From NCBI GenBank assembly GCA_013822345.1, contig PNKH01000005.1:1-64000 (forward strand): a stretch of 64,000 nucleotides of DNA, given 5' to 3'. Positions within the stretch are counted from its first letter, which is position 1; each line of letters opens with the position of its first letter. The position numbers and the translations under genes were made by a program. This document shows, in pieces, positions 1 to 64,000 of this stretch. The notes below the pieces were generated by a model. It worked only from the letters and a program-made list of their open reading frames with translations. It made no database searches and was not told where the DNA came from. This DNA is from Isosphaera sp. GTDB lineage: Bacteria > Planctomycetota > Planctomycetia > Gemmatales > Gemmataceae.

Positions 1-19
1 CACCAACGGGTTCACGCCC

Positions 20-48
20 GCGAGCCGAGAGTGACGCTCTCGGCTCGC
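20..48. terminator. GC-rich hairpin, terminator-like
   Basis: A 12-bp perfect stem (20-31 with 37-48) closes a 5-base loop. No U-tract follows. It may terminate a gene lying left of the window or be a small member of the palindrome population. Which strand it serves cannot be decided. Confidence 0.4.
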
Positions 49-225
49 GCCGTTCCCGCCCTTCTTCGCGGGGTTCGCACCCCGCCTCCGGTCCCCGAAA
101 GTCTCGATTCCGAACCCGTCCCCTTCACGATAAGCGGGCGACCGACCGTTCGGGTCGATAACCCACCCAAAGCTCTATTGCAAACTATTTACTGGTTGGA
201 ACTCCTCCCAGCCGGGGCGTGGGTG

Positions 226-309
226 GTGTCTCAGTTTGGGAGGGCGAGGCTCCGGCCGAGCCGGACGCACACGGCTCGGCCGGAGCCTCGCCCTCCCAAA
301 CTGAGACAC
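226..309. repeat. Family A palindrome, copy 1 (38-bp arms)
   Basis: Arms 226-263 and 272-309 are perfect reverse complements around an 8-base loop. The 26-bp core beginning GGGAGGGCGAGGCTCC recurs at 6858-6917 and 61772-61831 with changes at one core position and different loops. Compensating core changes (GGCC, TGCC and CGCC after GGCTCC) keep the stem paired. This copy lies upstream of the sigma-factor gene, so it is not simply that gene's terminator. Confidence 0.85.
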
Positions 310-445
310 TATTGGGGCGTGCCTGAATGGCCCGAAGGCGCAATCGTGCGGTAGGGACCGTTCGGCGGAAAAAGCTGTATCAAGTCGCCGCTGTTCTGAC
401 AATTACTGACGGAGGACCGGGGCTCGAACCCGAGAGGTACGTCAG

Positions 446-2476
446 ATGCCGGTTGGTCTCGACCGCGTTGTGGCGCACGTCGTCCGTGTTGCGGAAGCCG
501 ACCGGACCGGGGCGGTTGCGGACGCCGAACTGCTCGAGCGGTACATCCGCCACCGCGACCCCGCTGCGTTCGAGGTTCTCGTCCGTCGGCACGGGTCGAT
601 GGTCCTCGCCGCCTGCCGCCGGGTGCTGAGAATCGAACAGGACGCGGAGGACGCATTCCAGGCCACCTTTCTCGTCCTCGTCCGCAAGGCCGATTCGGTT
701 CGCCCCCGTGCCCTCGTCGCGAGCTGGCTGTACGGCGTCGCCGTGCGCGTCGCCCTGCGGGTGCGGCTGGACGCGGGCCGACGGCTGCAGAAGGAGCACG
801 CGACCGCACGGCCCGGGACGGTGGAACCGATCGTCGGCGACGACTCGGTGTCGGTGTTGGACGAGGTGTTGAGCCTCCTGCCCGCCAAGTACCGCGAACC
901 GGTCGTACTCTGCGACCTCCAGGGGCTGACCCGGACCGAGGCGGCCCGCCGGCTGGGCTGGCCCGAGGGGAGCGTCGCCGGCCGGCTCGCACGGGCGCGA
1001 GAGCTGTTGGCGAACCAGCTCCGGCGCCGCGGCCTGGCGGCCTCTGCCGTGACCCTGGGCCTCGACCTGTCACGGCGGCACGCCGCGGCCGCCGTCCCGG
1101 CGGCGGTGGTGAGTCGGTCGGTTCAACTGGCCGCAGGGACGGGCGGTGTCGTGACCGGGGCGATCGCCCCGGAATTGGCCTCGATCGCGAACGAGGTAGG
1201 TACTGCCATGACGATTGCCAAGCTGAAAGCGGTTGCACTCCTCGGCGTTCTCGCCGCGACTCTCGGCCTGGGCGCGGCGACCTGGGGCTACCCCGCGTGG
1301 GCGGACGGCACGCCGGCGCCTGCCGCCAGCGCTCGCGGCGCCGCCCCCGCGCGGCCAGCCCAGCCGAGGGAACGCGGACAGCCCGACCCGAAAACCAGGC
1401 CGTTCGACCTGAACCAGTTCTGGAGCCGGGGCAGGGCGGTGGGCCAGGGGCCGGTGAAACTCACCATCTTCCCGCTGAAGGTGGAGGACACCGGCCGGGT
1501 GCTGCCGATGGGGATGATGGTCGGCGGGCACGTCACCCCCAGCGACCACCTCTACATCGTGCCGAAAGACCCGAAGGCCGCCGACGACCACTACGACGTG
1601 CTGGCGGTGGCCGACGGGTTCATCGTGCAGATCCAGCGGCCCCCGGCCGGCAACCCCGACCCGGCCGTCACCCGCAAGGCCGGCGAGTACAAGCTGGTGC
1701 TGGAACACTCGGCGACCTGCTGGAGCTACCTGGGCCTCATCAACAGCCTCGACCCGGCGGTGGCGAAGGCCGCGGGGGAGATCAAGCCGGGGCCGGCCGT
1801 CGCCGTCCGCGTCCCGGTCAAGGCCGGGCAGGTGATCGGCAAGACGGGCGGGGGCCACAGCTTCGACTTCGCCCTGGTCGATACCGCCGTCACCCGGAAG
1901 GGGTTCGCGGTCCCCGACCAGTTCCGCAACCGCGACCCGTGGAAGCCGCACACCGTCGATCCGTTCGACTACCTCGACGAGCCCCTGAAGGGCCGGTTGA
2001 TGGCGCTGAACCCCCGGACGGCCGAGCCGCGCGGCGGACGGATCGACTACGACGCCGCCGGCCGGCTGGTCGGCAACTGGTACAAGGAGAAGACGGGCGG
2101 GTACGCGGGGCTGAACAAGCGGCTGGACTACTGGGTCGGCCACCTGACGATCGCCTACCACCACATCGACCCGTCGGTGGTGATCGTCTCGCTGGGCGAT
2201 TTCGACGGGAAGCCGCGCCAGTTCGCCGTCGCGGGTAACGGCCCCGACCCGGGGAAGGTGTCGGCGAAGGACGGTGTCGTCACGTACGAACTCCAGTACG
2301 CCGGGATCGGCAACAGCGGCCAGCCGATCGAGCTGGCGCGCGAACTGCGGGGCCCGCAGGGGGTGCTCCTCGTCCAGGTCCTCGACGGCGGCAAGCTGAA
2401 GGTCGAGGTCCTCCCCGGCAAGGCCGCCAAGGACGTGACCGGTTTCACCGCCGCGGCCGCGACCTACGAGCGGTAG
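446..2476 (+). CDS. ECF-type sigma-70 factor fused through a membrane segment to a degenerate M23-like domain
   Basis: The N-terminal 200 residues form an ECF sigma factor. Region 2 covers about residues 30-100 (RHGSMVLAACRRVL, AEDAFQATFLVLVRKA). The region 4 helix-turn-helix lies near 140-190 (YREPVVLCDLQGLT, RLGWPEGSVAGRLARAREL). A hydrophobic segment at about 258-280 follows, then a Pro/Ala linker. The remaining 370 residues include a lysostaphin/M23-like barrel (HVTPSDHLYI near 360; GKTGGGHSFDFALVD near 465-478). The usual HxH is HSFD, so peptidase activity is doubtful. Planctomycete ECF proteins with extracytoplasmic C-terminal domains are known; the likely role is envelope sensing coupled to transcription. 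The ATG was chosen because GAGAGG precedes it. No separate anti-sigma gene is adjacent. The sigma part is secure; the M23 assignment is moderate. Confidence 0.82.
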   Translation: MPVGLDRVVAHVVRVAEADRTGAVADAELLERYIRHRDPAAFEVLVRRHGSMVLAACRRVLRIEQDAEDAFQATFLVLVRKADSVRPRALVASWLYGVAVRVALRVRLDAGRRLQKEHATARPGTVEPIVGDDSVSVLDEVLSLLPAKYREPVVLCDLQGLTRTEAARRLGWPEGSVAGRLARARELLANQLRRRGLAASAVTLGLDLSRRHAAAAVPAAVVSRSVQLAAGTGGVVTGAIAPELASIANEVGTAMTIAKLKAVALLGVLAATLGLGAATWGYPAWADGTPAPAASARGAAPARPAQPRERGQPDPKTRPFDLNQFWSRGRAVGQGPVKLTIFPLKVEDTGRVLPMGMMVGGHVTPSDHLYIVPKDPKAADDHYDVLAVADGFIVQIQRPPAGNPDPAVTRKAGEYKLVLEHSATCWSYLGLINSLDPAVAKAAGEIKPGPAVAVRVPVKAGQVIGKTGGGHSFDFALVDTAVTRKGFAVPDQFRNRDPWKPHTVDPFDYLDEPLKGRLMALNPRTAEPRGGRIDYDAAGRLVGNWYKEKTGGYAGLNKRLDYWVGHLTIAYHHIDPSVVIVSLGDFDGKPRQFAVAGNGPDPGKVSAKDGVVTYELQYAGIGNSGQPIELARELRGPQGVLLVQVLDGGKLKVEVLPGKAAKDVTGFTAAAATYER

Positions 2477-2540
2477 CCGTGCGGGGGGTATCCCGGCCCG
2501 GATCAGCCGTCCCGCGACCGCTGACCTCGAGGCCCCACAC

Positions 2541-2578
2541 CGGCGGACGCCGGGAGCCCTCGCTCCCGGCGTCCGCCG
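2541..2578 (+). terminator. Strong GC hairpin downstream of the sigma fusion gene
   Basis: A 16-bp perfect stem (2541-2556 with 2563-2578) has a 6-base loop and sits 65 bases after the sigma fusion stop. There is no long T-run, as is common for terminators in high-GC genomes. Confidence 0.6.
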
Positions 2579-2671
2579 TTCACACTCTTCCCCCGCCCGG
2601 GGTTTCGTGGTGGACGGGGCGGGGTCGCCGTGTGACACTTCGTTGGCCCGACTCGCGACCCGGAGGCACCC

Positions 2672-4963
2672 GTGACCCGCTCCCGCCTGCCGCTCCTCGC
2701 CGCCCTCCTCACACACTCCGCCGCGACCGCCCCCGCCGCCGACCTGGTCCGCGACGGCAAGGCGGTGGCGGTCGTCGCCCTCCCCCCCGCCCCGGACGCC
2801 GCCGAGGCGCTCGCCGCCCGCGAACTGGTCGACCACGTCGCCAGGATGTCCGGGGCGAAGCTCGACACCGTCACCGCCGACCCGAAGGATCTCGACGCCG
2901 TCCTCGCCAAGGCGAAGCGGGACGGGAAGGCGGTCGTCGCCCTCGGCCGGGCGGCGCTGCCGAAGCTGGAGAAGGCGCTGGCCGCGAAGGGGGCCGTCGG
3001 CGGGACGTTCGTGCTCCGGGCGACCGCCGACCACGTCCTCGTCGCCGGGGTCGGGGACGGCACCCACTTCGGGGTGTGCGAGCTGCTGGAGCAGCAGGGG
3101 GTGCGGTGGTTCCTCCCCGGCGACCTCGGGACCGTCGTCCCCGAACGGAAGACGGTCACGGTCAAGGAGCAGGAGACGGCGCAGGCCCCGTCGTTCCCGA
3201 GCCGGTGGTTCCAGATGCCGGACAGGGACTGGCAGGTGCGGGTGCGGTGCGGCGGCCCGGTCTTCCCGGGTGCGCACGGGCTCCCCGGGCTGCCGAAGTT
3301 CGCCGCCGACCCGGACCTGTACGCCCTCGTCGGCGGGAAGCGGAGCCCGCGGCAGGTGTGCGTCTCGAACCCGAAGGTCCTCGACCTGGTCGTGGCGGAG
3401 GTGGTCGCCCGACGGAAGAAGGGGCTCGGCCCGGTGATCGGGATGGGGCCGAACGACGGCCGCGGGTTCTGCGAGTGCGAGCACTGCAAGAAGCTCGACG
3501 GCGGCGACTTCGACCCGTTCTCGAACGAGCCGTCGGTCACCGACCGCTACGTCTGGTTCTTCAACCAGGTGCTGGAGAAGCTCCCGCCCGAGCTGAAGGA
3601 CACGAAGCTGGCGTTCTACGTCTACCACTCCTACATGCGGCCGCCGGTGAAGTGGAAGCCGGACCCGCGGATCACCGGGGCGCTCGCCCCGATCGCCCTC
3701 GACCGGGTCCACGGGTTCTCGAACCCGGTCGCCCCGGAGAAGAGCTACGCGAAGTGGCTGTACCAGGAGTGGGGCAAGGTGATGCCGGAGCTGTACGACC
3801 GCGGGTACTGGAGCAACCTGGCCGACCCCGGGTTCCCGTTCATCCTCGTCCACCGGCTGCGGGACGAGATCCCGGAGTGCCACCGGCTCGGGGTCAAGGG
3901 GTGGCGGGTCGAGACGTTCCCGAACTACGCCGCCACGCTCGTGTCGAACTACGTCGCGGCGAAGCTGATGTGGGACCACACGGCCGACGTGGACGCGCTG
4001 CTGGCGGACTTCGCCGAGAAGTTCTTCGGCCCGGCGGCCGGGCCGATGGGGAGGTACGTCGCGCTGATGGACGCCGCCCTGCGCGACAGCCCGCACTGCA
4101 CCGGGTCGGCGTGGGACATGCCGCACCACTACCCCGCCGCGGCCCGGGCCAAGGCGAAGGCCCTGCTGCAAGAGGGGGCGAAGCTCGCCGCGGGGAAGGG
4201 CGTGTACGCCGACCGCGTCCGGGTGGTCGCCGACGCGTTCGAGATGCTGGAGTCGTTCGTCGCCATGCTCGACGCCCGCACCAGGTGCGACTTCCCGGCC
4301 GCCAAGGCGGAGCTCGACCGGCTGGACGCGGCGGCGAAGCGGCTGATGGAGGCGAAGCCGGTGCCGATGCTCTCGGCCGGGCGGTTCAGCACCTACGTCA
4401 ACTACATGAACCGGTTCTTCCGCCCGGCGACCGAGCAGGGGCACAAGCGGGTGACCGGCGGGAACGTGCTGGCGGCCGCCGCGAAGGACGAGTGGGAGTT
4501 CCTGCTCGACCCGCCGAAGGTCGGGGAGGCGATCGGGCTGTGGCGGGCCGGGAACACGGGCGGCAACTGGCAGACGCTGAAGACCTCCTCCTCGTCGTGG
4601 AGCAACCAGGGGCTGCGGTACTACAAGGGGATGGCCTGGTACCGGCAGGCGGTCGAGGTGCCGAAGGGGTTCGAGGGGAAGCGGCTGTTCCTGTGGTGCG
4701 GCGGGGTGGACGAGAAGGCCAAGGTGTGGGTGAACGGCACGCCGGTCGGGATCAGCCCGGGGGCCGCGTTCTACCCGTTCGAGCTGGACGCGACGGAGGC
4801 GGTGAAGCCCGGGAAGAACGAGATCGTGTTCGCGGTGGTGAACGACGTGGTGAACGAGCTGGGGACCGGCGGGATCGTCGCCCCGGTCGTCCTGTACGCC
4901 CCGGCCGCGGGGAAGGACGCGAAGCTCGAGAACCTCCGCCCGCTCGGCGAGACCTTCCCCTGA
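2672..4963 (+). CDS. Secreted DUF4838 family protein with C-terminal jelly-roll domain
   Basis: Predicted 763 residues with a GTG start preceded by GGAGG and a signal peptide over about residues 1-22. An N-terminal alpha/beta domain resembles those found ahead of alpha-glucuronidase-like barrels. The central DUF4838 region carries its Cys-rich signature FCECEHC near residue 267, followed by YVWFFNQVLEKLPPELK. The last 120 residues (WYRQAVEVPKGFEGKRLFLW, VWVNGTPVG) resemble the sugar-binding jelly roll of GH2-type enzymes. Members are thought to act on polysaccharides outside the cytoplasm, but substrate and catalysis are unproven. The neighbour downstream is also exported. The family assignment is good; the enzymatic role is inference. 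Confidence 0.8.
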   Translation: MTRSRLPLLAALLTHSAATAPAADLVRDGKAVAVVALPPAPDAAEALAARELVDHVARMSGAKLDTVTADPKDLDAVLAKAKRDGKAVVALGRAALPKLEKALAAKGAVGGTFVLRATADHVLVAGVGDGTHFGVCELLEQQGVRWFLPGDLGTVVPERKTVTVKEQETAQAPSFPSRWFQMPDRDWQVRVRCGGPVFPGAHGLPGLPKFAADPDLYALVGGKRSPRQVCVSNPKVLDLVVAEVVARRKKGLGPVIGMGPNDGRGFCECEHCKKLDGGDFDPFSNEPSVTDRYVWFFNQVLEKLPPELKDTKLAFYVYHSYMRPPVKWKPDPRITGALAPIALDRVHGFSNPVAPEKSYAKWLYQEWGKVMPELYDRGYWSNLADPGFPFILVHRLRDEIPECHRLGVKGWRVETFPNYAATLVSNYVAAKLMWDHTADVDALLADFAEKFFGPAAGPMGRYVALMDAALRDSPHCTGSAWDMPHHYPAAARAKAKALLQEGAKLAAGKGVYADRVRVVADAFEMLESFVAMLDARTRCDFPAAKAELDRLDAAAKRLMEAKPVPMLSAGRFSTYVNYMNRFFRPATEQGHKRVTGGNVLAAAAKDEWEFLLDPPKVGEAIGLWRAGNTGGNWQTLKTSSSSWSNQGLRYYKGMAWYRQAVEVPKGFEGKRLFLWCGGVDEKAKVWVNGTPVGISPGAAFYPFELDATEAVKPGKNEIVFAVVNDVVNELGTGGIVAPVVLYAPAAGKDAKLENLRPLGETFP

Positions 4964-5022
4964 GCCCGGCGGCCGGGCGGCGGTAAGATGTCCCCCGCCG
5001 CCCGCCCCGCCCGGGAGACTCC

Positions 5023-6483
5023 ATGCGCCTGCCCGCGTCCCTCCTCACCGCCGCCCTCGTCGCCGTGCCCGGCCTGACCCCCGCCCAGCCGCCGGCCGCC
5101 ACGCCCCTCCAGACCGACCTCCTCGCCCACCTCGACGCGGCCGAGGCCGACCTGGTCAAGTGCAACCAGGACATCTGGACCTACGCCGAACTCGGGCTCG
5201 ACGAGCACCGGTCGGCCGCCCGGCTGGTCAAGGTGCTGAAGGCCGCCGGGTTCCGCGTCACCGAGGGCGTCAGCGGGATGCCGACCGCGTTCGTCGCCGA
5301 GTTCGGGGCCGGCAAGCCGGTCGTCGGCATCCTCGCCGAGTACGACGCCCTGCCGGGGCTGTCGCAGGACGCGGTCGGGGCGCGGAAGCCGGTCGCCGGC
5401 CGCGGCAACGGCCACGGGTGCGGCCACTCGGCGCTCGGCACCGCCGCCGTCGGGGCGGCGGTCGCGGTCAAGGCGGTGTACGACAAGCACAAGCTCCCCG
5501 GTACGGTCCGCGTCTACGGCACCCCGGCCGAGGAGACGCTGATCGGCAAGGTGTACATGGCCCTCGACGGCAAGTTCGACGACCTGGACGCCTGCCTCCA
5601 CTGGCACCCGGGGACGAAGAACCGGGTGTGGCCCGGCAGCTCGAAGGCGGCGGTGTCGGCGAAGTTCACCTTCGCCGGCCTGCCGGCCCACGCCTCCGGC
5701 AGCCCGGACAAGGGCCGCAGCGCCCTGGACGGGGTCGAGCTGATGAACGTCGGGGCGAACTACATGCGGGAGCACGTCAAGGAGAGCACCCGGGTCCACT
5801 ACGTGGTCACCAACGGCGGCGGGCAGCCGAACGTCGTCCCGGCGTCGGCCGAGGTGTGGTACTACGTCCGCGGCAACACCCACGAGGACGCCGGGACGGT
5901 GTTCGACTGGGTGAAGGACCTGGCCGACGGGGCCGCCAAGATGAGCCGGACGAAGGTCGACGTGCGGGTCGACACCGACTGCCACGAGATCATCCCGAAC
6001 GACCCGCTGACGAAGCTGCTGCACCGGAACCTGGTCCGGGTCGGGCCGCCGAAGTTCACCGACGCCGACCGGGCCCTGGCGAAGGAACTCCAGGCCCCGC
6101 TCCGCGGCGACTTCGGGCTGAAGGAGGAGAAGCCGCTGCACGACGTGATCGAGGACCTGCCGGCCACCCCGCCGCCGCCGGACGGCGGATCGACGGATGT
6201 CGGGGACGTGAGCTGGCTGGTCCCGACCGGCGGGCTGAACACGGCGTGCTTCGCGCTCGGCAGCCCGGGCCACAGCTGGCAGAACGTGGCCGCGGCCGGG
6301 TCGCCGATCGCCCACAAGGGGATGATGGTGGCGGCGAAGGTGCTGGCCCTGACGCTCGCCGACCTGCTGCAGGACGCCGAGGTGCGGAAGGCGGCGCGGG
6401 CCGACTTCGAGAAACGTCTCGGCGGGCGGAAGTACACCACCCGCATCCCGAAGGGGCAGAAGCCGCCGGCGGCGATCCGCTGA
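5023..6483 (+). CDS. Secreted M20-family amidohydrolase (AbgB-like)
   Basis: Predicted 486 residues with a signal peptide ending near residue 22 (VPGLTPAQPP). Zinc-ligand motifs of the M20/AbgB type are visible: LAEYDALPGLSQ near 106, GHGCGHS near 130-136 and GTPAEE near 166-171. A dimerization-domain motif HASGSPDKGRSALDGVEL follows near 225. Family members hydrolyse amide bonds of N-acyl amino acids or p-aminobenzoyl-glutamate. The signal peptide suggests action on external amides or peptides. The start has GGGAG 8 bases upstream. A strong hairpin follows the stop, so this is probably the end of a unit. The exact substrate is unknown. Confidence 0.85.
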   Translation: MRLPASLLTAALVAVPGLTPAQPPAATPLQTDLLAHLDAAEADLVKCNQDIWTYAELGLDEHRSAARLVKVLKAAGFRVTEGVSGMPTAFVAEFGAGKPVVGILAEYDALPGLSQDAVGARKPVAGRGNGHGCGHSALGTAAVGAAVAVKAVYDKHKLPGTVRVYGTPAEETLIGKVYMALDGKFDDLDACLHWHPGTKNRVWPGSSKAAVSAKFTFAGLPAHASGSPDKGRSALDGVELMNVGANYMREHVKESTRVHYVVTNGGGQPNVVPASAEVWYYVRGNTHEDAGTVFDWVKDLADGAAKMSRTKVDVRVDTDCHEIIPNDPLTKLLHRNLVRVGPPKFTDADRALAKELQAPLRGDFGLKEEKPLHDVIEDLPATPPPPDGGSTDVGDVSWLVPTGGLNTACFALGSPGHSWQNVAAAGSPIAHKGMMVAAKVLALTLADLLQDAEVRKAARADFEKRLGGRKYTTRIPKGQKPPAAIR

Positions 6484-6484
6484 C

Positions 6485-6520
6485 CGTTGCCGGGCCGCCA
6501 CGGAGGGCGGCCCGGCGACG
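6485..6520 (+). terminator. Hairpin terminator candidate after the M20 gene
   Basis: A 15-bp stem (6485-6499 with 6506-6520, one G-T pair) begins 1 base after the M20 stop codon. No T-tract follows. Confidence 0.5.
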
Positions 6521-6588
6521 CTGCCGGCACCCGGTTTGCTCGGAGGCGGGCCAGGTGTCGCGGCCCGATTCCTCACGGGAGCCGAGTC

Positions 6589-6828
6589 ATGCCCGCCCCG
6601 CAGCTCCAGTTCGACGCACCCGACGGCCGGACGGTGTCCGTCGCGGTCGACGCCCAGACCGTCGTCGTCCCCGGGGACGCCCCCGGCACGGCGACGGTCA
6701 TCTCGCCGGACGGCACCCGGACGCGGGTGGCCGGCGACCACCAGGACGTCAACCTCCGGCTGCAGGCGGCGGCCGCCCGCGCCCACGAGGGCGGGGCGGT
6801 CGAGCAGGCGAACACCCCGGTGAGCTGA
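6589..6828 (+). CDS. Small conserved-looking hypothetical protein (79 aa)
   Basis: The ATG is preceded by CGGGAG at good spacing. The protein is soluble and beta-rich (LQFDAPDGRTVSVAVDAQTV, DGTRTRVAGDHQDVNL), with no signal peptide or membrane segment. It ends just before a family A palindrome and faces a small minus-strand gene. I do not recognise the family. Coding character looks genuine: strong third-position GC and a clean start. No function is proposed. Confidence 0.6.
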   Translation: MPAPQLQFDAPDGRTVSVAVDAQTVVVPGDAPGTATVISPDGTRTRVAGDHQDVNLRLQAAAARAHEGGAVEQANTPVS

Positions 6829-6857
6829 ATCGGAGGAGACGCGCGTGCGCGGTTGCC

Positions 6858-6917
6858 GGGAGGGCGAGGCTCCTGCCGAGCCGAAGGCACACGGCTCGGC
6901 AGGAGCCTCGCCCTCCC
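6858..6917. repeat. Family A palindrome, copy 2 (26-bp arms)
   Basis: Perfect 26-bp arms (6858-6883 with 6892-6917) around an 8-base loop. It lies between two convergent small genes, where it could act as a bidirectional terminator. The core matches the copies at 226-309 and 61772-61831. Confidence 0.85.
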
Positions 6918-6943
6918 ACACCACGCCCGTTCGGACCCGCCTC

Positions 6944-7195
6944 TTAGTCGCCGCCGTCGGCCGGGAGGTGGTCGGCCAGGGCCGCCACCCGCCCGACCAC
7001 CCGGGTCGACACCTGCCGCACCATCTCGTCCTGCTCCGCGCCGACGTACCCGGCGGCGGCCACCACGCGGCGGACGGCCCGCTCGTCGTCCGGCCCGAGC
7101 GACTGGGTGGAGACGATCGCCACCCGCGGGTCGTCCTTCGCCCACGCCTGCTTCCGGTCTGCCAGCACCTGATCGGCCATCTCCTGGATCGTCAC
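6944..7195 (-). CDS. Small hypothetical protein (83 aa)
   Basis: GTG start. The protein opens VTIQEMADQVLADRKQAWAK and is a predicted soluble mixed alpha/beta protein without recognisable domains. The ATG six codons in (MADQVLADRKQ) is a possible alternative start. It lies downstream of the FAD-binding protein gene on the same strand, separated from it by a 29-bp palindrome, so it is probably transcribed separately. I do not recognise it. Confidence 0.5.
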   Translation of the reverse strand: MTIQEMADQVLADRKQAWAKDDPRVAIVSTQSLGPDDERAVRRVVAAAGYVGAEQDEMVRQVSTRVVGRVAALADHLPADGGD

Positions 7196-7271
7196 GGCGG
7201 CCCTCCCGGATGGAAGCACCCGCGGTCGGGTGGGGGTGCGCGTGGGGAAGGGCAACCCGCGTGCCGGTGCG

Positions 7272-7345
7272 CCGGTCGTGGCACGAGCGTCCCCGCTTGT
7301 ATCCCCCCGGCCCGGCACAAGCGGGGACGCTCGTGCCACGACCGG
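7272..7345. repeat. Family D palindrome (29-bp arms)
   Basis: Arms 7272-7300 and 7317-7345 are perfect reverse complements (GTCGTGGCACGAGCGTCC...) around a 16-base loop. It begins 9 bases beyond the stop of the FAD protein gene in its direction of transcription, so it could terminate that transcript. Only one copy is in the window. Confidence 0.8.
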
Positions 7346-7353
7346 TGCCGGGG

Positions 7354-8742
7354 TCAGATGCAGTACTCGATCACGTCGGCGGAGGCCGAGGCCAGCCGCG
7401 CCTCGCGGTCGCCGAGGATCGTCTGGGCGACCCGCATCGCCTGGCCGCGCAGCTCCGGCACGGCCGTCGTCTCCCACAGCGTCCCGCGCAGCAGCGGCCC
7501 GATCGCGTACAGGAACCCGCTCCGCCGGCCGTCGCGGCCGACCACCGCGAAGTCGCCGTCGACCTCGAGCCCCATGTCCAGGGCGTCGGCCCGGGCGAGG
7601 CCGCGGGCCAGCAGGTTCCGGAACAGCGGGCTGTCGGAGGCCGAGAACCGTGCCTCGGGCCCGGTGCAGTTCACGACCAGGCCGCCCTCGACCGCCGTCC
7701 GCGCCCCGCCGTCCGCCTCGACCGTGACCCGCACCCGGCCGCCGGCGTCGGCCAGCCCGCACACCCGCCCGGTCACCACCCGGAAGGTGCCGGCCGCGAC
7801 CGCCTCCGCCACCCGGGCGTGGACCGCCTCCGGGACGCGGTGCCGGGTGACGTTCCACCGGCCGGCGTACCGGCTGCAGAACTCCCGCTTCTCCTCGGCC
7901 GAGAACGCCTGCCAGATGCGCTGGGTGTGCGGGCGGAGCCGGTCGACCGCGATCGCCGGGTTCGCCCCGCGCGCCCGGAGCAGCCCGCAGTGCCGCTCCG
8001 GGTCGGGCGGCGGGAAGTCCGGGTACTCGACCCCGCGGAAGTGCGACAGCGGCAGCAGCCCGTTGCGGGAGACGGCGTGGACCGTGCCGCGCCACCCGGC
8101 CGCGGCCAGCGTCAGGAAGACGTCGACGGCGGTCAGCCCGGTGCCGAGCAGGACCACGTCCTCGCCGGGGTCGGGGAGGCGGTCGGCCCAGTCGCCCCAC
8201 GGGTCGGGGTGGTACGCCCGGTGGGCGAACGGCTCGGCCGCCGACGGCAGCGGCCCGGGCGGGCGGTTCCCGGTCGCCAGCAGCACCCGGTCGGCGGTGA
8301 CCGTGTTGCCCCCGGCCAGGTGGACCCGCCCGCCGGCCCCAACCGGCGCCACGTCGACCGCCTCGTCCTCGACCACGTCCACCCGGACCGGCCGCGGGTC
8401 GACCGGGGCGAAGTAGCCCATCGCCAAGGCGCGGAGGTAGTCGCCGTACACCCGGCGGGGGAGGAACGTCTCGCGGAGGGCGGGGTCCGGCACGTCCGCG
8501 TACTCGGCCCGGGTGCGGAGCCAGTCGACGAAGTGGTTCGGGTGGTCGGGGAGGGCGGACATGTTCCGGGCGGCGACGTTCAGCAGGTGCTCCGGCCGGC
8601 GGGTGCCGTACGCCACCCCGCGGCCGGGCGGGTGCCCGCGGTTCACGACCGCCACCCGGAGCGGCCGCCGGCCGAGCCGGGCGAGGTTCACCGCGGCCGC
8701 CGTCCCGCTGAACCCGCCGCCGACGATCGCCACGGTTTCCAC
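7354..8742 (-). CDS. FAD/NAD(P)-binding protein (YdhS-like oxidoreductase)
   Basis: Predicted 462 residues from a GTG start. An N-terminal dinucleotide-binding motif VAIVGGGFSGTAAAV lies at residues 4-18, followed by GRGVAYGTRRPEHLLNVAA, typical of the FAD-NAD(P)-binding domain family (PF13454). A second Rossmann motif, DVVLLGTGLTAVDV, occurs near residue 195. Family members are flavin-dependent oxidoreductases or hydroxylases of mostly unknown substrate. No signal peptide is seen, so it is cytoplasmic. A TauE-like permease gene diverges from it about 100 bases upstream. The start is supported by the glycine-rich motif falling right at the N-terminus. Confidence 0.82.
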   Translation of the reverse strand: METVAIVGGGFSGTAAAVNLARLGRRPLRVAVVNRGHPPGRGVAYGTRRPEHLLNVAARNMSALPDHPNHFVDWLRTRAEYADVPDPALRETFLPRRVYGDYLRALAMGYFAPVDPRPVRVDVVEDEAVDVAPVGAGGRVHLAGGNTVTADRVLLATGNRPPGPLPSAAEPFAHRAYHPDPWGDWADRLPDPGEDVVLLGTGLTAVDVFLTLAAAGWRGTVHAVSRNGLLPLSHFRGVEYPDFPPPDPERHCGLLRARGANPAIAVDRLRPHTQRIWQAFSAEEKREFCSRYAGRWNVTRHRVPEAVHARVAEAVAAGTFRVVTGRVCGLADAGGRVRVTVEADGGARTAVEGGLVVNCTGPEARFSASDSPLFRNLLARGLARADALDMGLEVDGDFAVVGRDGRRSGFLYAIGPLLRGTLWETTAVPELRGQAMRVAQTILGDREARLASASADVIEYCI

Positions 8743-8848
8743 GGTCGGGCCCTCGTTCCCGCGGCCGGTCCGAATCGCCGCTTGACGCCCGCGGCGGCCG
8801 GGGCCATTCTTCTGTCGGCGCCGGACACCGCCAACCGGGGGATCGCGC

Positions 8849-9343
8849 GTGACGACCGTCGGCCTGTTGGTCCTCGGCCTGGCCGTCGGCCTGCTCAGCG
8901 GGATGCTCGGGATCGGCGGCGGGATCGTCCTGATCCCCGCCCTGGTGCTGCTGTTCGGGTTCACCCAGGCGGAGGCCCAGGGGACGAGCCTCGCCGTCCT
9001 CAGCCTGCCGGTCGCGGTGTTCGCCGCCCTGGTGTACTACGACAACGGGTTCGTCCGCCCGAAGGTGGTCGCGTTCATCGTCGTCGGGTTCGCGTTCGGG
9101 GCGTACCTCGGGGCCCGGCTCGTCCCGCACGTCCCGCCCGGGGCCCTGCGGGTCGGGTTCGGGGCGCTGCTGCTGTACGCCGGGCTGCTCCAGGTCTTCG
9201 ACATCCGCCCGACCCGCATGGCGTCCGCCCTGCCGGCGGGGCTGGTGGCCGTCCTGACGGCGGTGCTCGGCCGGCTGTTCCGCCGGCGGCTGGCCCGCCG
9301 GCGGCCGCCCGAACCGCCCCCCGCCGTCGAGTACCACATCTGA
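8849..9343 (+). CDS. Half-length TauE/SafE family membrane protein
   Basis: Predicted 164 residues, about two thirds of the usual 240-260. The N-terminal TauE signature GLLSGMLGIGGGIVLIPALV is intact, and about four or five hydrophobic segments follow. The C-terminus is an Arg-rich tail (LFRRRLARRR). TauE/SafE proteins export sulfite, sulfoacetate or related organic anions across the inner membrane, usually as two homologous halves. A single half could dimerise. GTG start. It converges on the beta-propeller gene with only 6 bases between stops. Confidence 0.78.
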   Translation: MTTVGLLVLGLAVGLLSGMLGIGGGIVLIPALVLLFGFTQAEAQGTSLAVLSLPVAVFAALVYYDNGFVRPKVVAFIVVGFAFGAYLGARLVPHVPPGALRVGFGALLLYAGLLQVFDIRPTRMASALPAGLVAVLTAVLGRLFRRRLARRRPPEPPPAVEYHI

Positions 9344-9349
9344 CGCGGG

Positions 9350-11080
9350 CTACTTCCCCGGCTTCATCCGGTCCACCTCGTCCTCGCCGGGTAGCCCGAA
9401 CGACACGACCCCCCCGTTCGGGCTCTTCGGGAGGTACGCCTCCTCCGGCCCGGGGCTGAACAGGAGGTTCCCGGTGCCGACGTACACCCGGCCGCGCGAC
9501 ACCACCGGGCCGCACCACACCGGCTCGCCCAGCTCGACCTCCTTCACCGCCTTCCCGGTCGCCGCGTCCAGCATCACCAGGCGGTTGCTCACGGCCGTGG
9601 TGAAGTACACCACCCCGTTCGCCACCGCGACCCCCGACGCCACCGGGTCGCCGACGTCCTTGAACGCCGGCGCCTCCCGCGTCCCGCCGACGCCCGCCAC
9701 CTTCGGCCGCTCGTGCCGCCAGTTCTCCCGGGCCGCGTCGAGGCCGATCGACACCACCCGCCCGCCGGTCGGCACCGTGTACCGCCCGCGGACGCCGAGG
9801 CCGAGGCAGTCGATGCCGTTGGTGTAGACCGCCTTCCCGTCGGTCGCGCACCCGGTCTGCAGCCCGCCGATCGCGCTCGGCAGGGCGAGCGTCCGCGGGT
9901 CCACGTCCTTCGGCGGGTTCACCGGCGGGCCGGCGTACACCGGGGTGTGGTTGAGGATCTTCCCGGTCGCCGCGTCGAACACGTAGAACCCGCCGTTCTT
10001 CGACCCGCACCCGACCACCTTGGTCGCCCGGCCGTCGACCGCCACGGTGTAAATCTTGGGGGTGTCGCCGATCGCCTGGTCCTTGTACCCGGTCTTCGAG
10101 TCGTAGGCCGGCATGCCGTAGTTCCACACGTCGTTCGGGTTGGTCTGGGTGACCCACTTCTCCTTCCCGGTCCGGGCGTCGACCGCGATCACCGCGCACG
10201 AGTGCTTCGTCGACAGGCTCGGGTCGTCCTTGGTCGGCCGGCGCGGGGAGTTGTGGCAGTCGGTGCCGAAGAACACGGTGCGGGTGTCCGGGTCGTACGA
10301 CGGGGTGCACCAGACGGAGCTGGTCGACGGGCCGCGGTGGAACGCCCGCTCGATGAACCCGTAGCGGATCTTGACCGGCTCGGGGAACTCCTCCGCCTCC
10401 GGGCCGATGTCGTACTTCCACACCACCTTCCCGGTCCCCGCGTCGAGGGCGACGACGAACCCGCGGCCGGTACACCCGGTGTTCTTCGGGTCGGCGGCGA
10501 TGGCGTGCTCGAACGCCCCGCCGGCGACCACGAGCATTCCCTCGACGGGCACCGGCGAGGTGAAGACGCAGTTCGCCGGGTGGGCGCCGGGGAACGGCCT
10601 GGCCCGGGTGTCGACCTTCCACCGCTCCTTGCCAGTCTCGCGGTCGAGGGCGTAAATCACCCCGCCGACGCCGCCGATGTAGACGGCGTCGGCGGTCACC
10701 AGCGGGGCGTTCGCGAACCCGCTCGTCGGCAGCCCGGGGACCGGCTCCGCCTTCGGCCCGGCCGGGGCCGGGTCGCGGTACGACCACTTCACCCGGCCGT
10801 CGGGGGTGAGGCGGTAGACGGTCGGCTCGGTCAGGGTGCCGAAGTAGACCGACCCCTCGACCACCGCGGTCGCGTGGACGACGCCGATCCGCTCGCCCGA
10901 CCCGCGCGCGGGAAACCGCCACTTCTCGACCAGCCGGCCGACGGTCGCGGGGCCGAGGGCCTTCTCGGCGGGGTTGTGGCGGGTGCCGGCGGCGTCCCGG
11001 TTGTACATCGGCCAGTCGTTCGGGTCGGCCGCCTGTAGCCTCGGGGCGAGGACGACGAGCAGCAGCAGACTGGCGCGCAT
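9350..11080 (-). CDS. Exported PQQ-type beta-propeller protein (quinoprotein-like)
   Basis: Predicted 576 residues with a signal peptide at about residues 1-19 (MRASLLLLVVLAPRLQA), then NDWPMYNRDAAGTRHNP, the typical start of a quinoprotein alcohol-dehydrogenase-like propeller. Repeated blades read GTLTEPTVYRLTPDGRVKW, GGVIYALDRETGKERWKV and VVALDAGTGKVVWKY. It probably acts in the periplasm, either as a PQQ-dependent dehydrogenase or as a non-enzymatic propeller. I cannot verify PQQ or calcium ligands by eye. The internal ATG was chosen because it gives a clean signal peptide; upstream in-frame sequence derives from a palindrome. Confidence 0.8.
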   Translation of the reverse strand: MRASLLLLVVLAPRLQAADPNDWPMYNRDAAGTRHNPAEKALGPATVGRLVEKWRFPARGSGERIGVVHATAVVEGSVYFGTLTEPTVYRLTPDGRVKWSYRDPAPAGPKAEPVPGLPTSGFANAPLVTADAVYIGGVGGVIYALDRETGKERWKVDTRARPFPGAHPANCVFTSPVPVEGMLVVAGGAFEHAIAADPKNTGCTGRGFVVALDAGTGKVVWKYDIGPEAEEFPEPVKIRYGFIERAFHRGPSTSSVWCTPSYDPDTRTVFFGTDCHNSPRRPTKDDPSLSTKHSCAVIAVDARTGKEKWVTQTNPNDVWNYGMPAYDSKTGYKDQAIGDTPKIYTVAVDGRATKVVGCGSKNGGFYVFDAATGKILNHTPVYAGPPVNPPKDVDPRTLALPSAIGGLQTGCATDGKAVYTNGIDCLGLGVRGRYTVPTGGRVVSIGLDAARENWRHERPKVAGVGGTREAPAFKDVGDPVASGVAVANGVVYFTTAVSNRLVMLDAATGKAVKEVELGEPVWCGPVVSRGRVYVGTGNLLFSPGPEEAYLPKSPNGGVVSFGLPGEDEVDRMKPGK

Positions 11081-11111
11081 GGGTTCGGCTCCGGGCACGG
11101 AGGACGGGTTA

Positions 11112-11202
11112 AGAAGTGGTTTCAGAACTTGGGTGGGGCAGGCATTCTTGCCTGCCGGGGCAGACAGAAATGTCTGCCCCACCCAGTATTGAAACCACTT
11201 CT
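11112..11202. repeat. Family E compound palindrome (branched, cruciform-like)
   Basis: Outer arms 11112-11124 and 11190-11202 are perfect reverse complements (AGAAGTGGTTTCA). Inner arms GGGTGGGGCA (11131-11140) and TGCCCCACCC (11175-11184) also pair. Between them lie two small hairpins (GGCAGG/CCTGCC and GGGCAGAC/GTCTGCCC). The folded form is a multibranched cruciform. The right end provides the first two bases of the SDR gene's TAG stop on the minus strand. Confidence 0.8.
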
Positions 11203-11962
11203 AAGCGGTCGCGCCGCCGTCGACGACGAGCACCTGGCCGGTGACGAACGACGCCTCGTCCGACGCGAGGTACAGGGCGGCGTACCCGATCTCGTCGGGT
11301 TGGCCGACCCGCGGGACCGGCTGCGTCGCCTCCAGCCGGGCCATGTGCCGCTCATCCTTCCAGAAGTACTCGCTGAAGTCGGTCCGGACCAGGCCGGGGG
11401 CGAGGGCGTTCACCCGCACCCCGCGCGGCCCGAACTCCCGCGCCCACGACCGGGTCAGCATGATCAGCCCGGCCTTGGTGAAGCTGTACAACAGCCCGCC
11501 GGGCTGCGGGTGGAGGCCGGAGACCGACGCCACGTTGATGACCGACCCGCGGCCCCGCGCGATCATCCCGGGGACCGTCAGCCGGACCAGCCGCAGGGCC
11601 GACTTCACGTTCACCTCGACCATCTTGTCGAGCATCTCGTCGGTCGCCTCCAGGGCCGGCCCCTGGTGGACGTTGGTGGCGCTGTTGTTCACCAGGATGT
11701 CGACCGGGCCGAGCCGCGCCTCCGTCGCCCGGACCAGGTTCTCCAACTGGTCCGGCCGGCCGACGTGGCAGGCGACCGGCTCCACCCGCCCCGGCAGGCC
11801 GGCGAGCTCGGCGGCCGTCGCCACCAGGTTGTCCATTTTCCGGCTGGCGATGACGACGCCGGCCCCGGCCTCGGCGAGGCGCCGGGCGATCGCCTTGCCG
11901 ATGCCGCGGCCGCCGCCGGTGACCAGGGCCACCCGGCCGGCCAGGGAGATGCTCGCACTCAT
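11201..11962 (-). CDS. SDR-family oxidoreductase
   Basis: Predicted 253 residues, the size of a classical short-chain dehydrogenase. The NAD(P)-binding TGGGRGIG lies near residue 15, NNSA near 91, and the catalytic Ser with YxxxK (YSFTK) near 143-160. The C-terminus ends in the [12 protein letters not shown] signature. Family members oxidise or reduce hydroxyl/keto groups. Its place 4 bases downstream of an acyl-CoA ligase suggests a substrate in acyl-CoA or fatty-acid metabolism. Its TAG stop is formed at the edge of the adjoining palindrome. Confidence 0.9.
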
Positions 11963-11966
11963 GGAG

Positions 11967-13634
11967 TCACTCGCGGTACAACCCGTCCAGCTCCGCCCGG
12001 TACTTCTCGAACACGACATTCCGGCGGAGCTTCAGGCTGACGGTCAGCTCCTCCGCCGCGACGGTGAACGGCCGCGGCAGCACGACGAACTTCTTCACCT
12101 GCTCGTACCCGGCGACGTCGGCGAGGCAGCGGTCGAGCCGGGTTCGCAGCAGGGCGAGCGCCGCCGGGTGGCGGGCAAGGGCGTCGTCCGGCTCGCCGTC
12201 CAGCGGCGTCCCCGCGGCGGCGAGCGCCGCCCGGAGGTTCGCCCAGTGCGGAACCAACAGCGCGGTCAGGAAGTGCCGCCCCTCGCCGTGCACCGCCGCC
12301 TGGTCGACGCACCCGTCCCCGAGGATCAGCCCCTCGATCTGCGTCGGCACCACCTTCTTCCCGTTCGACAGGACGATGAGTTCCTTCTTCCGCCCGGTGA
12401 TGAACAGGAACCCGTCGGCGTCGATCTCGCCGAGGTCGCCGGTGTACAGCCACCCGTCCCGGACCGCCTCGGCGGTCGCCTGCGGGTTGTTCCAGTACCC
12501 GGGCATGATGTTCGGCCCCCGGGCCAGGATCTCCCCGTCCGGCGCGACCGCGATCTCGACCCCGTCGACCGGCAGCCCGGCCGACCCGACCTTGAACCGG
12601 TCGAGGCGGTTGAACGAGATCGTCGGCGAGCTCTCGGTCAGCCCGTACCCCGGGATGAGCGGCAGGCCGGCGGCGCGGAGGACCTGCTCGGTGGCGACCG
12701 GCAGGGCGGCCCCGCCCGACCCGAGCGTCTTGATCCGCGGGCCGAACACCCCGCGGAGCCGGCGGGCGGTCTCGGCCGGGTCGGGGGTGCTGACGGCCGC
12801 CAGCACCTTCTCGTAGAACCGCGGGACGCACGAGACGTGCATCGGCTGGAGCCGGGCGAGGTGCTCGGTGACCGTCTCGATCGACTCGGCCAGGGCGAGC
12901 GTCAGCCCGCCGACCAGGCACTTGTAGTGGTCGACGGTGCGGGCGAAGATGTGGCTCAGCGGGAGCCAGCAGAGGACGAGGTCGGCCGGGTCGATGGGGA
13001 TCGCCAGGAAGTTGGCGAAGGCGTTGCTGACGAGGTTCCCGTGGGTCAGCATCACCCCCTTCGGGTTGCCGGTAGTGCCGGACGTGTACATGATCGTGGC
13101 CAGGTCGCCCGGCCCCAGCGCCGCCTCCCGCCGGGCCAGCTCCCCCTCCACCCCCGGCAGCGCCGCCCGGCCGCGGGCGAGGAAGTCGTCCCACGACACC
13201 GCGTCGGCCCCGGCGGCGGCCGCGTCGAACACCACCACGCCCTCCAGCGCCGGCAGGTCGCGGCGGGCGTGCCGGACCTTGTCGAGTTGGGCGGCGGTCG
13301 AGACGAACAGCCAGCGGACGCCGGCGTCGGCGAACTGGAAGTGGACCTGCTTCGCGGCCAGCGACGTGTGCGGCGGCACCTGGACGGCCGCGGCGGTCAG
13401 TCCGCCCAGGTCGGCGACCAGCCACTCCTCGCGGTTCTCGCTGAGGACCGCGACCCGGTCGCCCGGGCGGACGCCGGCGTCGACCAGGGCGGCGGCGCAG
13501 GCCACCACGTCGGCCCGGTACCGGGACCAGGTCAGGTCGTGGTACGCCCCGTCGCGGCGGGAGCGGACGGCGACGGCCGGCCCGAGCCGGTCGGCCTGGA
13601 GGCGGAGGGCTTCGGGGAGGTTGCGGGGGTCCAT
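11967..13634 (-). CDS. Long-chain acyl-CoA ligase (AMP-forming)
   Basis: Predicted 555 residues. The ANL-superfamily P-loop [17 protein letters not shown] lies near residue 183. Also visible are PLSHIFART, the adenine motif YGLTESSP, the hinge region [20 protein letters not shown], and a C-terminal Lys-containing segment ([10 protein letters not shown]). The AMP-binding domain resembles FadD15-type long-chain ligases. It would activate fatty acids to acyl-CoA for the neighbouring beta-oxidation enzymes. It lies between thioesterase and SDR genes with gaps of about 11 and 4 bases, indicating one transcription unit. Confidence 0.9.
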
Positions 13635-13645
13635 GCGGCACCTCT

Positions 13646-14131
13646 TCAGGGTTTCATCACCCCGCAGACCGGGGCGGCCCAGCCGAGGCCGGCGTGCTCG
13701 GCGAGCAGCCGGTCGATCGCGTCCGCGACGTGCGGCGGGAACGTCGACGTGCGGCGGACGCGCATGTCGACGTGGGCGGCGACGAACTCGCTCGTCGCCG
13801 CCAGCACCGGGCCGTCCTCCTTCACCATGAAGCTCAGGAAGTGGACCCGCTTGGCGGTCCGGCCGAGGACCCGGCAGCGGATGGTCACCGCCTGCCCGAC
13901 CCGCACCTCGGACAGGAACCGGACGTGGCCCTCCAGGGCGAAGGTGCCGGCCTGGTTCGCCTCGAAATAAGCCCGAGTCAGCCCGAACCGCTCCCACAAC
14001 CCACCGGTCCCCTGGCTGAACAGGTGGGTGTACCACATCACGTTCATGTGGCCCATCTCGTCGAGGTAGGCCTCTGGGACGACCGCCCGGTGCAACACGG
14101 GGAGGGCGTCGAGGTCCGTCACGGCGGTCAC
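13646..14131 (-). CDS. Acyl-CoA thioesterase (4HBT hotdog fold)
   Basis: Predicted 161 residues from a GTG start whose GTGA overlaps the stop of the upstream multifunctional enzyme, implying translational coupling. The hotdog motif DEMGHMNVMWYTHLFSQ near residues 24-40 resembles 4-hydroxybenzoyl-CoA thioesterase/YbgC proteins. Such enzymes hydrolyse acyl-CoA to free acid and CoA. Placed inside a beta-oxidation cluster, it may release CoA from dead-end intermediates. An alternative GTG four codons in (VTDLDALP) is possible. Confidence 0.85.
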   Translation of the reverse strand: MTAVTDLDALPVLHRAVVPEAYLDEMGHMNVMWYTHLFSQGTGGLWERFGLTRAYFEANQAGTFALEGHVRFLSEVRVGQAVTIRCRVLGRTAKRVHFLSFMVKEDGPVLAATSEFVAAHVDMRVRRTSTFPPHVADAIDRLLAEHAGLGWAAPVCGVMKP

Positions 14132-16260
14132 GGCTTGGCTTCCCTTTCCTTGTCGTAGTCGGCGAACGTCTTGCCCGTCTCCGCCAGCCGCTTCAGCAGC
14201 GGGGCCGGCGCCCACAGCGGCCCGTGCTCCCGCTCGAACGCGCACACCCGGTCGTACACCGCCTTCAGGCCGACCGTGCCCGCGTACCACATCGGCCCGC
14301 CGCGGAAGGCGGGGAACCCGTACCCGTAGACGTAGACGATATCGATGTCGCCGGCCCGCAGGGCGATCCCCTCCTCCAGGATCCGCGCCCCCTCGTTCAC
14401 CAGGGCGTACACGGTCCGCTCGACGATCTCGTCCGCCGTGACGGCCCGCCGCGTGATGCCGCCTTCGCGGGCGGCCTCCTCGGCGAGGCGGGCGGCCTCC
14501 GGGTTCGGCAGCGGGGTGCGGCTCCCCGCCTCGTACCGGTACCACCCCGCCCCGGTCTTCTGCCCGAAGTGGCCCATCTCGCACAGCCGGTCCTCGGCCC
14601 GGTACGCCTTCCGCCCGGGCGGCTCCAGGTGGCGGTGCTCGTTCCGGATCCGCCACCCGACATCCAGCCCGGCGAGGTCGACCACCGCCAGCGGCCCCAT
14701 CGCCATCCCGAACCCGGTCAGGGCGGCGTCGACCGCCTCGATCGCCGCCCCCTCCTCGACCAGGAAGTTGGCCTCCCGGACGTACGGGTCGAACATCCGG
14801 TTGCCGACGAACGCCCGGCAGTTGCCGACCAGCACCCCGACCTTGCCGAGCCGCTTCGCCAGGTCCATCGAGGTGGCGATCACGTCCGCCCCGGTCTTCT
14901 TCCCGCGGACCACCTCCAGCAGCTTCATCACGTTCGCCGGGCTGAAGAAGTGGTGGCCGATCACCCGGTCCGGCCGGGTGGTCGCCGACGCGATCTCGTC
15001 GACGTCCAGGGTCGACGTGTTGGACGCGAGGACGGCGTCCGGGCGGGTGACCTGGTCCAGCTCGGCGAACACCTGCTTCTTCAGGGCCATTCCCTCGAAC
15101 ACCGCTTCGACGACGATGTCCGCCTCACGGAACCGGTCGTAGGTGAGGGTCGGCTCGATCCGGGCGAGCCGCTCGTCGGCCTGCTGCTGGGTGAGCCGGC
15201 CCTTCTGGACGGTGGCGGCGTAGTTCTTCCGGATCGTCGCCAGCCCGCGGTCGAGGGCCGGCTGGTCCGCCTCCTTGAGCAGCACCGGGATGCCGGCGTT
15301 GGCGTAGGTCATGGCGATGCCGCCGCCCATCGTCCCGGCCCCGACGACCGCCGCCCGCTTGATCGGGATGCGCGGCGTGTCCTTGCCGACCCCCGGCACC
15401 TTCGACACCTCGCGCTCGGCGAAGAAGACGTGGATCAGCGCCCGCGACTGCGGGGAGAGGAGGCACTCGCGGAAGAGTTCCGCCTCGCGCCGGATGCCGT
15501 CGTCGAAGGGGAGGGTGGCGGCCGCCTCGACCGCGTCGACCGCCTTCATCGGGGCGAGCATGCCGCGGGCCTTCTTCCGCACGAGGTCGCGCGCACCCGC
15601 CAGGACCATCGCGTTCATGGTCGAGTTGCCGAGCTTGTCGGCGAGGTCGCGGGTCCGCCGCGGCGGGCCGCCCTTCGCCGCCACCTCCCGGGCGAACGCC
15701 ACCGCCCCCGCGACCAGGTCGCCGTCGATCACCTTGTCGAGGATGCCGGCGGCGAGCGCGTCGGCGGCGCCGACCGGCTCGCCGCCGGCGCACATCTCGG
15801 CGGCCTTGGCGAGGCCGGCCAGCCGGGGGAGCCGCTGGGTGCCGCCGGCCCCGGGGATGAGGCCGAGCTTCACCTCCGGCTGGCCGACCAGGGAGCCCGG
15901 TGCGGCGACCCGGTGGTGGCAGGCCATCGCGGTCTCGAGGCCGCCGCCGAACGCGGTGCCGTGGATCGCGCAGACGACCGGCTTCGGGGAGGCGTCGAGG
16001 GCGTCGAGCAGGAGCGGGAACTCGTTGATCGTCTTGCGGCCGGCGGCCATCTCGCCGAACTCGGTGATGTCGGCCCCGCCGCAGAACAGCCGGCCGCCGC
16101 CGGTCAGCACGACGGCGCGGACGGCCGGGTCCTTGGTCAGGTCGTCCAGGGCGGCGCGGACGCCGCGGAGGACGGCCTGGCTCAGGGCGTTGACCGGCGG
16201 GTTGTTGATGGTGACGACGCCGACATCGCCGTCGCGGGTCACGGAGACGAGTTCGCTCAT
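14128..16260 (-). CDS. fadJ: Multifunctional enoyl-CoA hydratase / 3-hydroxyacyl-CoA dehydrogenase
   Basis: Predicted 710 residues, matching FadB/FadJ. The N-terminal crotonase domain (about 1-200) has the oxyanion-hole segment IHGTAFGGGLETAMACHHRV. The NAD-binding domain starts near 300 with VVGAGTMGGGIAM, followed by SNTSTLDVDEIA and GHHFFSPANVMKLLEVV. C-terminal 3HCDH domains lie at about 480-580 and 610-700. It performs the hydration and NAD-dependent oxidation steps of beta-oxidation. The thiolase gene lies 54 bases upstream and the thioesterase start overlaps its stop. The symbol denotes family level only; FadB and FadJ cannot be separated by eye. Confidence 0.93.
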   Translation of the reverse strand: MSELVSVTRDGDVGVVTINNPPVNALSQAVLRGVRAALDDLTKDPAVRAVVLTGGGRLFCGGADITEFGEMAAGRKTINEFPLLLDALDASPKPVVCAIHGTAFGGGLETAMACHHRVAAPGSLVGQPEVKLGLIPGAGGTQRLPRLAGLAKAAEMCAGGEPVGAADALAAGILDKVIDGDLVAGAVAFAREVAAKGGPPRRTRDLADKLGNSTMNAMVLAGARDLVRKKARGMLAPMKAVDAVEAAATLPFDDGIRREAELFRECLLSPQSRALIHVFFAEREVSKVPGVGKDTPRIPIKRAAVVGAGTMGGGIAMTYANAGIPVLLKEADQPALDRGLATIRKNYAATVQKGRLTQQQADERLARIEPTLTYDRFREADIVVEAVFEGMALKKQVFAELDQVTRPDAVLASNTSTLDVDEIASATTRPDRVIGHHFFSPANVMKLLEVVRGKKTGADVIATSMDLAKRLGKVGVLVGNCRAFVGNRMFDPYVREANFLVEEGAAIEAVDAALTGFGMAMGPLAVVDLAGLDVGWRIRNEHRHLEPPGRKAYRAEDRLCEMGHFGQKTGAGWYRYEAGSRTPLPNPEAARLAEEAAREGGITRRAVTADEIVERTVYALVNEGARILEEGIALRAGDIDIVYVYGYGFPAFRGGPMWYAGTVGLKAVYDRVCAFEREHGPLWAPAPLLKRLAETGKTFADYDKEREAKP

Positions 16261-16314
16261 GATCGGCCTCCACCCCGGGTTCGTTCGCGTCGCGGACGCT
16301 TCTGTGAAGCGTCG

Positions 16315-17505
16315 CTAACCGGCCAGCTCGAACAGCCCCGCGGCGCCCTGCCCGCCGCCGACGCACATCGTCACCACCCCGTACCGCGCCTTTCGCCGGC
16401 CCATCTCGTTCACCAGCGCCCCGACCAGCCGGGCCCCGGTCATGCCGAAGGGGTGGCCCAGCGCGATCGACCCGCCGTTCACGTTCAGCTTCTCCGGGTC
16501 GATCCCGAGCCGGTCGCGGCAGTACACCACCTGCACCGCGAACGCCTCGTTCAACTCCCACAGGTCGATGTCACCGACCGCCAGGCCGTGCCTCTTGAGC
16601 AGCTTCGGGACTGCGAACACCGGGCCAATCCCCATCTCGTCCGGCTCGCACCCGGCGACCGCGAACCCGCGGAACACCGCCAGCGGCTTCACCCCCAGCG
16701 CCGCCGCCCGGCCCCGCGACATCAGCAGCGCCGCCGCCGCCCCGTCCGACAGCTGCGACGCGTTCCCGGCCGTCACCGTCCCCTGCCCGCTCTTCGGGTC
16801 GAAGTGAGGCTTCAGGGCGAGCAGCCCCTCCAGCGTCGTGTCCGGGCGGTTGCACTCGTCCCGGTCGACGGTCACCTCCTCCGTCCCGGCGACCTTCCCG
16901 GTCTGCTTGTCGAGGACGCCGCGGGTGACGCGGATCGGGGCGATCTCCTGGCCGAGGTGCCCGGCCTGCTGCGCCCGGGCGGTCCGCTGCTGGCTCGACA
17001 GGGCGTACCGGTCCTGAACCTCCCGGCCGATCCCGTACCGCCTCGCCACCACCTCGGCGGTGTCGCCCATCACCATGAAGACGCCGGGGTGGTGCTCCTT
17101 CACCCACGGGTTGTGGTCGGGGACGACGCCGGCGAGGGCGGTGATGCTCTCGACCCCGCCGCCGACCGCCGCCTCCGCCCCCTCGTGCACGATCTGGTGC
17201 GCCGCCATCGCGATCGCCTGCAACCCGGACGAGCAGAACCGGTTGACCGTCTGGCCGGCGACCCCGACCGGCAGCCCGGCCCGCAGCGCCGCCACCCGGG
17301 CGACGTTGTCCCCCTGCGACCCCTGCGGGAACCCGCACCCGAGGACCACGTCCTCGACCTCCGAAGGGTCGAGCTGAGGGGTCTTCCGCAGCACGTCCGC
17401 GACGCAATGGGCGGCGAGGTCGTCCGGCCGGGCCAGGTTGAACGACCCGCGGAACGACTTGGCCAGCGCGGTGCGGGAACTGGCGACGACGACGGCCTCT
17501 CTCAC
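16315..17505 (-). CDS. fadA: Acetyl-CoA C-acyltransferase (thiolase)
   Basis: Predicted 396 residues. The GTG start has GGAGGG about 6 bases upstream. The acylated cysteine sits in VNRFCSSGLQAIAMA near residue 88, the His motif GGSIALGHPFGMTGAR near 345, and the second Cys in CVGGGQGAAGL near the C-terminus. It cleaves 3-ketoacyl-CoA with CoA to yield acetyl-CoA. It is first in the minus-strand run thiolase, FadJ-like, thioesterase, ligase, SDR. The intergenic start region is shared with a divergent MFS gene that has its own promoter-like sequence. Confidence 0.93.
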   Translation of the reverse strand: MREAVVVASSRTALAKSFRGSFNLARPDDLAAHCVADVLRKTPQLDPSEVEDVVLGCGFPQGSQGDNVARVAALRAGLPVGVAGQTVNRFCSSGLQAIAMAAHQIVHEGAEAAVGGGVESITALAGVVPDHNPWVKEHHPGVFMVMGDTAEVVARRYGIGREVQDRYALSSQQRTARAQQAGHLGQEIAPIRVTRGVLDKQTGKVAGTEEVTVDRDECNRPDTTLEGLLALKPHFDPKSGQGTVTAGNASQLSDGAAAALLMSRGRAAALGVKPLAVFRGFAVAGCEPDEMGIGPVFAVPKLLKRHGLAVGDIDLWELNEAFAVQVVYCRDRLGIDPEKLNVNGGSIALGHPFGMTGARLVGALVNEMGRRKARYGVVTMCVGGGQGAAGLFELAG

Positions 17506-17526
17506 GACGAACCCTCCGCCGGGTGG

Positions 17527-17555
17527 TTGACGGTCGGCGCCGCCACGGGGATACT
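17527..17555 (+). promoter_or_regulatory. Sigma70-type promoter candidate for the MFS gene
   Basis: TTGACG (17527-17532), a 17-base spacer, then GATACT (17550-17555). It lies 32 bases before the MFS start in the divergent thiolase/MFS region. The match is by eye against the E. coli consensus. Confidence 0.5.
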
Positions 17556-17587
17556 CCACCGGCCGCATCCTACCCGGGCCGCGACCC

Positions 17588-18874
17588 ATGTCCAACCCGT
17601 CCCGCCTGGCTTTCACCTTCGCGGTGCTGGTCGGGATCAACACGATGAACTTCTACGACCGGCAGGTGCTGCCGGCCGTGCAGGAGAAGATCCGCGCCGA
17701 GTGGGGCCTGTCCGACACCCAACTCGGGTGGCTCGGCACCGCGTTCATCCTCCTGTACGCCCTGATCGGGCTGCCGCTCGGCCGGCTCGCCGACCGGTGG
17801 CGGCGGAAGTACCTGCTGGCCGCCGGCGTGTTCCTGTGGAGCCTGACCACGGTCGGGTCGGGGCTGGCCGCCGGGTTCGGGGCGCTGCTCGTGATGCGCC
17901 TCGCGGTCGGGGTCGGGGAGGCGACCTGCGCCCCCGCTGCCGGGTCGCTGATCGGCGACCTCGTCCCGGCCCGGCGGCGGGCGGTCGCGATGTCGGTGTT
18001 CATGCTCGGCCTGCCGCTCGGCCTGGCCCTGAGCTTCTTCGTCAGCGGGGCGGTCGCCCAGGCACACGGGTGGCGGGCGGCGTTCTTCGTCGCCGGGGCG
18101 CCCGGGCTGCTGCTGGCCGTCGCCGCGCTATTCATCCTCGATCCCGCCCGCGCCACAGCCCCGGGGTCGGCGGCCCTCCCGTTCGGGGCGGCGGTGCGGC
18201 GCCTGCTCGCCATGCCGACGATGTGGTGGATCATCCTGTCCGGGGCCTTGCACAACTTCAACATGTACGCCCTGGGGACGTTCGTGGCGTCGTTCCTCCG
18301 GCGGTACCACGGCCTGTCCGTCGCCGACGCCGGATCGGTGAGCGGGCTGGTGTACGGGTTCGGCGCCCTCGGCATCTTCGCCGCCGGGTGGCTCGGCGAC
18401 CTAGCCTACCGCCGCGGCCCGGGCGGTCGGCTCACCGTCGCCTGGGTCGGGCTGGCGGCGGCGGTCCCGTTCCTGCTGGCCGGCCTGGCGGCGCCGCCGG
18501 GCCAAATCTGGCTGTGCGTGGCCGGGTTGCTCCCCGGGTGCATGCTCCTGTACGCCTACTACGGGACCGTGTACGCCACCATCCAGGACCTCGTCGAGCC
18601 GGCCCTCCGCGGGACGGCGATGGCGGTCTACTTCTGCGCCATGTACCTGTTCGGGGCGGTGTGGGGGCCGGTGGCGACCGGGTTCTTGAGCGACCACTTC
18701 GCCGGCCGGGCCGCCGGAGGGGCGGCCGTCTCCGAGTGGCACAAGGCGGCCGGCCTGCACGAGGCGATGTACGTCATCCCGGTGCTGTGCGTGCCGCTCG
18801 TGCTGGTGCTGTTCGCCGCTTCCCGGACCGTGGCGAAGGACTGTCGCCGCCGGTCGTCCGAGCCGGACGCGTGA
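17588..18874 (+). CDS. Major facilitator superfamily transporter
   Basis: Predicted 428 residues with about 12 hydrophobic segments. The MFS loop 2-3 motif appears as GLPLGRLADRWRRKYLLAAG near residue 60. It resembles spinster-like or organic-acid MFS carriers, but the substrate is unknown. It lies between the divergent thiolase and convergent acyl-CoA dehydrogenase genes, so a fatty-acid-related solute is conceivable. The last residues (SSEPDA) and the TGA stop are encoded by the left arm of a family B palindrome, so the original C-terminus was probably altered when the element arrived. Confidence 0.88.
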   Translation: MSNPSRLAFTFAVLVGINTMNFYDRQVLPAVQEKIRAEWGLSDTQLGWLGTAFILLYALIGLPLGRLADRWRRKYLLAAGVFLWSLTTVGSGLAAGFGALLVMRLAVGVGEATCAPAAGSLIGDLVPARRRAVAMSVFMLGLPLGLALSFFVSGAVAQAHGWRAAFFVAGAPGLLLAVAALFILDPARATAPGSAALPFGAAVRRLLAMPTMWWIILSGALHNFNMYALGTFVASFLRRYHGLSVADAGSVSGLVYGFGALGIFAAGWLGDLAYRRGPGGRLTVAWVGLAAAVPFLLAGLAAPPGQIWLCVAGLLPGCMLLYAYYGTVYATIQDLVEPALRGTAMAVYFCAMYLFGAVWGPVATGFLSDHFAGRAAGGAAVSEWHKAAGLHEAMYVIPVLCVPLVLVLFAASRTVAKDCRRRSSEPDA

Positions 18875-18920
18875 GCGACGGGTCTTTGCTTCCCGTCGCT
18901 CACGCGTCCGGCTCGGACGA
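18854..18920. repeat. Family B palindrome, copy 1 (29-bp arms)
   Basis: Arms 18854-18882 and 18892-18920 are perfect reverse complements around a 9-base loop. The core GTCCGAGCCGGACGCGTGAG recurs at 22863-22927 and, with one A for C change, at 32284-32358 and 41507-41568. It lies between convergent genes and overlaps the 3' end of the MFS reading frame. Confidence 0.9.
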
Positions 18921-18921
18921 A

Positions 18922-20835
18922 TCACTTCGCCTCGTACCGCATCAGGATCTCGTCCCGCGGCACGTCCGCCAGCCCCTCGAACCCGCCGCCGATGACCGCG
19001 TCGGCCAGCCTCCCGGCGTCGCGGAAGTACCCGTCGCTCGGCCGCTCCCCGGTCAGCTTCCGCCGCAGGTCCTGGCACAGGATGTCGGCCGCCCCGCGGG
19101 CCACCTCGTTCGCCTGGCCGTGCCCCCACAGGGCCGTCACCAGCATCACGACCGTGTCCTGCACCCGCTGCGACAACTCGGTCATCCGGCACTGCCGGTC
19201 GGCGAGCTTGAGCTGGTGCTTCACCATCGTCTTGCTCACCTCGCGCCGGTGCCGGCCGAACTGGTCGAGGGCGAAGTCGACGTGGGCCTGGAGGTTCGGG
19301 GCCATCCCGGGATACGTCTGACGGTCGCGGCGGGTCAGCTTCTGCCCGAGCTTCCACTTCGCGTACGACCCCAGCTCGCTGCGGAGCCGCCAGAGGTGGA
19401 GCGGGTTCGCGGGGCTCAGCGTCTTCATCCCGTGCTTCTGCAGCGCCTTGCCGATCGGCTCGAAGAACGCCTTCCCGTGCTCCTTCACCAGCGACTTGAA
19501 GAACCCCATGCTCAGCATCTCGCCCTCGCCCTCGTAGATGCACGGGGCGAGCAGGTCGTGGACGTTGTCGCCGAACATGTGCCCCTTCAGGAACGACCGC
19601 CCGCCGTGCGTCTTCATGCACAGCTCGATCGACGCCTCCTTCTGGGACTCGCTCCCGAACACCTTCGCGACCATGCACTCCAGCTCGCCGCGGTACCCCT
19701 CGTCGAGCAGCCACGCGCACCACGCCACCAGGGCGTCGGCCCCGGCGATCAGCCCCGCCAGCCGGGCGACCCGCCGCTTCACCAGCTCACGGGTGTCGAT
19801 CGCCTGGCCGTAGGTGCGGCGGAACGCGGCCCACGGCAGGATGCCGGCGAGCAGCTGCCGCATCGTCGCCGCCCCCTGGGCGCAGACCGCGATCCGCCCG
19901 TGGTTCAGCCCGTGGTACGCGATCGTCAGCCCGTCCCCGACCGGCGGGACCAGCAGGTTCGCCTTCGGCACCCGGAACCGGTCGAACTTCAGCCCGTGGT
20001 TCCAACTGTGCCGCATCGCGTGGAGCGGGTAGCGGACCACCTGGAACTGTTCGCTCTCCTGCGCCGGCAGGTCGGCGATCACGACCGCCGGCTTCCCCTT
20101 GTACATCACGACGAGGCCGATGGTCCGGCCGGGCAGGGCGTTGGTGATGAACAGCTTCTCGCCGGTCACCTCCAGGTCGTCGCCGGCGTCGGTCGCGGTC
20201 GTGCGGAGGGCGGTCAGGTCGGACCCGGCGCCCGGCTCGGTCAGGGCGAACGCCGAGATCGCCGCCCCGCTCGCCAGGCGGGGGAGGAACCGCCGCTTCT
20301 GCTCCGCGTTGCCGAACGCCCGGAGCGGGTCGACCGCCCCGATGCACCCGTGGACCGAGGCGAGCCCGGCGACGGTGCTGTCGAGCGTCGCCATCCGGGT
20401 GTAGAACCGGGCGAACCGGGCGAACGGCGCCCCCTGTCCGCCGTACTCGGCCGGGATCAGCATCCCCCAGAACCCGACCTCGCCCAGCTCGGACAGGGTC
20501 GCGGCGGCGATCTTCCCGTTCTCGTCGTACAGGGTGCCGTCCGCCCGCCGGCGGCGGACCACCTCCAGCGACCGGTCCATCGCGGCGTCGCACGGGTGGG
20601 AGGCGGGGAGCGGCGGCGGGGCGAACAGGTCGAGCGGGGCCCGGCCGTCCCAGACGGCCCGGTGGACCGGGCTGCTCGTGGTCCGGAGGCGCTCGGCGTA
20701 CAGCTTCTCGACCTGCTCGTCCGCCTTGTCCATCGCCCCGGTCCGCCGGACCTCCTCGTCCGACTTCCCGCCCATGCGGAGGGCCGTCTCGGCGAAGCTC
20801 TGGGCGTCCCGTTCCGTGTCCGGTGCGGCGCTCAT
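18922..20835 (-). CDS. Acyl-CoA dehydrogenase family protein (large, FadE-like)
   Basis: Predicted 637 residues, longer than the 380-residue short-chain enzymes. AEYGGQGAPF near residue 125, FALTEPGAGSDL near 190 and ATMRQLLAGILPW near 325 are typical of the acyl-CoA dehydrogenase fold. A C-terminal extension of about 150 residues contains a helical segment near the end. It would carry out the first, FAD-dependent dehydrogenation of acyl-CoA, complementing the hydratase/dehydrogenase and thiolase encoded nearby. Its ATG has GGAGC about 6 bases upstream. I did not locate the catalytic glutamate with certainty. Confidence 0.88.
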   Translation of the reverse strand: MSAAPDTERDAQSFAETALRMGGKSDEEVRRTGAMDKADEQVEKLYAERLRTTSSPVHRAVWDGRAPLDLFAPPPLPASHPCDAAMDRSLEVVRRRRADGTLYDENGKIAAATLSELGEVGFWGMLIPAEYGGQGAPFARFARFYTRMATLDSTVAGLASVHGCIGAVDPLRAFGNAEQKRRFLPRLASGAAISAFALTEPGAGSDLTALRTTATDAGDDLEVTGEKLFITNALPGRTIGLVVMYKGKPAVVIADLPAQESEQFQVVRYPLHAMRHSWNHGLKFDRFRVPKANLLVPPVGDGLTIAYHGLNHGRIAVCAQGAATMRQLLAGILPWAAFRRTYGQAIDTRELVKRRVARLAGLIAGADALVAWCAWLLDEGYRGELECMVAKVFGSESQKEASIELCMKTHGGRSFLKGHMFGDNVHDLLAPCIYEGEGEMLSMGFFKSLVKEHGKAFFEPIGKALQKHGMKTLSPANPLHLWRLRSELGSYAKWKLGQKLTRRDRQTYPGMAPNLQAHVDFALDQFGRHRREVSKTMVKHQLKLADRQCRMTELSQRVQDTVVMLVTALWGHGQANEVARGAADILCQDLRRKLTGERPSDGYFRDAGRLADAVIGGGFEGLADVPRDEILMRYEAK

Positions 20836-21119
20836 CGGCGCTCCTTGCGGGGGAGGGGTCGGTCGCCGACGCGCCCGGCTCGGACCGGCCCGCGAAGTGG
20901 AGAACACCACTGGACGGGACCCGCCGGGCGCGGGACACTGGCCGTCGAGGCGGCCCCGTGTCGGCGGGATCATTGAAACCTGTCCCGCGGCGCGGCGGTA
21001 GGGATATTGTACCCGATTCCTACCCCCGGCCCGGCGGCGGGGTTTCGACCCACCTCCCGACCACCGCGACCGCACACCGGCGCCCCGGCCGGTCGCCCCT
21101 CTGTTCAGGAGTGATCTCC

Positions 21120-22853
21120 ATGGTCCGGGCCCGCGCACTGGTGTTGCTCGCCGTACTCGCGCCGGCCGGGTCGGCGGCGGACGCCCCCGCCGCCCCGGCC
21201 CCCGGCGCCACCGTCCCCGACTTCTCCCTCACCGACACCCTCCGCCGCCCGCGCGCCCTCGCCGACTACAAGGACAAGAAGGCCGTCGTCGTCGTCTTCC
21301 TCGACGCTGAATGCCCGGTCGCCAACCTGTACGTCCCGACCCTCGTCGACCTCCACAAGCGGTACGCCGACCGGGGCGTCCAGTTCCTGGGCGTCAACAG
21401 CAGCCGCCAGGACACGTTCGTCCGCGTCGCGGCCCACGCCCGGGAGCGGGCCGTCCCGTTCCCGGTCCTCAAGGACTTCGACCACCAGGTCGCCGACCGG
21501 TTCGGGGCGAAGCACACCCCCGAGGCGTTCGTCCTCGACCCGAAGGGCGTGATCCGCTACCACGGCCGGGTCGACGACCAGTACGGGGTCGGCGGCCTCC
21601 GCCGGGAGAAGCCGACCCGGGACGACCTGCGCGAGGCGCTCGACGAGCTGCTCGCCGGCAAAGCAGTCACCACCGCGGTCACCAAGATCGACGGCTGCCC
21701 GATCGAGCGGACGAAGCCGGCCGCGGGCCGTGACGTGACGTTCACCCGGGACGTGGCCCCGCTCCTCCAGAAGCACTGCCAGGAGTGCCACCGGCCGGGC
21801 GAGATCGGCGGGTTCTCCCTCCTCACCTACGACGACGCCAGCGCCCGCACCAAGCGGATCCGCCGGGCCCTGGTCGAGGAGCGGATGCCGCCGTGGCACG
21901 CCGACCCGCGGCACGGGACGTTCGCCAACGACCGTCGGCTCCCACCGGCCGACCGCGACACCCTCCTCGCGTGGCTCGACGCCGGCGCCCCGAAGGGCGA
22001 CGACAAGGACCTGCCGCCGCCGCTGAAGTTCGTCGAGGGGTGGAAGATCGGCAAGCCGGACGCGGTGTTCACCATGGCCGAGGAGTTCAAGGTGCCGGCC
22101 GGCGGCGTCCTCGACTACAAGCGGTTCATGATGGACCCCGGGTTCAAGGAGGACGTGTGGGTGAAGGCGGCCGAGTGCCGGCCCGGGAACCGGGCGGTCG
22201 TCCACCACATCCTGGTGTACATCATCGCCCCCGGGAAGCGGGAGCCGTACGACGCGGACGGGACGGCCGCGACGCTCGCCGGGTGGGCCCCCGGGGACAT
22301 GCCGGCGATCTACCCGGCCGGCACCGCGCGGCTCGTCCCGGCGGGGTCGAAGCTGATGTTCGAGGTCCACTACACCCCGAACGGGACGGAGCAGACCGAC
22401 CGGTCGACGGTCGGCCTGGTCTACGCCGACAAGGCGCCGGAGCGGGCGGTCGACGTGAACGTCCTGGCGAACATGTTCGTCCGCGTCCCGCCCGGGGCGG
22501 CGAACCACCAGAGCGAGATCACCTACACCTTCCCGAAGGACGCCGAGATCCTGTCGTTCCTGCCGCACATGCACCTCCGCGGGACCAGCGCGAGGTACGC
22601 CATCACCTACCCGGACGGGAAGACCGAGACGCTCCTGTCGGTCCCGACGTACGACTTCAACTGGCAGACCGGGTACCGGTTCGCGGAGCCGGTGAAGGTG
22701 CCGAAGGGGGCGAAGCTGCGGTGGAGCGGGACGTGGGACAACTCGGCCGACAACCCGCGGAACCCGGACCCGAAGAAGGAGGTCCGGTGGGGCCTGCAGA
22801 CGTTCGACGAGATGCACAACGGGTGGATGGAAGTGGTGTGGCAGAAGAAGTGA
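21120..22853 (+). CDS. Exported redoxin / cytochrome c / copper monooxygenase-like fusion
   Basis: Predicted 577 residues with a signal peptide (about 1-20). Residues 25-190 form an AhpC/TSA-type redoxin domain with VVVVFLDAECPVANLYV, that is, a single Cys where many have CxxC. Near 220 a c-type heme motif CQECH precedes a small cytochrome-like domain. The remaining 300 residues contain VVHHILVYI near 365 and LPHMHLRGTSARY near 485. These recall the His/Met copper sites of type II ascorbate-dependent monooxygenases. Related planctomycete proteins share this order. It probably acts in periplasmic redox chemistry. The amidohydrolase downstream may be co-transcribed across a family B palindrome. 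Confidence 0.8.
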   Translation: MVRARALVLLAVLAPAGSAADAPAAPAPGATVPDFSLTDTLRRPRALADYKDKKAVVVVFLDAECPVANLYVPTLVDLHKRYADRGVQFLGVNSSRQDTFVRVAAHARERAVPFPVLKDFDHQVADRFGAKHTPEAFVLDPKGVIRYHGRVDDQYGVGGLRREKPTRDDLREALDELLAGKAVTTAVTKIDGCPIERTKPAAGRDVTFTRDVAPLLQKHCQECHRPGEIGGFSLLTYDDASARTKRIRRALVEERMPPWHADPRHGTFANDRRLPPADRDTLLAWLDAGAPKGDDKDLPPPLKFVEGWKIGKPDAVFTMAEEFKVPAGGVLDYKRFMMDPGFKEDVWVKAAECRPGNRAVVHHILVYIIAPGKREPYDADGTAATLAGWAPGDMPAIYPAGTARLVPAGSKLMFEVHYTPNGTEQTDRSTVGLVYADKAPERAVDVNVLANMFVRVPPGAANHQSEITYTFPKDAEILSFLPHMHLRGTSARYAITYPDGKTETLLSVPTYDFNWQTGYRFAEPVKVPKGAKLRWSGTWDNSADNPRNPDPKKEVRWGLQTFDEMHNGWMEVVWQKK

Positions 22854-22862
22854 CGCCCCCTC

Positions 22863-22927
22863 CGTCCGAGCCGGACGCGTGAGCGACGGGTCTTGGTCTT
22901 CCGTCGCCCACGCGTCCGGCTCGGACG
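22863..22927. repeat. Family B palindrome, copy 2 (27-bp arms)
   Basis: Arms 22863-22889 and 22901-22927 pair with one mismatch around an 11-base loop. It starts 9 bases after the redoxin fusion stop and ends 19 bases before the amidohydrolase start. If it acts as a terminator it would separate those two genes. Confidence 0.88.
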
Positions 22928-22946
22928 AACACCAGGAGCCCCGGCC

Positions 22947-24434
22947 ATGTGGATCCGCCAGTGTGACCTCGACGCCGACCGGGACGCCCGGCCGCCGATC
23001 CCGTCGCGGGTGGCGTCGAACGAGGAGTTCGTCCCGCCGCCGCAGTCGGCCGAGCAGAAGGAGTACGAGGCCCGGCTCGCGGACATCAGCGAGCGGGCCG
23101 CGAAGCGGCACGGGATGACCCGCCGCGACTACCTCCGGACCAGCGGCGGGATGGCCGCCGCCCTCCTCGCCCTCAACCAAGTCTTCGGCGACTGCTACGA
23201 GGTCAGCGCGGCCGAGGCCGACGACCCGAAGGCGTTCGAGGAGAAGTGGCCGAAGGACCAGTTCGTGTTCGACATCCAGACGCACCACGTCGACGTGTCG
23301 CGGAAGTGGTACGACGACACCCCCGACGGGAAGGCGATCCAGGCGTTCTTCCGCCAGCTCCGCCCGTCCCTGAAGGGGATCACGGACACCCTCGAGCAGC
23401 TGAACCGGGCCCACTACGTCAAGGAGGTGTTCGGGGACAGTGACACCGTGATGTCGGTGATCAGCGGGGTGCCGAGCCGGGACTGGGACAAGAACCCGCT
23501 CCCGCCGGACCAGATGGTCGCCACCCGGAAGTACGTCAACGACCTGGCCGGGTCGCGCCGCGTCCTGTCGCACGGCCTCCTCCGCCCGAACCTCGGGGCG
23601 AAGGAGTTCGAGGAGATGGACCGGCAGGTGAAGGACCTGAAGATCGACGCCTGGAAGATGTACACCGGGGCGGAGCTGGGCGAGAAGGCGTGGTTCCTGG
23701 ACGACGAGAAGGTGGCGTACCCGTTCTGGGAGCGGACGAAGAAGCTCGGGGTGAAGAACTGCTGCGTCCACAAGGGGCTGCCGCTCGGGTTCTTCAACGA
23801 GAAGGCGTGCATGCCGCTGGACGTGGAGAAGGCGGCGAAGGACCACCCGGACCTGAACTTCATCATCTACCACTCCGGGTTCCGCGGGCTCGGCGGCCTG
23901 GCCCGGGGGACCGGGGAGAAGGTGGAGGACAAGAAGACGGACGACCCGCAGGAGATCCCGTGGGTCAGCGACCTCCTGCGGATCGTCAAGAAGAACAAGT
24001 TGAAGAACGTCTACTTCGAGCTGGGCAGCACCTTCCACATGACCTCTCTGTTCTCGCCGAAGGTCTGCCTCCACCTGCTCGGGCAGATGCTGCAGTCGGC
24101 CGGCGAGGACAACATCCTGTGGGGGACGGACTCGATCTGGAACGGCAGCCCGCAGAGCCAGATCGAGCGGATGCGGCGGCTGAAGATGACGGACGAGTTC
24201 CAGGAGAAGTACAAGTACCCGGCCCTGACCGACGCGATCAAGGACAAGATCCTCGGGCTGAACGCCGCCAAGGTGTTCGGCGTCGACGTGAAGGAGGCGC
24301 GGCGGGCGATCAAGGCGGACAAGCTGACCCGGCTGAAGGACGACTACCGGCGGAACCCGTCCCCGAGCAACACCCAGTTCGGGTGGGTGTGGGTCGGGGA
24401 CGAGCAGGAGCCGACGGTCCCGGTCGGCACGTAA
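22947..24434 (+). CDS. Amidohydrolase-family metal-dependent hydrolase with internal Tat-like segment
   Basis: Predicted 495 residues. A TIM-barrel amidohydrolase (Amidohydro_2) is indicated by FDIQTHHVDV near 108, FIIYHSGFRG near 306 and the final metal-ligand Asp in ILWGTDSIW near 392. Residues 57-90 contain MTRRDYLRTSGGMAAALLA, a twin-arginine-like export motif, but 56 charged residues come before it. An internal ATG at 23115 would put the motif at the N-terminus. The upstream ATG has CAGGAG spacing and good coding character, so I keep it with reservation. The substrate is unknown; decarboxylase-type members of this superfamily also exist. Confidence 0.8.
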   Translation: MWIRQCDLDADRDARPPIPSRVASNEEFVPPPQSAEQKEYEARLADISERAAKRHGMTRRDYLRTSGGMAAALLALNQVFGDCYEVSAAEADDPKAFEEKWPKDQFVFDIQTHHVDVSRKWYDDTPDGKAIQAFFRQLRPSLKGITDTLEQLNRAHYVKEVFGDSDTVMSVISGVPSRDWDKNPLPPDQMVATRKYVNDLAGSRRVLSHGLLRPNLGAKEFEEMDRQVKDLKIDAWKMYTGAELGEKAWFLDDEKVAYPFWERTKKLGVKNCCVHKGLPLGFFNEKACMPLDVEKAAKDHPDLNFIIYHSGFRGLGGLARGTGEKVEDKKTDDPQEIPWVSDLLRIVKKNKLKNVYFELGSTFHMTSLFSPKVCLHLLGQMLQSAGEDNILWGTDSIWNGSPQSQIERMRRLKMTDEFQEKYKYPALTDAIKDKILGLNAAKVFGVDVKEARRAIKADKLTRLKDDYRRNPSPSNTQFGWVWVGDEQEPTVPVGT

Positions 24435-24443
24435 GGACCTGGT

Positions 24444-25000
24444 TAGAGTGTCGCCGGGCCGCCCGGGGGCCGGACTGGGTGGTCGGGTTCCGGGACGAGA
24501 CGCGGCGGACGCGGCGGGCCCGGCCGGGCCCGCCCGCCGGGGCCGGGGGCGACCCGCACCGGCCGGGGGCGAGCGCCCGGGACCCGGAGGGCGGCGGGCC
24601 GGAGGCGGTGGCGGGCGACGGGGTGTCCCGCCCGGGCACCGGCGGGGCGGTGCTCCGGTGCCGCGACCGGCGGCCGGTGGGCGCCGCCACCGGGGACTCC
24701 CTGGCCCGGGCGTGCGGGGCGGTGGCGGCCGAGGGGAAGACGGTGTTCGTGCGGGTCCGGGGCGCCGCCGCCCGGCACCTGGGCCGGCGGGTCCGGCGGG
24801 CCCGGACGGGGTGCCGGATCCGGGCGTGCGGGCGGCCGGTCGAGGCCCCGCGGCCGAACCCGGTCGAGCCGAAGTGGCAGCACGGGAGGCGGGCGGTGGT
24901 CGAGCCGGACCGGAAGCTCACCCCGGACGAGCTGCGGCCGCGGGTGTGCGACGACTTCAAATGTCCGCATGACGCACCGTTACCAAAGCCTCAGCCGTGA
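24444..25000 (+). pseudogene. Degraded IS630-family (DDE) transposase remnant
   Basis: One reading frame keeps scattered IS630 transposase landmarks in the right order. PDWVVGFRDETRR near the start corresponds to the first Asp motif. AAEGKTVFVRVRGAAARH corresponds to the second, with the Asp of the usual WDNASWH lost. PRPNPVEPKWQHGRRAVVEP corresponds to the third, with Glu kept, and PDELRPRVCDDF follows. There is no plausible start codon, and the usual N-terminal helix-turn-helix is absent. Many conserved Trp, Leu and Phe residues have become Arg, Pro or Gly. No terminal inverted repeats were found by eye. It fills the gap between the amidohydrolase and the AAA+ gene. Confidence 0.7.
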
Positions 25001-25015
25001 TCCCGCACTAGTCGG

Positions 25016-26623
25016 TCAGGCGCACCCGTACCGCAGGACGTTCCGCATCTGGTCGAGCGTCACCATCCCACCCGGGTGGAGGATCTTCGCCAGCCGGGTC
25101 AGGTTGCGGATCTGCCGGCCGTTCAGCACCGTCTCCGCCAACTGCCCGACGTTCCCCTCGGTCAGCGCCAGCCCGGCCGTGTCCAGCATCGTCCGCCAGA
25201 TCACCGTCCGGGCCGCCTGGTCCAGGTCCGGGTACGACAGCTTCAGCATCACCCGGCTCCGCACCGCGTGGTCCAGCACCTCCGCCCGGTTCGTCGTCAG
25301 GAACAGGATCCCCTGGTAGTAGTCCAGCAGCCGCAGGAAGCTGCCGACGATCGCGCTTCGCTCCAGGTCGTCGCCCCGCTGGGCCAGGAAGATCTCGCAC
25401 TCGTCGAACTGCAGCACCGCGTTCCACCGGGCCACCCGGTCGAACACCCGGTTCAGGTTCTCCTCCAGGGTCTGCACGTTGGTGCCGAGCTCGCCCAGCT
25501 CCAGGACGTAGAGCGGCCGCTGCGTCTGCTCCGCGTACACCTCGGCCGTCAGCGTCTTGCCGACCCCCGGGTTCCCCGCCGCCAGGATCACCACCCCGCC
25601 GTGCTTCCCCTTGATGACGTCCCCGAACAGCCCCTCGACCGGGGTCATGAACACCCGCGACAGCACCCCGATCATGTCCGGCGGGAGGTGCAGCTTCCCC
25701 ATCGCCTGGGTGTCGAACTCGTACGTCTGCACGTCCTCCACGTCGGCGTACACGTACCCCTTGGTGTCCAGGCTGAACACCCGGACGAACGGCAGCCGGC
25801 TCATCCCCTCCTGGTTCCCGCCGTACGGCGAGTAGTAGTTCCGCTGCTCCTCGGCGACCTCCAGCTCGGCCTCGATGACGCACTTCCGCGGCATCTCCGG
25901 GGTGCCGAGGGCCCGGCTCTCCGGGCCCGGCAGCCAGCGGTTCGAGATCGTGACCACCGGCCCGCCGATCAGCACCAGCTTGCCGCGCTCGCGGCTCAGC
26001 CGCTCGGCCCGCAAGAGCTTCAGGTTGAACTCGCCCGGCTGGGCCTGGATGCCGCGGTACCCGAAGTGGTTGAGCACCTGCAGGACGGTCAGCTCCCGCG
26101 GCATCCCGCTGTCGTCCAGGAACATGTCCGGGTAGATGTACCGGCTGAACCCGAACGCCGTCTCGCACATCGACAGCGTCCCGTGCAGCATCACCCCCTT
26201 CGACAGGTGGTTCCCCTCCCGGTTGTCGTTCAGGAACTGGACGTTCAGGGTGATCGGGTACCACCGGCCGTTCAGGAACAGCTCGGCGTTGGGGGTCTTG
26301 CACCCGAGCATGGCGAACGTCGACCCGAACTCGACCGGGTTGCCGACGACGGTGGTGTAGACGTAGTCCCGCTGCGGGCCGCTCCCGCCGGTCATCCCGT
26401 GGACGTGCATGACGATCACGGCCCGCTGGTTCGGCGTCAGCCGGCTGTCGTCGAGCAGGGCCTTCAGGCACGACTGCGGGAGGTGGCCGACCTCGGCGTT
26501 CACCGGCCCCTTGGCCGCGGCCGCCCCGAGCAGCTTGTCGACGGCCGCCTTCTCGGCCTCGGACAGGACGGCCCGGTCGAGGGCGTTCTTGAGGATTTCG
26601 CGGCCGATCCGCAGCTTCGCCAT
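25016..26623 (-). CDS. AAA+ ATPase with uncharacterised N-terminal domain
   Basis: Predicted 535 residues. Walker A GNPGVGKT lies near residue 347, Walker B-like VLQFDECEIFL near 402, and a sensor-1 type LFLTTNRAEVLDHAV near 440, followed by an arginine-containing RSRVMLKLSYPDLDQ. The N-terminal 330 residues include a beta-rich region (YVYTTVVGNPVEFGSTFAM) and a KWLxxW-free helical region that I do not recognise. Proteins of this build are usually cytoplasmic remodelling ATPases. It stands alone, with a 50-bp palindrome in its upstream region. The start is supported by a short spacing to an AGGCG purine stretch. Confidence 0.82.
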   Translation of the reverse strand: MAKLRIGREILKNALDRAVLSEAEKAAVDKLLGAAAAKGPVNAEVGHLPQSCLKALLDDSRLTPNQRAVIVMHVHGMTGGSGPQRDYVYTTVVGNPVEFGSTFAMLGCKTPNAELFLNGRWYPITLNVQFLNDNREGNHLSKGVMLHGTLSMCETAFGFSRYIYPDMFLDDSGMPRELTVLQVLNHFGYRGIQAQPGEFNLKLLRAERLSRERGKLVLIGGPVVTISNRWLPGPESRALGTPEMPRKCVIEAELEVAEEQRNYYSPYGGNQEGMSRLPFVRVFSLDTKGYVYADVEDVQTYEFDTQAMGKLHLPPDMIGVLSRVFMTPVEGLFGDVIKGKHGGVVILAAGNPGVGKTLTAEVYAEQTQRPLYVLELGELGTNVQTLEENLNRVFDRVARWNAVLQFDECEIFLAQRGDDLERSAIVGSFLRLLDYYQGILFLTTNRAEVLDHAVRSRVMLKLSYPDLDQAARTVIWRTMLDTAGLALTEGNVGQLAETVLNGRQIRNLTRLAKILHPGGMVTLDQMRNVLRYGCA

Positions 26624-26725
26624 GGGTGTCGCCTCAGGGTACGTCAGATGGATCGGTCGCCCGGCGGGGAGGTTCGGGGGGATGAGGGGAGTGTAAGGAA
26701 CCGGGGCGGGCGTGGGAATGTCGGA

Positions 26726-26838
26726 GGGCCTCGTCGGAGAAGGGGTGAAGGGCTGAACGGGTGAAGGGGTGAGAAGACCGGCGTTGTTTTCTCACCCCTT
26801 CACCCGTTCAGCCCTTCACCCCTTCTCCGACGAGGCCC
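26726..26838. repeat. Family K palindrome (50-bp perfect arms)
   Basis: Arms 26726-26775 and 26789-26838 are perfect reverse complements around a 13-base loop. Each arm contains tandem GGGTGAAG/GGGCTGAAC-like units. It sits between divergent genes (AAA+ ATPase and hisA), so it cannot be a terminator for either. Confidence 0.88.
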
Positions 26839-26867
26839 TTGCCTTCGCGCACCGGGCCGGGCACAAT
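26839..26867 (+). promoter_or_regulatory. Sigma70-like promoter candidate for hisA
   Basis: TTGCCT (26839-26844), a 17-base spacer and CACAAT (26862-26867) end 24 bases before the hisA start. The -35 hexamer begins immediately after the palindrome's right arm. It is a weak consensus match. Confidence 0.35.
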
Positions 26868-26891
26868 ACGGGTCGGCTCCAGGGACCCGGC

Positions 26892-27617
26892 ATGTTCGTC
26901 CTCCCCGCGATCGACCTGCTGAACGGGCGCTGCGTCCGGCTCCGGCAGGGCGACTACTCGCGGGAGACCGTCTACTCCCCCGACCCGGTCGCCGTCGCCC
27001 GCCGGTGGGTCGCCCTCGGGGCAGACCGCCTCCACCTCGTCGACCTCGACGGGGCGAAGGCCGGCACGCCGGTCAACGCCGACATCGTCCGCCGGGTCGT
27101 CCAGTCGGCCGGGGTGCCGGTCCAACTCGGCGGCGGGATCCGGACCGACGCCGACCTCGCCGCCGTGTTCGACTGGGGCGTCCGGTGGGCCGTCCTCGGC
27201 ACCCGGGCGCTACAGGACCCGGGCTGGGTCCGGGCGGCCGCGACCCGGCACCCCGGGCGGGTCGTCCTCGGGGTCGACGCCAAGGACGGGTTCGTCGCCA
27301 CGGAGGGCTGGCTTTCCGTTTCGAAGACCAAGGCGGTCGACCTGGCGAAGGAGGTGTGCGACGCCCCGCTCGCCGCCGTCGTGTACACCGACATCGCCAA
27401 AGACGGGATGATGGCCGGGCCGAACTTCGAGCAACTCGCCGAGGTGCGGAGGGCGGTCCCGGTCCCGGTCGTCGCCAGCGGCGGGGTCTGCACCCTGGAG
27501 CACGTCCGGCGGCTGGCGGAGGCCGGCACCCCCGGTTGCATCATCGGCCGGGCCCTGTACGAAGGCACCCTGACGTTACCCGAAGTTCTGGAGGCGGCAC
27601 GCCCCCCCGGCGGCTGA
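26892..27617 (+). CDS. hisA: Phosphoribosylformimino-AICAR isomerase
   Basis: Predicted 241 residues, the usual HisA length. The N-terminus VLPAIDLLNGRCVRL carries the catalytic Asp. VQLGGGIRTDADL lies near residue 76 and the second phosphate-binding loop VVASGGVC near 193. VVYTDIAKDGMMAGPN near 165 contains the second conserved Asp. It isomerises the ProFAR intermediate of histidine biosynthesis in the cytosol. No other his genes are adjacent. The short form was chosen because the upstream extension of the frame runs into the palindrome. Confidence 0.95.
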   Translation: MFVLPAIDLLNGRCVRLRQGDYSRETVYSPDPVAVARRWVALGADRLHLVDLDGAKAGTPVNADIVRRVVQSAGVPVQLGGGIRTDADLAAVFDWGVRWAVLGTRALQDPGWVRAAATRHPGRVVLGVDAKDGFVATEGWLSVSKTKAVDLAKEVCDAPLAAVVYTDIAKDGMMAGPNFEQLAEVRRAVPVPVVASGGVCTLEHVRRLAEAGTPGCIIGRALYEGTLTLPEVLEAARPPGG

Positions 27618-27691
27618 GCCCGTTCGGCCACGACCCGGAGGGGGTGCGCCGCCTCCGACACACGTCCACTCTCCCAACACGGAGGCCCCTC

Positions 27692-29836
27692 ATGGCCGTC
27701 AAGCACCTGGTGGAGAACGTCCGGGACATTGCCCTCGTCGGGCACCGGGCGGCGGGGAAGACCAGCCTGGCCGACGCCCTGCTGTTCGAGGCCCACGCGG
27801 TCGACCGGATGGGGAGCGTGGACGACGGCACCTCGGTCGCCGACGCGGACGAGGAGGAGCACAAGCACCACTTCTCGATCGACACCCACGTCCTCCACGC
27901 CGACCACGACGGCAAGCACCTGAACATCCTCGACGCCCCCGGGTACCCGGACTTCATCGGGGCCGCCCTGGAGGCCCTGTCCGCGGTCGAGACGGCGGTG
28001 GTCGTGGTGTCCGCCACCGCCGGGATCGAGACGGCCACCCGGAAGATGTTCGCCGAGGCCACCGCCCGCGGGCTGTCCCGGGCGATCGTCATCAACAAGC
28101 TGGACGCCGAGGGCGTCGACCTCCCCGGGCTGGTGGAGGCGATCCGGGCGGCGTTCGGGACGAACTGCGCCCTGTTCAACGTCCCGGACCGGGTCGGCCC
28201 GGGGATCCGCGAGGTGTTCTGCCTGCTCGACCCGAAGGCGAACCTCCCGCCGACCTGCCCGGTCGACGTCCCGGCCGCCCGCACCCGGCTGATCGACGCC
28301 GTGGTCGAGGCGGACGAGGCGCTGATGGAGAAGTACCTGGTCGAGGGGACGGTGACGTTCGCCGAGCTGGAGGCGGACGTGACCCGGGCGCTGGAGGCCG
28401 GCACCCTGGTCCCGATCTTCTGCACCTCGGCCAAGAAGGACAAGGGGGTCCGCGAGCTGCTCGACGCCCTGAGCAAGTACGGCCTGTCCCCGAGCTTCGC
28501 CCGGAAGCGGCTGGAGGGGCTGCAGGTCAGCGCGAACGGGAAGACGCACCAGCTCGAGCCGACCGAGCAGGAGGAGTTCGTCGGGCAGGTGTTCAAGGTG
28601 GTCAACGACAAGTTCGTCGGGCACCTGAGCTTCGTCCGGGTGATCGCCGGGAAGCTGCAGCACAACCACAACGTGGTGAACCTGCGGAACGGCCAGACGC
28701 TCCGGGTCGGGCACCTGCTGGAGGTGCAGGGGAAGGCGACCAGCCCGGTGCCGGAGGCCGGCCCCGGGGACATCGTCGCGGTCGCCAAGGTGGAGGGGCT
28801 GGAGATCGGGGACACGGTGGCGTACACGACCCACGCCCCGCACCTCCCGCCGATCGCCTTCCCGACCCCGATGTTCGGCCTGGCGATCGAGCCGAAGGCG
28901 CGCGGGGACGAGCAGAAGATCTCCGCCGGGCTGCACAAGCTGGCGTCGGAAGACCCGACGGTGAAGGTGACCCACGACCCGCAGACGCACGAGCTGGTCA
29001 TCAGCGGGGTGAGCCAGCTGCACCTGGACGTGATCCGCGACCGGCTGCGGGCCCGGTTCGGGGTGGAGGTGAACACCAAGGAGCCGAAGATCCCGTACCG
29101 GGAGACGATCCAGGCGGACGGGGTCGGGGACCACAAGCACAAGAAGCAGACCGGCGGCCGCGGCCAGTTCGCCGAGGTCCACCTGCGGATCTACCCGCTG
29201 TCCCGGGAGATCAAGAGCCAGGCCCAGTGCGAGGAGCAGTTCGCCAACAAGAGCCGGTTCGAGAAGCTGCGGAGCTGCCACTACGACCCGGCGTACAACT
29301 TCGCCTTCCTCGACCACATCGTCGGCGGGACGATCCCGAACAACTTCATCCCGGCGGTCGAGAAGGGGTGCAAGGAGATGCTCGACCGCGGGGTGGTGGC
29401 GGGCTACCGCGTCCAGGACTGCGCGGTCGAGGTCCACTTCGGGAAGTACCACGACGTGGACTCGTCCGAGGCGGCGTTCAAGACGGCCGCCCGGCTGGCG
29501 TTCAAGAAGGCGTTCCTGTCGGCCCGGCCGGCGCTCCTGGAGCCGATCGTCCGGCTGGAGATCACGGTCCCGACGAAGTACACCGGGGCGGTGCTCGGCG
29601 ACCTGCCGACGAAGCGCGGGCACGTCGAGAACCAGGACAGCCTGCCCGGGGACGTGACGGTGATCTTCGCCCGGGCGCCGCTGGCGGAGGTGGCCCGGTA
29701 CGCGGCCCAGCTCGGCGGGATGACCCAGGGGACCGGGTCGTACGCGATGGAGCTGAGCCACTACGAGATGGTGCCGGCGAACGTCCAGCAGCAGATCGTC
29801 AGCAGGGCGAAGCTGAAGGACGACGAGGACGAGTGA
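27692..29836 (+). CDS. Elongation factor G-like translational GTPase (EF-G2 type)
   Basis: Predicted 714 residues with GGAGG upstream. G1 is GHRAAGKTS (about 18-26), G3 DAPGYPDF (82-89) and G4 NKLD (134-137). Domains II-V follow in EF-G order (SKYGLSPSFARK, VEVNTKEPKIPYRE, GKYHDVDSSEAAFK, PTKRGHVENQD). The G3 histidine of canonical translation factors (DTPGH) is Tyr here, and the motif is typical of the second EF-G family of several phyla. Such paralogs may act in translocation or recycling variants, or be non-canonical. It lies alone, without rps or tuf genes, which also suggests a paralog rather than fusA. Confidence 0.88.
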   Translation: MAVKHLVENVRDIALVGHRAAGKTSLADALLFEAHAVDRMGSVDDGTSVADADEEEHKHHFSIDTHVLHADHDGKHLNILDAPGYPDFIGAALEALSAVETAVVVVSATAGIETATRKMFAEATARGLSRAIVINKLDAEGVDLPGLVEAIRAAFGTNCALFNVPDRVGPGIREVFCLLDPKANLPPTCPVDVPAARTRLIDAVVEADEALMEKYLVEGTVTFAELEADVTRALEAGTLVPIFCTSAKKDKGVRELLDALSKYGLSPSFARKRLEGLQVSANGKTHQLEPTEQEEFVGQVFKVVNDKFVGHLSFVRVIAGKLQHNHNVVNLRNGQTLRVGHLLEVQGKATSPVPEAGPGDIVAVAKVEGLEIGDTVAYTTHAPHLPPIAFPTPMFGLAIEPKARGDEQKISAGLHKLASEDPTVKVTHDPQTHELVISGVSQLHLDVIRDRLRARFGVEVNTKEPKIPYRETIQADGVGDHKHKKQTGGRGQFAEVHLRIYPLSREIKSQAQCEEQFANKSRFEKLRSCHYDPAYNFAFLDHIVGGTIPNNFIPAVEKGCKEMLDRGVVAGYRVQDCAVEVHFGKYHDVDSSEAAFKTAARLAFKKAFLSARPALLEPIVRLEITVPTKYTGAVLGDLPTKRGHVENQDSLPGDVTVIFARAPLAEVARYAAQLGGMTQGTGSYAMELSHYEMVPANVQQQIVSRAKLKDDEDE

Positions 29837-29844
29837 CAAAGGCA

Positions 29845-29968
29845 GAAGCGATCGGAACGCGGATGAAGAGGATGAAAGACGGGATCCAGAGGATCAGACA
29901 GAAATCGTTCTTTGTCTGATCCTCTGGATCCCGTCTTTCATCCTCTTCATCCGCGTTCCGATCGCTTC
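29845..29968. repeat. Family C palindrome, copy 1 (56-bp perfect arms)
   Basis: Arms 29845-29900 and 29913-29968 are perfect reverse complements around a 12-base loop, the longest perfect stem in the window. The end GAAGCGATCGGAACGCGG recurs at 44438-44563. The AT content is visibly higher than in neighbouring DNA. It starts 8 bases after the EF-G stop. Confidence 0.92.
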
Positions 29969-30062
29969 GTACCCACTTCGCGCGGCGCTGGCGGTTGATC
30001 GCGGGGCCGGCGTCGATAAAGCAAGTGGAAACCGCCTCCACCCCGACCCACGCGAGTCCCGC

Positions 30063-30785
30063 ATGAACGCGGTCAAAGGGTTCTTCCTGGACGAGTGGTA
30101 CTTCGCCCTCCCGCTGGTGGTCATGTCGCTGGTGGCGGGGGCCCTGGTCATCTGGCGCGTCCTGCTGAACAAGACCGCCAGCACCGACCTCGACGACTTC
30201 CTCCCGGTGTTCCAGCAGGCGCTCCGGAAGAACGGGGTGAAGGGGGCCGTCGCCCTGTGCAAGGAGGAGCCGGGGCTGATCCCGTCGAAGCTGTTCGTGG
30301 CCGGGCTGGAGGCGGCCGACCAGGGGGCGGCGGCGATGCGGCGGAGCGTCGCGGCCGAGACCGAGCTGGTGGTCCTGCCGCGGCTCCACTTCCTGCTGGC
30401 CCCGATCCTGGCGCTCGCCAAGATCGCCACCATGGTCGGGCTGTTCTTCACCGTCATCTCGATGATCAACACGTTCGACGCGATCGGCCAGCAGACGAAG
30501 GCGGGAAACGTGAAGGGGGTGGCCGGCGGGGCGGACAAGATCGGCCTGGCCCTGTTCGCCACGGCGCTGGGGCTGTTCACCGCCATCCCGCTGGTGTTCA
30601 GCCACGTCCTGTTCAAGGACTGGATCGCCCGGTTCGAGGTGAAGGCGAAGGCGGCGACCGGAAAGCTGGTCACCCTGGTGACCAACTACAAGAAGGACCC
30701 GAAGCTGCTCGACAAGGTCGACGACCTGGACGCGGACGAGGAGGACGACCGGCCGGCGAAGGCCAAGGGGGCGCGCCGTGGCTAA
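30063..30785 (+). CDS. MotA/TolQ/ExbB-family proton channel protein
   Basis: Predicted 240 residues. Three hydrophobic segments lie near 12-34, 118-140 and 160-185, the last two within the conserved MotA/TolQ/ExbB domain (ILALAKIATMVGLFFTVISM; DKIGLALFATALGLFTAIPL). The C-terminus is strongly charged (DDLDADEEDD). With ExbD partners it forms an inner-membrane channel that uses proton-motive force to energise outer-membrane transport or envelope processes. The 3' end overlaps the downstream ExbD gene by 8 bases, indicating coupled expression. Confidence 0.9.
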   Translation: MNAVKGFFLDEWYFALPLVVMSLVAGALVIWRVLLNKTASTDLDDFLPVFQQALRKNGVKGAVALCKEEPGLIPSKLFVAGLEAADQGAAAMRRSVAAETELVVLPRLHFLLAPILALAKIATMVGLFFTVISMINTFDAIGQQTKAGNVKGVAGGADKIGLALFATALGLFTAIPLVFSHVLFKDWIARFEVKAKAATGKLVTLVTNYKKDPKLLDKVDDLDADEEDDRPAKAKGARRG

Positions 30786-31554
30786 GCCGCCGAAGGCATT
30801 CGACGTGTGGTTCGTGGCCGCCGAGACGAAGTACCGCGGGGTGCCGTACGGGGTCGTCGCGGACTGGGTGCGGGAGGGCCGCTTGGCGGCCGCGGACAAG
30901 GTCTGCCCGGCCGGCACCGAGGCGTGGGCGAAGGTCGCCGGCCACGACCTCCTGTCCGACTACCTGCCGCGCCCGACCGCGGCGAAGGCCGCCCCGGCGG
31001 CCGCCGTCGCGGCCCCGGCCGCGTTCGAGGTGGTGGACGACGCCGGCCCGCCGGCCGGCGCCGCCGTCGAACTCCCCGAGCCCGAGCCGCCCCCGCGGCG
31101 GGTCCGCGAGGAGGACGACGACGACGTGGACATGATCCCGCTGATCGACATCAGCATGGTGCTCCTCGTCTTCTTCATCATGATGCGGGCGGCCGGGGCG
31201 CTGGCCCCGATCGACGTGCCGGAGATGAAGTACGCCGGGGAGCTGACCGCCGACCCGGACGCGATCACCATCGACATCGACAAGGCGGACGAGTTCACGG
31301 TGGCGTACGCGGTCCGGCGGGGGAGCGGTGCCCCGCGGCCGGAGCACAGTAAGCTGCCGACGCCGGAGGCGGCGATCAAGGCGCTGGACGAGCTCTTGGC
31401 CGACGCCCAGCGGCCGCCGGAGGTGCGGATCGCCTGCCGGAAGGACCTGCCGAACGACCGGGTGGTGGAGATCCAGACGGAGCTGGAGCCGCGGCGGAAG
31501 AAGAATTACATCAACTCGTACGTCGCCACCGTGACCGAGGCGGAGAAGAAGTAG
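30778..31554 (+). CDS. GYF-domain ExbD/TolR-family protein 1
   Basis: Predicted 258 residues from a GTG inside the 3' end of the ExbB-like gene. Residues 5-60 form a GYF_2-like domain (FDVWFVAAETKYRGVPYGVV, EAWAKVAGHDLL). An Ala/Pro linker leads to the single ExbD membrane helix near 120-140 (DMIPLIDISMVLLVFFI), which has the conserved Asp for proton movement. The periplasmic domain follows. The cytoplasmic GYF_2 head, absent from E. coli ExbD, could bind proline-rich partners. The TAG stop lies in the arm of a palindrome. Confidence 0.87.
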   Translation: MAKPPKAFDVWFVAAETKYRGVPYGVVADWVREGRLAAADKVCPAGTEAWAKVAGHDLLSDYLPRPTAAKAAPAAAVAAPAAFEVVDDAGPPAGAAVELPEPEPPPRRVREEDDDDVDMIPLIDISMVLLVFFIMMRAAGALAPIDVPEMKYAGELTADPDAITIDIDKADEFTVAYAVRRGSGAPRPEHSKLPTPEAAIKALDELLADAQRPPEVRIACRKDLPNDRVVEIQTELEPRRKKNYINSYVATVTEAEKK

Positions 31555-31640
31555 GGTGCGTCGAGGCCCGCTCCGGGCCGACGACGCACCGGCGGCGCGT
31601 GGTGCGTCGTCGGCCCGGAGCGGGCCTCGACGCACCCTAC
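31551..31640. repeat. Family F palindrome (40-bp perfect arms)
   Basis: Arms 31551-31590 and 31601-31640 are perfect reverse complements around a 10-base loop. The left arm contains the TAG stop of the first ExbD gene. It separates the two ExbD genes of what is otherwise a compact operon. Confidence 0.9.
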
Positions 31641-31668
31641 GAAACCCGTGGACCACGGCGGAGAAGAC

Positions 31669-32283
31669 ATGAGCGCCTGGCTGGTCCGGCAGGAGGGGTC
31701 GCCCGAGGCGGTCGTGGTGCCGTCGGCGGACGCGGTGCTGGACGGGCTGCGCGACGGCAACTGGGGGCCGACCGACGAGGTGAAGGGTCCGGGCGACGGC
31801 CGGTGGGTGGCGATCGAGGAGCACCCGGCGTTCGCGGCCGCGGCCGAGGAGGCGGAGCCGCCGAAGGCGGTCGCGGACGAGACCCACCTGGACATGAACC
31901 CGCTGATCGACGTGTGCCTCGTGCTCCTGATCTTCTTCATCCTGACCATCACCTACGCGTCGCTGGAGCGGGCGATCACCGTCCCGCCGGTCGACCCGCA
32001 GGAGAAGGGGCCGTCGAACCAGGTGAACATCAAGGACATCCGCGACAAGGTGTTCGTGGTCAGGGCCAAGATGGACGGGGAGAAGGCGGTGGTCCGGGTC
32101 GAGAAGACGGAGGTCGCGCTGGCCGAGGTGTTCGGGGAGATGAAGCGGGTGATCGGCGAGACCGGGCGGAAGGAAATGGTGCTGGACGTGGACAAGGACG
32201 TGCCGTGGGGCGTCGTCACCACCATCCTCGACGCCGCCAAGGGGAACGGCGTCACCGAGGTGATCAGCAACCGGCGGAGGTGA
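31669..32283 (+). CDS. ExbD/TolR-family protein 2 with divergent GYF-like head
   Basis: Predicted 204 residues starting at the ATG after GGAGAAGAC. The first 50 residues (AWLVRQEGSPEAVVVPSADA, DGRWVAIEEHPAF) look like a shortened GYF_2 domain. The ExbD helix with its conserved Asp is DMNPLIDVCLVLLIFFILT near 76-94, then a periplasmic domain. A second ExbD beside an ExbB-like gene is common in planctomycete energy-transduction operons. It converges on a membrane-anchored protein gene; a family B palindrome lies between the two stops. Confidence 0.85.
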   Translation: MSAWLVRQEGSPEAVVVPSADAVLDGLRDGNWGPTDEVKGPGDGRWVAIEEHPAFAAAAEEAEPPKAVADETHLDMNPLIDVCLVLLIFFILTITYASLERAITVPPVDPQEKGPSNQVNIKDIRDKVFVVRAKMDGEKAVVRVEKTEVALAEVFGEMKRVIGETGRKEMVLDVDKDVPWGVVTTILDAAKGNGVTEVISNRRR

Positions 32284-32358
32284 GTGCCGTCCGAGCCGGA
32301 AGCGTCAGCGACGGTCTTCGACGCGGGCCGTCGCTCACGCTTCCGGCTCGGACGGCAC
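32284..32358. repeat. Family B palindrome, copy 3 (31-bp arms)
   Basis: Arms 32284-32314 and 32328-32358 pair with one mismatch around a 13-base loop. It lies between convergent genes, so a bidirectional terminator role is possible here. It shares its core with the other three family B copies. Confidence 0.88.
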
Positions 32359-32362
32359 GCGG

Positions 32363-33349
32363 TCACCGCTTCGCCTTCTGCTCGTCGACCACCACCTCCG
32401 GCCGGTCCCCGCGGACCGTCACCCGGAACACCGTCAGCTCGATGTCCTCGGCCCGCCGGTTCCGGTACGCCGTCTCCATGCGGGCCAGCTCGTTCTCCTG
32501 CTCCTTGCTGAACACCGCGCAGAACGAGGTCGGGGCGAAGTCGAGCTTGAGCGTCTCGGCGACGCTGTTCACCACGTCCCGGCGGACGTCGTGGAACTGC
32601 ATCAGCCCGGCGTACGCCCCGAGTTGGTCGGCGGACACCACCCGCCGTGAGTCCGGGGCGTTCAGGCTCTCGATCAGCAGCACCTGGCCGGTCCCCGGCT
32701 TCGGGATCAGGATCTTCGCCCCCATCGCCCGGAGCTGGTCCAGGTAGTCCCGCCCGCTGGTCACCTTGAACCGGAGCGTCCACCGCATGTTCCGGCCGAG
32801 GGTGGAGTTCGCCCCGGTCCCGCCCGGCCCGGCCCCCTTCGACCCGTCGAACCCCGTCCCCTTCTCGTTCCCGGAACCCTGCCTGGCCCCGATCAGCTTG
32901 TTCCGCACCGCCTCGTCCAGGCTGGCGTAGGCGGCCGCGTTCGCGTCCGAGATCGGCAGGTTCCCGCTCGGGTCGATGGTCCGGATCGTCTGCTGCATCT
33001 TCTCCCGGATCTCCGGGAGCTTCGTCGGGTCCGGGAGCGAGTCGACCGCCGCCTTGACCGGGTCGCCGTTGGCGACGGCGAGCGGCTCCGGCACCCCGCC
33101 GGACCCGGACGACCCGTCCCCGAAGTCGTCCAGCCCGTTCACCGCCATCGGCCGGACGTCCACCGACCCGCGGTTCTCGCCCTTCATCAGGTACGCCAGG
33201 ACGTACACCAGGACGGCGGCGATCAGGACGTGGATCAGCACCGCCCCGACCGTCGCCAGCGGGAACTCGAGCCGGGAGTTGTACTTCTCGTCGAAGCTGT
33301 CCTCCGGCGGGAGCAGCGGGCGGTCGTCCGTCGGCGGGGCGTCGGGCAT
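32363..33349 (-). CDS. Single-pass membrane protein with periplasmic C-terminal domain, unknown function
   Basis: Predicted 328 residues. A hydrophobic helix lies at about 30-52 (ATVGAVLIHVLIAAVLVYVL) after a short cytoplasmic N-terminus. A Gly/Ser-rich linker near 75-85 and a second one near 175-195 (GNEKGTGFDGSKGAGPGG) flank a helical section. A C-terminal alpha/beta domain follows (MRWTLRFKVTSGRDYLDQ). The topology resembles TonB/TolA-like transducers, and it faces the ExbBD genes, but no TonB motif is visible, so this is only a contextual guess. The start MPDAPPTDD was preferred to an upstream in-frame ATG because of the downstream coding character. Confidence 0.68.
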   Translation of the reverse strand: MPDAPPTDDRPLLPPEDSFDEKYNSRLEFPLATVGAVLIHVLIAAVLVYVLAYLMKGENRGSVDVRPMAVNGLDDFGDGSSGSGGVPEPLAVANGDPVKAAVDSLPDPTKLPEIREKMQQTIRTIDPSGNLPISDANAAAYASLDEAVRNKLIGARQGSGNEKGTGFDGSKGAGPGGTGANSTLGRNMRWTLRFKVTSGRDYLDQLRAMGAKILIPKPGTGQVLLIESLNAPDSRRVVSADQLGAYAGLMQFHDVRRDVVNSVAETLKLDFAPTSFCAVFSKEQENELARMETAYRNRRAEDIELTVFRVTVRGDRPEVVVDEQKAKR

Positions 33350-33449
33350 CGCGGGGTCCTCGGCGGGTGTCCGATACCCAGACTGTACCCGCAAAACGCC
33401 CGGTTGGGAACCGCGGCCGGGAAAACGGAACAAGCCCGCGGGGCCGTGT

Positions 33450-35393
33450 TTACTTCTTCACCTCGTACTCGGCGTCCATCACGTCGTCCCCGCCGTCCTT
33501 CCCCTGCGGGCCGGGGGCCGGGCCGGTCTCCCCGCCCGCCTTCCCGGCGACGTGCTGGGCCATCGCGGTCGCGGCCGCCTCCAGCTCCGCCGTCGCGGTC
33601 TTCAGCCCGGCCAGGTCCTTCCGGCCGACCGCGTCCCGCACCTTCTGGATCGCGGCGCTCACCGGCGCCTTGTCCGCGTCGGACAGCTTGTCCCCGGCCT
33701 CCCCGACCGCCTTCTCGACCGCGTGGATGCGGGTCTCGGCGTCGTTCTTCGCCTCCGCGAACTCGCGCTTCTTCTTGTCCTCGTCGGCGTGCAGCTCGGC
33801 GTCCCGCTTCATCCGCTCGACCTCCTCCTTGGTCATCCCGGAGGAGCCCTCGATCCGGATGTGCTGCTGCTTCCCGGTCCCGAGGTCCTTGGCGGTGACG
33901 CTCAAGACCCCGTTCGCGTCCAGCTCGAACGTCACCTCCACCTTCGGCACCCGGGCCGGGGCCGGCTGGATCCCGTCCAGGTGGAAGTTGCCGATCTTCT
34001 TGTTGTCGTCGGCCATCGGTCGCTCGCCCTGGAACACCTCCACCTCGACCGACGGCTGGTTGTCCGCCGCGGTGGTGAACGTCTCGCTCTTGCGGGTCGG
34101 GATGGTCGTGTTCCGGGTGATCATCGGGGTCAGCACCCCGCCGAGCGTCTTGATCCCGAGGGTCAGCGGGGTGACATCGAGGAGCTGGATGTCGGCCGCC
34201 GCCCCGAGGAGCAGCTGCGCCCCCTGGATCGCGGCGCCGATCGCCACCACCTCGTCCGGGTTCACCCCGCGGTGGCCCTCCTTGCCGAAGATCTCCTTCA
34301 CCAGCTGCTGGACGCGCGGCATCCGCGTCATCCCGCCGACCATCACCACCTCGTCGATCTGGTTCGGCGACAGCTTCGCGTCCTTGAGCGCCGCCAGGAC
34401 CGGCTTCTTGGCCCGCTCGATCAGGTGGTCGACCATCCGCTCGAACTGGTTGCGGGTGATGGTCCGCACCAGGTGGAGCGGGTTGCGGCTCTCGTCCATG
34501 GTGATGAACGGGAGGTTGATGTCGGTGTTCGCCTGGCTGGACAGGTCCTTCTTCGCCTGCTCGGCGGCCACCTTCAGCCGCTGCATCGCCATCGGGTCCT
34601 TCCGCAGGTCGATCCCGTTCTCCTTCTTGAACGCGTCGGCGATGTCGTCCATCAGCACCTGGTCGAAGTCGTCGCCCCCGAGGTGGGTGTCGCCGTTGGT
34701 CGACAGCACCTGGAAGACGCCGTCGTCGCCGACGTCCAGGATGGAGATGTCGAACGTCCCGCCGCCGAGGTCGAAGACGGCGATCTTCTGGTCCTTCTTC
34801 TTGTCCAGGGCGTAGGCGATGGCGGCCGCGGTCGGCTCGTTGATGATCCGCATCCGCCGCTTCTCGACCTTCCCGTCCTTCCCGCGGATCTCGTACTCGG
34901 TGTCGAACCCGGCGATCGCGGCGGCGTCGATGGTGGCCTGCCGCTGGGCGTCGTTGAAGTACGCCGGGACGGTGATGACGGCCTTCCGGACCGCGTGCCC
35001 GAGGTACGCCTCGGCCGCCTCCTTCAGCTTCCGCAGCACCATCGCGGACACTTCGGGGGGCGTGAACTGCTTGCCGTCGATGTCCACCTTGACCAGGTCG
35101 GTCGGGCCGCCGACGACCTTGTACGGGACGAGCTTCTCCTCGCTCTCCACCTCGTCGTGCCGGCGGCCCATGAACCGCTTGATGCTGTAGACGGTCCGCC
35201 GCGGGTTGGTGACCGCCTGCCGCTTGGCCTGGTCGCCGACCAGCCGGTCCCCCTTGTCGGTGAACGCGACGACGCTCGGGGTGAGCCGGTTCCCGTCCTG
35301 GTTCGGGATGACCTTGACCTCGTTCCCCTCCATCACCGCGACCACCGAGTTGGTGGTCCCCAGGTCGATGCCGATGATCTTCTCTTCCGCCAT
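33450..35393 (-). CDS. dnaK: Molecular chaperone DnaK (Hsp70)
   Basis: Predicted 647 residues. The ATPase domain begins [17 protein letters not shown], with the phosphate loop [16 protein letters not shown] near 195 and the adenosine motif [14 protein letters not shown] near 340. The substrate-binding domain starts near 390 with [16 protein letters not shown], and a helical lid with an EYEVKK end completes it. It binds unfolded polypeptides in an ATP cycle with DnaJ and GrpE, which are not encoded nearby. AGGAGG lies upstream of the ATG. No CIRCE element (TTAGCACTC-N9-GAGTGCTAA) is visible in the control region, so control is probably not through HrcA. Confidence 0.97.
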
Positions 35394-35760
35394 GTGTCTC
35401 GCCTCCTGTTCTGTCCACCCCGGCGCGGCCCGGACAACTCTACCCGACCGGGCGGCTGCGGGCGCGGGGTGGTCACCGCCTTGGAGTGGGCGGGACGTTC
35501 CGGGGATTCATACACGTCGCACGGTTGCCCCCGTCGCCGGGCAACCGACGTGCCGCCCCGCCCGTCTCGCCGCCGCCGGCGCAACCCGCACAACCGTCAC
35601 CAGTTGCCCGAGACGCAGCCGCGGACGGGCGGGCGACGGTCCATCCCGACTGCCAAGTTGGCGTTCGGCCGGCCCGGACGCCGCGGGTTCGTTGACGGCC
35701 CGAAGTTACGACGGTACATTCTCCACCAACGTCGGTCATCCCCGCCGGGACTCGCACACC
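35394..35760. other. Divergent dnaK / pheA control region
   Basis: This gene-free 367-base stretch carries an AGGAGG Shine-Dalgarno for dnaK near its left end and a 9-bp hairpin at 35522-35547 (CGGTTGCCC/GGGCAACCG, 8-base loop). A sigma70-type promoter for pheA lies near the right end. I see no CIRCE and no convincing dnaK promoter by eye. Confidence 0.5.
35692..35720 (+). promoter_or_regulatory. Sigma70-type promoter candidate for pheA
   Basis: TTGACG (35692-35697), an exact 17-base spacer and TACATT (35715-35720). It ends 40 bases before the pheA start. This is the best promoter match seen in the window. Confidence 0.6.
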
Positions 35761-36888
35761 ATGTCCAAAAAGACCGAGGGCCGCCCCACCCCGCCGACCG
35801 ACAAAACCGCCGCACAACTCGTGACGTTGCGCGCCCAAATCGACAAGTACGACTCCCAGATTCTGGAGATGTTGAACAAGCGGGCGGCGGTCGCCGGTCA
35901 GATCGGGAAGGTGAAGGCGGACCAGGGCGGGGAGGTGTTCTCGGCGGCCCGCGAGGAGGAAGTCCTCGCCAACATCCTCGGGGCGAACAAGGGGCCGCTG
36001 GCGGAGGTCACGATCCGGGCGATCTTCCGGGAGCTGATCTCCGGGTCGCGGGCGGTCCAGAAGGTCCAGCGGATCGCGTACCTCGGCCCGGAGTACAGTT
36101 ACAGCCACCTGGCCGCCCTGGAGCGGTTCGGCGAGGCGGTCGCGTACAACCGCACCGGGACGATCGCGGCCGTGTTCGAGGAGGTCAACCGCCGGCACGC
36201 CGACTTCGGCGTCGTCCCGCTGGAGAACTCGACCGACGGGCGGATCGCCGACACCCTGGACATGTTCATCCGGATGCCGCAGATCAAGATCTGTGCGGAG
36301 ATCCGGCTGCGGGTCCGGCACCACCTCCTGGCGAACTGCCAGCAGTCCGAGATCCGCCGCGTCTACAGCAAGGAACAGGCCCTGTCGCAGTGCCGGAACT
36401 GGCTCTCGAAGCACCTGCCGCACGCCACCGTCCACCCGGTGGCGAGCACGACCGACGCGGCGAAGTTGGTGCAGACGGACATGAACGCGGCGGCGGTGGC
36501 GAGCCGCCAGGCGGCGGTCAGCTACGGGATCACCATCCTGTGCCACAACATCGAGGACTCGCCGTTCAACGAGACGCGGTTCGCGGTCATCGGCCCGACC
36601 GACAGCGCGAAGACCGGGGCGGACAAGACGGCGATGATGTTCCAGATCGGCCACACCCCCGGGTCGCTGGCCGACGTGCTCGGGGTGTTCAAGGCGAACA
36701 AGCTGAACCTGACGTGGATCGAGTCGTTCCCGTACCGGGAGGCGAAGGGGGAGTACGTCTTCTTCCTCGACTTCGACGGCCACCGGGAGGACCCGAAGGT
36801 CCGCAAGGCGGTCGCGGCGCTGGAGGAGATGTGCGACGAGGTCACCGTCCTGGGGTCGTTCCCGGTCGCCCGGGCGGCGGACGAGTGA
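35761..36888 (+). CDS. pheA: Bifunctional chorismate mutase / prephenate dehydratase
   Basis: Predicted 375 residues. Residues 18-100 are an AroQ-type chorismate mutase (LRAQIDKYDSQILEMLNKRA). The prephenate dehydratase domain starts near 105 (IAYLGPEYSYSHLAALERFG), with VVPLENSTDGRI near 155 and the catalytic-type TRFAVIG near 270. A C-terminal ACT domain near 295-365 contains the WIESFPYR phenylalanine-binding motif. It converts chorismate to phenylpyruvate and is probably feedback-inhibited by phenylalanine through the ACT domain. aroF lies 390 bases downstream, so aromatic amino-acid genes are grouped here. Confidence 0.95.
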   Translation: MSKKTEGRPTPPTDKTAAQLVTLRAQIDKYDSQILEMLNKRAAVAGQIGKVKADQGGEVFSAAREEEVLANILGANKGPLAEVTIRAIFRELISGSRAVQKVQRIAYLGPEYSYSHLAALERFGEAVAYNRTGTIAAVFEEVNRRHADFGVVPLENSTDGRIADTLDMFIRMPQIKICAEIRLRVRHHLLANCQQSEIRRVYSKEQALSQCRNWLSKHLPHATVHPVASTTDAAKLVQTDMNAAAVASRQAAVSYGITILCHNIEDSPFNETRFAVIGPTDSAKTGADKTAMMFQIGHTPGSLADVLGVFKANKLNLTWIESFPYREAKGEYVFFLDFDGHREDPKVRKAVAALEEMCDEVTVLGSFPVARAADE

Positions 36889-36949
36889 GACCGGGTACGG
36901 CGGGGTTGGAATCCGGAGCGTTTCCCGAGTTCCTCGACAGGGTGCCGAG

Positions 36950-37150
36950 GTGGCAGGTTCCGAGTCGGAACGTCCCGGCCGTCCGAGATGGCAGTGGTTC
37001 TTACTGGCCTTCCTCGCGTTCTGCTACGGCAGTGCCGCCGCGGCGAAAGCCAGAAGCAACGCAGAAGTCGTCGGCGGCTACATGTGGGTCGTCGTCTTCC
37101 TCGCGATCGGGCTGTGGCCGCGCCGCCGGAACTCTCCCCCGAACGCCTGA
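36950..37150 (+). CDS. Small predicted membrane protein (66 aa)
   Basis: GTG start. Two hydrophobic stretches (WQWFLLAFLAFCYGSAAAA and GGYMWVVVFLAIGLW) are separated by a short charged loop, and the C-terminus is basic (PRRRNS). The Trp-rich small hairpin topology is plausible as a genuine membrane protein, and the composition is not that of a frame shadow. No family is recognised. It sits alone between pheA and aroF. Confidence 0.45.
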   Translation: MAGSESERPGRPRWQWFLLAFLAFCYGSAAAAKARSNAEVVGGYMWVVVFLAIGLWPRRRNSPPNA

Positions 37151-37242
37151 TCACTGATCGCACCCGCCCACCGCGCTGTCGCCCCCCGCGCAATCCCTAG
37201 CATAGACGCGGTTCAATCAGCGGCACCCGCCGGGTTTCCGAC

Positions 37243-37270
37243 TGACCACTGACAACCGACCACTGACAAC
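37243..37270. repeat. Tandem 14-base repeat upstream of aroF
   Basis: Two adjacent units of the form YGACCACTGACAAC (37243-37256 and 37257-37270), 8 bases before the aroF start. The sequence resembles the ends of the element around the four-helix-bundle gene at 62818-63359. It occupies the space where a ribosome binding site would be expected, and no strong Shine-Dalgarno is seen. Confidence 0.6.
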
Positions 37271-37278
37271 TACCCGCA

Positions 37279-38310
37279 ATGATCCTCGTCATCCGGCCGG
37301 ACGCCACGCTGACCCAGATCGAGCACGTCATCGAGCGGGTGCGGGAGCTGGGGTTCACCCCGCACGTCAGCCGCGGCGAGAGCCGCACCATCGTCGGGGT
37401 GATCGGCGACGAGACGAAGCCCGAGGCGCAGAACTTCTCCGCCATCCCCGGCGTCGAGCAGGTTCTGGCCATCATGAAGCCGTTCAAGCTGGCGAGCCGG
37501 GAGTTCCACAAGCAGGACTCGGCGGTGTACGTCGGGAAGGTGAAGGTCGGGCAGGGGAGCCTGGCGATGATCGCCGGGCCGTGCGCGGTCGAGAGCTACG
37601 AGGTGATGGACGCGGTCGCCCGGTACGTGAAGGCCGGCGGGGCGAACATCCTCCGCGGCGGGGCGTTCAAGCCGCGGACCAGCCCGTACGCGTTCCAGGG
37701 GATGGGCGAGGACGGGCTGAAGATCCTCCGGGACGTCGGCCAGAAGTACGACCTGCCGGTGGTCACCGAGGTGATGGACCCCCGGCAGGTGGAGCTGGTC
37801 ACCCGGTACGCGGACATGCTCCAGATCGGCGCCCGGAACATGCAGAACTTCGACCTCCTGAAGGAGTGCGGCAAAACGAAGACGCCGGTGCTCCTGAAGC
37901 GCGGGATGAGTGCCACGGTGAAGGACCTGCTCATGTCCGCCGAGTACGTGCTGGCCGAGGGGAACCCGGACGTGGTGCTGGTCGAGCGCGGGGTGCGGAG
38001 CTTCGAGGACAGCACCCGGAACATGCTCGACATGTCCGCCGTGCCGAACGTGAAGGGGCAGAGCCACCTGCCGATCATCGTCGACCCGAGCCACGCGACC
38101 GGCCGGCCGGACCTGATCCCGAGCATGTGCCGGGCGTCGGTCGCGGCCGGGGCCGACGGGGTGCACGTCGAGGTGCACAACTGCCCGGAGAAGGCGCTGT
38201 CGGACGGCCCGCAGGCGCTCTTGCCGCACCAGTTCCTCGACCTGATGGGCGACCTGCGGAAGCTGGCCGGGGCGCTCGGCCGCGAGTTCTGGGCGCCGAC
38301 CGAGAACTGA
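37279..38310 (+). CDS. aroF: 3-deoxy-7-phosphoheptulonate (DAHP) synthase, type I-beta
   Basis: Predicted 343 residues. The N-terminal 70 residues form the ferredoxin-like regulatory domain typical of the I-beta class ([20 protein letters not shown]). The barrel follows with [58 protein letters not shown] and VDPSHATGR. It condenses phosphoenolpyruvate and erythrose 4-phosphate in the first step of the shikimate pathway. The domain makes feedback control by aromatic compounds likely. The nearby pheA supports an aromatic amino-acid role. Confidence 0.95.
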
Positions 38311-38320
38311 CCGCCCCGTA

Positions 38321-38370
38321 GGGCACGCACCGCGTGCCGCCTCCGCGATCCCGGCACGCGGTGCGTGCCC
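38321..38370. repeat. Family G palindrome (19-bp arms)
   Basis: Perfect 19-bp arms (38321-38339 with 38352-38370, GGGCACGCACCGCGTGCCG) around a 12-base loop, between aroF and tpiA. It starts 10 bases after the aroF stop and ends 15 bases before the tpiA start. Confidence 0.82.
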
Positions 38371-38385
38371 AACGAGGATGCCCTC

Positions 38386-39147
38386 ATGCCCCGCAAGAAG
38401 TTCGTCGCCGGCAACTGGAAGATGAACACCACCCTGGCCGAGGCCCGCGCCCTGGCCCAGGCGGTCGTCGCGGGGGTCGGCTCCGCCCCCACCGTCGACG
38501 TGGCCGTTTGCCCGCCGTTCGTCTGGCTCGCCGGGGTCGCGGAGGTCCTCCGCGGCTCGCCCGTCGCGCTCGGCGCCCAGGACGTCCACTACGAGAAGAA
38601 GGGGGCGTTCACCGGCGAGGTCAGCCCGGGGATGCTCACGGAGGTCGGGTGCAAGTACGTCATCGTCGGGCACAGCGAGCGGCGACACGGGCTGGGGGAG
38701 ACCGACGCCGCGGTCAACCACAAGGTCCACACGGCGCTGGAGGAGGGGCTCCGCGTCATCCTGTGTGTGGGCGAGACCCTGGCCGAGCGGGAGCGGGACC
38801 TGCAGGAGCGCGTGTTCCAGCGGCAGGTCTACGCCGCGTGCGCCGGGCTCACCGACGACCAGTTCGACCGCCTGGTCCTCGCGTACGAGCCGGTCTGGGC
38901 GATCGGCACCGGCAAGGTCGCCACCCCGGACCAGGCCCAGACCGCCCACCACAACATCCGGCGGCGGATGTCGCAGCTGTACGGCGAGAAGGTCGCGGGT
39001 GCCCTTCCCATCCTGTACGGCGGGTCGGTGACGGCCGAGAACGCGCCCGGGCTGATGTCCCAGCCGGACGTGGACGGGGGGCTGATCGGCGGGGCGAGCC
39101 TGAAGGCGGACCAGTTCCTGGCGATCGTCAAGGCCGCGGGCGGATGA
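38386..39147 (+). CDS. tpiA: Triosephosphate isomerase
   Basis: Predicted 253 residues. Catalytic Lys lies in AGNWKMN (6-12), catalytic His in VGHSERR near 95, and catalytic Glu in AYEPVWAIGTG near 168. The phosphate loop YGGSV (near 213) and IGGASL complete the family signature. It interconverts dihydroxyacetone phosphate and glyceraldehyde 3-phosphate in glycolysis and gluconeogenesis. The ATG after GAGGATGCCCTC was preferred over an upstream in-frame ATG inside the palindrome. secG follows, an arrangement (tpiA-secG) common in bacteria. Confidence 0.96.
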   Translation: MPRKKFVAGNWKMNTTLAEARALAQAVVAGVGSAPTVDVAVCPPFVWLAGVAEVLRGSPVALGAQDVHYEKKGAFTGEVSPGMLTEVGCKYVIVGHSERRHGLGETDAAVNHKVHTALEEGLRVILCVGETLAERERDLQERVFQRQVYAACAGLTDDQFDRLVLAYEPVWAIGTGKVATPDQAQTAHHNIRRRMSQLYGEKVAGALPILYGGSVTAENAPGLMSQPDVDGGLIGGASLKADQFLAIVKAAGG

Positions 39148-39158
39148 CTTCCCCGTCC

Positions 39159-39188
39159 TGTGGCACAGGTCGGGAGACCTGTGCCACA
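39159..39188 (+). terminator. Small hairpin between tpiA and secG (family H)
   Basis: A 13-bp stem (39159-39171 with 39176-39188) has a 4-base GGGA loop and starts 11 bases after the tpiA stop. It could be a terminator or attenuator ahead of secG. Confidence 0.55.
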
Positions 39189-39287
39189 AGACCGCCGGCA
39201 AACCCGCCTTCCCCCCCGGCACCGTCGTCCGTACATTAACCGTTCCACCGGCACGGATTCCGGCGGTGGTCCTTCGGAGGTCGGCCA

Positions 39288-39584
39288 GTGGCCTTATTCG
39301 CCGCGGGATGGCTGTCGCACGTCCTGAACATCGTCGTCATCGGGCTCGGGCTGTTCCTGATCCTCCTGGTGCTGATCCAGCGGGGGAAGGGCGGGGGCCT
39401 GGCCGGGGCGTTCGGCGGGGCCGGCGGGAGTAGCCCGTTCGGGTCCCGGGCGGCCGACCAGTTCGTCAAGATCACCCTGTGGTTCGCCGGGGTGTGGGTG
39501 CTGGTCATCATGATCCACGTCAAGATCGTGAAGAACGACACCGTGTCCGGGACGGACCAGTCGGTGATCCCCGGCTCGCAGTGA
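39288..39584 (+). CDS. secG: Preprotein translocase subunit SecG
   Basis: Predicted 98 residues with a GTG start and CGGAGG upstream. Two hydrophobic segments (about 10-27 and 64-82) flank a glycine-rich loop (GKGGGLAGAFGGAGGSSPFG), the hallmark of SecG. It joins SecY and SecE to form the export channel. The tpiA-secG and downstream yicC-gmk-rpoZ order is the usual bacterial arrangement. Confidence 0.93.
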   Translation: MALFAAGWLSHVLNIVVIGLGLFLILLVLIQRGKGGGLAGAFGGAGGSSPFGSRAADQFVKITLWFAGVWVLVIMIHVKIVKNDTVSGTDQSVIPGSQ

Positions 39585-39610
39585 CCGCCCGACCCCCGAG
39601 GCCCACCCGC

Positions 39611-40501
39611 GTGTTGCTCAGCATGACCGGGTTCGGGGAGGCCCGGACCCAGACCGACGACCTCGCCGCCGCCGTCGAGGTCCGGGCGGTGAACAACCGC
39701 CACCTGAAGGTGACCGTCCGCGGGACCGAGCCGTACCCGATGTTCGAGGCCGACCTGGAGAAGGTCGTCCGCCGGCACGTCCGCCGCGGCACCGTCACCG
39801 TCCACGTCCGGGTCGACCGCCGGCCCGGCCACGCCGACCTGACCCTGAACGCCGACGCCCTGGCCGCCTACCTCCGCCAGGTCCGGGCGGCGTGCGACGC
39901 GGCCGGCACCCCCGAGTACGCCGCCCCGCTCCTGGCGGGGGTGCTCGCGCTGCCCGGGGTCGCCCCGGAGGCCCGGCACGGCGGCAGCCCCCCGGACGGC
40001 GAGTGGCCGGTGGTCGAGCGGACGCTGGCCGGGGCCCTGGCCCACCTGGACGAGATGCGGCGGGAGGAGGGGCGGGCGATGGCCGCCGAACTCCTCGCCC
40101 TGCATGACACCGTCGCGGCCGAACTCGCCGCCGTCCGCGTCCTCCTCCCGGCGGTCACCGCCGACTACCGGGACCGGATCCTGGACCGGGTCCGGCAGGC
40201 GGTCGCGGACGCCGGGGTGGCGGTCCACCCGGACCACCTGATCCGCGAGGTCGCCCTGTTCGCCGACCGGACCGACGTGGCGGAGGAGGTGACCCGGCTG
40301 TCCGCCCACCTCGGCCAGTTCGCCGACCTGGTGCGGAAAGGCGACGAGGCGGGCCGAAAGCTGGAGTTCGTCGTCCAGGAGATGGGCCGGGAGGCGAACA
40401 CCCTGGGGTCGAAGGCCGGGGACGTGGCCGTGTCCCGGCACGTGTTCGAGATCAAGGCCGCCCTGGAGCGGGTCCGCGAGTTGGTGCAGAACGTGGAGTG
40501 A
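39611..40501 (+). CDS. yicC: YicC-family endoribonuclease
   Basis: Predicted 296 residues. The start GTG gives LLSMTGFGEAR, matching the family N-terminus (SMTGFG). VRAVNNRHLKVTVR lies near 30 and the C-terminal DUF1732 signature LEFVVQEMGREANTLGSKAGD near 260, ending in EIKAALERVRELVQNVE. Members are conserved endoribonuclease-like proteins. Its TGA stop is formed by the first base of an inverted-repeat element separating it from gmk. Confidence 0.9.
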   Translation: MLLSMTGFGEARTQTDDLAAAVEVRAVNNRHLKVTVRGTEPYPMFEADLEKVVRRHVRRGTVTVHVRVDRRPGHADLTLNADALAAYLRQVRAACDAAGTPEYAAPLLAGVLALPGVAPEARHGGSPPDGEWPVVERTLAGALAHLDEMRREEGRAMAAELLALHDTVAAELAAVRVLLPAVTADYRDRILDRVRQAVADAGVAVHPDHLIREVALFADRTDVAEEVTRLSAHLGQFADLVRKGDEAGRKLEFVVQEMGREANTLGSKAGDVAVSRHVFEIKAALERVRELVQNVE

Positions 40502-40607
40502 TTTCAGATTTCAGATTGGTGATTTCAGATTGAAGAAGGAGCCCCGGCGGCGAGTGGTTCCCGCCGGATGTCTTTCAATCGTCAATCATAAATCGGAAAT
40601 CTGAAAT
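40501..40607. mobile_element. Inverted-repeat element between the yicC stop and the gmk start
   Basis: Arms 40501-40536 and 40572-40607 pair imperfectly over about 36 bases (outer 12 bp perfect: ATTTCAGATTTC). Each arm has internal TCAGATT repeats. The central 35 bases are unrelated. AT is present at both ends: the first supplies the A of the yicC TGA, the last supplies the AT of the gmk ATG. It is far more AT-rich than its surroundings and encodes no protein. The call as an inserted element is inference from the ends. Confidence 0.65.
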
Positions 40608-41175
40608 GGTTCCGGGCCCCCTGGTCGTCGTGTCCGGCCCGAGCGGGGTCGGGAAGACGACGGTCGTGGACGAGTTGCTCGGGCGGGGGGTGCTGCCGCT
40701 GCGGCGGGCGGTCACCGCCACCACCCGGGACCCGCGGCCGGGGGAGGAGGACGGGGTCGACTACCACTTCTGGAGCCCGGCCCGGTTCCTCCAGGCGGTC
40801 GGGGACGGGCGGATGCTGGAGTGGGCCCGGGTGTTCGACTCCGACTTCTACGGCACCCCGCGGGCCGAGGTCGACCCGTACCGGGCGGCCGGGACCGGGG
40901 TGGTGCTGGTGATCGACGTGCAGGGGGCGGCGCGGGTCCGGGAGCTGTGCCCGGACGCCCTGTCGGTGTTCATCACCCCGCCGAGCCTGGCCGAGCTGGA
41001 GGCCCGGCTCCGCGGCCGCGGGGACGTGGCGGAGGACCGGGTGGTGCGGCGGCTGGCCACCGCCCGGCAGGAGCTGGCCCGGCAGGGCGAGTTCGACCAC
41101 GTGGTCCTCAACGGCGACCTGGCCGCGGCGGTCGCCGAGCTGGAACGTCTGGTCCGGTCCCGGTTCACCACTTGA
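40606..41175 (+). CDS. gmk: Guanylate kinase
   Basis: Predicted 189 residues, usual size. P-loop [18 protein letters not shown] lies at 6-23, the guanine-binding region [18 protein letters not shown] at 44-61 and [12 protein letters not shown] near 105. It phosphorylates GMP to GDP. The ATG lies at the inner edge of an inverted-repeat element, which leaves no clear Shine-Dalgarno. rpoZ begins 11 bases after its stop, so gmk and rpoZ are probably co-transcribed. Confidence 0.95.
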
Positions 41176-41186
41176 CGGGGGTCCGC

Positions 41187-41498
41187 ATGCTCGACGAGCT
41201 GAAGGAAGAGGGGATCGTGAACAAGGTGGGCGGGCGGTTCAAGCTGTCCACCCTGATCCAGAAGCGGATGGTCGCCCTGAACACCGGGGCGAAGCCGCTG
41301 GTCGAGGCCCGCGGGGCGGACAAGCTGGCGGTGGTGATCCAGGAGATCCTGCAGGACAAGATCTACCTGGACGCGGCCGGGGACGTGCGGACGAACAACC
41401 AGACGGTGATGGCGAACCTGCCCGGGGCGTACCCCGGGATGCCGGGGGCGACCGCCCCGGCCCCGGGGTCAACCGCCCGGCAGAGTTCGGACGAGTAG
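41187..41498 (+). CDS. rpoZ: RNA polymerase omega subunit
   Basis: Predicted 103 residues. [20 protein letters not shown] and [18 protein letters not shown] match the omega family core. The C-terminus is low-complexity (Pro, Ala, Gly). Omega assists assembly of the beta-prime subunit. Its position directly after gmk is the classical gmk-rpoZ pair. The ATG has GGGG upstream, a weak ribosome binding site. A family B palindrome follows the stop. Confidence 0.9.
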
Positions 41499-41506
41499 GT
41501 GCCCGG

Positions 41507-41568
41507 GTCCGAGCCGGAAGCGTGAGCGACGGTCCAGCGAGACCGTCGCTGACGCTTCCGGCTCGGAC
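41507..41568 (+). repeat. Family B palindrome, copy 4 (28-bp arms)
   Basis: Perfect arms 41507-41534 and 41541-41568 with a 6-base loop. It starts 9 bases after rpoZ and 79 bases before the next gene, a position compatible with terminating the gmk-rpoZ transcript. Confidence 0.88.
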
Positions 41569-41646
41569 GGACCGGGCCGCGAACCGCCCCCCCGCCGGCG
41601 CCGTAGAACGTGGGGAGAAAGCCCTCCACCCCACGGGTTCCCACCG

Positions 41647-43119
41647 ATGGCCGACCCGACCCCGTCCCCGGCCCTCCCGTCGACCGCCGACGCCGACCCG
41701 TACGTCCCGGTGTCGTGGATGGCGGTGGCGGCGTCCATCGTGGCCGGGGCGTTCGCCGCCGCCCTGGCGGTGCTGATGGCGTCCGCCTTCCTGAGCAAGA
41801 AGCCGCTGCTGGTCGACGAGCTGTTCGTCTTCCCGGTCCTCGGGGTCGTGCTCGCCTTCGCCGCCCGGCGGATGATCCGCAACTCCGAGGGGACCCGGAC
41901 CGGGGAGAACCTGGCGAACGCCGCCTGGTGGGTGTGCCTGGTCGGCGGGCTCGGGTACGCCGCCTACCTGCTCGGGGTCAGCTACTCCGTCCGGCGGGAC
42001 GCGGCCGGGGAGGCCGAGCGGTGGGCCCGGTACGTCGCCGACCCGGACGGGGACGAGGGGAAGAACCTGAACCGGGCGTTCCTCCGCACCCGGGAGCCGG
42101 GCCGCCGCGGCGACTTCAACCCGGCCGACGCCGCCCGGCTGCGGGCCGAGTTCCGGGACGAGTACGTCGTCTTCCTCCAGACCGACCTCGCCCGGCTGGC
42201 CCGGCGGAACGGCGGGGGGGCGCTCCGGTTCGCCCCCGGCGGGATCACCGGGTGGACGGACAAGCCGGGGATGGTGGAGTGCAGCTACGCCGGGACGTTC
42301 GAGTGCCCGGAGGGGACGTTCCCGGTCGAGATCCCGCTCCGCGGGCTGGAGCGCACCGCCCGGGCCGAGGGGGCGGCCGGGCGGGAGTGGATGGTCGGGC
42401 TGACCCCGAACGGGTACGTCGCCCGGGAGAAGGTGACCCTGACCCCGTACGGGTGGCGGGTGTTCGAGCTGGAGCAACTCGGCGGGGCGGTCGGGCGGGA
42501 GTTCGTCCAGCGGAGCGGGGGCGGGGTCGGGGCCCGGGCGTACCTGTACCAGACCCTGGTCAACCCCGAGCCCCTGCCGCCGGCCGCCGCCCAGGGGGCG
42601 TCCCTCCTGCTGGCCGTGCTCCGCCCCCTCACCCGGCTCGACCCGACCGTCCTGCTGTTCACCCCGGACTACCCCGCCCACATGCAGAACGAGTTCGTCC
42701 GGCTCCCCGGCGGGGGCGACCCGCCGACCGACAAGAAGGCCCAGTTCGCCAGGCAGTGGTCCGAGTTCGGGCTGTTCCTGCCCGGCCGCCGGCTCCAGGG
42801 GAACGACAAGATCGACGCCGGCGACCTGCTCTCGGTCACCGACGCCGCGGTCGAGGTGCGGGTGGCGTGCGAGGTCCCGGTCCCGGCCGCCGGCGGCGGG
42901 TCGGGGGCGGCCCGCGGCCGGCTGGTGGTCCGGTGCGCCGACCCGGCCGTGGTGTCCGAGCTCAAGGCGCTGCGGGACCAGGCGAAGCCGGGCGAGGGGA
43001 CCGCCACCCCGCCCGACGAGTTCGGCAAGAAGCAGGTCCCGTGGCGGGTGGTGCGGGTCGAGTCCGACTTGCACGAGGTGCGGGTGGAGCGGCCGGGCCC
43101 GGGCGGGCCGGGCGGCTGA
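41647..43119 (+). CDS. Predicted membrane protein of unknown function
   Basis: Predicted 490 residues. Three N-terminal hydrophobic segments lie at about 25-48, 57-76 and 96-118 (VGGLGYAAYLLGVSY). A long soluble domain of about 370 residues follows, rich in Arg, Asp and Gly, without a recognised signature. There is no signal-peptide cleavage pattern. It lies between rpoZ and ribBA but shows no sign of belonging to either pathway. It may be a planctomycete-specific protein; I cannot assign a function. Confidence 0.65.
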   Translation: MADPTPSPALPSTADADPYVPVSWMAVAASIVAGAFAAALAVLMASAFLSKKPLLVDELFVFPVLGVVLAFAARRMIRNSEGTRTGENLANAAWWVCLVGGLGYAAYLLGVSYSVRRDAAGEAERWARYVADPDGDEGKNLNRAFLRTREPGRRGDFNPADAARLRAEFRDEYVVFLQTDLARLARRNGGGALRFAPGGITGWTDKPGMVECSYAGTFECPEGTFPVEIPLRGLERTARAEGAAGREWMVGLTPNGYVAREKVTLTPYGWRVFELEQLGGAVGREFVQRSGGGVGARAYLYQTLVNPEPLPPAAAQGASLLLAVLRPLTRLDPTVLLFTPDYPAHMQNEFVRLPGGGDPPTDKKAQFARQWSEFGLFLPGRRLQGNDKIDAGDLLSVTDAAVEVRVACEVPVPAAGGGSGAARGRLVVRCADPAVVSELKALRDQAKPGEGTATPPDEFGKKQVPWRVVRVESDLHEVRVERPGPGGPGG

Positions 43120-43165
43120 CCCGGGCGGCGCCTACAATGGGGGCGCCCCCAACCCCGGACCGCCC

Positions 43166-44434
43166 ATGACCGCCACCCCCGGCTTCTGCACCGTCGACGA
43201 GGCCCTGGACGAGCTGCGGGCCGGGCGGATGGTCGTCCTGGCCGACGACGAGCACCGCGAGAACGAGGGCGACCTCGTCATGCCGGCCGAGGTCGTCACC
43301 CCGGCCGACGTCAACTTCATCATCCGCCACGCCTGCGGCCGGCTGTGCGTCCCGATGAGCCGGGCGGTCGCCGACCAGCTCGGGCTGGAGCTGCTGCCCG
43401 GGCTGGAGCTCGACCCGTCCGCCACCCCGTTCACCCGCAACTTCGACGCCCGCCACGGGGTCACCACCGGCATCTCGGCGGCCGACCGGTGCCGGACGAT
43501 CCGGGTGTGCGCCGACCCGCGGAGCGGGCCGAACGACCTGGTCCGGGACAAGGGGCACATGGACGGGCTGGTGGCCCGGGCCGGGGGCGTGCTGGTCCGG
43601 GCCGGGCACACCGAGGGGGTGGTCGACCTGTGCCGGCTGGCCGGGTTCCGCGAGGTCGGGGTGCTGTGCGAGATCCTGAACGAGGACGGCACCATGGCCC
43701 GGGTGCCGGACCTCCACCGGTTCTGCGACCGGCACCGGCTGAAGATGTGCACCATCGCCGAGCTGATCGAGTACCGGCGGCGGCGCGAGAAGCTGGTCAA
43801 GCGGGAGATCGCCCTGAAGCTCCCGACCGGGTTCGGCACGTTCGACCTGTTCGCCTACTCGTCCCCGGTCGACCAGGAGCCGCACCTGGCCCTGACGCTC
43901 GGCGGGGTCGGGGTGGAGTCGGCCCCGGGGGTGGTGCCGCCGCAGGGCGAGCCGGTCCTGGTGCGGATGCACAGCGAGTGCCTGACCGGGGACGTGCTCC
44001 ACTCCTCGAAGTGCGACTGCGGGCCGCAGCTGGCGGTCGCGATGCGGCAGGTGGCGGCCGCCGGCCGCGGGGTGATCGTGTACATGCGGCAGGAGGGCCG
44101 CGGGATCGGGCTGTTGAACAAGCTGAGGGCGTACAAGCTGCAGCAGGACGAGGGGCTGGACACGGTCGAGGCGAACCGCCGGCTCGGGTTCGCCCCGGAC
44201 CTGCGGCACTTCGGGATCGGGGCGCAGATCCTGCACGACCTCGGGGTGCGCGACCTGCGGCTGCTGACGAACAACCCGCGGAAGGTGATCGGGCTCGAGG
44301 GGTACGGGCTGAGGATCGTGGAGCGGGTGCCGATCCAGGTGCCGGCGGGGGACCACAACCGCGATTACCTCCAGGCGAAGAAGGCGAAGCTCGGGCACCT
44401 CCTCGACGAGGTCGACCTCGGCGGCGGGGATTAG
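43166..44434 (+). CDS. ribBA: Bifunctional DHBP synthase / GTP cyclohydrolase II
   Basis: Predicted 422 residues. The N-terminal domain (about 1-205) contains DDEHRENEGDLVMPAE, the acidic metal-binding loop of DHBP synthase, and RAGHTEGVVDL. The C-terminal GTP cyclohydrolase II domain has the zinc motif HSECLTGDVLHSSKCDCG (Cys near 272, 283, 285) and MRQEGRGIGLLNKL. It makes two riboflavin precursors, 3,4-dihydroxy-2-butanone 4-phosphate and 2,5-diamino-6-ribosylamino-pyrimidinone phosphate. No FMN riboswitch is seen in the short upstream region. Confidence 0.95.
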   Translation: MTATPGFCTVDEALDELRAGRMVVLADDEHRENEGDLVMPAEVVTPADVNFIIRHACGRLCVPMSRAVADQLGLELLPGLELDPSATPFTRNFDARHGVTTGISAADRCRTIRVCADPRSGPNDLVRDKGHMDGLVARAGGVLVRAGHTEGVVDLCRLAGFREVGVLCEILNEDGTMARVPDLHRFCDRHRLKMCTIAELIEYRRRREKLVKREIALKLPTGFGTFDLFAYSSPVDQEPHLALTLGGVGVESAPGVVPPQGEPVLVRMHSECLTGDVLHSSKCDCGPQLAVAMRQVAAAGRGVIVYMRQEGRGIGLLNKLRAYKLQQDEGLDTVEANRRLGFAPDLRHFGIGAQILHDLGVRDLRLLTNNPRKVIGLEGYGLRIVERVPIQVPAGDHNRDYLQAKKAKLGHLLDEVDLGGGD

Positions 44435-44437
44435 CAG

Positions 44438-44563
44438 ACGAAGCGATCGGAACGCGGATGAAGAGGATGACAACCGGATCGAGAGGATCAGACAGAACAC
44501 AGATTTTTTCCGATCCTCCGCATCCGTCTTCCATCCTCTTCATCCGCGTTCCGATCGCTTCGT
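44438..44563. repeat. Family C palindrome, copy 2 (32-bp outer arms)
   Basis: Outer arms 44438-44469 and 44532-44563 pair perfectly (ACGAAGCGATCGGAACGCGG...). The inner sequence pairs imperfectly. It starts 4 bases after the ribBA stop. Its outer arm matches the copy at 29845-29968. Confidence 0.88.
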
Positions 44564-44618
44564 GACCGGTACCCGATACGATGACCTATTTGCAGTCCCC
44601 GCCGCCCGGTGGCCCGTC

Positions 44619-46970
44619 ATGAGTGACACCCCCGACCCCCCGGCCCCGCCGCCCGCCCACCCCGGCGCCGCCGCCGGCCTCGGCGCCCTCCGGGCGAGTC
44701 TCGCCCACGTCGTCGGCAACCGCGGCGTCGTCCGCAACGTCCGGTCGCTGTTCCGGGTCAACCAGCACGACGGGTTCGACTGCCCGGGGTGTGCCTGGCC
44801 GGAGCCGGCCCGCCCGTCGCGGCTCGGCGAGTACTGCGAGAACGGCGTCAAGGCGGTCACGTTCGAGACGACGGCGAAGCGCGTCGGCCCGGAGTTCTTC
44901 GCCGAGCACACCGTCGGGTGGCTCCGCGGGCAGACGCACCACTGGCTCGAGAACCAGGGCCGGCTCACCCACCCGATGCGGTACGACCGCCCAACCGACC
45001 GGTACGTCCCGGTGACGTGGGACGAGGCGTTCGGGCTGATCGGCGCGCACCTCCGCGGCCTCGACCACCCCGACCGGGCGCTGTTCTACACGTCCGGCCG
45101 GACGAGCAACGAGGCGGCGTTCCTGTACCAGCTGTTCGCCCGCCGGCTCGGCACGAACAACCTCCCCGACTGCTCGAACATGTGCCACGAGTCGAGCGGG
45201 GCGGCGATGCTGCCGACGCTCGGGGTGGGGAAGGGGACGGTCACGCTGGAGGACTTCGACCACGCCGACGCGATCTTCGTCATCGGCCAGAACCCGGGGA
45301 CGAACCACCCGCGGATGCTCACGGAGCTGCAGCGGGCGTCGGAGCGCGGGGCGAAGGTCGTCACCTTCAACCCGCTGCGGGAGCCGGGGCTGGTGCGGTT
45401 CACCCACCCGAAGCACCCGCTCCGGACGCTGTTCGGCCGCGGCACCCCGATCTCGTCGCACTACTACCAGGTGACCGTCGGCGGTGACCTCGCGGCCCTC
45501 GCCGGGGTCTGCAAGCACGTCCTCGACGCCGACGCCGTCGACCGGGCGTTCGTCGCCGAGCACACCGACGGGTTCGAGGCGTTCGCCGGGCAGGTGCGGG
45601 CGACCGACTGGGCGACGATCGAGAGGCAATCCGGCCTGACCCGCGACCAGCTGCGCGAGGCGGCCGAGGTGTACGTCAAGGCCGACCGCGTCATCGCGTG
45701 CTGGGCGATGGGCCTCACCCAGCACAAGTACGCTGTCGCCACCATCCAGATGGTCGTGAACCTGCTCCTCATGCGCGGGAACGTCGGCAGGCCGGGGGCG
45801 GGGGCGTGCCCGGTCCGCGGGCACTCGAACGTCCAGGGCGACCGGACGATGGGGATCATCGAGCGGCCGACGGAGACGTTCCTCGCGTCGCTGCGGCGCG
45901 TGTTCGGGTTCGAGCCGCCGCACCACCACGGGCACGACGTGGTCGGGGCGATCAACTCGATGGCCGACGGCAGCGCGACGGTGTTCGTCGGGATGGGCGG
46001 GAACTTCGCGGCCGCGACCCCGGACACCGAGTTCACCGAGGCGGCGCTGGCGAAGTGCGCCCTGACCGTCCACGTCAGCACCAAGCTGAACCGCAGCCAC
46101 CTGTGCCCCGGGAAGGACGCGCTGATCCTGCCGTGCCTCGGGCGGAGCGAGGCCGACGTGCAGGCGGCCGGGCCGCAGAAGGTGACGGTCGAGGACTCGA
46201 TGAGCATGGTCCACGCCTCGGCCGGGCGGAACCCGCCGGCGTCGGAACACCTCCGGTCGGAGGTGGCGATCGTCTGCGGGATGGCGGCGGCGACCTGGCC
46301 CGACGGCGGCGGGATCGACTGGGACGGCTTCCGGTCGGACTACCGCACCATCCGGGCGAAGATCGCCGACGTGTACCCGCAGCTGTTCGCCGACTTCGAG
46401 AAGCGGGTCGAAGCGCCGGGCGGGTTCTACCTCGGCAACCCGGCCCGCGACCGGCGGTGGCTGACGCCGACCGGGAAGGCCCGGTTCACCGCACACCCGG
46501 TCCCCGATTTGACCCTGCCGCCCGGCCAACTGCGGCTGATGACGATCCGGTCCCACGACCAGTTCAACACGACCGTCTACGACCTGCACGACCGCTACCG
46601 CGGCGTCCACGGGACGCGGATGGTCGTCTTCCTCCACCCGGCCGACATTGCCGCGCGCGGCCTGAGGGAGGGGCAGGAGGTCGACCTCCACAGCCACACC
46701 GCCGAGGACGGGCTGACCCGGACCGCAACCGGGTTCAAGGTCGTGCCGTACGACATTCCGCGCGGGTGCGCCGCGGCGTACTTCCCGGAGACGAACGGCC
46801 TCGTGTCGAAGGACAGCTTCGCCCTCGTCAGCCGGACCCCGCTGTCGAAGTTCATCCCGCTCACCGTCACCCCCGCCGGCGTCCCGGCCCCGCGCCCCGC
46901 CGCGACCCCCGACCTACCCCTCGGCCCGGCCGACAAGCCGACCGCCCACCCCCCACTCGCCAGCGGCTGA
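44619..46970 (+). CDS. Molybdopterin oxidoreductase, FdhF/YdeP type
   Basis: Predicted 783 residues. FDCPGCAWPEP near residue 53 is the YdeP-family hallmark, and SNMCHESSGAA near 186 holds the Cys that can ligate the molybdenum. The cofactor domains include FVIGQNPGTNHPRMLTELQ near 230 and VRGHSNVQGDRTMGIIERP near 405. A C-terminal molydopterin-dinucleotide-binding domain includes MTIRSHDQFNTTVYD. It is cytoplasmic because no Tat signal is seen. The reaction is unproven; E. coli YdeP is linked to acid resistance. It is coupled to fdhD, needed for sulfuration of FDH-type cofactors. The ATG chosen is the one after a palindrome-free leader. Confidence 0.88.
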   Translation: MSDTPDPPAPPPAHPGAAAGLGALRASLAHVVGNRGVVRNVRSLFRVNQHDGFDCPGCAWPEPARPSRLGEYCENGVKAVTFETTAKRVGPEFFAEHTVGWLRGQTHHWLENQGRLTHPMRYDRPTDRYVPVTWDEAFGLIGAHLRGLDHPDRALFYTSGRTSNEAAFLYQLFARRLGTNNLPDCSNMCHESSGAAMLPTLGVGKGTVTLEDFDHADAIFVIGQNPGTNHPRMLTELQRASERGAKVVTFNPLREPGLVRFTHPKHPLRTLFGRGTPISSHYYQVTVGGDLAALAGVCKHVLDADAVDRAFVAEHTDGFEAFAGQVRATDWATIERQSGLTRDQLREAAEVYVKADRVIACWAMGLTQHKYAVATIQMVVNLLLMRGNVGRPGAGACPVRGHSNVQGDRTMGIIERPTETFLASLRRVFGFEPPHHHGHDVVGAINSMADGSATVFVGMGGNFAAATPDTEFTEAALAKCALTVHVSTKLNRSHLCPGKDALILPCLGRSEADVQAAGPQKVTVEDSMSMVHASAGRNPPASEHLRSEVAIVCGMAAATWPDGGGIDWDGFRSDYRTIRAKIADVYPQLFADFEKRVEAPGGFYLGNPARDRRWLTPTGKARFTAHPVPDLTLPPGQLRLMTIRSHDQFNTTVYDLHDRYRGVHGTRMVVFLHPADIAARGLREGQEVDLHSHTAEDGLTRTATGFKVVPYDIPRGCAAAYFPETNGLVSKDSFALVSRTPLSKFIPLTVTPAGVPAPRPAATPDLPLGPADKPTAHPPLASG

Positions 46971-46972
46971 CC

Positions 46973-47797
46973 GTGCCCACCGACCCGACCGCCGCCGCCC
47001 GCGTCGTCCGGTTCCCGTCCGGGGTCGCGGAGGCCGACCGCTTGGCGGTCGAGGAGCCGGTCGAGATCCGGGTGGACGGCGAGCCGCTCGCGGTCACCAT
47101 GCGGACGCCCGGCGACGACCCGGACCTGGCCGCCGGGTTCTGCCTCACCGAAGGCGTCATCGACCACCCGGACGAGTTGGAGCGCGCGGACGCCTGCACC
47201 GAGGCGGACTACGGCAACGTCGTGCTGGTGACGCTCGCCGGGGCGGCCCGCGAGCGGTGGCGCGCCCGGGCCGACCGCGCCCGCCGCGACCTCTACCTGT
47301 CGAGCTCGTGCGGCCTGTGCGGCACCCGGACGATCGACCGGCTGGAGCGCCGCGTCTCGCCGCTCCCGGCGTTCACCGTCCCGGCCGACGTGCTGGGTCG
47401 GCTCCCGGCGGCGATGGCGGACGTTCAGGAGGCGTTCGCCCGGACCGGCGGGCTGCACGCGGCCGCGCTGTTCGCCCCCGGCGGCCGGCTGCGGCTCCTG
47501 CGCGAGGACGTCGGCCGGCACAACGCGGTGGACAAGGTGATCGGGGCGCTCTTGCTGAGCGGGCAGTTGCCGTGCGGCGCGGCGGTGCTACTGGTGTCGG
47601 GGCGGGCGAGCTTCGAGCTGGTGCAGAAGGCGGCGCGGGCCGGGATCGCGATGCTCGCCGCGGTCGGGGCGCCGTCGAGCCTGGCGGTCGAGGCCGCGGA
47701 CCGGTTCGGGATGACGCTGGTCGGGTTCCTCCGCCCGGACCGGTTCAACGTGTACGCCCACGCCGGCCGGGTGGGCGGTGCCGCGTCCGACTGCTAA
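46973..47797 (+). CDS. fdhD: Formate dehydrogenase accessory sulfurtransferase FdhD
   Basis: Predicted 274 residues from a GTG 2 bases beyond the oxidoreductase stop. The CxxC active site lies in SSSCGLCGTR near 112-117, followed by GGLHAAALF near 163 and LREDVGRHNAVDKVIGA near 180. VSGRASFELVQKA near 205 completes the family pattern. FdhD passes sulfur from IscS to the molybdenum cofactor of FDH-like enzymes. The tight gap to the upstream oxidoreductase supports that this enzyme is its client. Confidence 0.95.
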   Translation: MPTDPTAAARVVRFPSGVAEADRLAVEEPVEIRVDGEPLAVTMRTPGDDPDLAAGFCLTEGVIDHPDELERADACTEADYGNVVLVTLAGAARERWRARADRARRDLYLSSSCGLCGTRTIDRLERRVSPLPAFTVPADVLGRLPAAMADVQEAFARTGGLHAAALFAPGGRLRLLREDVGRHNAVDKVIGALLLSGQLPCGAAVLLVSGRASFELVQKAARAGIAMLAAVGAPSSLAVEAADRFGMTLVGFLRPDRFNVYAHAGRVGGAASDC

Positions 47798-47834
47798 CAC
47801 ATCCGGGCTACACCTCCCGACGCAGGGATCCGCC

Positions 47835-49238
47835 ATGACCGACCCCGCCCCGGAGTCGCCGAGGCCGCGCTCGCGGGCGTGGGTCGTGTGGGCCGTACTC
47901 GCCCTCGCCGGCGTCGGGGCCGCCGCGTACCTCGGGTGGCCGCTCCTCGCCCGCGCCCTCGACACCGTCTCGACCGACGACGCCTACGTCACCGGGCACG
48001 TCACCTTCGTCGCCCCGCGGGTGGCCGGGCAGGTGACCCGGGTGTACGTCGACGACAACTACCGGGTGAAAACGGGGGAGAAGCTCCTGGAGCTCGACCC
48101 GGAGCCGTACCAGAAGGTGGTCGACATCCGGCAGGCGGCGGTCGACCAGGCGAAGGCGGACCGGGTCGCGGCCGAGACGAAGGTGGCGTCGGCGATCGCC
48201 CAGGCCCGGGCGCAGAAGTGGAAGCTGGAGCTGGCCGGCCAGTTGGTCGACGACCAGATCGCCGGGATCAAGGCGAAGGCGGCCGCGTACCGCAGCCAGG
48301 TCGCCATCCGGGAGAAGGCGGACGCCGACCTCGGCCGGGCGAAGGAGGGGTTCGACAAGGGGGCGATCAGCCAGGAGCAGCTCGACCAGCGGCGGGAGGC
48401 GGTGAAGGTCGCCCAGGCGCTGGCGACCCAGGCGCTCGACGAGGTGTACGAGGCCCGGGCGGCGCTCGGCCTGCCGCAGCCCGGCGGGACCGGCCCGGAA
48501 CTCACCGCCGTCCCCGCCGACCTGAACCAGACGCACGCCAGCGTCCGCCAGGCCCTCGCCGACCTCGTCCAGACCCTGACCGACCTCGGGTACCCGCTCG
48601 CCGACGTCCGCGACACGCCGCGGCAGTTCCTCGACCGCCTCCGGGAGTACGACGCCGGGGAGACCAAGGTGCTCCTCGAGAAGGTGCTGAAGACGGCCCC
48701 GGCGGTGAAGCAGGCCGACGCCAGGCTCGCCGCCGCGGAGGCCGACCTCGCGGCCGCGAACCTGAACCTGTCGTACTGCACGGTGTACGCCGGGATCGAC
48801 GGGGTCGTCACCCGGCGGAACGTGAACCCCGGGAACAACGTCCAGACCGGGCAGCAGGTGATGGCGGTTCGGTCGCTCACCGAGATCTGGGTCGAGGCGA
48901 ACTTCAAGGAGACATCCCTCGACTACCTGGCCATCGGCCACCCGGTCGACCTGGAGGTGGACATGTACGGGTCGAAGAAGCGGTTCCGCGGGCGGATCAG
49001 CGGGTTCACCTACGGGACCGGACAGACGCTCGCCCTGCTCCCGCCCCAGAACGCGACCGGGAACTTCGTCAAGGTCACCCAGCGGCTGCCGGTCCGCATC
49101 CACCTGGAGGGGTACGACCCGAACGGGGAGAACCCGCTCTTCGCCGGGCTGTCGGTCGTCCCGTACGTCCGGTACAAGGACGCCCCGACCGGCCCGGACG
49201 CCGGGAAGCGGCTCCAGACCCTGCGGGACGGGCGGTGA
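47835..49238 (+). CDS. HlyD/EmrA-family membrane-fusion protein
   Basis: Predicted 467 residues. One N-terminal membrane helix lies near 17-37 (VWAVLALAGVGAAAYLGW). The barrel-sandwich half-motif STDDAYVTGHVTFVAPRVAG follows. A long helical hairpin with a heptad character covers about 100-250, then the second half-motif YCTVYAGIDGVVTRRNVNPG. The membrane-fusion subunit connects an inner-membrane pump to the outer membrane. The DHA2-type pump begins 3 bases after its stop. Confidence 0.9.
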   Translation: MTDPAPESPRPRSRAWVVWAVLALAGVGAAAYLGWPLLARALDTVSTDDAYVTGHVTFVAPRVAGQVTRVYVDDNYRVKTGEKLLELDPEPYQKVVDIRQAAVDQAKADRVAAETKVASAIAQARAQKWKLELAGQLVDDQIAGIKAKAAAYRSQVAIREKADADLGRAKEGFDKGAISQEQLDQRREAVKVAQALATQALDEVYEARAALGLPQPGGTGPELTAVPADLNQTHASVRQALADLVQTLTDLGYPLADVRDTPRQFLDRLREYDAGETKVLLEKVLKTAPAVKQADARLAAAEADLAAANLNLSYCTVYAGIDGVVTRRNVNPGNNVQTGQQVMAVRSLTEIWVEANFKETSLDYLAIGHPVDLEVDMYGSKKRFRGRISGFTYGTGQTLALLPPQNATGNFVKVTQRLPVRIHLEGYDPNGENPLFAGLSVVPYVRYKDAPTGPDAGKRLQTLRDGR

Positions 49239-49241
49239 CGC

Positions 49242-50804
49242 ATGGCCCGCCCCGCGAACCCCTGGGTCGTCGCCGCCGTGGTGACCGTCCCGGCCGTCCT
49301 GGAGATGGCCCTCCTGACGATCGCCGGGACGTCCACCGCGTACATCGTCGGCGGGCTGGGCGGGTCCCCGGACGACGGGTTCTGGGTCGGCAACGCCTAC
49401 ATGGGCACCGTCGGGGTGGCGATGGCGGTGTCCGGGTGGTTCTCGGACCGCCTCGGGCGGAAGCGGTTCCTGCTCCCGTCGCTGGCCGGGTTCGCCCTGT
49501 TCACCGCCCTGTGCGGGCTGGCCTCCGGGATGTACGAGCTGATCCTCTACCGGACGCTCCAGGGGGTGGCCGGCGGGGGGATCGTGCCGGCCGCCCAGGG
49601 GGTCATCCTCGACGCCTTCCCGAAGGACCGCCAGGCGGTGCCGCTCGCCCTGTACGGGGCCGGCTGCTTCGCCGGCATCTTCGCCGGCCCGGCCCTCGGC
49701 GGGTACCTGACCGACGCCCTGTCGTGGCGGTGGGTGTTCCTCGTCGCCGTCCCGCCCGCGGTCCTGTCCCTGGCGGCCGTCGCGCTCGTGGTCCACGACC
49801 CGCCGGCGCTCCGGGCCCGGCGGGCCGTCCTCCTCTCCCGCCCGGTCCGGTTCGACTACGCGGGGCTCGCGCTGATCGCGGTCGGCATCGTCTCCCTGCA
49901 AACCTTCGTGGGGAAGGGCCAGGAGTGGGACTGGTTCCGGGACCCGTTCGGCCGGGTCCAGGCGTGCTTCGCCGGGGCGGTGGCCGGGCTCGGGCTGGCC
50001 CTCTACCGGGAGCTGCGGGCGGCCGAGCCGCTGGTCGATCTCCGTCCGTTCGCCGACCGGCACTTCGCCGCGTCCGCCCTCGCCTTCGGGTTCGGGTACG
50101 CCCTGCTGTACGGGTCCAGCGCCGCGCTGGGGCCGCTACTGGCCTCCCTGTTCGGGTACACCGCGACCTGGGTGGGGGTGGTCCAGGCGCCGGCCGCGGT
50201 GGTCGGGATCCCGGCCCTGCTCGTCGTGATCTGGCTGATCGCCCGCGGGGTCGACGGCCGGTGGCTGATGCTCGCCGGCCTCGTCGTCCTGGTGGGCGGG
50301 TTCTTCTGGATGAGCCGGATGACCGTGTACCTCAGCCCGGGGGAGGTGGCGACCCCGCGGGCGGTCCAGGTGTTCGGCCTGATCCTGGTCCTGATCCCGT
50401 GTATGTCCACCGCCTACCAGTCCGTCCCGCGCGACCAGGTGGCGGCGGCGGCCGGCCTGTTCTCGTTCCTCCGGTTCACCGGCGGGGCGGTCGGCACGGC
50501 CCTCGGGGCGACGCTGCTGGAGCGGCGGGGGCAGTTCCACACCCAGCGGCTCGGGGAGGGCTGGGACGCGCTGGACCCGAGGCTGCGGGAGGCCCACGAC
50601 GCCCTCGCCGGGGAGTTCCTGAAGGCGACCGGCGACCCGGCGGCGGCCGGGGCGATGGCGTGGGACTGGCTGAACACCCTGCGGGACAACCAGGCCCTGT
50701 CGCTCGCCGCGTTCGACGTGTACTGGGTGGGGGCGTGGGCCGCCCTGGGGCTGCTGGTGCTGATCGCGATGATGCGCGGCCCGCCCGCGCCCGCCGGGGG
50801 GTGA
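49242..50804 (+). CDS. DHA2-family drug/solute efflux transporter (EmrB/QacA-like)
   Basis: Predicted 520 residues with about 14 hydrophobic segments, as for the DHA2 group. The loop motif SGWFSDRLGRKRFLLPSL lies near 62-80, and antiporter motif GGGIVPAAQGVIL with PALGGYLTD near 105-155. It would expel toxic organic compounds by proton antiport, working with the adjacent EmrA-like protein. An outer-membrane TolC partner is not encoded nearby. The start has TGACGC rather than a good Shine-Dalgarno, but it overlaps the tight junction. Confidence 0.9.
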   Translation: MARPANPWVVAAVVTVPAVLEMALLTIAGTSTAYIVGGLGGSPDDGFWVGNAYMGTVGVAMAVSGWFSDRLGRKRFLLPSLAGFALFTALCGLASGMYELILYRTLQGVAGGGIVPAAQGVILDAFPKDRQAVPLALYGAGCFAGIFAGPALGGYLTDALSWRWVFLVAVPPAVLSLAAVALVVHDPPALRARRAVLLSRPVRFDYAGLALIAVGIVSLQTFVGKGQEWDWFRDPFGRVQACFAGAVAGLGLALYRELRAAEPLVDLRPFADRHFAASALAFGFGYALLYGSSAALGPLLASLFGYTATWVGVVQAPAAVVGIPALLVVIWLIARGVDGRWLMLAGLVVLVGGFFWMSRMTVYLSPGEVATPRAVQVFGLILVLIPCMSTAYQSVPRDQVAAAAGLFSFLRFTGGAVGTALGATLLERRGQFHTQRLGEGWDALDPRLREAHDALAGEFLKATGDPAAAGAMAWDWLNTLRDNQALSLAAFDVYWVGAWAALGLLVLIAMMRGPPAPAGG

Positions 50805-50815
50805 GCCTCCCCCGC

Positions 50816-51349
50816 TCAACCGATCACGCGATCGGCCAGCTTCCGGAGGGCGAAGTCGCGGGCCGCCTCGTACTCCTCGTCCGACGCGCACCCCGCCCGC
50901 GGGATGATCGCGGCCGACACCCCGGTCACGTAGATGTATGTGGCGTGGCCGACGTCCTCGACGCCCTTCATGTTCTGCCATCGTGCCTCGTAGCGGTCCG
51001 CCTCGGTGACGAAAACCAGCCGGTCGTCGGTGAGGATGAGTCTGGCTTCCCCGGTCACGCCGCCGATGTCCATCCGCTCGAGGTACGCCCGGACGCCGCC
51101 CTCCAGAACCCGGCGGCGCGCGAACGGGTACACGGCCGCGTAGGCGACGGCGACGATCGCCAGCCCGGTCGCGTAGTAGTTCAACTTCGGGTCGTTGAAC
51201 CGTGCCAGCTCGACGGCGCCGATCGCCGCGACGAGCGGGGGCAGAAACCACTCGATCAGGTACGTCACCCACCCGGCCTGTACCTTCCGGGCGCTGTGGG
51301 TGGCGAAGGCGACGTAGTCCTCGAAGGTGAACGTGTACCGAATCTCCAC
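50816..51349 (-). CDS. Small YcxB-like membrane protein
   Basis: Predicted 177 residues. GTG start with GGAGGG upstream. The N-terminal YTFTFEDYVAFATHSARK is followed by two hydrophobic segments near 40-75 (LIEWFLPPLVAAIGAVEL and YYATGLAIVAVAYAAVYPF) and a C-terminal beta-rich part ending YIYVTGVSAAIIPRAG. This is the YcxB-like layout, a family with unknown role. It lies downstream of the giant heme protein on the same strand, after a strong hairpin. Confidence 0.7.
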   Translation of the reverse strand: MEIRYTFTFEDYVAFATHSARKVQAGWVTYLIEWFLPPLVAAIGAVELARFNDPKLNYYATGLAIVAVAYAAVYPFARRRVLEGGVRAYLERMDIGGVTGEARLILTDDRLVFVTEADRYEARWQNMKGVEDVGHATYIYVTGVSAAIIPRAGCASDEEYEAARDFALRKLADRVIG

Positions 51350-51367
51350 CGCACCCTCCGGAACGGG

Positions 51368-51407
51368 CGGCGGGGCGGGGCGCGGATGTCCGCGCCCCGC
51401 CCCGCCG
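51368..51407 (-). terminator. GC-rich hairpin after the giant heme protein gene
   Basis: A perfect 19-bp stem (51368-51386 with 51389-51407) with a minimal loop, 13 bases beyond the stop in the minus direction. It probably ends the 1702-codon transcript. Confidence 0.6.
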
Positions 51408-51420
51408 CGCGACCGCCGCG

Positions 51421-54400
51421 TCAGTGCCCGCCGTGGCCGTGGTCCCCGAACAGCTTGCTCTTCGGGTCGCCGCGGGACCACACGTACGCGATCAGGTCCA
51501 GCACCTCCTCCCGGGTCAACTTGTCGAGCAGCCCCTTCGACATGATCGACGTGGTCAGCTTCTTCTTCCCGCCGGCGACCACCGCCCGGGTGTTGATCTC
51601 CAGCGGCTTCGCGCTCGCCAGCGGGTTCTCGATCACCCGCAGCACCCCGTCCTTCTCCTCCAGGATCATCCCCGTCACCACCTTCTCGCTGTCCAGCTCG
51701 ATCCGGTACATCGCGTACTTGTCCTCGATCCGCTTCGCCGGTTCGAGGATGTGGTCCACCACGTCGGTGGCCGACTTGAACACCTTCGGGTCGAGCTTCG
51801 TCAGGTCCGGCCCGAGCTCGTTCCCCTGCCCGCCGAACTTGTGGCACGCCACGCACGTCGCCACGGTGAACATCTGCCGGCCGTTCGCGAAGTTTCGCCC
51901 GCCCTTCGCCTCCACCTCCTGCACCGCCGCGGCCAGCTCCTCCAGCTTCCACTCCGTCCGCGGGCGGTTGAACTTCAGCAACTCGTCCTTCACCGGCAGC
52001 GGGGTCTTCGCCAGGTACGCCTGCGGGTCCTCCAGGTAGGCGTCGAGGTCGGCGACGACGTACAGGGCGCCGTGCATCCGCCGCCAGTGCCCCGGGTAGG
52101 TGCAGACGTACGGGTAGATCCCCGGCTCCTTCGGGGCGGTGAACTTCAACTGCTCCGCCTGCCGGGTCTGGAGCAGTTTGCTCTTCAAGAGCACCACCCC
52201 GGCCGGCATGTCCGGCACGTACTGCTTCGCGGCGGCGCCGGGTTGGGTCGCGAACTCCTCGGCCGCGGTGCCGACCTTCTCCATCATCCCCGGGGCGGTG
52301 ATGACGAAGTTGTGCGGCATGATGTCGGTGTTCTCGAACAGGAACTCGACCGGCTTCCCGGCCTGCACCGCCAGCCGCTCCTTGTCGTAGCTCATCTGGT
52401 CGAACAGGGTGCCGACGCGGATCACCCGCACCCCGATCTCGCCCAGCTCCTTCCGCGCCGCCCGGGCCTCGGCCGGCGGGAGGAGCCCGGCCAGGCCCTC
52501 GCCGAGCTGCATCATGTCGAGGGCGACCGGCGTCGTCCGCTCGGCCACCGGCAGCGACCGGACGTACTTCATCACGCCGTCGAGGAGCGGCTTCGCGTCT
52601 TCCTTGGGCCACTCCTTCGCCGGGATGCGGAGCAGCGCCTGCACGGCGGAGGCCCGGTCGGCGTCGTCGGCCAGGAACCTCGCCACCGCCTTGAACGCGT
52701 CGGCCTCCTGGCCGCGGACCCCGGTCAGGGCGAACATCGCCGCCTTCCGCACCACCCGCTCCGGCGACCCCGTCCCGACCTTGAACTCGGCCTTCTCCTT
52801 CGGCGTCGGGTTCTTCACCGCCTGGAACACGGTCCGCTTGTCCGCGTCGAGCACCCGCAGGGTGAAGTTGTTCAGCCGGGTCACCAGGTTCCCGTCCGTC
52901 CGGTTCCAGACGACGATCCGCTCGACCGGGACCTCGCGGCCGAGGTCCACCTCCCACCACGGGTCGTCGGTCCCCTCCTGGGTGTGCGTCTGCCCGCCGT
53001 CGGCGTAGGTGCCGCTCGTGTTCCCGTCGATGCCGCGCGAGGCGACCCCGCCGTGGGCCGTGCTGCTCTGCGACGCCTTGCCCTTCCGGGCGACGTTCGC
53101 CCCGTCGCTGAACACCTCCACCTCGGCCAGCGTCAGCGTCTTCTGCTTGCCGGGCAGCTCGACCCGGACGTACCGGCCGCTCACCCCCTTCCCGGCGGCG
53201 ACGGTCTTCGCCAGGTCCGGCGGCAGGCCGTCGAGGAGGGCCTTCACCTTCGGGTAGACGGCGGCCCGCGCCGCGGGGTCGCGGACCATCGGCACCGCCG
53301 CAACGAAGTCCTGCAGCGCCCCGACCGACTTCGTGGCCAGCGCCCACGCCGCGTCCACGTTCCCGTCGGCGGCGAGCAGGGCGACGTACCCGATCTGCCG
53401 CGTCGTCGCGGACTTCCCGGCGGTCGCCAGCTTCGAGAGGTCGCCGTGGGCCTTGGCCAACTCCGGCTGCGGCCGGGCGGTCAGGAGCCGGGCGAGGTCG
53501 AACGCCACACTCTCCTCCGTCGCGCTCGATTCGTCGTGCTGCCGGATCGCGGTCACCAGAACATCGAGTTCACCCTTCTTGTCCTGCTTGGCGAGGCCGG
53601 CGAGCGCCTCGCGGCGGAACTCGTCACGGACGCCCGGCCGGAACAGCAACTCCAGCAGCACGCCGGGGGTGCGGTCCATCTTCAGCAGGTCGTCGGTGGC
53701 GACCGACTTGAGGAAGTAGCGGGCGCCGGCCGGGGTCGTGAACTTGATCGGCCGCTTGTCCGCGATCGCCTTCTTGACGACCGGGTCGAGGGCCTTCATC
53801 GTCTCCCCGACGACGTGGTTGACGTACTGGTCGGCCGGCTTGTCCTGGGCGACGAACACGACCTCGGCCGCCTCCGGGACGGTGAAGTAGCTCGCCCCGC
53901 GGACCGCCTCCAGCCGGACCCGCGGGTGGTCGTCCGCGGCGGCCTGCTTCAGCAGTTCGAGGGCGTCGGGGACACGGTCCCGCCAGGCGACGAGCACCCG
54001 CACCGCCGCCGCCCGGGCGCGGAAGTCCGGTGACGCGAGCACCTGGTTGAGCAGTTCCGGGTTCGCGGCGTTGTGGTACTGGTGGACCCACAGGGCTTCG
54101 AGCTGGGCGTGGGCATCCGCCGGCTTCCCGGCCCACGTCTTGACGGCCGCGATCACCTCATCGGTCTTCCGACCGCCGAGCTCGACCTTCGCCCGGTAGC
54201 GGACCCGGTCCTCGGGGTGCTTCAGCAACTCCAGCAGCGCCGGGATCGGCTCCCCGGCAACCTTCGGCGGCTGCGACAGCTGCCGGCCGTCGTAGGTGAC
54301 GCGGTAGATGCGGCCCTTCGTTCGGTCCCGGTTCGGGTCGCGGAGGTTGTGCTGCATGTGGCCGATGATCGGGTTCTGCCAGTCGATGAAGTAGAGCGCC

Positions 54401-56529
54401 CCGTCCGGCCCGACCTTGCAGTCGACCGGGCGGAAGTTCGGGTCGCTCGATGACAACATCGGCTCCTGCTCCTGACCCGACAGGCTCGCCCCGGCGTCGT
54501 TCAGCTTGTACCGCAGGATGCCCTGGAACCCGATGCAGTTCGTCACGATCAGGTTCCCGTCCCACTCCGGCGGGAAGTGCTTGCTCGACAGGATCTCCAT
54601 CCCGCCGGACGGCCGGGTCCGCTGCTGGTACACCTGCGGCGGGCGGGCGTGCTTCTGGGGGAACGGCAGGAACCCGCTGAACAGCGGGGCGTGGTACGGC
54701 TGGGCGCCGGTCCCGTCGATGACGATGTCCTGGCCCCACCGGTCGAACACGTGCCCGTGCGGGTTCGCGAACCCGTAGGTGACGTACACGTCGAACTTCT
54801 GCGTCCGCGGCTCGTACCGGAACACGCCGCCGTTGGCGAGCCGCTTGCACGGCCCGTACGGGTCCTCGACCTGCGAGTGGTGGAACGTGCCCTCCTGGAA
54901 GTACAGGGCGCCGCCCGGGTCGAGGACGAAGCTGTTCGACGTGTGGTGGGTGTCGGCGGTGTCGAGGCCGTGGATGACGCGCTGCTGGACGTCCGCCTTA
55001 TCGTCCCCGTCGGTGTCCTTGAGGAACATCAGGTCCGGGGCCTGAGCGACGAGCACCCCGCCGTTGTAGAACTCGAACCCGGTCGGGTTCTGGAGGTTGT
55101 CGGCGAACACCTTCATGGTGTCGGCCTTGCCGTCGCCGTCCACGTCCTCGAAGATCAGGAGCTTGTCGTTGTACGGCTCGGTCGGCTTCCAGTGCGGGTA
55201 GGTCGGCCACGCGGCGACCCACAGCCGGCCCTTCGTGTCCCAGGCCATCTGCACCGGCTTGGCGAGCGCCGGCCACTTCTCCTCGCTGGCGAACAGGGTG
55301 ACCTTCAGGCCCTTGCCGATCGTCATGCTCTTGATCGCGTCCTCGCCGGACAGGAACAGGTGGGTGCCGTCCGGCCCCTTCCCGGGCTTGTTCGACACGA
55401 CCGGGACGAACTTCGGCAGGTTCGAGTCGTCCGGCTTCGCGTCCCGGCCCTTCGCCAGCTCCCAGACCACCTTGTCGCGGTTGCTGGTCATCACGTCGAG
55501 GACTTCCAGCTCCTTCTGGACGACCTCGTAGTTCGTCTGCCCGCCGGTGAACTTGAGCCACGCCCGCCCGCCGTAGGTCGAGAACCCGTCGGTCACCCGG
55601 TACCGCTGGAACCAGTGGAAGTTCTTGTCCGCGACGGCGGCCCGGATCTTCTTCCGGAGGTCGGAGTCGTCCACCGGGTTGGGCGGGCCGAGCAGGGCGT
55701 GCTCGACCGCCCGGGCGACGACCTTGTTCCCGTCGGCGGTGAAGTGGACGCCGTTGATGGTGAGCGGGGTCTTCGTCTCGGCGTAGGCGGCCTTCGTCGG
55801 GGTGAACAGGTCCACGGAGTAGACGCCGGTCGCCTTCGCCACGTCGGCGACCGCCCTGGCGTACAGTTCCAGGTTCTTGTTCCGCGCCTCGACCTCGGGG
55901 CCGGTCGGCAGGTTCGGCGACTTGTGGTCCTCGAACGCGGTCGGGGAGAACAGCACGACCCGCGGGGCGGACTTGCCGTTGTACTTCTGCCCGAGGGTGT
56001 GCTTCACCCAGGCGGTGAGGTCGTCCTTGAACTTGCCGACCCCGGCCTCGCCGGCCCACGACTCGTTGTACCCGAAGAAGGCGAAGATCACGTCCGCCTT
56101 GGTGTTCGTCTTCTCGAACCGGTTCGCCGGCACGACCTTCTTGTCGGCGATGTCGTTCGGCTTCGGGATCGGGGCGCTGCCGGCCAGCCACTGGTCGGGC
56201 GAGCCGAAGTCCGCGGACCGGAGCCGGAGCGTGACCTCGTCGCCGGAGAACCCGAGGTTGCGGAACGTGAGGTCGTGGTTCGGGAGGCGGGCGTGGAACC
56301 CGGTTTCGAGCCACCCGTCGTGCTGCATCCGCTCGGCCAGGGTGTTGCCGACGAGGCAGACGTGGTCGCCCTTCTCGAACTTGAAGGCGGGCGGGGCCGG
56401 GGGCTGGGCGGCGGCCGCCTCGGGCGAGCCGGGGGAGTAACGCTCCCCCGGGTAGTACCAGAGGCCGGCGACGAGGGCGGCGGGCACGAGCAGCAGGCCG
56501 GCGCGGGCCGGGGAACGACCGCCGGGCAT
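51421..56529 (-). CDS. Giant PVC-type heme/copper protein: SGNH + beta-propeller + HEAT + F5/8C + cupredoxin + cytochrome c
   Basis: Predicted 1702 residues and exported (hydrophobic N-terminus, GLLLVPAALVAGLW). An SGNH/GDSL-type hydrolase-like domain covers about 55-300 (HVCLVGNTLAERM; GVHFTADGNKVVARA). A PVC dehydrogenase-type propeller (DUF7133-like) covers about 390-770 (VQMAWDTKGRLWVA). HEAT-like helical repeats (about 770-1100) follow. An F5/8 type C domain lies near 1160-1290 (KASQSSTAHGGVASRGIDG). A cupredoxin with DIMPHNFVITAPG (near 1400) and CTYPGHWRRMH (near 1478) could bind type 1 copper. The C-terminus holds heme motif CVACH near 1558. It probably oxidises a polymer-derived substrate and passes electrons through its own copper and heme. 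Catalysis is unproven. The start ATG has GGAGAC upstream. Confidence 0.85.
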   Translation of the reverse strand: MPGGRSPARAGLLLVPAALVAGLWYYPGERYSPGSPEAAAAQPPAPPAFKFEKGDHVCLVGNTLAERMQHDGWLETGFHARLPNHDLTFRNLGFSGDEVTLRLRSADFGSPDQWLAGSAPIPKPNDIADKKVVPANRFEKTNTKADVIFAFFGYNESWAGEAGVGKFKDDLTAWVKHTLGQKYNGKSAPRVVLFSPTAFEDHKSPNLPTGPEVEARNKNLELYARAVADVAKATGVYSVDLFTPTKAAYAETKTPLTINGVHFTADGNKVVARAVEHALLGPPNPVDDSDLRKKIRAAVADKNFHWFQRYRVTDGFSTYGGRAWLKFTGGQTNYEVVQKELEVLDVMTSNRDKVVWELAKGRDAKPDDSNLPKFVPVVSNKPGKGPDGTHLFLSGEDAIKSMTIGKGLKVTLFASEEKWPALAKPVQMAWDTKGRLWVAAWPTYPHWKPTEPYNDKLLIFEDVDGDGKADTMKVFADNLQNPTGFEFYNGGVLVAQAPDLMFLKDTDGDDKADVQQRVIHGLDTADTHHTSNSFVLDPGGALYFQEGTFHHSQVEDPYGPCKRLANGGVFRYEPRTQKFDVYVTYGFANPHGHVFDRWGQDIVIDGTGAQPYHAPLFSGFLPFPQKHARPPQVYQQRTRPSGGMEILSSKHFPPEWDGNLIVTNCIGFQGILRYKLNDAGASLSGQEQEPMLSSSDPNFRPVDCKVGPDGALYFIDWQNPIIGHMQHNLRDPNRDRTKGRIYRVTYDGRQLSQPPKVAGEPIPALLELLKHPEDRVRYRAKVELGGRKTDEVIAAVKTWAGKPADAHAQLEALWVHQYHNAANPELLNQVLASPDFRARAAAVRVLVAWRDRVPDALELLKQAAADDHPRVRLEAVRGASYFTVPEAAEVVFVAQDKPADQYVNHVVGETMKALDPVVKKAIADKRPIKFTTPAGARYFLKSVATDDLLKMDRTPGVLLELLFRPGVRDEFRREALAGLAKQDKKGELDVLVTAIRQHDESSATEESVAFDLARLLTARPQPELAKAHGDLSKLATAGKSATTRQIGYVALLAADGNVDAAWALATKSVGALQDFVAAVPMVRDPAARAAVYPKVKALLDGLPPDLAKTVAAGKGVSGRYVRVELPGKQKTLTLAEVEVFSDGANVARKGKASQSSTAHGGVASRGIDGNTSGTYADGGQTHTQEGTDDPWWEVDLGREVPVERIVVWNRTDGNLVTRLNNFTLRVLDADKRTVFQAVKNPTPKEKAEFKVGTGSPERVVRKAAMFALTGVRGQEADAFKAVARFLADDADRASAVQALLRIPAKEWPKEDAKPLLDGVMKYVRSLPVAERTTPVALDMMQLGEGLAGLLPPAEARAARKELGEIGVRVIRVGTLFDQMSYDKERLAVQAGKPVEFLFENTDIMPHNFVITAPGMMEKVGTAAEEFATQPGAAAKQYVPDMPAGVVLLKSKLLQTRQAEQLKFTAPKEPGIYPYVCTYPGHWRRMHGALYVVADLDAYLEDPQAYLAKTPLPVKDELLKFNRPRTEWKLEELAAAVQEVEAKGGRNFANGRQMFTVATCVACHKFGGQGNELGPDLTKLDPKVFKSATDVVDHILEPAKRIEDKYAMYRIELDSEKVVTGMILEEKDGVLRVIENPLASAKPLEINTRAVVAGGKKKLTTSIMSKGLLDKLTREEVLDLIAYVWSRGDPKSKLFGDHGHGGH

Positions 56530-56611
56530 GGAGAGTCTCCGGGAAGCGAGCGGGAGGCGGGTGGGTAGGTATGTTATACCCGGGCGGCCGGGCGGGGGGA
56601 ACGGGGCGGGG

Positions 56612-57136
56612 TCAGCGGAAGTCTTCCGGCCGGACGGCGGCCCGGCGGGCCTGGTACGCGGCCAGCGCCCGGTTGTACGCCTCCGCCTTGCGGACGCAGT
56701 ACACCCCGAAGACGACGGTGCCGATCGTGATCGCGACCCCGACGACCGGGAACAGCACCCCGGCGACCGCGAACGGCCCGAAGTCGGGCGCCCCGCCGGT
56801 GATCGACACCGCCATCACCGTCCAGAAGACGCCGAAGACCCCGCCGAACACCGCGACGCTGTACCCCATCCCGGTCGTCGGGACGTGCCGCCGGCCGTAC
56901 TTGTCGGCCACCATGTACTGTTCCTTCTCGATCTCCCACTCCCGGTCGATCCGGGCGAGTTCGTTCTGGTACCGCACCTCGGCGAGCTGCGCCCCCAGGT
57001 TCGCGGCCACCGGGTCCGGGCCGGCCGTCCGCCCGCCGGCGAGCAGGGCGGCCTTCGCCTGGTCGAACTCCCGGTCCGTCAGCGCCCCGGTCCGGCGCAG
57101 CTCCTCCAGCTTGACGAGGTCGTCGGCGAGGCTCAC
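56612..57136 (-). CDS. SHOCT-domain membrane protein
   Basis: Predicted 174 residues. The GTG start overlaps the CobW stop as GTGA, so translation is probably coupled. The SHOCT motif (DDLVKLEELRRTGALTDREF) spans residues 4-23, and two hydrophobic segments lie near 90-112 and 120-145 (VGVAITIGTVVFGVYCV). SHOCT domains occur in many short membrane proteins and seem to mediate assembly; the function here is unknown. Confidence 0.72.
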   Translation of the reverse strand: MSLADDLVKLEELRRTGALTDREFDQAKAALLAGGRTAGPDPVAANLGAQLAEVRYQNELARIDREWEIEKEQYMVADKYGRRHVPTTGMGYSVAVFGGVFGVFWTVMAVSITGGAPDFGPFAVAGVLFPVVGVAITIGTVVFGVYCVRKAEAYNRALAAYQARRAAVRPEDFR

Positions 57137-58194
57137 GGGCGGGCTCCGGGGGTGACCAGGCAGGCGAGCAGGTCGCGCTCGAACGCGGCCCAGTCGAGGG
57201 CGTCGGAGAACAGCTCCAGCCGGCTGTCGCGGCGGTACGCGGTCGGGGCGACGGTCACCGCGGCGCCGGCCCGGTTCACCGCCGCCCACTCGCCCCCGAG
57301 GTTGAACACCCCCTTCAGCCGGGTGACGCCCGGGGTGCCGCCGAGCAGGGCGAGCAGCTTCCCCTCGTCGAACACGTCGGCTGGGTCGAACACCCAGCCG
57401 CAGCACGCCGGCCGGACCCCCGGCGGCGACGGGTAGCGCTGTGGCGAGCGGGGGGCGTGAGCCCCCTGATGGCGTGTCTGCGGCGAGCGGGGGGCGTGAG
57501 CCCCCTGATACGACACGGCATCAGGGGGCTCACGCCCCCCGCTCGCCGGCTCGTGGTGCCCGTGCGCCTCCGGGTACAGCGGCAGCCGCTCGTCGGACGC
57601 GGCGAGGTCGAGCCACGCCGGGTCGAGCCGGCCGTGCGTGGTGCCGGCGACCAACAGCTTCGGCGGGAACAGGCCGTCGGCCCACCGCCGGAAGTCGGCG
57701 ACGAGTTCCGGGGTGGCGGTGTCCAGCTTGTTCATCACCACCACGTCGGCGAGCTGGATCTGGTCCACGAACACGGGGTTCTGCCGCATCTCAGGCTTCG
57801 CAAAATCCGCCGGGTCGACGAGGCCGAGGGTCGCCCGCACCTCCAGCCGGCCGGCGTAGTCGCGGCGGAGGGTGTCCAGCAGGCGCGCGGGGTGGCCCAG
57901 GCCCGTCGTCTCGATGATGAGGCGTTCCGGCTTCGCGTCCAACAGCAAGAAGTGGAGGGCGACGCCGAGGTACGGGGCGCTCGCGCAGCAGACGCACCCG
58001 CCGCCGACCTCGCGGACGGTCACCCCGTCCGGCCCGGCCCCCTCGATCAGCGCCCCGTCGATCGACACGTCCCCGTACTCGTTCACCAGAACCGCCCACG
58101 GCGCCCCGGGCGGCTTCCGCCGCAGCAGGCCGATGACCGCGGTCGTCTTCCCGACGCCGAGGAACCCGGTGACCAGGTTGACGGGGATGGTCAT
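57133..58194 (-). CDS. CobW-family G3E GTPase carrying an in-frame repeat insertion
   Basis: Predicted 353 residues. P-loop GFLGVGKTT at 10-18, metal-binding GGGCVCCA near 63-70 (CxCC), ETTGLGHP near 95 and NKLD near 155 identify a CobW/YjiA-type metallochaperone GTPase. Such proteins insert or traffic metals such as zinc or cobalt. Residues about 216-254 are encoded by three copies of a 28-bp repeat unit (two inverted to one another). The insertion falls between the GTPase and C-terminal domains, and the frame continues into a typical CobW_C sequence (RLKGVFNLGGEWAAVN). The interruption may be tolerated as a loop, or the protein could be impaired. Confidence 0.85.
   Translation of the reverse strand: MTIPVNLVTGFLGVGKTTAVIGLLRRKPPGAPWAVLVNEYGDVSIDGALIEGAGPDGVTVREVGGGCVCCASAPYLGVALHFLLLDAKPERLIIETTGLGHPARLLDTLRRDYAGRLEVRATLGLVDPADFAKPEMRQNPVFVDQIQLADVVVMNKLDTATPELVADFRRWADGLFPPKLLVAGTTHGRLDPAWLDLAASDERLPLYPEAHGHHEPASGGREPPDAVSYQGAHAPRSPQTRHQGAHAPRSPQRYPSPPGVRPACCGWVFDPADVFDEGKLLALLGGTPGVTRLKGVFNLGGEWAAVNRAGAAVTVAPTAYRRDSRLELFSDALDWAAFERDLLACLVTPGARP
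57433..57547. repeat. Family J repeat: three 28-bp units inside the CobW gene
   Basis: Units at 57433-57460 and 57482-57509 are identical direct copies; 57520-57547 is an inverted copy. Each unit (GGCGAGCGGGGGGCGTGAGC...) itself contains a GGGGGC/GCCCCC hairpin. Unit spacers are 21 and 10 bases. The total length keeps the CobW frame open. Confidence 0.88.
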
Positions 58195-58284
58195 GCGACG
58201 GTATTCTACCCCTCGTCGGGGAAAAACGCGTATTCGGACCGCCCGGAGGCGCCTCACCCCGGGTGGAACGACCGACGGTGCCCC

Positions 58285-60041
58285 ATGACCCCCGCGATCC
58301 GCGACTACCTCCGCGCCGCCGGCGGCGACGCCGCCGGGCCGGCCGACGCCGACCTCCTCGCCCGGTTCGCCGCCGGGCGGGACGAGACCGCGTTCGAACT
58401 GCTGGTGTGGCGGCACGCGGGCCTCGTCCAGCGCGTCTGCCGCTCGGTGCTCCGCGACTATCACGCGGCCGAGGACGCGTTTCTGGTGCTCGCCCGCAAG
58501 GCCCACACGTTCGCCGGCCGCGGGCCGGTGGTCGGGTGGCGTACCGGGTCGCCCGGCGGGTCGCGGTCCGGCTGGCGAGGCAGCGGGCCCGACGGCCCGC
58601 GAACTCCGCCGACCTCGACCGCGTCCCCGCCGTGGTCGTGGACCGGCCGGCGGCGGACGAGGCGGCGGCCGTGTGGGCGGAGGTGGACCGACTGCCGGAG
58701 CGGTACCGGGTGCCGGTGCTTCTCTGCTTCTTCGAGGGGCTGACGCACGCCGAGGCGGCGCGGCGGACCGGGTGGCCGGTCGGGACCGTCGCCGGCCGGC
58801 TCGCCCGGGCCAAGGACCTGCTCGCCCGCCGCCTCACCCCGAAGGGAATGGGCGTGGCCGGGGCGGCCCTCGGGGCGCCGGCCGGCCGCTTCGTCGGCGG
58901 CACCGCCCGGGCCGCCGTCGCGTTCGCCGCCCGCCTGCCGGTCGTTCCCGGTGTCGACCCGTCCGTCGCCCGCCTCCCAGAGGGAGCTCTGGCCATGACC
59001 GCCGTCCCGATGAAGCTCGCCACCGCGGCCGTGCTCGCGTGCGCCGCCACCGCCGGGGTGTGGGCGCTCTCCCCCGCCGGCCCGGGGGAGCCGCAGCCGG
59101 CCGCCCGGCCCGCCCCGGCCCCGGTCCCGCCGGCCCAACCCGCCGACGGGGAGCGGGTGGCCGACGGTGCCCAGCGGGTACAGAGCATAAAGAACTTGAG
59201 GCTCCTCATCCTCGCCATGCTCAGCTACCACGACACCAAAATGCACCTCCCCCGCGACGTCGTGGACGTGAAGGGAAAGGCCCTCCTGAGCTGGCGGGTC
59301 GCGGTCCTGCCGTACCTGGAGGAGGAGAAGCTGTACAAGCAGTTCAAGCTCGACGAGCCGTGGGACTCGGAGCACAACAAGAAGCTGCTGGCGAAGATGC
59401 CGGACGTGTTCCGGGTCGGGTTCGAGCCGAAGGATTCGGTGAAGACGTACTACCAGGGGTTCGCCGGGAAGGGGGCGGCGTTCGAGCCCGGGGCGAGGCT
59501 CATGGGAGTCGACGTCACCGACGGCACGTCAAACACGATCGGCATTGTCGAGGCCGGCCCGCCGGTCGAGTGGACGAAGCCGGCCGACCTCCCGTTCGAC
59601 CCGAACAAGCCGTTCCCGAAGCTCGCCCGGCCGTTCAAGAACACCCTCATGGTGGGCATGCTCGACGGGTCCGCGCTCGCCCTGGACCCGGACCTCGACG
59701 CTGACGTCTTGAAGAACCTCGTCGGCCGGGCCGACGGGCTGGTGACCCCGGAGCGGAAAAAGCTGGAGGCGAAGTTCGCGCTCTCCAACGAGGACGTGAA
59801 AATGGCCCGCGACCTGCTCGCCATGAGCGAGAAGGCAGCCGGGAGGATCGCCGCCGAGCTCCGCGAGCAGCAGAAGCTGGTCGCGGAGCTGGAGAAGCGG
59901 GTGGGCGGGGACAACCCGCTCCGGGCGCTAGACTTCGCCCGGCTCGCGAACGACGTAATCGTCCTCGAGGGAGTCCTGCAAGACCTCCAGAAGCAGACCG
60001 AGGGCCTGCGGGAGCTGGCCGAGGCGGCGGGGAAGAAGTGA
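58285..60041 (+). pseudogene. ECF sigma factor fused to a DUF1559-like domain, with a frameshift in region 2
   Basis: The ATG starts a typical sigma N-terminus (MTPAIRDYLRAAG; RHAGLVQRVCRSVLRDYHA; AEDAFLVLARKAHTFAG). At about 58540 the frame shifts: GPVVGW continues correctly only in another frame as YRVARRVAVRLARQRARR. One base appears missing from an expected TGGCTGTACCGG. After the shift, region 4 is intact (YRVPVLLCFFEGLTHAEAAR; GTVAGRLARAKDLLARR). A hydrophobic segment near 59015-59075 and a DUF1559-like domain (YLEEEKLYKQFKLDEPWDS; VTDGTSNTIGIVEAG) follow. It is similar in design to the fusion at the window's left end. This is either a sequencing error or a disabled sigma factor. A helical C-terminus closes it. 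Confidence 0.75.
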
Positions 60042-60057
60042 CCGCGGGGGCGGTCGC
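60038..60057 (+). terminator. Short hairpin after the sigma-DUF1559 gene
   Basis: An 8-bp stem (60038-60045 with 60050-60057, one G-T pair) and 4-base loop overlaps the stop codon. A weak terminator candidate without a T-run. Confidence 0.35.
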
Positions 60058-60193
60058 TCGCGAAACCTGGTCCAAGAACGTTGCGGGCCGTCTCACTTCC
60101 GGTTAATCTTTGGGCGGCCCGCCGGACTCGCACCGGCGCCCGCCCGGGCGCCGCCCCCGGCCCGGCCCCCACTCACCCGCCGGAGGCGTCCCC

Positions 60194-61123
60194 GTGACGA
60201 CCCGCCCGCCCGCGTCCCGCCGCGCGTTCACCCTGATCGAGCTGCTCGTCGTCGTCGCCATCATCATGGTCCTGGTCGCCCTGCTCATGCCCGGCGTCCA
60301 GAAGGTGCGCGAGGCGGCCGCCCGGGCCTCCTGCGCCAACAACCTGAAGCAGATCGGCCTCGGGTTCGCGCACCACGCCCACCTCCGGCTCGACTACCCG
60401 ACCGCCGGGTCCGGCCCGTGGGCGACCCGGTCCCGCCACCCGGGCGGGGCGCCGAAGACCGGCGCCCAGCAGAACTGGGGGTGGGCGTACCAGATCCTCC
60501 CGTACGTCGAGCAGGACACCGTCTGGCGGAGCCCGAGCGACGACGAGGTGAAGCGGGCGGCCGTCGCCATCTACTTCTGCCCGAGCCGGCGGAAGCCGAT
60601 GGTGGTGACCAGCACGAAGTGGGGCACCCGGGCGATGATGGACTACGCCGGGAACGGCGGGACGGACGGGGTCCCGCCGGCGGCCGACAACGGGGAGAAC
60701 GGGCTGTTGGTCCGGAACAGCCTGGGCCGGACGATCCGGCCGCACGACACGGACCGGCAGCGGGGCATCCCGGACGGGACCTCGAACACCCTGCTGGTGT
60801 CGGAGAAGCAGTTGAACACGGCGATGTTCGGCCCGGACCAGTGGAACGACGACGAGGGGTGGACGGCCGGGTACGACCAGGACACGGTCTGCTGGGCGCT
60901 GCAGCCGCCGGTCCGGGACGAGCGGTACCGGGCCGAGTACGCGAACCAGGGCGGGCAATTCGGGGCGTCGCACCCCGGCAACTTCAACGCCCTGTTCGCC
61001 GACGGGTCGGTCCGGCGCATCCGGTACGACATCCAGTCGAACAACAGCCCGACCAACCCGGGGGTGTGGCAGCGCCTCTGCCGCCGAGAGGACGGCCAGG
61101 TGGTCACCGAGGGCGACCTCTGA
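60194..61123 (+). CDS. DUF1559 protein with prepilin-type N-terminus
   Basis: Predicted 309 residues from a GTG with GGAGG 7 bases upstream. Prepilin cleavage/methylation signature RRAFTLIELLVVVAIIMVL lies at residues 9-27. DUF1559 follows, with CANNLKQIGLGFAHHAH near 50 and the C-terminal H-X9-DG form HPGNFNALFADGSV near 268. Such proteins are greatly expanded in planctomycetes and are probably exported by a type II/IV-like system to the cell surface. The role is unknown. It sits directly after the sigma-DUF1559 fusion, so two DUF1559 proteins are neighbours. Confidence 0.9.
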   Translation: MTTRPPASRRAFTLIELLVVVAIIMVLVALLMPGVQKVREAAARASCANNLKQIGLGFAHHAHLRLDYPTAGSGPWATRSRHPGGAPKTGAQQNWGWAYQILPYVEQDTVWRSPSDDEVKRAAVAIYFCPSRRKPMVVTSTKWGTRAMMDYAGNGGTDGVPPAADNGENGLLVRNSLGRTIRPHDTDRQRGIPDGTSNTLLVSEKQLNTAMFGPDQWNDDEGWTAGYDQDTVCWALQPPVRDERYRAEYANQGGQFGASHPGNFNALFADGSVRRIRYDIQSNNSPTNPGVWQRLCRREDGQVVTEGDL

Positions 61124-61134
61124 CCGGCCGGCCG

Positions 61135-61698
61135 TCACCAGAACTTCCACCACGGCCGGCGCCGCGGCGGTGGTTCGGGCATCCTCAAGAGTCCAATCAT
61201 CTCGAGGACCCGTGGGGCCGTCGGGTCGTGTCCCAGGTCGCCGGGGTGGCGGGCCACGCCCCCGGCGACCGCGACGCACGCCCCCCTCCGGGCGTGGCCG
61301 TACGCCTCCCAGAGGTCCCGGCAGTAGTGGACCGCCTTCCCGCAGGCGTCGCAGTGGCGGACGCCCGGGTCGTCGGTCCCCCTCAGCGCCTCCCACTTCT
61401 TCGGGCACCGGAACGCGAACAATTCGTCGCAGTTCTCGATCGGCGGGCGGTCGAAGACCGCCACCCAGTCCGGGTCGAGCGTCGGGCGGAGGTTCCCGAG
61501 TTCCCCCGTCACCCAGTACCGCTCGGCCTCGGTGAGGTCCGGGTCGTGGCGGCGGACCTCCAGCCGGATGAACCGGCCGCGCGGGTCGTCGTGCTCGTCC
61601 AGCCAGTCGGCGTAGACGAGCCACGCCGTCAGCTCGGCCGGGTTATTGAGGACGGCCCGGACGAACGCCGCGTCGGCGGCGGACAGGGGTGGGGACAT
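61135..61698 (-). CDS. TIGR02996-domain protein
   Basis: Predicted 187 residues. Residues about 6-46 are the TIGR02996 leader (AFVRAVLNNPAELTAWLVYA, DWLDEHDDPRGRFIRLE), which marks Gemmata-type proteins. The rest has a Cys/His-containing region (GVRHCDACGKAVHYCRDLW) that could bind zinc and a basic Trp-rich end. The leader usually precedes leucine-rich repeats, but none follow here. Function unknown. It is convergent with the DUF1559 gene. Confidence 0.85.
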   Translation of the reverse strand: MSPPLSAADAAFVRAVLNNPAELTAWLVYADWLDEHDDPRGRFIRLEVRRHDPDLTEAERYWVTGELGNLRPTLDPDWVAVFDRPPIENCDELFAFRCPKKWEALRGTDDPGVRHCDACGKAVHYCRDLWEAYGHARRGACVAVAGGVARHPGDLGHDPTAPRVLEMIGLLRMPEPPPRRRPWWKFW

Positions 61699-61771
61699 GA
61701 CGGCCGCCTGGCGGGACGGGGCGACTCCATCGTAACGTCGTCCGCCGCCGCCGGGCAACCGGCCTCGGTGT

Positions 61772-61831
61772 GGGAGGGCGAGGCTCCCGCCGAGCCGTGC
61801 GGCCCCGGCTCGGCGGGAGCCTCGCCCTCCC
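61772..61831. repeat. Family A palindrome, copy 3 (26-bp arms)
   Basis: Perfect 26-bp arms (61772-61797 with 61806-61831) and an 8-base loop. It lies 17 bases beyond the transglutaminase stop in the minus direction, so it could terminate that transcript. Confidence 0.87.
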
Positions 61832-61847
61832 TCACCCAGACCCGGCC

Positions 61848-62819
61848 CTACTGCTGCTGCTGGCTCTGCTGCTGGCGGAACACCCGGTTCCGGGCCTGCT
61901 GGTTCAGCCGCTCGTTCCGCCCGCCGCCGTTCGCGGTCGCCAGCGCCGACCACGCCGGGGCGTCGGCCGGCTCCGCCAGGTCGGCCGGCACCTTGTCCGC
62001 CGGCTGAACGCCCACCGTCACCGCGATCGCCTCGTCCGCGTCCCCCTTCCACACCCCGCGGTTCGGCGGCACGTCCGAGAAGTCACGGCCGACGGCCGTC
62101 ACCACGTGGTCCGCCCCGACCCACTTGCCGTGGGTCGGGTCGAGGTTCGCCCACCCGAGGTCCGGCCCGGCCCACACCTGCACCCAGGCGTGGGTGGCGA
62201 TCTCCCCCGGCTGGTGGACGTACCCGCTGACGTACCGGGCCGGCAGCCCGCGGAGCCGGGCCGCCGCCAGGAACAGGTGGGCGATGTCCTGGCACACCCC
62301 GCTCCCCAACTCCAGCGCCTCCGACACCCGGGTGTGGGCCGCGGTCACCGCCTTCTCGTACCGCAGCCGGCTGCGCACCTCGACGGTGATCGCCTCGGCC
62401 ACCGCCAGCACCGTCGTGCAGTCTTCGAGCGGGATGTCGGCGGCGAACGCCCGGACGGCCGGGGCGAAGTCGACCTGCGGGCTGGCCCGGAGGAACTCCA
62501 GGGCGTCGACGCTCGGGGGCGCGTCCGGGACCCACGGGACGGCCGCCAGCACCTCCGGGGCGGGGGTGCGGTGGACCCGGACGCACGCCGCCGCCCGGAT
62601 CACCACCTCGCGGTGCGGGGGCGTGATGTTGAACAACTCGACCCGGTTGCCGAACCCGTCCCGGTAGGCGGTGACCGGGGCCGGCGGGGTGACCCGGAGC
62701 TTGTAACCGAGGACCGCCTGGTCGTCCTGCGACGGCGGGGCGGTCCGCACCTCGATGACGGACTCCGTCACCGGGGCCGAGTAGGTGAGCCGGGTCTCGT
62801 GGTCGATCCTTAGGAGCAT
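61848..62819 (-). CDS. Transglutaminase-like protease-fold protein
   Basis: Predicted 323 residues. N-terminal domain LLRIDHETRLTYSAPVTESV is the bacterial transglutaminase-like N-region (PF08379). The catalytic Cys is in LGSGVCQDIAHLFLAAAR near residue 174, with His in ATHAWVQVWAG near 215 and Asp in NLDPTHGKW near 230. A Gln-rich tail ends the protein. It belongs to the alpha-E / transglutaminase / ATP-grasp gene group, thought to act on peptide bonds or make amide-linked products. Its ATG lies at the end of the inverted repeat bounding the neighbouring cassette. GGAG is absent. Confidence 0.88.
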   Translation of the reverse strand: MLLRIDHETRLTYSAPVTESVIEVRTAPPSQDDQAVLGYKLRVTPPAPVTAYRDGFGNRVELFNITPPHREVVIRAAACVRVHRTPAPEVLAAVPWVPDAPPSVDALEFLRASPQVDFAPAVRAFAADIPLEDCTTVLAVAEAITVEVRSRLRYEKAVTAAHTRVSEALELGSGVCQDIAHLFLAAARLRGLPARYVSGYVHQPGEIATHAWVQVWAGPDLGWANLDPTHGKWVGADHVVTAVGRDFSDVPPNRGVWKGDADEAIAVTVGVQPADKVPADLAEPADAPAWSALATANGGGRNERLNQQARNRVFRQQQSQQQQ

Positions 62820-63359
62820 TGCCAGTTGCCCGTGGCCAGTGGCCAGTTGTTGTTGACCTCGGGACCGCGCGGGGCAGCCGTCAACCTTTGGGAGGCGGGT
62901 CGGCGACCGGGACTCGGTCGTTCTGCTCACCGATCCGGTGAAGGTACTCGTTCGAACTCGGCGCGAGCTCGTCGAGCAGCGGCTTCAAGGCCGCCACCTG
63001 GTCGGTGGTGAGGAGTTTCCGGGCGAACGCCCGCCTCAGCCAGTGCTGAGTTTCATTGAGCGACCCGCGGGCGATCTTCACGAACCGGCGGTTCTCCTGG
63101 TAGCTCCCACGGCCGTGCCCTTCCGCGATGTTCGCCCCGACGCTGCCGGCCGCCCGCACGAGTTGCTTGCCGATGGTATCCCGCTCGAAGTTCGGCCACG
63201 GGCGGACTATCTCCCAGATGGCGTCCGCCAACTGTTCGGCCCGTTGGTAGACCCGCAACTGTTGGAAGTTCGACTTCGCCATGGCGATCCCTCTCGCGGT
63301 CAATCTCTGATGTCCCCCCGCTGAAAACAACTGGCCACTGGCGACCGGCAACTGGCAAT
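62818..63359. mobile_element. Putative mobile cassette: 34-bp terminal inverted repeats flanking a four-helix-bundle gene
   Basis: Ends 62818-62851 and 63326-63359 are inverted repeats of 34 bases with 2 mismatches (outermost ATTGCCAGTTGCC). They enclose a single minus-strand gene for a four-helix-bundle protein and no transposase. AT occurs at both ends. The element ends coincide with the alpha-E stop and the transglutaminase start, so it looks inserted into a previously tight gene junction. Mobility is inferred from the ends and position; only one copy is present in the window. Confidence 0.65.
62881..63282 (-). CDS. Four-helix-bundle protein of the S23/IVP family (TIGR02436-like)
   Basis: Predicted 133 residues, fully helical. 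FQQLRVYQRAEQLADAIWEI and KQLVRAAGSVGANIAEGHGR are the family landmarks (helix 1 and helix 2 with SVxxNIAEG), followed by LNETQHWLRRAFARKL. Members were first seen in intervening sequences of bacterial 23S rRNA genes; their biochemical role is unknown. Here there is no rRNA. The gene is enclosed by 34-bp inverted repeats and lies between two genes of another system. The start has GAGAGGG about 9 bases upstream. Confidence 0.88.
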   Translation of the reverse strand: MAKSNFQQLRVYQRAEQLADAIWEIVRPWPNFERDTIGKQLVRAAGSVGANIAEGHGRGSYQENRRFVKIARGSLNETQHWLRRAFARKLLTTDQVAALKPLLDELAPSSNEYLHRIGEQNDRVPVADPPPKG

Positions 63360-64000
63360 CACGTCCGGAAGTACGCCTGGTGCACGTCCCGGCCGACGGC
63401 CGCGCACGTCTCCTGCACCCCGACCAGGAACTGGTCGACGCCGCGGCGGAACAGGTCGTCCACGTCCATGTACCGCAGCTCCGAGTCGAGCCGCCCGAGG
63501 TGCCGCTCGGCGTCCGTCCCGAACCCGCCACCCCCGGCCACGCACCGCAGCGACTCCAGGCACCGGGCCACCCCGAACCGCATGCTCCGGGGGAACTCGG
63601 CCTCCAGCAGCAGGTACCGGACCACCCCGACCGGGTCGACCCGCTCCCGGGCCTGCTTCTGGTACGCCTCGTACGCGGACGTGCCGCGGAGCAGGCTCGC
63701 CCAGTGGGCCGCCGAGAACGTCACGTCGGACCCGACCCCGGCGGGGACGAACGCGGCCGACGCGTAACAGTGGACGTTGATCACCCGGCTGAGCATGTCG
63801 ACCCGCTCCAGGTGACGGCCGACCTGGAGGAAGTGGTACGCCTCGGTCCGCGGCAGGGTGCCGTCGACCAGGGCGGCGAACAGGACGCACTCCCGGCGGA
63901 CGCGGTCGAGGAACCGGGACGGGCTGGCCGCGAACCGGGCGGCGGCGCGCGGGCTGTTCAGGAACAGGTGGAGCTTGTTCAGCTGGCTCCACGCCTCCCC
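63359..64000 (-). CDS. Alpha-E (DUF403) protein, partial
   Basis: The open frame runs to the right edge of the window without a start, giving 213 visible C-terminal residues. It matches the helical alpha-E family (EAWSQLNKLHLFL; LVDGTLPRTEAYHFLQVGRH; LERVDMLSRVINVHCY; FGVARCLESLRCVAG; LDSELRYMDVDDL). Alpha-E proteins occur with transglutaminases and atypical ATP-grasp enzymes in a proposed peptide/amide metabolism system; the ATP-grasp gene is probably to the right of the window. Its TGA begins at the end of the inverted-repeat element. Confidence 0.87.
   Translation of the reverse strand, partial: GEAWSQLNKLHLFLNSPRAAARFAASPSRFLDRVRRECVLFAALVDGTLPRTEAYHFLQVGRHLERVDMLSRVINVHCYASAAFVPAGVGSDVTFSAAHWASLLRGTSAYEAYQKQARERVDPVGVVRYLLLEAEFPRSMRFGVARCLESLRCVAGGGGFGTDAERHLGRLDSELRYMDVDDLFRRGVDQFLVGVQETCAAVGRDVHQAYFRT

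Follow-up and report, generated by a model that had tools for sequence, protein, structure and literature searches.

An S23/IVP gene enclosed by inverted heptamer arrays suggests an overlooked kind of mobile genetic element

The window, by which we mean the whole stretch of 64,000 nucleotides analysed here, contains near its end a compact element placed between two host genes. It consists of one S23/IVP-type gene and two terminal arms that together form an inverted repeat, and its arms touch the stop codon of an upstream alpha-E gene and the start codon of a downstream transglutaminase-like gene. The features are as follows:

61848..62819, minus strand: transglutaminase-like gene, host flank (domains Bact_transglu_N and Transglut_core)
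62817..62819, minus strand: ATG start codon of the downstream transglutaminase gene, touching the left arm
62818..62851, plus strand: left terminal arm, from the inverted repeat and its sequence; the 3′ arm in gene direction
62818..63359, minus strand: whole element, 542 bp, from the inverted repeat and RNA folding
62881..63282, minus strand: S23/IVP four-helix-bundle gene, 133 residues (PF05635, TIGR02436, AlphaFold2, fold match 2gsc)
63326..63359, minus strand: right terminal arm, from the inverted repeat, a heptamer array like the left one; the 5′ arm in gene direction
63359..63361, minus strand: TGA stop codon of the upstream alpha-E gene, touching the right arm
63359..64000, minus strand: alpha-E gene (Alpha-E, PF04168), host flank, truncated by the window end

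The first-pass annotation had described a 133-residue S23/IVP gene within 34-nt inverted repeats with two mismatches, free of transposase and rRNA, and our repeat search, open reading frame list and profile and Rfam searches bear this out. The arms are 34 nt long, 94% complementary despite the two mismatches and 474 nt apart, with a best arm score of 29 against at most 14 among 20 shuffles of the locus. Between them no transposase frame was found by the open reading frame list and profile search, which matched S23 as the sole gene there, and an Rfam scan of 62700-63450 gave no rRNA match and a single match below threshold (21 bits, cut-off 30). In the interior of the element and in the alpha-E and transglutaminase genes beside it, neither a reverse transcriptase nor template or variable repeats were found. 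A Y1 transposase gene is likewise absent from the element; the three listed of the genome's five Y1 matches lie on other contigs. Folded as RNA, the element is predicted to have paired arms enclosing the whole unit (MFE -276.6 kcal/mol, z -6.3, none of 100 shuffles as low). The ends do form an inverted repeat, as first claimed, but they are not one fixed 34-mer: they are tandem arrays of a TTGCCAG-type heptamer, which reads TTGCCAG, TTGCCCG, TGGCCAG, TGGCCAG and TTGTT along the plus strand at 62819-62851, and such arrays vary between loci. This heptamer structure is a feature absent from the first-pass annotation.

The assignment of the encoded protein rests on profiles and on structure. Searches that used 131 of its 133 residues matched PF05635 (E 5e-31, 107.5 bits) and TIGR02436 (E 2e-28, 98.7 bits), above the curated cut-offs of 33.8 and 24 bits, and no nuclease domain was matched by the profile searches. 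Its AlphaFold2 model has four helices at a mean pLDDT of 91.6 and shares the fold of Avd (Foldseek, probability 1.00; 8ub7, E 0.009; 4dwl, E 0.025), an accessory protein of retroelements whose assembly is five-fold. The best fold match is 2gsc (2gsc_B, TM (target) 0.88, E 1.8e-5). The closest solved structures, 2gsc and 2rld, contain five chains each, and the title of the 2gsc paper, as it appears in a reference list, speaks of an assembly of five four-helix bundles; a five-chain assembly is thus known for relatives and putative for the window protein. Genes of this family are frequent in the group, being present in 36 of 59 genomes with our own included, while one query against a phage collection gave no S23 match at E 1e-3. 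An S23 gene outside rRNA had at first been called unexpected; in this set it is the rule.

Heptamer arrays flank most of the S23 genes tested, and they do so mostly in inverted orientation. A first set of 127 loci was picked by protein match and not by flanks, and comprised 3 loci of our own genome, 29 of relatives, 15 from 26 plasmid records and the best 80 of at least 589 confirmed contig-scan matches, a selection that skews this last part toward relatives of the query. In flanks of 250 nt, with those below 120 nt dropped, the strongest self-match lag was 7 in 105 of 126 upstream and 101 of 122 downstream cases, compared with 15/122 and 17/119 in control windows 1 kb away; lag 8 was strongest in 10 flanks on each side. 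An inverted-repeat score of at least 14 was reached at 104 of 126 loci and in 22 of 1008 control pairs that combined the upstream flank of one locus with the downstream flank of another, and 20 loci of the set reach 14 in direct orientation. The second set added all other S23 matches found in the 59 genomes, which came to 57 loci once the contig-end fragment G003:C370 had been excluded and two rows of G022:C213 merged. Here matches of at least 60 bits had inverted arms in 36/41 cases, with lag 7 strongest in 30 upstream and 28 downstream flanks, and weaker matches had them in 7/16 (control, 15/342). Over all 184 loci the dominant period was 7 in 143, 8 in 18, 6 in 7, and 9 or 10 in 3, with none in 13. 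Under a stricter rule that needed 150 nt on both sides, period 7 dominated at 137 of 177 loci; of the 168 control windows, taken about 1 kb away, 18 had period 7 and 105 had no period. In the controls, too, period 7 exceeds its neighbouring periods.

By record label, the loci belong to Planctomycetota, Acidobacteriota, Pseudomonadota, Bacteroidota, Bacillota, Chloroflexota, Verrucomicrobiota, Kiritimatiellota, Lentisphaerota, Spirochaetota, Thermodesulfobacteriota, Myxococcota and two candidate phyla, and on plasmids to Cyanobacteriota and Gemmatimonadota; many of these records are bins. A few loci depart from the common pattern. At L262 and L263 the arms repeat GGGCAC with period 6, and three weak matches in planctomycete genomes (L003, L285, L289) have AT-rich units (ATTTCAG, ATTGAAA, GATTTGT). 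One S23 gene (L113:64-396) comes from a contig that bears the label Methanophagales archaeon, which could be a binning error; a period-8 array adjoins the gene on one side, and on the other the contig ends.

The family is known from intervening sequences of rRNA, with which the window element shares an S23 gene in terminal inverted repeats that form an enclosing RNA stem, but from which it differs in lying between protein genes and not in an rRNA gene. An Rfam scan of eight loci placed only one of them, L087 from Azospirillum, in rRNA. There the S23 gene lies inside 23S rRNA with heptamer arms on both sides, so that rRNA intervening sequences appear to be a branch of the same class of elements; among the loci compared, the rRNA flanks of L087 matched only L087 itself. 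The accessible part of a paper on the Coxiella intervening sequence describes heptameric direct repeats (GACAGAT) upstream of the S23 frame, which it treats as copy-number variation between strains (PMC4990558).

The window element looks like an insertion between alpha-E and transglutaminase, a reading that comes from sequence comparison. A transglutaminase search matched 41 of 45 genomes, our own included, and the junction was read in the ten best other matches. In L172, L174 and L176 an alpha-E frame, named from its C-terminal residues and not by profile, ends about 14, 24 and 33 nt upstream of transglutaminase with no S23 between, which upholds the initial statement that the operon occurs without such a gene. 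An open frame, taken as alpha-E by position, ends 4, 11 and 24 nt upstream in L177, L178 and L180 and about 70 nt upstream in L179; L173 and L175 have no such frame directly upstream. For a target-site duplication, the genomes offered no close relative with a clean empty site, and the nearest empty junctions differ in sequence. The closest transglutaminase orthologue (72%; L171, in G016) has about 200 nt at the junction, with an unrelated, non-heptameric 20-nt inverted repeat, which may be an insertion of a different kind into this junction.

Beyond this junction, S23 genes turn up at a wide range of unrelated places, most of them within ends of this kind, two points that the first-pass annotation had proposed to check. 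Among the 60 closest S23 protein pairs, 48 had no common homologous flanking frame within flanks of 1.4 to 3 kb and 12 shared one or both. The window S23 and its 72% identical paralogue in the same genome have no flanking gene in common, and in a quick S23 tree built on few columns the phyla are mixed. Because the context of S23 changes in this way, the genes have probably moved. Some S23 genes seem to occupy the same junction in several genera, which also fits descent or operon transfer. Six loci (L058, L061, L101, L112, L136, L139) have both flanking frames in common across Planctomycetes, Bacteroidetes and Lentisphaerae, read by eye as MoxR and DUF58 in L101, and this common junction reflects either repeated insertion or operon transfer. 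On cyanobacterial plasmids, S23 genes are annotated inside CRISPR-Cas operons (L075, L083, L076; cas6/cas4 twice and cas10/cmr3 once); S23 genes in cas loci were noted in 2013, according to the accessible part of PMC3936711.

The ends also occur without the gene. Our own genome holds 28 matches to CCAGTKGCCAGT compared with 4 for the reversed pattern, and about 11 sites besides the window carry inverted pairs of about 97-138 bp that lack an S23 gene; at one of them (L023) the script picked another repeat and the heptamer pair was read by eye. L037 has one arm only, and L024 is a single match within a frame. Gene-less hairpins lie at ribosomal-protein junctions (rplN/rplX in L007 and rpsM/rpsK in L022, named from translations by eye), and two more are embedded in frame in coding sequences, one matching RsgA and the other UbiD, in the latter downstream of the matched domains. 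The RsgA hairpin was considered as a candidate clean, recent insertion: at its place, the five readable of 11 same-genus orthologues have 26-43 residues without a comparable inverted repeat, and the stretch with the hairpin is missing from order-level relatives. Arms match better within a hairpin than between hairpins (0.81 vs 0.56 per nt), and the loops are barely more alike than shuffled ones (7.5 vs 6.8), averages that in both cases include the other repeat at L023; the loops therefore give no support for copying of whole hairpins.

For TTGGTCC, the unit of the second S23 gene of our genome, 34 matches were counted and none for its reversed control. The arms of that gene account for 7 of these; the others are spread over 11 further places, and of five such places looked at, four have inverted arms. 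Outside S23 flanks, triple AGTDGNN units reach a median of 32 in 13 genomes with AGTDGNN-type S23 arms, 1 in 23 genomes with other S23 arms and 0 in 23 without S23, a weak comparison over 59 genomes that ignores relatedness (p 0.03 against other arms, p 0.0009 against no S23). AGTDGNN matches also number 47 to 176 in five of the 23 genomes with other arms, where no S23 corresponds to them. Many such matches and no S23 match are also seen in G004 (32) and G029 (54). These counts are rough, because the reversed control, which is high in G004 (40, exceeding the forward count), G028 (94) and G003 (71), probably fits other heptamers.

The first-pass annotation had held that ends occurring without any S23 gene as ordinary terminator hairpins would speak against a mobile cassette. 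Gene-less ends do occur, but a terminator is plausible only at L005: among the window element and 11 gene-less copies, judged by eye, a six-T run outside the arm is present there alone, so that this copy may terminate transcription. The position of two copies inside open reading frames also disfavours terminators as a general explanation.

Taken together, the arrangement of S23 within heptamer ends suggests an overlooked kind of mobile genetic element, and on balance we favour reading the window element as a member of a class of small, widespread selfish elements, in each of which inverted arrays of a short repeat, usually of 7 nt, flank an S23 gene. An account that gives the same features a role in RNA would make the heptamer stem a processing or regulatory site in the operon mRNA and S23 an RNA-binding chaperone, in analogy to Avd in the ribonucleoprotein of diversity-generating retroelements, with spread by horizontal transfer together with the operon. 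The predicted stem that encloses the whole unit (z -6.3) would suit this account, as would the fold shared with Avd from such ribonucleoproteins (8ub7 and 4dwl), the several S23 sites that are junctions within one operon by annotation or reading, and the cutting of rRNA intervening sequences by RNase III reported in the accessible part of PMC4990558. We nevertheless consider it unlikely, since the same heptamers recur at many sites per genome, two of them inside open reading frames, and similar S23 genes stand in unrelated contexts.

The gene-less hairpins resemble MITEs and REPINs, and S23 could accordingly be mere cargo, with an unrelated transposase or reverse transcriptase acting on the ends in trans in a MITE- or REP-like manner. 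Candidate enzymes are common enough, a reverse transcriptase (RVT_1) match being present in 45 of the 59 genomes and a Y1 transposase match in 48. Against this, the RVT_1 match is missing in 8 of the 36 genomes with S23 (G024, G025, G027, G031, G032, G043, G047, G049), absences weakened by incomplete assemblies, although G047 and G049 (99% complete) are among these genomes; the S23 match of G032 is below the cut-off. Heptamer matches number 58, 61 and 73 in the RVT_1-free genomes G024, G031 and G049, and the Y1 match is missing from G008, G024 and G025, all of which have S23. As far as incomplete assemblies allow, neither enzyme therefore looks like a general need, and the case for a reverse transcriptase, and equally that for a Y1 transposase, working in trans is weakened. 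With Y1 as the transposase family covered, we regard the cargo role as improbable.

The arrays themselves are ordered with respect to the gene: they keep one polarity, the AG-rich strand reading inward on both sides. Read inward, 134 of 202 arms have AG in phase and 30 have CT, with GT in 117 and GG in 87. Within AG-phased arrays the G is the best conserved column (0.95) and positions 5 and 6 are the least conserved (0.70 and 0.73), where the phase was picked by AG itself; a phase test without that prior choice gave AG in just 8/39. Units vary between S23 loci even in one genome, since by eye five loci of G014 have five different units and the sixth, a weak match, has none. Similarity of the heptamers follows that of the proteins only weakly (rho 0.10, and nothing below 40% identity). 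A candidate conserved inner motif, GAAGACA, was present in 23 of 367 flanks and 5 of 352 controls.

Array length has its mode at 30-32 nt, with a long tail of expanded arrays, some exceeding 20 units. Among arrays of up to 6 units, those of period 7 (n=186) have a median of 31 nt and those of period 8 (n=21) one of 35 nt; the two groups differ in length (p 0.014) but not in unit number (p 0.40). When only arrays of 3-6 units are compared (n=176 and 18), the p values are 0.00025 for length and 0.89 for unit number. Both arms of each locus enter these counts, which are therefore not fully independent. As length differs between the periods and unit number does not, it is the unit number that seems conserved, at about four periods plus some 2 nt whether the period is 7 or 8. 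Period 8 was also considered as the mark of a single clade; a quick tree requires 8 changes compared with 9.8 in shuffles (6 of 500 as low), so that it is slightly clustered and no more. That the arrays are ordinary unstable simple repeats, already present where S23 cassettes insert or survive beside them, might be argued from the arrays expanded beyond 20 units and from the abundance of heptamer repeats in several groups (accessible parts of PMC4692102 and PMC4679880), but is very improbable given their inversion about the gene, their preferred polarity and unit number, the different units at the S23 loci of G014 and the closer match of arms within than between hairpins.

To return to the favoured reading of a selfish element, the most likely role of S23 is to recognise the arrays. 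Four periods plus two bases make five equally spaced dinucleotide contacts possible, and an S23 pentamer may read its own array through five such contacts, about one per subunit, as the five chains of the solved S23 proteins would suggest. This recognition would mark the two ends as a unit for movement, and the same recognition could let gene-less hairpins be copied in trans. At the RNA level the arms would form a long stem that, by analogy with rRNA intervening sequences, RNase III or a similar enzyme might cut, and such cutting would make insertion between operon genes or inside rRNA tolerable. More tentatively, and with somewhat less confidence than we would need to prefer it, we envisage a hitherto undescribed mobile class, distributed across many bacterial phyla, whose protein, a pentamer of four-helix bundles without any known nuclease, would read five equally spaced contacts in tandem arrays of 7- or 8-nt units. 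One genome could then have several unit families together with their gene-less satellites, and rRNA intervening sequences and the heptamers of Xanthomonas, Nostoc and Beggiatoaceae may be footprints of this class.

Several known systems invite comparison. S23 has the fold of Avd of diversity-generating retroelements, but no reverse transcriptase, template or variable repeat lies between its arms. Rickettsia palindromic elements are short hairpins that lie in frame inside open reading frames, as some of the gene-less copies do; to our knowledge, neither heptamer arrays nor S23 occur there. With REP/REPIN sequences and their RAYT (TnpA-REP), as described in the accessible literature and partly as generally known, the elements have in common that they are short, many-copy inverted-repeat elements with gene-less copies beside a protein gene and several families per genome; in contrast to these, they lack the tyrosine transposase, their ends are tandem heptamers and their protein is a four-helix bundle. 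Heptamer arrays also make up simple repeats known from Xanthomonas, Nostoc and Beggiatoaceae, and in Xanthomonas the accessible text reports 70 and 75 inverted pairs of GGGAATC in two genomes, with four units commonest (PMC4692102, PMC4679880). The link of these repeats to S23 is our proposal, and the accessible main text of the papers on Xanthomonas/Nostoc and Beggiatoaceae (PMC4692102, PMC4679880) makes no mention of S23 or of a four helix protein. Within the openly licensed literature, heptamers beside an S23 frame were found only in the available text of the Coxiella paper (PMC4990558), and no publication turned up that presents heptamer arrays as the general ends of S23 elements.

The accessible literature still lists S23/IVP proteins as having no known function, and the heptamer repeats reported from several bacterial groups are without an accepted explanation. 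The association of S23 with heptamers joins both puzzles in one question, namely whether an S23 pentamer binds its own array and how many units it requires. A comparison is offered by TRAP, an 11-fold ring that binds 11 triplets. If the S23 pentamer does bind its own array, this would amount to a protein-nucleic-acid code, with short units at even spacing being read by a ring, and it would also explain the small hairpins at gene junctions that annotation has overlooked.
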